Origin: a virus
IMG/VR virus record: IMGVR_UViG_3300007960_000178
Span: 1 to 24,634 of that record
DNA length: 24,634 nucleotides
Direction: 5' to 3' (one strand)
The notes under the pieces were generated by a model that saw nothing but the letters and a program-made list of their open reading frames with translations, was not told the origin of the DNA and did not search any database. The stretch's first letter is position 1. Each line of letters starts with the position of its first letter. The translations under genes and the position numbers were made by a program. Shown one piece after another: positions 1-24,634 of this stretch.

Positions 1-1
1 A

Positions 2-904
2 GACCACAGCCCAACGTTTGATAACATCAGTATCAAAGTAGATACGATGATTCTTGCACGTACAGCCACAGCGCTTATCGACGACTTCATCTCAAGCTTA
101 GATGTGCGTATGGAAGTGGGCGCAGAGCATGGTAAAGAAATTGGTATCTTTACAGACCAAGCGTTCTTAGTACAAGGTATCAAGGCGGCACAGGTAACTG
201 TAGTAGTACCAGTCAAAGACCCTGCAACAGATGCGGTAATCGGTAGCGCAGAGAAAGGTGGTTGGGCAGACCGTATCGTATCAGGTTCGGGCGCACCGAC
301 AGGACCAGCTAAAACCATCACACGCTCAGCACCAATCGGCTTTAAGGGTGCAACGACAGTACAACTTGGTGAAGTAGGTGACGAGAACGACCCAGTCGCT
401 CTAGAACTTGCTATCCAAGACATGTGTCAAGGCATTGAAGAGAAAGATGTAAGTTTAGATGGTGCAGTGATCTTACTACGCCCAGCACAGTATTACACGC
501 TATTGAAGAACGACAAGCTTATTAGCTCAGAGTTCTCTACAGGTAATGGTGATTACGCTAAAGGTGTAGTATTGAAGTCTAACGGTGTACGTATCGAGAA
601 GACTAACCGCTTCCCGAAACATTCAGACGTAGGCAAAACACACTACCTATCAAATGCGGGTAACAACAATGCGTACGACGTAACTCGTGTAGACGCAAAC
701 TGTGTGTGCGTGTTAATCATGCCTAAGGCATTGTTAGCGGGTGAAGCAATCCCACTAACGTCTGACGTACACTACAACAAAACAGAGTTGCAATGGTTTG
801 TTGACAGCTACCTATCATTCGCGGTTACACCAAACCGTGCAGAAATGGCAGGTGCTATCTTCCGTGCAGACTTAACTTCAACCACAGAGTTTGGTAACAG
901 TTAA
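2..904 (+). CDS. Major capsid protein, T7 gp10-like (5' end cut off by window)
   Basis: The frame is open from base 2 and ends at TAA 902-904, so about 300 C-terminal residues are visible. The ATG at 47 is internal, because in-frame codons run upstream without a stop. T7 gp10A has about 344 residues, so roughly 40 are probably missing. The assignment rests on position (directly before the gp11/gp12 tail-tube genes), on size, and on a capsid-like sequence: a helix-rich N-terminal part (DDFISSLDVRMEVGAEHGKEIG), a central domain with ALELAIQDMCQGIEEKDV followed by the strand GAVILLRPAQYYTLL, and a C-terminal part ending in EMAGAIFRADL. Its role would be to form the icosahedral shell. Codon use is strongly biased (GTA, GCA, CGT, GGT), as expected of a highly expressed gene. 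No frameshift product comparable to T7 gp10B can be judged from this fragment. Confidence 0.85.
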   Translation, partial: DHSPTFDNISIKVDTMILARTATALIDDFISSLDVRMEVGAEHGKEIGIFTDQAFLVQGIKAAQVTVVVPVKDPATDAVIGSAEKGGWADRIVSGSGAPTGPAKTITRSAPIGFKGATTVQLGEVGDENDPVALELAIQDMCQGIEEKDVSLDGAVILLRPAQYYTLLKNDKLISSEFSTGNGDYAKGVVLKSNGVRIEKTNRFPKHSDVGKTHYLSNAGNNNAYDVTRVDANCVCVLIMPKALLAGEAIPLTSDVHYNKTELQWFVDSYLSFAVTPNRAEMAGAIFRADLTSTTEFGNS

Positions 905-918
905 TAAGTGATACCTTC

Positions 919-942
919 AAGGACATTCATATGAGTGTCCTT
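919..942 (+). terminator. Hairpin after capsid gene, at the T7 T-phi position
   Basis: A 7-bp perfect stem pairs 919-925 (AAGGACA) with 936-942 (TGTCCTT) around a 10-nt loop. It lies 15 nt after the capsid stop and before the tail-tube gene, which is where T7 has its main late terminator. There is no strong U-tract after it (TTCATAGG), so it may act as a partial terminator or an RNA-processing stem rather than a full stop. Function is inferred from position. Confidence 0.5.
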
Positions 943-993
943 CATAGGTATACATTTCGTATATCTAAATCTGATTTGCAAATAGGATTTATT

Positions 994-1572
994 ATGGACG
1001 AGTTAGAAGCAATGAACATGTTGCTAAGAGCAATTGGCAGCTCTCCAGTAAACAGCTTAGAGACACCACATCCAGATGCAATAAACGCAAAGGCCACCCT
1101 AAACAGATGGCGTAAGCAAGTACAAGCTAAGGGTTGGTGGTGTAATGTTGATTACACAGTAACATTCACAAGAGATGCGGTAACGGGAGAGATACCCGTA
1201 GCAACGCATATTACAAAAGCAGTATTCCAAGATTCCAGTATTGTAATCCGAGGTAACAAGTTGTACAACAAAGCGATACAGTCGTATGTGTTTACAACAA
1301 ACCCAACAGCAGTTCGTATACAATACGACTTGTCGTGGGCAGAGTTACCAGCATCATTACAACGGCATGCAGCATATGCAGCAGCAGCACAGTTTGTAAT
1401 GGACGAGATAGAAGATGCAGCGAAATCTTCTTACTTCAAGGAACAAGCAGGAATCGCCTATGTAGATGTTAAGAGTGACGACCTTAGCCAGAGACGTTTG
1501 AATGTCTTTGATAAGACACGTGTATACTTAGCACGCAAAGGCGTAAGACCATATTTAAGGCAGGGTTTCTAA
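994..1572 (+). CDS. Tail tubular protein A, T7 gp11-like
   Basis: The product has 192 residues; T7 gp11 has 196. The start at 994 is chosen because AGGA at 984-987 sits 6 nt upstream and the protein then begins MDELEAMNMLLRAIGSSPVNSLE, matching the T7-family N-terminus (a helix, then IG.PPV.SLE). An upstream in-frame ATG at 931 lies inside the hairpin and adds 21 unrelated residues. The family signature of a helical ANA..LN...QVQ..GW segment is seen as INAKATLNRWRKQVQAKGWW. The protein forms the dodecameric adaptor ring between portal and nozzle and holds the tail fibres. Its stop overlaps the next start (TAATG at 1570-1574), so translation is probably coupled to gp12. Confidence 0.9.
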   Translation: MDELEAMNMLLRAIGSSPVNSLETPHPDAINAKATLNRWRKQVQAKGWWCNVDYTVTFTRDAVTGEIPVATHITKAVFQDSSIVIRGNKLYNKAIQSYVFTTNPTAVRIQYDLSWAELPASLQRHAAYAAAAQFVMDEIEDAAKSSYFKEQAGIAYVDVKSDDLSQRRLNVFDKTRVYLARKGVRPYLRQGF

Positions 1573-3935
1573 TGGCACGAGTAGCACAAGCATACCCGAC
1601 GCCGATACATGGGGTTAGTACATTAGCCCCAAGAAACCGCGCGAAAGGTCAAGCAGCAGCGCAGATTAACATGCGAAGCGACCCAGTTAATAAGTTGACA
1701 AGACGTCCGCCACTAACATGGGATGCAGCCCTAGCCTTCGCAGAGGATACGGCCATAGCACATCACAGTTACTATCGTAAAGGTAAGCGTATACGTTTAG
1801 TGATAGAAGATGATGGGACAGTTAACGCATTCATAGACAACCAACCCAAGCCATTAACTGGCACACTTGGGAGCTATCGTGCAGGCGAGTTAGCCATGGC
1901 TACGGTAAATGATACGACATTTGTAGTAAACAAAGACAAAGTAGTACAACTGTCTACAGATACCGACGCAAACACCATCCAGAAAGCCGTACATATAAAC
2001 GTGCTGCACGCATTGAATTATAGTACCACACTAACGGTTACTGTGAGTGATGCAAATGACAATGTCCTAGGTACATCCACAATCACGGTAGGTGACGGTA
2101 TTGATGACCCTAGAGGTTCGTTAGCTGCACACGATGCAGCCCGTGCAGTAAACACGGTAGCGACAAAGATTGCAGAGCATTTAGCAGCAATAGCTGGTAT
2201 CACTACGGTAGCAAAAGGCTCTAGCGTTGCCATCCAGTATGACGATAACTCAGTATGGCCAAAGGTTACAGTAGAAGGTGGTCGTGGGGATGACGTAGTT
2301 GTTATAAGCGAAACAGTTGCCAACATAGAAGGTTTACCTCTGTATGCAATTCCTGGGACACGTATAACAGTTAAACCAGACCCAGTAAGTAAAGATGGTA
2401 CATACTATCTTGAAGCAGTGACACTAGAAGGTGAGAACACAGGTGGTATGCAAGAAGTCGTATGGGATGAAGCACGTTCACCAAACGAGCCATACAAGTT
2501 TGACGCATCAACAATGCCTCACACTGTGGTATACGACAATGCTACGGATAGTTTCACAGTAGGTCCGGCTACATGGTCAGAGAGACGCGCAGGTGATAAT
2601 GAATCATGCCCAGTACCAAGTTTCGTAGGTAGACGACTTAACGCAGTCAGCCAGTTCCAGAAACGGTTAGTGCTATTATCAGAGAATGATGTAGCTATGA
2701 CACGTACAGACAACTTCTTCAATTGGTGGAAGAAATCCGCAGTACAACTGCTGGTGACCGACCCTATTGAAGTTACGTCCAACGCAACAGGTATTGATGA
2801 ATTACAGTACGTGGTAGAACACAACAGAGACCTCATGATTGTAGCGTCTAATGGACAATTCAAGATTGATGGTACGACAGGTATTACACCACAGACAGTA
2901 GCAATGCCGTTAACAACCTCACACACTATCCAGACAACTGTAGCACCAGTATCTATGGGTACGTCTGTATATATGCCAATAACATATGGCGATAGTACAG
3001 GAGTAATCCAGTATACGGGTAAACGCGACCAAGGTGACGCGGCCAATCAGATAACACATCATGTGATAGGTTATATGAAAGGTAACGCCAAGCTATTCGC
3101 AGGTAGCCCTAATCTAGAAATGCTAGCAATGACTACTACAGGAGCAGCGCCAAATGAGCTATTCATTTACGAACAGTTCACGCAAGAAGGCTCGGTAGGA
3201 CAGCAGGCATGGAGTAAGTGGGTTATACCAGATGTAGACGAGATTGTGGCTTTGGACTTTACAGAGTCAGCACTGACGTTAATAGTAGCTAATTCCAGAA
3301 GATTGTACGCCAAGACATTTAATATGTACTCACGAGTTGCGACAAACACTCACGAAGTATATTTGGACAATCTGATAGAATTAGACACAAACGGTACTAC
3401 CGTGACACTACCATTCCAGTACACATGGGGTGCAGAGACATTAGTCAATAAACTGATAGTAGTGATGGGTAGTGGGACAATCTATCCGCTAGAGAGCATA
3501 GGCTATACACGACACATCGATGTACTTACATTTAATGAGGACATTGGCGCAGGTAAAGTGTATGTAGGGCTACCGTTCACATCATCATATGAACCGACAC
3601 GACCATTCATCGAGGATGGCTCAGGTATAGTGGTCACAACAGACCGTGTACGGATAAGTAGGTTTGTATTGAATGTTGTGGACACCGAGCGTGTGCGTAT
3701 GAAGATAACGTCAGATTACTATGACTATGAAGACCAAGAAATGACTCCACGTGTATTAGGTAGTAACAAGAACCTAATAGGGACAGTAGATTTGTACACT
3801 GGTGACTATAAGTTTAGTTACTCACAGGATGCAGATTTAGCAACAGCTACATTCTACACCGACGGGTATCTAGGTATGACTATAGCAGGTATTAGTTGGG
3901 AAGGTCAGTACAGACAAAGTAGCAGGAGACTATAA
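1572..3935 (+). CDS. Tail tubular protein B (nozzle), T7 gp12-like
   Basis: The product has 787 residues against 794 for T7 gp12. It is beta-rich throughout, as expected for the hexameric nozzle that closes the short tail and forms the DNA exit channel. Typical family features are visible: an N-terminal PTPIHGVSTLAPRNRAKGQA segment followed by NMRSDPVNKLTRRPP (the family pattern of Q.NM..dp..GL.RRPP), and a central QKRLVLLSENDVAMTRTDNFFNWW stretch. The start shares its A with the stop of gp11. It ends with the same TAATG overlap into the next gene, so gp11-gp12-gp14 read as one translationally coupled unit. Nothing odd is seen apart from normal divergence. Confidence 0.92.
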   Translation: MARVAQAYPTPIHGVSTLAPRNRAKGQAAAQINMRSDPVNKLTRRPPLTWDAALAFAEDTAIAHHSYYRKGKRIRLVIEDDGTVNAFIDNQPKPLTGTLGSYRAGELAMATVNDTTFVVNKDKVVQLSTDTDANTIQKAVHINVLHALNYSTTLTVTVSDANDNVLGTSTITVGDGIDDPRGSLAAHDAARAVNTVATKIAEHLAAIAGITTVAKGSSVAIQYDDNSVWPKVTVEGGRGDDVVVISETVANIEGLPLYAIPGTRITVKPDPVSKDGTYYLEAVTLEGENTGGMQEVVWDEARSPNEPYKFDASTMPHTVVYDNATDSFTVGPATWSERRAGDNESCPVPSFVGRRLNAVSQFQKRLVLLSENDVAMTRTDNFFNWWKKSAVQLLVTDPIEVTSNATGIDELQYVVEHNRDLMIVASNGQFKIDGTTGITPQTVAMPLTTSHTIQTTVAPVSMGTSVYMPITYGDSTGVIQYTGKRDQGDAANQITHHVIGYMKGNAKLFAGSPNLEMLAMTTTGAAPNELFIYEQFTQEGSVGQQAWSKWVIPDVDEIVALDFTESALTLIVANSRRLYAKTFNMYSRVATNTHEVYLDNLIELDTNGTTVTLPFQYTWGAETLVNKLIVVMGSGTIYPLESIGYTRHIDVLTFNEDIGAGKVYVGLPFTSSYEPTRPFIEDGSGIVVTTDRVRISRFVLNVVDTERVRMKITSDYYDYEDQEMTPRVLGSNKNLIGTVDLYTGDYKFSYSQDADLATATFYTDGYLGMTIAGISWEGQYRQSSRRL

Positions 3936-4483
3936 TGAATCTATTCGCACAGACTGCACAAACAGGTATACAGACACTGCATCTATTAGGTGGTGGCGAC
4001 AACGCAGGTACAGTACAAGCGTACAACCAAGCCTATGGTTTACAGTCAGCACGTTTCGCAGCACTGAACAGAATCAATACAGCCGAAGGCAATATAGCCG
4101 CAATTAATCAGGATAGGGTACTTACTAACGTAGCTATAGAGATGAACCAGCAACAGGCTGAGGCAATGGCACAAGTCAACGCAGCGGCAGCAGGTGTAAG
4201 CGGTGGCTCAATAGATACAGTAATGCAAGGTATAGCAGGTAATGCAGCTATGGCACGACAACGTGCTAAAGCAGAGGCAAACCAGTTAACTGAACAACAG
4301 TTATCAGGTATCAACAACGCATTTATGGACTTGAAGAGTATACCAGACACACCAGAATCAGACCCATTAATGGCAGGTCTATCGGCAGGTATCGATGCCA
4401 CTGTACAATACTTTACAGGCGGCAGTGGCGGAGTAAGTAACATACAACAAGGCGAAGCATTCGCTAGCCTGTGGAGAGGTTAA
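3935..4483 (+). CDS. Internal virion (ejection) protein, T7 gp14-like
   Basis: The product has 182 residues; T7 gp14 has 196. It is alanine/glutamine-rich and helical. The segment EAMAQVNAAAAGVSGGSIDT, continuing VMQGIAGNAAMARQRAKAEANQL, resembles the gp14 pattern in which a GSIRAAIGESMLEGSS-type turn is followed by a long helix. In T7, gp14 is ejected first and forms the outer-membrane part of the DNA-translocating channel with gp15 and gp16. The T7 gene 13 homologue that usually precedes it is absent: the start follows gp12 directly by TAATG overlap. Its own stop overlaps the gp15-like start at 4483. Confidence 0.82.
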   Translation: MNLFAQTAQTGIQTLHLLGGGDNAGTVQAYNQAYGLQSARFAALNRINTAEGNIAAINQDRVLTNVAIEMNQQQAEAMAQVNAAAAGVSGGSIDTVMQGIAGNAAMARQRAKAEANQLTEQQLSGINNAFMDLKSIPDTPESDPLMAGLSAGIDATVQYFTGGSGGVSNIQQGEAFASLWRG

Positions 4484-6768
4484 TGGCAGAGTTCGGTTTA
4501 CCAGAACGTTCGGCTATAACAGACGCTAATGCAGGTGTGGTTAATCCACCTGCTAAGCGTAGAATAGTAAGAGCAAATATAGCACAAGGTACTAAGCAGC
4601 TATCAGCATCTGACATAGGTATTGCACAGATTGGGCGTAGTATAGGTGACGCATTAGGCGCAGTCCTTGAGAAAGAGGGCGGTCGTATGCAACAGCAGAA
4701 GATACTCGATGCTGAGATACGCCAAGGTACAGAGACAGCTATTAATTCTGTAGACAAAGTAAAACAAACTACAGGATGGGAACGCGCTATATTTGGTGAA
4801 AACATTGAGTATCGTGCAGCACAACAACGTGCTGTGGAGAACCAAGTACAAGCGTCGTATCTAGAGCAGTTACATAATGTGAGTACACATGCAGGTAGTA
4901 CACCTGAGCAGTACCATGAGCAACTACAGAAAGCTAACAACAAAGCATTAGAGCAGTATAAGGATGACCCTGAAACACAGAAGCTCGTGCTACGTCAATT
5001 ACAAGACGTAAATAAGAAGTTAGCCAACGCACATTACAAGCAACATTACGCATATAACCAACAGCAGCAGCAAGAGACCACACGTGTCCAACTGATGCAG
5101 AGATTAGATACGTACAACTTAGAGCGCGCAAACAACATTTCTCCAGAAGAGATGGACGCACACTTACAAGAGGTAAGTAACTTCTTTACTGAGAAGTACA
5201 AGCCAGAAGGTATGGATTCAATCGCGTTCAGAGCGTTGCAGATGGAAGCAATCACCACACATATGAAAGCAGGTAATGCTGGAGCTATGAAAGCAGCACA
5301 GGCCACAGGATTCGTTAATACGTTTACTGCGCCTGAGTTGAATCAGTGGGATAATGCTGTAAGTGAGTACGACACGCACTTTAATAGACAGGTTGACTTA
5401 ATACGTACTAAAGCAGACATTGCATTAGAGCGAGCACAGACACCTGAACAGATTCAAAGCGTAGTAGCAAACAAGCGTAAAGAGTTATCAGAAAAGTTCA
5501 AGCTTGCATCAGGCTCAGACCGTAGCCTATTAATTATGGCGAAAGGCGAGCTGCACATGGAGCAGGGACTGACTAAAGCAGAAGTTTTGGCTAAAGCTCT
5601 ACAGAAAGAAGAAGCGAAGACACAGGCGGCAGCAGACAAGAAGCTTGCAGAGTTGGAAGAACAAGTAGTGAAGGACAATGCACTAGCAGCGTATTTCAGT
5701 ACGAACGAACCAGCAGTTAAAGCAGACTTGCAGCGAACCCATAACTTAACGAAGAAAGAACGTGAAGAGGGTTTTGACACACATCTGTTAGCAGGCGCAC
5801 AGACATTCATTGGTGGAGACTTACCGCCTACGGTGACTGAGTATGCACAGGAGCTACAGAAGAATCCTGAGCTACAAGAGTGGACGTTACAAGAAATGAA
5901 ACGTACAGGTGAGGTGTCACCGATGTTAAAGACCATCCTTTCGACAGCTACACAAGCTACTGACCGGATGTTCGACGAGAATGGTAATGTGTCAGAAGTA
6001 GGTCTACAGACAGCACGTATGGTAGATAAGTTGTTGGAGTCTCCGAAAGCAGTCGATTTGATTGGCGGTAAGGATGCACTGCGACAATGGAAGATAGTGT
6101 CATTAGGTGTACAGGCAGGTTCAGGACAACAGCACATCGAGAAGAAAGTGACAGCGTATAACCAGAATAAGGGTAAAGCTGACACAGCGGGATTCCAGTG
6201 GAAGACTCTAATCGGTGATATGTCAAGACGTGACTGGATGATGCAGCGGTTACAGAAGTTAGGTATACCCAACCCAAGTAACCAGATGATTACCGACGAG
6301 CTAGAAGCATACAGAGAAGATGTGACAGCATTTGGTTATGATACCAAAGAAGCAGACCACTCTATGAGAATGCGAGTATCTAACGGTAAGACGAAGATAT
6401 TCAGCAGCACAATCTCAAATGCAGCCTACCTAAACGAAGTTACTAAGTGGACAGCAGAAGACTTCATTACTATTGCGGAAAAGCACAACTTCCTAGCAGG
6501 TAAGTATGCAGATTTAAGTGGCTCAAACAAAGAAGTTTATCGGTCACACACCCAGATACCTAACTTACGTTGGTATACTAAAGAAGGTGTGGCAGGACTA
6601 TTTGCATCATCTCCGTCATCGAACAATGAACTGTTCATTAGCACAGACGAGATGCAAGAGATAGAGCGATACGTAACAGAGCGAGAAGAAGTAGAGAAAG
6701 CTACTCGACAGTTCCGTGAAAAGCGTAATCGTTCGGTAGACATAAGTAAAGTACTAACAAGATTCTAA
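4483..6768 (+). CDS. Internal virion (ejection) protein, T7 gp15-like
   Basis: The product has 761 residues; T7 gp15 has 747. The ATG at 4483 is preferred over an in-frame GTG at 4471, because the GGAGAGG at 4473-4479 is then a ribosome binding site and the start overlaps the gp14 stop as TAATG. The protein is almost wholly helical and rich in Q, E, K and A, with a glutamine run near residues 194-198 (NQQQQQE) and long heptad-like stretches (LAKALQKEEAKTQAAADKKL). The N-terminus has a basic PPAKRRIVRANIAQGTKQ patch. In T7, gp15 forms the periplasmic tube of the ejectosome between gp14 and gp16. No lytic transglycosylase motif (E-S, G-L-M-Q) was found here. Confidence 0.85.
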   Translation: MAEFGLPERSAITDANAGVVNPPAKRRIVRANIAQGTKQLSASDIGIAQIGRSIGDALGAVLEKEGGRMQQQKILDAEIRQGTETAINSVDKVKQTTGWERAIFGENIEYRAAQQRAVENQVQASYLEQLHNVSTHAGSTPEQYHEQLQKANNKALEQYKDDPETQKLVLRQLQDVNKKLANAHYKQHYAYNQQQQQETTRVQLMQRLDTYNLERANNISPEEMDAHLQEVSNFFTEKYKPEGMDSIAFRALQMEAITTHMKAGNAGAMKAAQATGFVNTFTAPELNQWDNAVSEYDTHFNRQVDLIRTKADIALERAQTPEQIQSVVANKRKELSEKFKLASGSDRSLLIMAKGELHMEQGLTKAEVLAKALQKEEAKTQAAADKKLAELEEQVVKDNALAAYFSTNEPAVKADLQRTHNLTKKEREEGFDTHLLAGAQTFIGGDLPPTVTEYAQELQKNPELQEWTLQEMKRTGEVSPMLKTILSTATQATDRMFDENGNVSEVGLQTARMVDKLLESPKAVDLIGGKDALRQWKIVSLGVQAGSGQQHIEKKVTAYNQNKGKADTAGFQWKTLIGDMSRRDWMMQRLQKLGIPNPSNQMITDELEAYREDVTAFGYDTKEADHSMRMRVSNGKTKIFSSTISNAAYLNEVTKWTAEDFITIAEKHNFLAGKYADLSGSNKEVYRSHTQIPNLRWYTKEGVAGLFASSPSSNNELFISTDEMQEIERYVTEREEVEKATRQFREKRNRSVDISKVLTRF

Positions 6769-6777
6769 GGCATAACA

Positions 6778-9700
6778 ATGGCACAGATTACTAAGAATAC
6801 GGATGGAGATACATTCCGTGTAGACGGTACATCAACGCGTGTCTTAGGTATCAATACAGACGAAAGTGTTGCAGTTAATGAAGACCGCAACACTCAGTCT
6901 GGTAGAGATGCCAGTGACAAAGCAAAGATTATCGCACCTGTAGGTACAGAAGTACGTACAGAAGAAGCAGGTAAAGGTAAGTTTGGCCGTACCCTAGCAG
7001 ATGTAAAGATACAAACAGCAAAGGGTGAAGTAGATTATGGCTTAGTGGCGTTAGACCAAAGTATGTCTAAGTACAGCATCGAGTACGGTAAACACCCAAA
7101 CCCAGAACAACACGACTTGTTCAAAGAGTATTTCTCACAGAACGCACCATACCAGTATGCAGACTATCGAGAACTGTTGGATAGAGAAGAATACGCGACA
7201 GTTGCTAAGAATATAGATGCATTCAATATAGCACACAAGCAATACGAAGATGGTGAGATAAGCAGAGAGGCGTATGAAGACGCTATGTATACTGCTTACG
7301 GTGATGGTGAGAAGGTAGCCCGATTCCGCTACCAAAACATGCAATGGCAGCGTGACTTTGATATGAAACAGTATGACGGTAGTGACCGCATGGCTTACGA
7401 CTGGGCACATCAGAGTAAAGAGAATCGAGAAAAGTATGACTTGGCCATTCGTAATAGTCATACAGGTTTCCGCAGCAATCCTGAGAAAGACGTAGGATTC
7501 TGGAAATCATTAGCGGCAGGTACGGAGACGGCGTTTAGCATGTTCAATGATATAGCTGTATTAAACAGATATAAAGACTTGAGCAATGCACGTAAGTATA
7601 GCGACGACAAGTTCGATGTAAGTGATGAAGAGTTAGTCCGAGGCGTTCCACCAGAGTATCACAACTTAGTGATGCAAGAAGCCGAAGAGTATGGTGACGA
7701 TTCAGCATTACAGTATCGAGACAATTTACTAAAGTCTCTACAGAATGAAGAAGACTTCAATGAGTTACCTCTAGCAACACAAATAGTGACAGCCATACCA
7801 GCTGTACTAGCTAGTCCTGTAACGTTGGCAACAGGTGGCGTTGTCGGTACAGGTGTAATAAAGGTAACTAAGACTATAGACGACATAATGGCTGTAGGTC
7901 GATTGAGGAATCTCCGTATACCCGCTAAAGTAGTAACATGGGCAGCAGCAGGCGCGTTAGAAACAGGTGCAAGCGGTACGCCTAGACTTGGAACAGACGC
8001 CAACTTCACATCAGCAGATATGTTGAATGAGATGAAGTATGGTGCAGCGTTCGGCGTAGTAGTACCAGCAGCAATGACTGGTATTAGTAACAGCGCCAAA
8101 CGTCTCCAAGATTATTCAGCACGGATGAAACAGGCTCAACAGAGCATACAACGAGAGACAGAAGAGTTGGCAGGGAGGCCGCCAGTCACTCTGGAGAAGC
8201 CACGTATACGTGTAGTATCAGGTGGAGTAATAGACCCAGAAACAGCAAAAGTTAAGTCTGTACACGACATGACTCGTGAAGAGCTTGCAGCAGAATCAGC
8301 TAAACAGATTGACCACGTACTGGCAAACTTCTCAGAATTACCTTACCAAAGAGGGAAGGTGAGTGCGGCAGTGGATGTAGCTACAGCTACTCAAACAAAG
8401 AGTCTGACGCAGACCATGTTAGAATCAGACTCTAGAGTAGCTAAGTTCATCGGTTCAGAATTACTAGAACTACCAGAAGGTATTGGTGGTACGGTAGTTA
8501 GACAACCAACAGCAGCTTTGCAACAGCATAGCTTGCGTACACGGTATCTCTCCGACACACAACCGATATACCACAAACTAATTGGTGAGTATGCGGGTGA
8601 ACATGGTAAACGTGGTGTAGGTAAGATGATGGCTCAGCATTTTGATGGGCAAGGCAGTCCGTTGGTCAATAAGTTTAGTCGTGATGTGGCAACAGTGCTA
8701 GAACAACGACGTCAGGGTAAGCCTGTAACAGTCAAGTCTCAAGCGGTGTTGAAGATGGTAGACGCATTTGAAAACTCTATGTCTAAGATGTTTGACGACT
8801 TAGTAGACGCAGGTGTATCAGGCTTTAGTAAAGACAGACGTGTAAAGAACTACTTCCCACAATTATGGGATAATGGTGCTATGCGCGGAGCTGTAACCAA
8901 GTATGGTGAGAAGCGCGTACAAGATGTGTTGGCCAAAGGTTACTTGGCATCTAAGCATAACGACATCGAGGATATGGTATCAGCACAATCAGCAGCTAAG
9001 TCCTTACTAGATAAGATTAAGACAGACGACCTTGTAGATGGTGCGTTACCTACTACTGTAGATGCTCGTGCCAAAGCACGTCTTGATATAGATACAACTG
9101 TGTCAGATGGTGAGCTGAGTATCATGGATTTGATGGAGACAGATTTATCCACAGTATCAGCCAAGTATGCCAACAGAGCGGCAGGACGTGTTGCATTAGC
9201 ACGGAAGGGTATCACAGGAGACATGGATATTGACGAGTTGCGTAAGCGTTACATAGCAGAAGGTCAAGACCCACAGCTATTTGACGATACGATAAACTTA
9301 GTAATGGGCAGACCAACAAGAGAAGGTCTAGACCCAGCACTTAACGAAATCAAAGATGCAGTCAGTCTGAGTAAGATGGGTGGCTTAGGTATGGCACAAG
9401 CCGCAGAGATGGGTAACGTACTTAGCAGAGCAGTATTGAACTTGTTTAGTGACCCTAAAGTGTTTAAGAAGATATTCTCACTAGCTGGAGAGTCTACACA
9501 AGACAAAGCCCTTATGAGAGAGATACAAGCACTCTCAGGCATATCCAACGACGTGCACCTTCTCGACAGACAAGCAGTACATTTAGACCGTGCTGCACTG
9601 GACGAAGCTAGGAACGTACGTAAATTGGGTTACTGGATAGCAGGTAAAGCCTCATTCGGTAAATACAAAGCACCAGCAGGGTATATCCTAGGCAAGGTAT

Positions 9701-10542
9701 CGGGATTCAACATGATTCGTAGATTTGAGAGACGTATAGCAAACGCATCTTTCTTATTAGATACAGCCAAACACTTCAAAGATGGTACTGGCAAAATGTC
9801 AGCAGCTCGTATGAAGGATATAGGATTAGACCCAGAGGATGCCCAGCTTAAACGTATCTTTAGAGATGTCGTAGAGTACGACGAACACGGTTTAGCAAAG
9901 AAGCTTAACCTAGACAAATGGCCAAAGGATGTACGTGAACGGTATCACTTAGCGATGTATCGAGACGATGCACAGATGGTACAGCAAACCATTGGTGGTG
10001 AGATGCCTGCATGGATTAACAAACCTTTAATGACAATCGTAGCACAGTTCAAGCAACAAGCTATACTTGCCAACAAGAAACAGTTAACCAGACAGATGCA
10101 ATTTGCCGACAAAGAGGCTACGCTTGCTGTTCTGATGAATACTGCAATGGCAGCTATGACACGTACAGCTAAGTTTGCAACGCTAGGAACAGGTGCATAC
10201 CTGTTGACAGGTGACGAGTCTGAGATAAGTAAGCCGTGGGAGAAAGACTACTTCCAAGCAGAGAAATACGTATCTACATTTGGGTTCTTCCCAGACATGG
10301 GTCATATTGCGTACAGTAGCTTCAAGGCATTTGACGAAGACCGTATGTCAGTAGAGACAGCAGCGGAAGGTATAGCATCAGAGATACCTATGTTAAGTTG
10401 GATGCGAGATTACTACACGTTAGGTACAGCAGATTCATTAGAGAAGAAAGCTGAGGCCGCTAAAGGTGTAGCTATACTCGGTAATATGCAATTTGCTGAT
10501 TTAATTTATAAGGGTATAGAAGCCCAGCTAGAGGATAAATAA
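6778..10542 (+). CDS. Large ejection protein, T7 gp16-like, with N-terminal staphylococcal-nuclease-like domain
   Basis: The product has 1254 residues (T7 gp16: 1318). Position, size and the long helical body identify it as the inner core/ejectosome protein that spans the cytoplasmic membrane during DNA entry. Residues about 5-100 do not look like the transglycosylase of T7 gp16. They match the SNase (thermonuclease) fold: DGDT (9-12), RVLGINTDE (21-29), GRDASDKAK (42-50) and GKFGRTLA (67-74). Set against SNase numbering, D21, R35, E43 and R87 correspond to D11, R21, E29 and R71; the calcium ligand D40 is replaced by N26. Hydrophobic stretches lie near residues 331-362 and 1137-1149. TAAGG at 6766-6770 precedes the start, and the stop overlaps the fibre gene as TAATG. 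The gp16-like role is confident; nuclease activity is an inference. Confidence 0.88.
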   Translation: MAQITKNTDGDTFRVDGTSTRVLGINTDESVAVNEDRNTQSGRDASDKAKIIAPVGTEVRTEEAGKGKFGRTLADVKIQTAKGEVDYGLVALDQSMSKYSIEYGKHPNPEQHDLFKEYFSQNAPYQYADYRELLDREEYATVAKNIDAFNIAHKQYEDGEISREAYEDAMYTAYGDGEKVARFRYQNMQWQRDFDMKQYDGSDRMAYDWAHQSKENREKYDLAIRNSHTGFRSNPEKDVGFWKSLAAGTETAFSMFNDIAVLNRYKDLSNARKYSDDKFDVSDEELVRGVPPEYHNLVMQEAEEYGDDSALQYRDNLLKSLQNEEDFNELPLATQIVTAIPAVLASPVTLATGGVVGTGVIKVTKTIDDIMAVGRLRNLRIPAKVVTWAAAGALETGASGTPRLGTDANFTSADMLNEMKYGAAFGVVVPAAMTGISNSAKRLQDYSARMKQAQQSIQRETEELAGRPPVTLEKPRIRVVSGGVIDPETAKVKSVHDMTREELAAESAKQIDHVLANFSELPYQRGKVSAAVDVATATQTKSLTQTMLESDSRVAKFIGSELLELPEGIGGTVVRQPTAALQQHSLRTRYLSDTQPIYHKLIGEYAGEHGKRGVGKMMAQHFDGQGSPLVNKFSRDVATVLEQRRQGKPVTVKSQAVLKMVDAFENSMSKMFDDLVDAGVSGFSKDRRVKNYFPQLWDNGAMRGAVTKYGEKRVQDVLAKGYLASKHNDIEDMVSAQSAAKSLLDKIKTDDLVDGALPTTVDARAKARLDIDTTVSDGELSIMDLMETDLSTVSAKYANRAAGRVALARKGITGDMDIDELRKRYIAEGQDPQLFDDTINLVMGRPTREGLDPALNEIKDAVSLSKMGGLGMAQAAEMGNVLSRAVLNLFSDPKVFKKIFSLAGESTQDKALMREIQALSGISNDVHLLDRQAVHLDRAALDEARNVRKLGYWIAGKASFGKYKAPAGYILGKVSGFNMIRRFERRIANASFLLDTAKHFKDGTGKMSAARMKDIGLDPEDAQLKRIFRDVVEYDEHGLAKKLNLDKWPKDVRERYHLAMYRDDAQMVQQTIGGEMPAWINKPLMTIVAQFKQQAILANKKQLTRQMQFADKEATLAVLMNTAMAAMTRTAKFATLGTGAYLLTGDESEISKPWEKDYFQAEKYVSTFGFFPDMGHIAYSSFKAFDEDRMSVETAAEGIASEIPMLSWMRDYYTLGTADSLEKKAEAAKGVAILGNMQFADLIYKGIEAQLEDK

Positions 10543-13064
10543 TGGCACAGACAATACGTACGCATCTGGGTACAGGGTCAGCCACCGTATACGATGTGAG
10601 TTTCGACTTAGGTTATCTAAGTCGTGACCACATCTACGTGTACCAAGGCGAAGACTACACACAGAATCAAATAGCGTTTACATGGGTAAGCAACACACAG
10701 ATACAGTGTACAGTACCAGTTAACGAAGGGTTCTACATACGTAGGGTAGTACCACGTAATGCACCGATAAACAACTATTCAGACGGTGCTATACTACGGG
10801 AGCGTAACCTAGACGCATCATTCGCACAGTCTCTAATGATACTAGAAGAGATACAAGACGGTTTCACAGGACTTGTACAATTCGACTTATCTGTACCACT
10901 AGACATGAACGGGCAACAAATACGCCAGTTAGCAGATGGTATAGAAGATGACGACGCGATTAACTTAGGACAAGCAAGGCGGGTATTCCAAGCCATTAAA
11001 GGTGGCGCAATCATAACGTACTCCGACCAAGCAGAGCCAACTGCCTCAGAGTACCCAGAAGGTACGAAGTGGTTAGTAATAGATACCAACGCAGAGTATA
11101 CCCAGATGGAAGGCTTTTGGGTAGAGGACGGGAAGGTAGGTGATAATGTTGACGTAACAGCGGCTAGTCATCTTACGTTAGCTCAGGCTCAGGCGAGTGA
11201 CTTGAAGGTTGGGCAGTATGTGCGGTTGACTGATTGCGGCAATACTCTGTATCAAGTTGTTGATGCTAGTGATACTGGCAAATACTATATCACAACTTTA
11301 GCTAGCGGTAGAAAGCTAGGGTTAATTGACAAGGAAATAAGCTGCTCTGGTCTCGGTATGACAGAAGGTGTTGGACAAGACAACTCAGCAGTGCTAAATG
11401 CGCTTGATACTTTCGACTGGGATTCGTTAGACGTGGACGGTTACTACGAGTTTACGTCTAATGTTGTTAATGTTATGCCTGACAGAAAGGTTAAATTACA
11501 TGGCTCTGGTGAACTGCATGGCGTTAGCGCTTATATCACTTTCCAAGGTCAACTTGTTGATTATGGTCAAATTATCAGCGCGGACGCTAAAGGTTCCAAG
11601 TATCTCGCTGTCACCAACACGGCTGGCCTATCAAGCGGTGACATAATTATAATCCACAATCAAAACGACTACAGCTATTCGCCTCACAGACCCGAGTATC
11701 ACGAAGGAGAGTTTAATGTAATCAAGAGCGTTGACGGTGTTAGCGTCCTCACAACAGAGAACTCTTTAAAAGCGTACTACGGGTCTTTAACAAACATTAA
11801 GATGTACAAACTAAACCCAGTTATCTTAGAGTGCGATACAAAAATAACTACTACAGGTTCAGCGATTTATGCGTTGGCCGTAAAGTATGGTGCTACATGC
11901 AAGTTCGACTCGCGTGCGAACATACGGGCAGAACTATCAGCGAACGCGGTTGGGGCTTTGTTGGTCGACAAGCTTTTTGGTTGCGAGTTCAAGGGCGGTA
12001 GATTCTTTAATGACGCTCCTGCTAACGGAACTCAATACGGCATTAATATATCAAGCTGCGCGAATGTTTATGGGTTCGGATTAGTTGAAGCTCACGCAGC
12101 TAGACACGGCATTGCTACTGGTTCGGATGGTACTTCTGGCGGAGTTCCTTGTGATAATATCTGGTTCCACAAAAGCCGTATTTCAAACGATGGGAACGCT
12201 ATCTACTCAGCGGACTTCCACGGTAACACTAGAAACAGTGGTTACGTGTCTTGTGAAATAGATAATGATGTTGGTATCGGCGGCGAAAATATCACAATTG
12301 ATGGCAACACTATAATCGCTAAGCGAGCTAATCCTCCGCTTGAGCTACAAGAGATTGTTGGCGGTGAAATCAGAATCACAAACAACATAGTTAAGCTTGG
12401 CGAGGGGTTCAACTTTAACACTTTAGTTGCGTTTAGCTCATCTACACTAAGTCAGAATGTTTCTAAAGACTTTAATCTGACACTCAAAGATAATGAGTTT
12501 GAACTAAACGCTGGAGTTACAGAGATTGTGACAATGCTATATAATCAAACTCTTGCAGTGAAATCCACGTTTACGTTCGACGGTTTTAGTCTGAGTGGAA
12601 ACACAAGCGGGTTAACTAAGTATGCTAGTTTAAACCGTCTTGGCGCTGGTTTAAATCCGTATCAAGTTCACATATCAGAGGATAAGTTTACTCTTGATGC
12701 ACCAGCATCATACGTTACTCTTTCTGGCTCTTTTGTTGGCACTAAGTTTAATCTCCCATCCCAAAGATGTCCGTCTGTACCTTTAACAATTCTGAGCGGA
12801 CAGAGCGAAAGCACAAAGGGCGGCAGCGGAGATACTGGAATTTACGTATGGGATTATGTAAATTATCCATCTATACCGCATATCAGTGTAGACCACACAG
12901 GTTGGGCGAGAGCTGGCGACCCTCAATTATTCATGGCGATAGAGACTGCCGCCTCAAACAGTTGCCAGATATTCTCTACAACGGCAGCAAACTCGATGAC
13001 GGTTGGGGCGGATAGAACTCTGACGATAAATGCAGAAGTCCGTTACAGTGGAGTTGTATTGTGA
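10542..13064 (+). CDS. Tail fibre/tailspike with T7 gp17-type N-terminal anchor
   Basis: The product has 840 residues (T7 gp17: 553). Residues 1-150 are the conserved gp17 virion-anchoring domain: an opening Y.VSFDLGYLSRDHIYVY, then RRVVPRNAPINNYSDG, and LRERNLDASFAQSLMILEEIQD. Residues about 206-260 form a small beta module (LTLAQAQASDLKVGQYVRLT) that recurs in the next gene. From about residue 270 the sequence looks like a right-handed parallel beta-helix, with repeated N-I-T-I-D-G-N-T-type turns (NITIDGNTII, IRITNNIVKL). This is typical of receptor-binding spikes, which often cleave surface polysaccharide; no catalytic residues can be named. Codon style changes near 11150 from GTA/GCA-rich to GTT/GCT-rich, suggesting that the distal part was acquired by exchange. 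Confidence 0.88.
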   Translation: MAQTIRTHLGTGSATVYDVSFDLGYLSRDHIYVYQGEDYTQNQIAFTWVSNTQIQCTVPVNEGFYIRRVVPRNAPINNYSDGAILRERNLDASFAQSLMILEEIQDGFTGLVQFDLSVPLDMNGQQIRQLADGIEDDDAINLGQARRVFQAIKGGAIITYSDQAEPTASEYPEGTKWLVIDTNAEYTQMEGFWVEDGKVGDNVDVTAASHLTLAQAQASDLKVGQYVRLTDCGNTLYQVVDASDTGKYYITTLASGRKLGLIDKEISCSGLGMTEGVGQDNSAVLNALDTFDWDSLDVDGYYEFTSNVVNVMPDRKVKLHGSGELHGVSAYITFQGQLVDYGQIISADAKGSKYLAVTNTAGLSSGDIIIIHNQNDYSYSPHRPEYHEGEFNVIKSVDGVSVLTTENSLKAYYGSLTNIKMYKLNPVILECDTKITTTGSAIYALAVKYGATCKFDSRANIRAELSANAVGALLVDKLFGCEFKGGRFFNDAPANGTQYGINISSCANVYGFGLVEAHAARHGIATGSDGTSGGVPCDNIWFHKSRISNDGNAIYSADFHGNTRNSGYVSCEIDNDVGIGGENITIDGNTIIAKRANPPLELQEIVGGEIRITNNIVKLGEGFNFNTLVAFSSSTLSQNVSKDFNLTLKDNEFELNAGVTEIVTMLYNQTLAVKSTFTFDGFSLSGNTSGLTKYASLNRLGAGLNPYQVHISEDKFTLDAPASYVTLSGSFVGTKFNLPSQRCPSVPLTILSGQSESTKGGSGDTGIYVWDYVNYPSIPHISVDHTGWARAGDPQLFMAIETAASNSCQIFSTTAANSMTVGADRTLTINAEVRYSGVVL

Positions 13065-13112
13065 TGACACTTCTCGCACTTTGCAAAACCACAATAAGAG
13101 GAAACTAATAAA

Positions 13113-14996
13113 ATGAATGTATATCCAGATTCCCCCTTCGTGGGGCAAGTGGTTTCGGTAGGCGGAACCAGAAAACAATGGGATGGTAGTAAGTGGATTA
13201 ACGTAACACACGGAAACCATGAACTACGTATTCAGGCAAGCGAGCGGGGTGACGTTGGTGTCACCCTAGCCGTTGCACAGGCGCTGGATTTAGACGTTGG
13301 CGATAAAGTTGTACTGACGGATTATGCAGGTGCTACTTACGAGGTGGTTGCGAATAGTGACACGGGCGGGCTATATAAGACATACAAGACAGGCTTTAAG
13401 TTTAAGTTGTCTGAAAGTATTCCTTCAACAAGACAAGCAGGACTCTTGCTAGACGGTAGTTTATCAGATATTGCACTTCTTGATTCACTCTTAAATGTGT
13501 TTAAAGAAGTAAGATTAAGCGCTGGCGTATATCCTCCGTACAACTTTAGTCAATCAGACTTGATACTACACTCAACTAAGGGTGTTGTTTTCACTTTACC
13601 GCCAAACACTGTTTCATCAATGGACACAGTACCTGTCAGCGCTATTGAGTTTAGTGGTAACAGGATAACTGTGGAAGGAGACATAGCAACAAACGGCAAT
13701 AGTACAACTAATGATTCAAGCGGTTACAATCTAAGCAACCGCAGAGGTGAGTTGCACGTATCTGGCGAAGACCTAAAAATAAATGGTTGGGTGCATACAC
13801 TAGATGCGCATTACGTAGGTGTCAGTTTTGGTAGTGAGCTTGACGATGCAATCAGACCACACATTGATGGTATACTAAACTACAAATCAAAAAGCTATAT
13901 AACGTCGTTCTGGAGTTGTTTGGAGTGGTCAGTTGGTGTAATCAAAAATAAAGATTTAACACAGGGATTTAATAATAGAGTCTATACTGGTAACGAGTCA
14001 TCATCAACCAAGGTCTGCGGGAGAGGTAGCATTGGCGCTATCCTAGGAAGAGGTACGTATTGCGTTTATGAGATACATACTGTAGGTTTACATGTTGGGT
14101 ATATGGATGTGGCTGGGTGGAAATCTGAAAATACTGTAGATTTAAGTTTTGATTTTGCTAGAAGCATAGACACTAACTTTGACGCTTGGGGTTTCGGGGC
14201 GACATACTCGCAAAACTTACAAGGTGGTAATGTGGTGGTAAATGGTTACCAAGGTACTCAACCTCGCGCGGTTCAGTTGTTTGGCTGTTCAGGCTCAATC
14301 AAATCTATAACTGTAGATAATAATCAAGCAGCTGTAAGCTGTGACATATATGAGATTTCTGACGGTTTCAAAATTGGAAACTTAGATTTAAACGGCAGAG
14401 ACGGAACTGCTACAGGGCTTAGGATGCAATCAGGCTTCATTAGAAAAGGTCTGGTGATAGAAAATCTTAACTCGCGCAATCATACAGGCTCTGACGCAGA
14501 AATAGCAGTATACGATCCAGAAAATATTAAAATCCTAAACGTAAATGAGGATATTAATATTTCCGCATCATACGACGAAATTAAGCGCAGAAACATTTAC
14601 AAAGAGGGGACAGATTTAGTGCAAATAACATCCGCATCAGGTACAGTTACACTAGCTGCGGATAATGATACACTAAGCTGGACGCAAGTAGGGCGCGACG
14701 TGACGGTTAAAGGTAGGCTTGCAATATCATCAGTAAGCTCTGCATCAGGGGCATTAAGAATAACTGGCTTAGATAATACACCGCTAGATTTGCCCGACTC
14801 ATCTAATGAAATACCAGTAACGTTGTATATCCAAGATTTAACGGGCAATCCATTAGGAGTTGTACAAGGATTGTTGGCGGAAGGGGCAACGGAAATAATT
14901 ATAACAAGACTAAATAACGGAACTACTGTCGATGACGTTGCAACTTATTTGCAAGCTGGTTCTAGAATTATACTCAGTTGTACTTATAGCGTATAA
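13113..14996 (+). CDS. Second tailspike/receptor-binding protein
   Basis: The product has 627 residues and no gp17-type anchor. It opens with a short YPDSPFVGQVVSVGGTRKQWDGSKW segment, like the head-binding peptides of secondary spikes, then a module at residues about 45-99 (LAVAQALDLDVGDKVVLTDY) homologous to that in the preceding fibre. The middle is beta-helix-like (ISAIEFSGN-type turns, ENTVDLSFDF, GNVVVNGYQG, SIKSITVDNNQ). The C-terminal 130 residues (DTLSWTQVGRDVTVKGRL onward) resemble a beta-sandwich trimerisation or carbohydrate-binding domain of phage fibres. AGAGGAAA at 13097-13104 serves the ATG at 13113. Codon use matches the distal part of the previous gene rather than the core virion genes, which points to joint acquisition. 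It probably attaches to the first fibre or the tail. Enzymatic activity is unknown. Confidence 0.8.
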   Translation: MNVYPDSPFVGQVVSVGGTRKQWDGSKWINVTHGNHELRIQASERGDVGVTLAVAQALDLDVGDKVVLTDYAGATYEVVANSDTGGLYKTYKTGFKFKLSESIPSTRQAGLLLDGSLSDIALLDSLLNVFKEVRLSAGVYPPYNFSQSDLILHSTKGVVFTLPPNTVSSMDTVPVSAIEFSGNRITVEGDIATNGNSTTNDSSGYNLSNRRGELHVSGEDLKINGWVHTLDAHYVGVSFGSELDDAIRPHIDGILNYKSKSYITSFWSCLEWSVGVIKNKDLTQGFNNRVYTGNESSSTKVCGRGSIGAILGRGTYCVYEIHTVGLHVGYMDVAGWKSENTVDLSFDFARSIDTNFDAWGFGATYSQNLQGGNVVVNGYQGTQPRAVQLFGCSGSIKSITVDNNQAAVSCDIYEISDGFKIGNLDLNGRDGTATGLRMQSGFIRKGLVIENLNSRNHTGSDAEIAVYDPENIKILNVNEDINISASYDEIKRRNIYKEGTDLVQITSASGTVTLAADNDTLSWTQVGRDVTVKGRLAISSVSSASGALRITGLDNTPLDLPDSSNEIPVTLYIQDLTGNPLGVVQGLLAEGATEIIITRLNNGTTVDDVATYLQAGSRIILSCTYSV

Positions 14997-15001
14997 ACAA
15001 A

Positions 15002-15016
15002 GGCGCTTAATGCGCC
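15002..15016 (+). terminator. GC-rich hairpin after the spike genes
   Basis: GGCGC at 15002-15006 pairs with GCGCC at 15012-15016 around TTAAT, a few bases after the second spike's stop. There is no U-tract on the + strand. Read from the - strand, the hairpin is followed by TTTGTTTAT, so it may be bidirectional or mainly stop antisense transcription. Confidence 0.4.
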
Positions 15017-15206
15017 CATTACTCGGAAACCAGAAGTTTATCCACAAGTTTCGGATTGTTACATAGTAGTACAGTAACAAACTCGTAGCCTTTCATAAGA
15101 GAGGCTACTATGATTGTTATTAGAATAGTTTTCAATCAAATTTTGATAGTCCTTATGAGGAACACACGAATCCTTCGTTGTTCTTCGTAGACAACAGGAG
15201 GATAAC
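15017..15206 (+). promoter_or_regulatory. Intergenic regulatory region before the lysis/terminase module
   Basis: This gene-free gap separates the spike module from the next operon. It holds a perfect TTATCCACA (DnaA-box consensus) at 15038-15046, a 7-bp hairpin 15085-15091/15102-15108 (GTAGCCT/AGGCTAC), an AT-rich palindrome 15135-15147 (ATCAAA-T-TTTGAT), and a 5-bp hairpin 15177-15181/15191-15195 just before the strong AGGAGG at 15196-15201. A phage promoter for the downstream genes is expected here, but no T7-consensus promoter could be recognised. Confidence 0.4.
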
Positions 15207-15446
15207 ATGGCTAGAAAGACAGCCAATTTGACGAGTAAAGAATATACTTCAAATACAACACTACCTGCCAACACAAACCGCACATACTTTTTTATAGTAA
15301 TGACAAGCGGTGCAGGTAGTGTAGAGTTTAACAATGGTGGTGGACAAGTGCCATTACTAGAGAACCAGTTTTACGAACCGTACATATGTCCGACAAGTGA
15401 GGTGACGATAGTTACTTCTGGGACATGTACCGTCGTGGAGGGTTAA
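15207..15446 (+). CDS. Small beta-rich phage protein, probably virion-associated
   Basis: The product has 79 residues. It is not a family that can be named with certainty. The sequence is rich in T, S, N, V and G with alternating hydrophobic residues (RTYFFIVMTSGAGSVEFNNG, EVTIVTSGTCTVVEG), which predicts a small beta-sandwich. The pattern of GAGSVEFNNGGGQVPL followed by a Y.P strand and a final beta-hairpin is seen in small decoration or fibre-tip proteins of phages; this is an inference. The start has an ideal AGGAGG 5 nt upstream. The next gene follows after 2 nt and its binding site (GGAGG at 15437-15441) lies within the last codons, so the two are probably translated together. Confidence 0.7.
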   Translation: MARKTANLTSKEYTSNTTLPANTNRTYFFIVMTSGAGSVEFNNGGGQVPLLENQFYEPYICPTSEVTIVTSGTCTVVEG

Positions 15447-15448
15447 CT

Positions 15449-15958
15449 ATGCCATATGGGGTTATGGGGACACAAGTGGCGCGGGAGTCTATAGGATTTG
15501 TAGACTATAACGATGCCTTAACAGCTATATCGCCGATAAGCGTACCAGCGACATTGACAGACACATTACTGACCAATGACACATTAGGCCCATTCACGAA
15601 CACTGCACATTTACCAGACAATGTGACTACTCTATGGGACAGTGTGGGAAACCTTTTTGATTTCACGGAATTAGTCCTAGGCAGTACAGTAGAAATCAGG
15701 CTAGACATAGCAGTTACCACGACCAGCCCTAATCAAGTAATAGAAATAGACTTAGAGCTAGGGGTAGGTGGTACAACGTACCAAATACCATTTGTGAGAA
15801 ACACATTCAAGGCTGTGGGGACACAAGAGGTAAATAGGTTTAATGGGATATACATGGGTGACACAAATACGCTTAATAATGGTGCAAGATTCCTTATTCG
15901 GAGTGACGGTGTTGCTACAGTACGTGTAAACGGTTGGTACTGTAAGATAACAAGGTAA
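15449..15958 (+). CDS. Putative virion structural protein (fibre-like beta domain)
   Basis: The product has 169 residues from the ATG at 15449, chosen because GGAGG at 15437-15441 is well spaced; the longer frame from 15425 would overlap the previous gene. The protein has a short N-terminal linker, a TLTDTLLTNDTLGPFTNTAH segment, then regular beta-strands (STVEIRLDIAVTTTSPNQVI, IDLELGVGGTTYQIPFV) and a closing GARFLIRSDGVATVRVNGWY. This looks like a jelly-roll/TNF-like domain used in head or tail fibres of podophages, often encoded near the spikes. It lacks a signal peptide or TM segment. It follows the 79-residue beta protein and precedes the holin. Exact virion location is unknown. Confidence 0.65.
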   Translation: MPYGVMGTQVARESIGFVDYNDALTAISPISVPATLTDTLLTNDTLGPFTNTAHLPDNVTTLWDSVGNLFDFTELVLGSTVEIRLDIAVTTTSPNQVIEIDLELGVGGTTYQIPFVRNTFKAVGTQEVNRFNGIYMGDTNTLNNGARFLIRSDGVATVRVNGWYCKITR

Positions 15959-15965
15959 TAATAAT

Positions 15966-16181
15966 ATGAGTAACAACGCAGTAAGCAGCGTGGTAATAGG
16001 TGTACCCGTAGTAAACGAGGCAACCAACGACGGTATCATTACTGCGTTGGAACTCGACCAGCTCGTATTCATGGGTATGACATGGGGTGCATGGTTGAAG
16101 GTAGGTATGTTCATAGCATTAGTTCTACTAATCATTGAGCGCACACTATCAATCTATAACAAGTGGCAAAAGACAGAGTGA
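15966..16181 (+). CDS. Holin, class-II type, T7 gp17.5-like
   Basis: The product has 71 residues; T7 gp17.5 has 67. It has a soluble N-terminal half, then MGMTWGAWLKVGMFIALVLL with a TM helix continuing to IIERTLSIYNKWQKTE. This mirrors T7 gp17.5 (GLSLNEWFYVAAIAYTVV, then a basic WKKANKE tail) in length, position and charge distribution. It would accumulate in the inner membrane and open lesions that release the endolysin, which is not encoded in this window. No ideal Shine-Dalgarno precedes the ATG (AAGGTAATAATA, AAGG 15952-15955). The following 28-codon membrane peptide starts 5 nt after the stop. Holin function is inferred from topology and gene order. Confidence 0.8.
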   Translation: MSNNAVSSVVIGVPVVNEATNDGIITALELDQLVFMGMTWGAWLKVGMFIALVLLIIERTLSIYNKWQKTE

Positions 16182-16186
16182 CGATT

Positions 16187-16273
16187 ATGACAGTCGGAGT
16201 ATTACTAACAATAGTGCTACTCTTGACAGTAGTACATCGTATAATAATGATATGGAAACTATTAAGGAAGTAA
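16187..16273 (+). CDS. 28-residue single-TM peptide between holin and TerS region
   Basis: The ATG at 16187 opens a 28-codon frame ending at TAA 16271-16273. It encodes an almost entirely hydrophobic helix (VGVLLTIVLLLTVV) followed by a basic, tryptophan-containing tail (HRIIMIWKLLRK). It fits exactly into the gap between the holin stop and the next start, which is 1 nt downstream. The ribosome binding site is weak (AGAGTGA in the holin end), so translation would depend on the holin. It might modulate the holin or act as a small membrane-lesion peptide. It matches no family I can name; the hydrophobic coding pattern is the main evidence. Confidence 0.5.
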   Translation: MTVGVLLTIVLLLTVVHRIIMIWKLLRK

Positions 16274-16274
16274 C

Positions 16275-16451
16275 ATGCAAATCCTATTAGCAGCAATTGT
16301 AGGTCTCTTTAAGAAGTTATTCTTGAAGATGGCCACAGAGAAGTTCTTAGTGTGGTTGTTCCTATGGGCAGGTAAGATGCTTGTGGAGTCTACAAAGACC
16401 ACTAAGGATGACGAGTTCTTTAAACAGGTAGAGAAGCTATTGAATGAGTAA
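16275..16451 (+). CDS. 58-residue small membrane-associated protein
   Basis: The ATG at 16275 follows AAGGAAG (16264-16270), an excellent binding site located inside the end of the 28-residue gene. The product starts with a hydrophobic segment (MQILLAAIVGLFKKLF), has a second apolar stretch (EKFLVWLFLWAGKMLV) and ends in a charged helix (STKTTKDDEFFKQVEKLLNE). The stop overlaps the TerS start by 8 nt. Similar short proteins with a KFLVWLFFW..K-type core and a KDDEFF tail are frequent beside lysis/terminase genes of phages, but no function is established that I can cite. It could be a peripheral membrane protein helping lysis; that is speculative. Confidence 0.75.
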   Translation: MQILLAAIVGLFKKLFLKMATEKFLVWLFLWAGKMLVESTKTTKDDEFFKQVEKLLNE

Positions 16452-16764
16452 GGCAACAGAACAAGCGCTCAGTGATTTACACGGAGCAGTTGCCAAAGTT
16501 CTAACAAAGCAAGTCCTCCGTGAAGAAGTAGTAACAGAGCTAGACGAAGAAGGTAACGTAGTAGAGACAGACGAGATGCAATATACTGCGTCACCTGCTC
16601 TACTAGCAGCAGCCATGAAGTTCTTGAAAGATAACGATATCACGGCAGACAAGAAGATAGATAAGAACATGGGCAGCTTAGCCGATGCATTATCACGGAA
16701 GCAGAAGCAATCACGACTGGTTGATGCAAGCGGTGCAGCAAGGTTATCAGTAGTAGGTGAGTAA
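16444..16764 (+). CDS. terS: Small terminase subunit, T7 gp18-like
   Basis: The product has 106 residues; T7 gp18 has 89. The segment SPALLAAAMKFLKDNDITAD followed by KKIDKNMGSLADAL parallels the gp18 family core (a SPQLYNAINKLLDRHKF-type helix followed by GGLAGAL). The N-terminal helix (MSKATEQALSDLHGAVAKVL) and an acidic loop (ELDEEGNVVETDE) precede it. TerS recognises the concatemer and recruits the large subunit. It overlaps the upstream 58-residue gene, and its stop TAA shares its last base with the TerL ATG (TAATG at 16762-16766). The pair is therefore translationally coupled. T7 places Rz/Rz1 (18.5/18.7) between these genes; they are missing here. Confidence 0.85.
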   Translation: MSKATEQALSDLHGAVAKVLTKQVLREEVVTELDEEGNVVETDEMQYTASPALLAAAMKFLKDNDITADKKIDKNMGSLADALSRKQKQSRLVDASGAARLSVVGE

Positions 16765-18776
16765 TGAACAGGCAACAATTAGATGTACTTAGCGACGATG
16801 AACTGAGGGTACTCCTAGGCGAGGAAGCAGCGGAGATAGTTATCAGGCAGCGCACAGCCGTACCAGAAGGCGAATACTCAGACGCAGAATGGGAAGAAGT
16901 GTGTAGCTCTCGTCCAGAAGTTAACCTATCCACAGAAAGATCGTTTACAGAACTAAGCCAAGACGAAGAGTTCTTGGCAGGGCTGAACGAAGTAGAGCTG
17001 GAGACAGTACAACGATGGGTAGAGATAGAAGCACTTCGTAACCACTATGAGTTATTTGAAGACTTCCTGTACGACTGTATGACAGAATTGATGGGCTTCA
17101 AATGCTCACCGTTACAAATAGACATAGGTAGATTCCTACAGTCTGACGTACAGTACGGTATGATTCAGGCACAGCGTTCACAAGCCAAGTCAACAATTGT
17201 TGCTATGTTCGCTGTTTGGCAGCTAATCCACGATTGTAAACACAGAATACTGATTATATCAGCAGGTTCTGAGGTTGCAGCAGAGATTGCAAACTGGGTT
17301 ATCCAGATAATCATGAACTGGGACATACTTGAATGTATGCGACCAGATAGACAGCATGGTGACAGAGCATCATCTAAAGCGTTCGATATCCATTGGCAGC
17401 TTAAAGGTGCAGAGAAATCACCATCAGTAGCCTGTATTGGTATCACAGCTAACATGCAGGGTAGACGCGCAGACTTACTAATACCAGATGACATTGAGTC
17501 ATCAAAGAACGGTACTACAGAAGTACAGCGTGCAGCATTAGAACACTTGTCGAAAGACTTTACGTCTATCTGTCAAAAGGGGCGGATTATGTACCTAGGT
17601 ACTCCGCAGACAGTAGACTCAATCTATAACAACTTGCCCGAACGTGGTTACGTAATCCGTATCTGGACAGGTCGTTTCCCTACAAAAGAAGAGTTACCTA
17701 CGTATAATGGAAGGTTAGCACCATATCTACAAGATATGATAGACAAAGACCCAACATTACAGATAGGTGGCGGTATAGATGGTTCACGCGGTAAACCTAC
17801 TGACCCAATGTTACTAGGTGAAGAAGCTCTCACTAAGAAAGAGTTAGACCAAGGACCAAGCTACTTCAACTTGCAACACATGTTGAACACTAACCTGTCA
17901 GACGAAGAACGTCACCCGTTAAAGACGAAGAACTTAATAGTGATGGACTTCCCAATAGACGAAGGTCCGAGTGAGATACAGTGGCTACCAAGTACACCCA
18001 ACCAAATAGAGATACACGGTCTAGCATGTAAACCAGAGTTATACAAGCCGTTTAGTTACGGTAGCACTATGTACAAGTACGAAGGTAAACACATGTACGT
18101 AGATACCGCTGGTGGTGGTAAGAACGGTGACGAAACAGTAGCAGCAGTTACATACTTCTTACACGGTTACGTATTCCTTGCAGAGATACTAAAGCTGCCA
18201 GGTGGGTACAACGATGAATACTACGAACAGTTGTCAAGACTGGCGTTCAAACATCAGGTAAACTCTATTGACTTAGAGAAGAACTTCGGTTTCGGTGCAT
18301 TCGCAGCAAACTGGCGACCAACACTACTAAACCTATATCAACGTATGGGTAAATCAGGGTGTCCAGCTATTGAGGATGTGTGGGAATCAGGCCAGAAGGA
18401 ACTACGTATCATTGATACGCTAGAACCAATAATGGGTAGACATAAGCTAATCGTCCACAAGGACGTAGTAGATTATGACCTACAATCAATAAAACGACAC
18501 CCGATAGACGTACAACAGACATACAGCTTATTCCACCAGTTGAGTAAGATTACTGTAGACCACGGCTCGTTATTACATGACGACAGTGTAGACGCTGTGG
18601 CAGGTGCAGTACGTAAGTGGGTACAACACATGGCGGTAGACGAGCAAAAGCGTATCGCCCAGAAACAAACAAACGAAAACATAGCATGGTTTGCAGAATG
18701 GGGTGGTAACGCAGGTAAATACCACACCAAAGGCGTACTAGGCTTGTCATCAGACAGATTCAAAAGGAAAAGATAA
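16764..18776 (+). CDS. terL: Large terminase subunit (packaging ATPase/nuclease), T7 gp19-like
   Basis: The product has 670 residues, longer than T7 gp19 (586), with an acidic N-terminal extension of about 80 residues. The ATPase domain shows a Walker-A-like QRSQAKST (137-144), where the lysine is K142, and a Walker B strand LLIPDD with D242/D243 and catalytic E245. The C-terminal RNase H-like nuclease shows MYVDTAGGG (D447), SIDLEKNFG (D503, E505) and LLHDDSVDA (D606, D607, D610), the expected acidic triad. It packages DNA into the prohead and cuts the concatemer. In this group the cut is followed by duplication of the terminal repeat. The stop TAA is directly followed by the ATG of the next gene. 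Confidence 0.95.
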   Translation: MNRQQLDVLSDDELRVLLGEEAAEIVIRQRTAVPEGEYSDAEWEEVCSSRPEVNLSTERSFTELSQDEEFLAGLNEVELETVQRWVEIEALRNHYELFEDFLYDCMTELMGFKCSPLQIDIGRFLQSDVQYGMIQAQRSQAKSTIVAMFAVWQLIHDCKHRILIISAGSEVAAEIANWVIQIIMNWDILECMRPDRQHGDRASSKAFDIHWQLKGAEKSPSVACIGITANMQGRRADLLIPDDIESSKNGTTEVQRAALEHLSKDFTSICQKGRIMYLGTPQTVDSIYNNLPERGYVIRIWTGRFPTKEELPTYNGRLAPYLQDMIDKDPTLQIGGGIDGSRGKPTDPMLLGEEALTKKELDQGPSYFNLQHMLNTNLSDEERHPLKTKNLIVMDFPIDEGPSEIQWLPSTPNQIEIHGLACKPELYKPFSYGSTMYKYEGKHMYVDTAGGGKNGDETVAAVTYFLHGYVFLAEILKLPGGYNDEYYEQLSRLAFKHQVNSIDLEKNFGFGAFAANWRPTLLNLYQRMGKSGCPAIEDVWESGQKELRIIDTLEPIMGRHKLIVHKDVVDYDLQSIKRHPIDVQQTYSLFHQLSKITVDHGSLLHDDSVDAVAGAVRKWVQHMAVDEQKRIAQKQTNENIAWFAEWGGNAGKYHTKGVLGLSSDRFKRKR

Positions 18777-19349
18777 ATGGCAAATACACTAAAAATTCGT
18801 GAAGTAACAATTGCACAACTATGCGACCCAACTAACACAGTTAACACAATCAACCCACTCGCTGTGGCAGGTGTTAAACAAGGCCGCGCAGAAGCACTAG
18901 GCATCATGGTAGTGCGTGTAACAGACAGTGTTGCAGACGACTCAAGTGAAACAGGTAGCGACGCAGATAAAATGGCGTTGTTCGAGTCCAAAGGTCACGG
19001 TCACCCATGGACAGCAGATAAGAACAAAGAAGACAGTGTAGTATCTCGTGCATCAGCGGGAACAGGTGCAACACTGGTAGCAACATTCACAGGTACAGAG
19101 CTAACAGGTATCACTATTACTAACGGTGGTACAGGATTTAAAGTAGGCGACCAACTACCTGTGCGTGGCGGTACTAACACACAAGAAGGTTATGCTATCG
19201 TAAGCTCAGTAGGTGCTAACGGTGTTCTAACAGGTGTAACCATCGCTCGTGGCGGTAATTACTCTGTCACAAGTACCACAGTTAACGTAGGTCAAGTAGT
19301 ATCAGACTCTACAGTTATCTACCCAGCATTCGATTACAGCACATTCTAA
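18777..19349 (+). CDS. Unknown protein with C-terminal beta-repeat, possibly a virion decoration protein
   Basis: The product has 190 residues. Residues 1-85 begin MANTLKIREVTIAQLCDP and are mixed alpha/beta. Residues about 100-175 contain two copies of a beta-repeat: LTGITITNGGTGFKVGDQL and LTGVTIARGGNYSVTSTTV, separated by EGYAIVSSVGANG. This G-x-I-T-x-I-T-I-x-N-G-G-x-G-Y-type repeat is common in phage tail-fibre and baseplate proteins. The codon style (GGTGTAAC, CGTGGCGGT) resembles that of the capsid gene, suggesting high late expression. AAAGGAAAAG (18763-18772) precedes the ATG. T7 has only small genes (19.2-19.5) here, so this is an added gene. Decoration or adhesion is my inference; the family is not recognised with certainty. 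Confidence 0.7.
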   Translation: MANTLKIREVTIAQLCDPTNTVNTINPLAVAGVKQGRAEALGIMVVRVTDSVADDSSETGSDADKMALFESKGHGHPWTADKNKEDSVVSRASAGTGATLVATFTGTELTGITITNGGTGFKVGDQLPVRGGTNTQEGYAIVSSVGANGVLTGVTIARGGNYSVTSTTVNVGQVVSDSTVIYPAFDYSTF

Positions 19350-19359
19350 GGAGTAGTAC

Positions 19360-19593
19360 ATGGCATCACCCTTCCGTACAGGCTTTGGTTCTAAAGCAGA
19401 CAGTTCTGGCGCACATCAACCAGCAATCCGTGACCTTAAACGACACATTGAGTACAATTGTCTAGGTCTAGAGGCAAAGGTAACAGCACGACGCGCAGAA
19501 ATGATTAGTATCTTGCAGGCAACAGTAGACAAGCTGTTAGAAGAAGATAGTAAAACACTAGGCGACCGCCCAGCATTTGGCGCGGAAGTATAA
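19360..19593 (+). CDS. Unknown 77-residue helical protein
   Basis: AAGGAG at 19348-19353, overlapping the previous stop, places the ATG at 19360. The N-terminus is flexible (MASPFRTGFGSKADSSGAHQ). A long amphipathic helix follows (RDLKRHIEYNCLGLEAKVTA, continuing RRAEMISILQATVDKLLEED), then a short tail. The hydrophobic spacing suggests a coiled coil or a helical bundle. No enzymatic or DNA-binding motif is seen. It belongs to the same late transcription unit as the 190-residue gene. It is not recognised. Confidence 0.65.
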   Translation: MASPFRTGFGSKADSSGAHQPAIRDLKRHIEYNCLGLEAKVTARRAEMISILQATVDKLLEEDSKTLGDRPAFGAEV

Positions 19594-19598
19594 CTTAT

Positions 19599-19616
19599 AA
19601 GGGTCGAAAGACCCTT
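19599..19616 (+). terminator. Perfect GNRA-capped hairpin between two late genes
   Basis: AAGGGTC (19599-19605) and GACCCTT (19610-19616) form a 7-bp stem closed by the stable GAAA tetraloop, 5 nt after the stop of the 77-residue gene. There is no U-tract (CCAAGGATTT). The downstream AAGGA is the binding site of the next gene, so this is more likely an mRNA-stabilising or processing stem than a complete terminator. Confidence 0.5.
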
Positions 19617-19629
19617 CCAAGGATTTACC

Positions 19630-20280
19630 GTGGATTTTGAAGCATTCGTACCAAGAGAAACACCAGAAGAAGTACAAGCAGCAAGACAAGCTGTTATAGA
19701 CGAGATTGTAGCCCGCAAAACAGAAGAAATGCGTATTGAGCTACAACAACAAGGCAGCAAGTTGGTTACACGACCAATGGCGGCACGAGTTGCGACAAAC
19801 CCTGTATCACAAATGGAGTATAACTGTCGCAAATATGCGCTGTTGAATATCATTCGTAATCCAGAGTTAACAGAATCACGTTACCCGTTAGCGGATAGCT
19901 GGAAAGCGTTATACCCAGAAATTCCTTATAACGACAAGGCGACTAATTGGCCACTGTCTAAGAAGGATAGAGAAGATTTAATAGCGACAATGAAGGAAGA
20001 AGGCTCATGGAAACATACTGAGTTAACAAGAGTTAAGCACTTCATTGAGCGCATACATACCTATCACCTAGCAAACAAAGTAACCGAGTTAGAACACCGT
20101 GTAAAAGTATTAGAGCTACAGTTAGCAGACAACGGAAACATCTGGTACAAAGGTGTTGAGATAGTCAAATTAGCACGGACATTCAAAGTAGTCGTTGGCG
20201 AGACAGTAATTGAGACTCGTCATGGTACATTTGACAAGTTATTTGAGTTCCTGGGACAGATAGATGAGAGATTAGCATGA
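19630..20280 (+). CDS. Unknown 216-residue protein with coiled coil and C-terminal small beta module
   Basis: The start is GTG at 19630 with AAGGA 6 nt upstream. The N-terminal half is helical and charged (DFEAFVPRETPEEVQAARQA, VIDEIVARKTEEMRIELQQQ). The middle contains LADSWKALYPEIPYNDKATNW and a KKDREDLIATMKEEGSWKHT helix. A coiled coil (LANKVTELEHRVKVLELQLA) leads to a C-terminal 45-residue module starting NIWYKGVEIVKLARTFKVVV and ending FDKLFEFLGQIDERLA. The module resembles the next gene's product. The stop overlaps the next start as ATGA. The gene lies at the far right end of the genome, where T7 has only small dispensable genes. No function is proposed. Confidence 0.7.
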   Translation: MDFEAFVPRETPEEVQAARQAVIDEIVARKTEEMRIELQQQGSKLVTRPMAARVATNPVSQMEYNCRKYALLNIIRNPELTESRYPLADSWKALYPEIPYNDKATNWPLSKKDREDLIATMKEEGSWKHTELTRVKHFIERIHTYHLANKVTELEHRVKVLELQLADNGNIWYKGVEIVKLARTFKVVVGETVIETRHGTFDKLFEFLGQIDERLA

Positions 20281-20519
20281 CAATACATAACACATACAAA
20301 ACACTTGTATACAGAGGCGTACATATAACACAGTTAAAGGCTGGTGGGAAATGGTACGCATTCTCACAACACTTAGTAATAAGCTCACAGATAGACGAGC
20401 TAACTGGCATTATAGATGACCTACTAGCTATAAATAGGGCTGGATTTCTACAAGGTGACGAACTGAGTGAGGCTATCGCAGTATATTTGGCTAATACTAA
20501 CCCTACTGCATTACTCTAA
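20277..20519 (+). CDS. Unknown 80-residue protein, last late gene
   Basis: ATGA overlap couples it to the 216-residue gene. The first half (TLVYRGVHITQLKAGGKWYA) is a small beta-hairpin module like the C-terminus of the preceding protein. The second half (SSQIDELTGIIDDLLAINRA) is helical. Such Y-R-G-V-x-I...K-W-Y small domains recur as unnamed phage proteins. It is the last gene before the long terminal region. It is not recognised, and a role in packaging is only suggested by position. Confidence 0.65.
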   Translation: MTIHNTYKTLVYRGVHITQLKAGGKWYAFSQHLVISSQIDELTGIIDDLLAINRAGFLQGDELSEAIAVYLANTNPTALL

Positions 20520-20793
20520 TTTCGTCCTCTTAGGCTGCTTCCTATCGCGTTATAGGCTAGGTCACTAATTCGCCTACTCTAGTCAATCCTTTGGTCACTT
20601 CCTTTATACTATACATCCTTATATATAGTGGAAGTGCCTGTCAATTTGACATGTCCTCTAAAACTACTCTAAATCGCATTCTATTGGTATAAGGCAATTT
20701 ATGGTACTACCGTACCTCTAGGCTAATATCTCTCGTCTGTGGGCTAATTTAGTGGGTTATTTTTGATTATTTAGGTTCTGCCTTAGGGTATTA
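20520..20793. other. Right-end non-coding segment with hairpins
   Basis: There is no supported gene in this segment. A strong hairpin lies at 20596-20636: CACTTCC (20596-20602) pairs with GGAAGTG (20630-20636), and inside it ACTATA (20608-20613) pairs with TATAGT (20624-20629). It is followed by an inverted repeat GTCAA-T-TTGAC near 20640-20650 and a 5-bp hairpin GGTAC/GTACC at 20703-20716. No U-tracts follow. These stems may end or process late mRNA. Confidence 0.5.
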
Positions 20794-20827
20794 CCTAACT
20801 CCCTTAGACTACCTAAGACTACCTAAA
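20794..20827 (+). repeat. CCTAA/CCTTAG short repeats at 10-bp spacing (SRR-like)
   Basis: Motifs begin at 20794 (CCTAAC), 20802 (CCTTAG), 20812 (CCTAAG) and 20822 (CCTAAA); the last three are exactly 10 bp apart. T7 and relatives have arrays of the heptamer CCTAAAG beside their terminal repeats (SRL/SRR). Similarity of motif and position suggests the same role in concatemer processing or packaging. Confidence 0.6.
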
Positions 20828-20852
20828 TCCGTCAAAGAGAAGGAGAACAGTT

Positions 20853-20875
20853 GTACACAGTTATAGGGAGATGTA
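20853..20875 (+). promoter_or_regulatory. Possible phage-polymerase promoter with T7-like initiation box
   Basis: TATAGGGAGA at 20862-20871 is identical to the -4 to +6 region of the T7 class III promoter, and upstream GTACACAGT shares only loose similarity with the T7 recognition element. It lies near the genome end, where T7 has phi-OR/phi-OL. Because TAGGG is also the local repeat unit, the match may be coincidental. The window's polymerase is also divergent. Confidence 0.3.
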
Positions 20876-20960
20876 GGGAGATGTAGACCTGTGTGCACAT
20901 AGGAATACATAGGATTAGCTAGGGTTACATAGGGTAGAGATAGGGTTAGATAGGATTACC
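20864..20960 (+). repeat. TAGG(G) short repeats at 10-bp spacing
   Basis: TAGG or TAGGG begins at 20864, 20874, 20900, 20910, 20920, 20930, 20941 and 20951, with a degenerate TAGAC at 20884. Apart from a 16-bp step after 20884, units are 10 or 11 bp long, so the motifs face one side of the helix. The motif is the reverse complement of the CCTA core of the preceding array, so the two arrays point toward each other across about 35 bp. Confidence 0.7.
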
Positions 20961-20963
20961 CGA

Positions 20964-21284
20964 AATATTAAAAATGGGTGAGAAATATGAAGTGGCACTC
21001 ACGTAAAAACACCAAAACCAAAGTCCCCCTTAGGGGGTACTTATGCCTATTCGGCAGGAAGTCACTGCGTAGACGTTGCTAAAAGCATTCGCTACGCTCA
21101 CAAGGGCATTCGCTACGCTCACAAAGACAAAAAGACAAAAGAACTCGCTGCGGGCACTCGCTCGGATAAGGAGGTCGCAACAAAAAGACGTTGCTCCTTT
21201 TGTCTCCTTATTATGAAGCCGTGCTAACAAATAGGTGAACAGGGCAAGCAACATACGCGCTGATAGAGCCAACACGTGCTGAAA
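20964..21284. other. Segment between repeat arrays: candidate terminal-repeat/cleavage region
   Basis: No convincing gene is present. The segment holds a GC hairpin 21025-21029/21033-21037 (CCCCC-TTA-GGGGG), a 21-bp tandem repeat (21085-21124), and the decamer AGACGTTGCT twice (21071-21080, 21187-21196). It also holds a large stem-loop 21166-21211 (ATAAGGAG/CTCCTTAT with inner GCAAC/GTTGC) and a competing long-range pair AGACAAAAG (21133-21141) with CTTTTGTCT (21197-21205). The position between two short-repeat arrays fits the terminal redundancy of T7-like genomes. Exact ends cannot be read from one sequence copy. Confidence 0.4.
21085..21124 (+). repeat. Tandem repeat, 19-bp unit with 21-bp period, two copies
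   Basis: GCATTCGCTACGCTCACAA occurs at 21085-21103 and again at 21106-21124. The related ACTCGCTGCGGGCACTCGCTC follows at about 21142-21162. Two copies at a period of exactly two helical turns suggest a protein binding site rather than a CRISPR-type array. Confidence 0.75.
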
Positions 21285-21373
21285 CAAGGGTGCACACAGT
21301 GTAAACAACCTTTGCGCTGATAGAACCAAGGGTAAACCTGTGTGAACAAGGGTTAACGCAAGGTATAACAAGG
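21285..21373 (+). repeat. CAAGG(GT) short repeats, first cluster (SRL-like)
   Basis: CAAGG starts at 21285, 21327, 21347, 21359 and 21369 (steps 42, 20, 12, 10). Three copies read CAAGGGT. Two units carry an adjacent GCGCTGATAGA sequence (about 21258 and 21315). Steps close to multiples of the helical repeat match the behaviour of the other arrays in this region. Confidence 0.6.
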
Positions 21374-21452
21374 CAGTAGCTGTAATAAGTTATTGTTAGT
21401 TGGTTGTTAGTTAGTGGTTGTAGGTGGTGTGAGGTGGTTGTGGAATAGTGTG
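21374..21452 (+). repeat. GT-rich low-complexity tract
   Basis: The + strand is almost free of C and built from GTTGTTAGTTAG- and GGTGGTTGTGG-type steps. There is no ORF. Strong strand asymmetry of this kind favours unpaired or R-loop-prone DNA, but no function is assigned. Confidence 0.5.
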
Positions 21453-21487
21453 GACATAGACGCTTAGATATGTCTCTTTTTATTTCT
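21453..21487 (+). terminator. Weak hairpin followed by U-rich tract
   Basis: GACATA (21453-21458) pairs with TATGTC (21469-21474), followed by TCTTTTTATTTCTT. The stem is AT-rich and only 6 bp, but the T-tract is good. It may insulate the early region from read-through across the genome junction. Confidence 0.45.
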
Positions 21488-21547
21488 TACATCCATTACA
21501 TTAGAACAACCATGGTGCACACAGACAGCACATACAGCCTGTTAAAC

Positions 21548-21648
21548 CAAGGGTAAATCAAGGTAGTACACAGTAGTATCAAGGGTGCACACAGGTAAAC
21601 CAAGGGTAGACCAAGGTTGAATCAAGGGTGCACACGTAGTAGACAAGG
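21548..21648 (+). repeat. CAAGG(GT) short repeats, second cluster, helically phased
   Basis: CAAGG starts at 21548, 21559, 21580, 21601, 21612, 21623 and 21644, giving steps of 11, 21, 21, 11, 11 and 21 bp, all close to multiples of 10.5. Two units share the extension TCAAGGGTGCACAC (21579, 21622); GTGCACAC also occurs near 21290 and 21512. The cluster lies just before the first early gene, as SRL does in T7. Confidence 0.7.
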
Positions 21649-21674
21649 ATTGTATAAGTTATGGAAGTTGTAGG

Positions 21675-21702
21675 TTACACATAGTATGTAGTTATGTACT
21701 AT
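21675..21702 (+). promoter_or_regulatory. Possible host sigma-70-type early promoter
   Basis: TTACAC (21675-21680) and TACTAT (21697-21702) are separated by 16 bp and lie about 40 nt before the first early start codon. Each hexamer matches only part of the consensus. An early promoter read by host polymerase is expected here by T7 analogy. The exact site is uncertain. Confidence 0.3.
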
Positions 21703-21741
21703 AGTTGTAGTAATTAAATTGTTAACCGTTAGGAGAATACC

Positions 21742-21795
21742 ATGAGTTATTATATTGACAGTCAAGGCATCATCGTGTTCATTACACGTAAGTAG
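21742..21795 (+). CDS. 17-codon leader peptide
   Basis: ATG at 21742 is preceded by AGGAG at 21731-21735, one of the best binding sites of the window, and ends at TAG 21793-21795. The product MSYYIDSQGIIVFITRK is too short for a domain. The next start (21802) follows after 6 nt, and its own weak AGG lies in this frame's stop region. This tiny frame therefore most probably couples ribosomes onto the downstream membrane protein. No attenuation-type codon run is seen. Confidence 0.5.
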   Translation: MSYYIDSQGIIVFITRK

Positions 21796-21801
21796 GTAGT
21801 A

Positions 21802-21966
21802 ATGGATGCAGATGAACTAGCAAGAGCAATATCTGTTGCAATCGTGTTTAGCATGTGGCTTGTATTGTTGTGGGGTTGTGGCGGTACATTAGTGAAGACT
21901 TTAAGGTCTGTGAAGTTTACAAGACTTAAAAGACTTAAAAGATTAAAGACTAAATATGGGCTTTAA
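21802..21966 (+). CDS. 54-residue early single-TM protein with basic (RLK)3 tail
   Basis: ATG at 21802, TAA at 21964-21966. The product has a short acidic N-terminus (MDADELARA), a TM helix (ISVAIVFSMWLVLLWGCGGTL) and a strongly basic C-terminus (KTLRSVKFTRLKRLKRLKTK). By the positive-inside rule the tail should face the cytoplasm. The tail is encoded by three 9-bp tandem units (21922-21948, AGACTTAAA twice then AGATTAAAG). Position as the first early gene suggests a host-takeover or exclusion role, as for small early membrane proteins of T7-like phages. It matches no family I can name. Confidence 0.65.
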   Translation: MDADELARAISVAIVFSMWLVLLWGCGGTLVKTLRSVKFTRLKRLKRLKTKYGL

Positions 21967-22479
21967 CGGGCTATCCGCTACAATTACACAAGCGGCCACT
22001 TATCAACAGCGAGGTTAACCTTAGCAACAGAGTATACGTGGCGTGCTTATGTAATTCCGCTACTATCCCTAGCCTCTAGCGCGCATCCGCTTGCAACCAA
22101 GATTAAAAGAAGGCGCTGAGTGCTTATCCCAAAACCCAAGAGCTACACGATGCCAATATTGTGTATTTCACTAACCAGTTGTAGAAAGTGAATCACCACT
22201 AACACACTCGGAACTGTCCACTAGCCAATAAAGTTACACGTCTTCCCTAGAGAATACAAGGCTAAAGTGAACGCTGCGCGGCCTTGTATTATCTATTGAA
22301 CACGAGTAACCAAGTTGGCAAGCGACCAGTCCCAAGTGCGAGAGGTGATAACACTTCCCACAAGCTGGAAGTGAAATTACACATATTGGCATCTAGTATC
22401 TCTAGGATTTCGGAATAAGCACACGCTTAAAGCTCCCGAACCCAGCGCTCAAGATGATAATTTCTTAGATAGGTGATGT
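21967..22479 (+). ncRNA. Candidate large structured RNA in early leader region
   Basis: No ORF longer than about 15 codons with a binding site exists here, although the phage is otherwise gene-dense. Many stems can be drawn. GGCTA 21969-21973/22070-22074 encloses 21982-21993/22045-22056 (11 of 12 pairs) and GCCAC 21995-21999/22038-22042, with the palindrome AGGTTAACCT (22012-22021) near the apex. Further stems are 22144-22151/22158-22165 (8 bp, one GU), 22167-22172/22187-22192 (6 bp), 22248-22262/22281-22295 (14 pairs, one mismatch), 22352-22358/22367-22373 (CACTTCC/GGAAGTG) and 22409-22413/22436-22440 enclosing 22416-22420/22425-22429. No tRNA and no group I intron core were found. An ornate phage RNA (in the manner of ROOL or GOLLD) or an mRNA leader with processing stems are the two readings. 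Confidence 0.45.
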
Positions 22480-22644
22480 ATGCAAAAATTGTACAAAGTA
22501 CCAAGAGCGACAATAGGCCGCAGCTTGTGGAAGCAGGTATCGAAAACTCGTTATATCAACGAGGAATACGTGTTAAACATCTGTATCATCGTATTCTTTA
22601 TGTATGTATTACTTGCTTTCGTGACATCCCTAGCAACTATTTAA
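22480..22644 (+). CDS. 54-residue early single-TM protein before RNA polymerase
   Basis: ATG at 22480 with AGGTG at 22471-22475; TAA at 22642-22644. A basic N-terminal half (MQKLYKVPRATIGRSLWKQV, then SKTRYINEEY) leads into one clear TM helix (VLNICIIVFFMYVLLAFVTS). Another frame over the same bases (GTG 22473 to TGA 22664, 63 codons) gives a non-hydrophobic, low-quality protein, so the TM frame is preferred. The binding site serves both. RNA polymerase starts 16 nt after this stop. The topology is probably N-in. Function is unknown; it may be a superinfection or host-membrane factor. Confidence 0.65.
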   Translation: MQKLYKVPRATIGRSLWKQVSKTRYINEEYVLNICIIVFFMYVLLAFVTSLATI

Positions 22645-22660
22645 CCTGTGAGGCATCAAA

Positions 22661-24634
22661 ATGACTAATTCAACTGTTACATTAAACGCAGCAAACGAAG
22701 CGCTATTGACTGAGTTTGCACAGATTCAGCAACGTGTTGACGCGAACCAAGCTTGTGCAACATTGGAGCAAGAATGCGAGTATTTATACGCTCGCGGACA
22801 AGAGCGTCTTTGGCTTCAGGATATGGCAGGTCAACTAACAGGGCCATTTATTGGTCGTATTGAGGACGTTGTTCCAGAGTGTAACATTTGGGTTTACCCA
22901 GAAGGCACGACAAAGCGCCAACAAAGTTTGAACGCATCATTGAAAATGGTGGCTTTGCACAGCTTGTTAATGTCAGGATTCACAGAGCCAAAGACAATCA
23001 GTACAGCTTTGCAGGGTTGGATTGCAGACGATTCAATCAGCATTGAATTAGACACGGACGCAGTAGCGCTTGACCTAGTAACGGCAATGATTAAAGCCGA
23101 GCTGCTAAATAGCGAAACTGGTAGAGCATTGACGGAAGACGGTGCGTTCTACGAAGCATACGGCGCTACGCCATACGTGCAAGATTTACGCGTAAAGACT
23201 ATGCGTAATTTGTGGGAACGCGCGCAGCCAAGAATGCAGCCAATGCGCCACAAAATTACTTGGGTAGCAGACGGGAAAGGCAATGCTATTTGTGAGATTA
23301 AGAACCTTAAACTTGTAAAAGGCAAATCAAAGGTTTCTGAGGATTTCATCAAAGCCGCTAACTTTGCTAGTCACACAGGTTATGTTATCAATTCAACTAT
23401 TCGCGCTGAATTGTCACTGTGGTTAGAAGCAGCAGAAATGCCAGAGTTACCAGAAGACGAGAAGGAAGCGCTACGAGTAGTAAATGCTCATGAAGACAAA
23501 GTACGCATTGTAGAAGAACTTATGATGTTACCAATCCATGAAACAATGTATTTTCCGCACACAGCAGACTGGCGCGGCCGTTTATATGCTCGCGGTGGTC
23601 TAACACACTTCCAAAGCATCAAGGCATGTAAAGCGATTTTTGACTTTGCTAAACCTGCCAAGATTACTGACCCGAAGGGACTGTATCTACACGTTGCAAA
23701 CGCTCACGGCATGGACAAGGTTTCTATTACTAACCGAATCCAGTGGGTTCGCGAGAACATCAACGAGATTGTACTAGGTGGCCTAGCCAATGACATATAC
23801 GCCAAACGTGCGGCACTTGCACTCGCTGAATACTTGGCGACAGGTGAAACGGGTGTAATTTGTCACATTGATGGAACGTGCAACGGAACACAATGGACGT
23901 CGGCTATTTACCGTGACGAGAAGACAGCCAAGCTAGTTAACGTACGTAAAAGCTCACACGATTCGTTGCCGTTTGATTTATACGGTGTAATCGCTGAACG
24001 TGCTTTGAAACTTTCGACTGGCTTAGAGCGTGACGCCCTTGAAAATTTCGGTCGCGACCTAACAAAAGCGCCAATAATGGTGCTTGGTTACGGTGCAAGC
24101 GAACAAACTATACTTACTCGCATAACTGAGTTTCTGGCAGAACGTGGACACAAGGCATCGCCTAAGAAGTTACAAAAGGCTATTATGACGGCTATCAAGT
24201 TAGAAGCGCCAGCGCTAACAAAACTAACTGATAACCTGAAACGCGTACTTAAACAAGCGCCAACACATTCCGCAACGTGGAATGCTTTCGACTTGACGGT
24301 TATCACTGAATGCTTCAACACTGAATGCTTCAACCTGTACGGCACAAAGTATACAGCGAAACTTTCTGGCAAAGCTATGGAAGACACGGACGCTTTAGCC
24401 CGTGGTATTAGCCCGAACTATGTACACTCTTTAGACAGTGCGCACGTCCGTGAAATTCTACGCTTAGCAGGTAACAACGGTGTTTACTTGTCATGTATTC
24501 ATGATTCAATTGGCAGCCCAGCGAACAAGGTATTGGAGATTAACGAAGCAATTCGCACTACCTTCCATACACTTAACCAAACTGATTTGGTGGAGAATAT
24601 CTACAACGCGCTTGGTGCAAGCTACACTGACCAA
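22661..24634 (+). CDS. Single-subunit DNA-dependent RNA polymerase, T7 gp1-like (3' end beyond window)
   Basis: GTGAGG at 22648-22653 serves the ATG at 22661; 658 codons are visible without a stop. Core motifs are intact: DWRGRLYARGG (W304), motif A HIDGTCNGTQ (D404, equivalent to T7 D537), motif B FGRDLTKAPIMVLGYGASE (K469, equivalent to K631, with the R and Y also kept), SPNYVHSLDSAHV and motif C CIHDSIGS (D615, equivalent to D812). Spacing is short: W304 is W422 in T7, A to B is 65 against 94 residues, and B to C is 146 against 181. This is a compact polymerase with a reduced N-terminal domain. It transcribes the middle and late genes from phage promoters. A 15-bp tandem duplication at 24304-24333 repeats TECFN. 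Codon use (GCG, CGC, TTG) differs from the late genes. Confidence 0.95.
   Translation, partial: MTNSTVTLNAANEALLTEFAQIQQRVDANQACATLEQECEYLYARGQERLWLQDMAGQLTGPFIGRIEDVVPECNIWVYPEGTTKRQQSLNASLKMVALHSLLMSGFTEPKTISTALQGWIADDSISIELDTDAVALDLVTAMIKAELLNSETGRALTEDGAFYEAYGATPYVQDLRVKTMRNLWERAQPRMQPMRHKITWVADGKGNAICEIKNLKLVKGKSKVSEDFIKAANFASHTGYVINSTIRAELSLWLEAAEMPELPEDEKEALRVVNAHEDKVRIVEELMMLPIHETMYFPHTADWRGRLYARGGLTHFQSIKACKAIFDFAKPAKITDPKGLYLHVANAHGMDKVSITNRIQWVRENINEIVLGGLANDIYAKRAALALAEYLATGETGVICHIDGTCNGTQWTSAIYRDEKTAKLVNVRKSSHDSLPFDLYGVIAERALKLSTGLERDALENFGRDLTKAPIMVLGYGASEQTILTRITEFLAERGHKASPKKLQKAIMTAIKLEAPALTKLTDNLKRVLKQAPTHSATWNAFDLTVITECFNTECFNLYGTKYTAKLSGKAMEDTDALARGISPNYVHSLDSAHVREILRLAGNNGVYLSCIHDSIGSPANKVLEINEAIRTTFHTLNQTDLVENIYNALGASYTDQ

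Follow-up and report, generated by a model that had tools for sequence, protein, structure and literature searches.

In a viral DNA stretch of 24,634 nucleotides (IMG/VR record IMGVR_UViG_3300007960_000178, hereafter the window), the gp16-like ejection protein begins with a domain of about 126 residues that, by predicted fold and homology, belongs to the staphylococcal nuclease (SNase) family. This domain is under purifying selection, with a constraint comparable to that on the C-terminal gp16 body. In the literature examined for this comparison, every enzyme domain described for a T7-like ejection protein cuts peptidoglycan, and a conserved nuclease fold on a part of gp16 that is periplasmic in T7 would be ejectosome cargo of a new class. 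The finding also raises the questions of which nucleic acid would be cut at entry, how the packaged DNA would be spared, and whether a first phage might disarm later arrivals. Two cultured carriers, the Alteromonas phages vB_AmeP_R8W and vB_AspP-H4/4 (R8W and H4/4 below), make bench testing possible.

The gp16-like protein and its genomic context

The gene order of the window, gp14-gp15-gp16-tail fibre, follows T7-like synteny. The gp16 reading frame begins at the ATG at 6778, shortly after the stop of the gp15-like frame at 6768, and its 1254-aa product matched phrog_37474 with an E-value of 3e-234. On sequence homology, this protein is a gp16 homologue and not a T7-type transglycosylase gp16. 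The features of the operon are as follows.

3935..4483, plus strand: gp14-like internal virion protein (PF24072 T7_gp14, E 4e-6, above cut-off)
4471..6768, plus strand: gp15-like internal virion protein, 765 aa (29% identity to the R8W internal virion protein over 96%)
6769..6777, plus strand: gap of 9 bases between gp15 and gp16, too short for the lysozyme reading frame found here in R8W and H4/4
6778..10542, plus strand: gp16-like ejection protein (internal virion protein), 1254 aa (phrog_342, phrog_37474, tblastn to the R8W and H4/4 internal virion protein)
6778..7155, plus strand: SNase-like domain, residues 1-126 (16-member profile against the PDB, AlphaFold/Foldseek, homologous domains above the Pfam cut-off)
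7156..7485, plus strand: predicted helical linker, residues 127-236, where T7 has its 'molecular tape' (AlphaFold; analogy with T7 gp16 157-228)
7486..10428, plus strand: gp16 body, residues 237-1217 (phrog_342 'internal virion protein with endolysin domain', E 2e-84)
10542..13064, plus strand: tail fibre with T7-type N-terminus, directly 3' of gp16 (PF03906, E 7e-17)

Within the linker region, AlphaFold predicted helices at residues 136-157, 163-174, and 177-189. The tail fibre additionally contains a pectin-lyase-like domain (residues 475-684; PF22442, E 2e-15), possibly a capsule depolymerase. Further downstream, approximately 2 kb without a convincing gene (20520-22472) separate the late genes from an RNA polymerase reading frame (22661 to the window end); here, the two ends of the genome may meet in a contig that is permuted. 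Approximately 500 residues in the middle of the gp16 proteins of relatives are absent from the window protein, the site being 8080-8450 (about residues 435-556), and a Pfam scan of this extra region in R8W, L013, L014, L015, and L017 found no domain.

Identity of the N-terminal domain

Searches with single sequences proved too weak, so that alignments were used instead, and these settled the SNase identity. As a single sequence, the window domain scored 14.2 bits against Pfam SNase (PF00565; E 0.063), below the family cut-off of 21 bits, and a six-frame search of the genome with PF00565 did not pick it up. A phmmer search of the first 125 residues against the PDB returned chance matches only, and a search for related loci with single window proteins as queries found none. 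The PHROGs search matched the domain to the endonuclease family phrog_452 (E 6e-6).

The corresponding domains of relatives scored above the Pfam cut-off, with 27.1 bits in R8W, 28.9 in L014, 36.6 in L015, and 30.0 in L017, and 10 of the 16 alignment members had a Pfam SNase match at E<=0.01. Against the PDB, a profile of four sequences matched thermonucleases (best E 4e-4), while the profile of all 16 matched solved SNases and thermonucleases with an E-value of 2e-8. AlphaFold models from the 10- and 16-sequence alignments both predicted an OB barrel with the topology b1-b2-b3-a1-b4-b5-a2-a3, which is the SNase order, and the best 50 matches listed by Foldseek for both models against the PDB were all SNases, with E-values down to 2e-5 for the 16-sequence model. 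The overall rmsd of 6-8 A is inflated by the low confidence of the last helices (residues ~95-128). Among viral structures, the best match was the BFVD entry A0A516LXN0_1 (43% identity, E 4e-16), a 983-residue piece that is probably another SNase-gp16 protein.

An SNase-like domain at this position had been proposed from the sequence alone, with a profile search and a predicted fold named as the check, and both the Pfam scores of the relatives and the match of profile and model to SNase bear this out. With regards to the extent of the domain, given earlier as 6778-7110, the start holds, whereas the end lies nearer 7155.

Active-site residues and selection

The window domain shares 29-52% identity with the other 15 members of the 16-sequence alignment. 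HMM alignments gave the same pairing of active-site residues as the sequence-only reading (D11 with D21, R21 with R35, N26 with D40, E29 with E43, and R71 with R87 of SNase).

6802..6813, plus strand: DGDT motif, residues 9-12, corresponding to SNase D19-T22 with the Ca ligand D21 (positions D19, D21, and T22 invariant, 17/17)
6838..6840, plus strand: R21, corresponding to catalytic R35 (invariant, 17/17)
6853..6864, plus strand: NTDE, residues 26-29, with N26 at the D40 position, T27 as T41, and E29 as catalytic E43 (E invariant)
6988..6990, plus strand: R71, corresponding to catalytic R87 (invariant, 17/17)

Throughout the 17 distinct viral sequences, no variation was found at the positions of D19, D21, T22, R35, E43, and R87. 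Merely 10 of the 128 window positions in the 16-sequence alignment are invariant columns; D21, R35, E43, and R87 are all among them, for which the chance under random placement is approximately 2e-5. The positions of K84 and Y85 are not strictly retained in the viral domains, and the D40 position holds N in 12/17, D in 4/17 (L070, L075, L081, and L083), and Q in one (L077).

A reading of the N at the D40 position as the sign of a lost metal site is not supported. In a sample of 199 genomes from one bacterial phylum, 29 cellular SNases had a readable motif, and eight of these carry N at this position with the remaining motif canonical; three further N cases (L020, L022, and L025) were excluded from this count because the search pattern favoured INT. 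Since N thus occurs in cellular SNases with a canonical motif, it is a natural variant and not a sign of decay, and together with the D in four viral members this speaks against loss of function by the D40 to N change. Nevertheless, the variation at K84 and Y85 and the predominance of N at D40 may mean that nuclease activity is reduced or altered.

Four pairwise comparisons gave a dN/dS of 0.08-0.15 for the domain, next to 0.06-0.13 for the conserved C-terminal body where it could be estimated. With the catalytic set conserved in this manner, it is quite probable that the domain is catalytically competent as a nuclease.

Occurrence among relatives and coexistence with lysozyme

A survey of gp16 homologues, suggested along with the initial reading, found the SNase domain on gp16-like proteins of 17 distinct viral sequences, drawn from two scans of viral contigs and a phage collection: the window, R8W, H4/4, L005, L011, L013-L017, L068, L070, L075-L077, L081, and L083. 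L018 nearly duplicates L017, and several further loci repeat the same contigs. In all 17, the domain lies at the gp16 N-terminus or close to it, and SNase and gp16 body share a single reading frame in the window and in 15/15 relatives where both are visible. The domain is absent from the gp16 homologues of L072/L073, of the Vibrio phages phiV141, JSF7, and K437b, and of RHEph02 and 526E57-1. When named phage records were searched by tblastn with the SNase domains, a match within an internal virion protein was found only in Alteromonas phages, and the remaining annotated matches were named nucleases or hypothetical proteins. The tree of the gp16 body is poorly resolved; it requires three changes of the SNase label and is compatible with a single origin as well as with several.

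One record, L010, labels 7191-10211 as 'internal virion protein with endolysin domain', yet a scan of residues 1-300 found no such domain. The label appears to be inherited from phrog_342, and such annotations may mislead.

The absence of a transglycosylase motif from the gp14-, gp15-, and gp16-like proteins, reported earlier, agrees with our Pfam and PHROGs scans, in which none of the window proteins scanned, gp15-like and gp16 included, gave a muralytic hit. The further step that cell-wall passage must be solved elsewhere is not established: the record is a 24.6-kb fragment, so that a cell-wall enzyme may be encoded beyond it, and the T7 gp16 transglycosylase domain is reported to be needed only in certain conditions (PMC8954989). 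The N-terminal lytic transglycosylase is not universal; according to the same review, its conservation does not extend to P22 or Sf6 (PMC8954989).

In several relatives, a lysozyme is encoded beside the SNase. R8W and H4/4 have a T4-lysozyme-like reading frame between gp15 and gp16 (PF00959, E 3e-4, slightly under cut-off), which ends in GTA AAA AAG TAG with the slippery sequence A_AAA_AAG, and gp16 is open in the -1 frame.

L001 7959-7974 (R8W): slippery heptamer directly 5' of the lysozyme stop
L002 7965-7980 (H4/4): slippery heptamer directly 5' of the lysozyme stop

For H4/4, a -1 frameshift joining lysozyme and gp16 is annotated in the record and was reported by its authors (PMC5658483). 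No gp16 start codon was seen before the SNase in H4/4, and its gp16 may be made solely as a lysozyme-SNase-gp16 fusion. R8W has an ATG with a Shine-Dalgarno-like AGGAG ahead of the SNase, at which gp16 could initiate. In L011 (9449-15376), lysozyme, SNase, and gp16 are fused in frame into 1976 residues, and in L016 (9965-16246) the lysozyme sits in frame at the gp16 C-terminus (PF00959, E 3e-17). The lysozyme frame of L083 (11316-11837) overlaps the gp16 end after a run of seven A; a -1 frameshift fusion was considered here and dropped, as the frame is +1 relative to gp16. Lysozyme frames overlapping the gp16 end were also found in L078 (5255-5551; a start-stop overlap, ATGGTAG) and L080 (5098-5559), where the gp16 N-termini are cut off.

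Replacement of the lysozyme by the SNase is ruled out by the presence of both in L011, L016, R8W, H4/4, and L083. The notion that the SNase stands instead of the transglycosylase therefore holds for its position in the window, but not as an exclusive swap, as a T4-type lysozyme coexists with it in relatives.

Proposed role at entry and alternative explanations

In T7, the first 156 residues of gp16 lie in the periplasm as 'wings' of the gp15 tunnel, and residues 157-228 are the 'molecular tape' (PMC8954989). Because the SNase fills residues 1-126 of the window protein and a helical stretch follows, as in T7, the domain would be placed outside the tunnel. Our preferred reading, in which we have somewhat better than even confidence from the conserved residues and the analogy with T7, is that a catalytically competent SNase-family nuclease is carried in the virion, delivered with the ejectosome, and displayed in the periplasm, where it could cut nucleic acid. 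Homology suggests that the window gp16 is present in the virion and ejected into the host. The SNase would leave the capsid as part of gp16 when the ejection proteins exit, and at the T7 'wing' position it would come to lie in the periplasm, outside the DNA conduit. Its substrates could be nucleic acids beyond the tunnel, such as DNA from competing phages or any other DNA that enters, while the genome of the phage itself would be protected inside the tunnel during passage. The enzyme is probably Ca2+-dependent, and calcium could act as a gate, being low in the cytosol, where virions are assembled, and high in sea water and the periplasm. Given catalytic competence, periplasmic action is likely by analogy with T7. 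Delivery of a nuclease at entry had been put forward before, and the SNase identity and the N-terminal place in gp16 are consistent with it.

The purpose is more speculative. Interference with foreign DNA is possible, though clearly on the less probable side, and we are equally tentative about the wider proposal that a T7-like clade delivers an envelope nuclease against the DNA of rival phages or other DNA entering the cell, the tunnel shielding the genome of the phage itself and calcium gating the enzyme. Two considerations count against the proposed role: an active nuclease in a DNA-filled capsid would require a restraint, and the periplasm is normally poor in DNA.

The evidence from the catalytic residues would apply equally to an SNase that enters the cytoplasm and, early in infection, nicks or breaks down the DNA or RNA of the host, either for takeover or as a source of nucleotides. 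According to the T7 model, gp16 does extend a hub into the cytoplasm as well; however, it is gp16-C that reaches the cytoplasm, while the N-terminal domain remains periplasmic (PMC8954989). The entering phage genome would itself be endangered by a non-specific cytoplasmic nuclease. Free Ca2+ is low in the cytosol, which likewise counts against this explanation, and we regard it as unlikely. Slightly less probable still is a domain that has lost its enzymatic function and acts as an adaptor, either binding DNA or structural, which might for instance organise DNA around the core or brace the tunnel. It would pose no danger in the capsid, it fits the variable K84 and Y85 and the frequent N at D40, and in PhiM1 the DNA density winds along grooves of the ejectosome's enzymatic domains (PMC11440229). 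Against it stand the catalytic set, invariant in 17/17 although so few columns of the 16-sequence alignment are, the D40 kept in four members, and the commonness of N at that position in cellular SNases.

A nuclease that acts within the virion or on the DNA of the phage itself, for example to trim or release a DNA end during ejection or late assembly, seems very unlikely to us. The core of T7-like virions is in contact with the packaged DNA, which speaks for it, and the PhiM1 core likewise adjoins packaged DNA (PMC11440229); yet the domain is missing from gp16 in Tawavirus, RHEph02, and 526E57-1. Finally, the single-sequence Pfam score under the cut-off could point to an artefact, either chance resemblance or chimeric assembly. 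This is refuted by genomes that were assembled independently and share the architecture, those of the isolates R8W and H4/4 among them, and by the profile match to the PDB, and can practically be dismissed.

Comparison with known systems

The closest named systems are R8W and H4/4 (genus Foturvirus), which, like the window, have an SNase (52-55% identity) followed by the gp16 body at the equal operon position. Unlike in the window, a T4-type lysozyme reading frame precedes the SNase, and their gp16 is approximately 530-560 aa longer, chiefly in mid-protein. The SNase is unnamed in their record annotations ('putative internal virion protein') and in PMC5658483, and the word 'nuclease' was not found in PMC8228385. 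The Tawavirus members phiV141 and JSF7 have a homologous gp16 body without the SNase; the phiV141 match starts at its residue ~14 and at window residue 195, i.e. past the SNase.

T7 gp16 resembles the window protein in operon position, size class, body homology (phrog_342), and the succession of an N-terminal enzyme domain and a helical region, but its N-terminus is a lytic transglycosylase that cuts peptidoglycan, whereas that of the window protein has a nuclease fold. With S. aureus Nuc and Bacillus phage YokF (PF00565), the viral domain shares the fold topology and D21, T22, R35, E43, and R87; it differs from these nucleases in its fusion to a virion ejection protein and in the mostly N-type D40 position.

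Domain swapping among ejection proteins is already known, and a nuclease in this place is apparently new, as the open-licence literature searched yielded no account of a nuclease in an ejection or internal virion protein. The gp15-like lysozyme of K1E/K1-5 and the lysozyme and endolysin-like domains of PhiM1 likewise exemplify the exchange or gain of enzyme domains by ejection proteins (PMC8954989, PMC11440229), and RHEph02 provides another swapped domain with an SleB-type hydrolase at the gp15 position (L009 3319-6558; PF07486, E 2e-17). The ejection-protein enzymes of K1E/K1-5, PhiM1, and RHEph02 are all directed at peptidoglycan, while the window domain has the fold of a nuclease.
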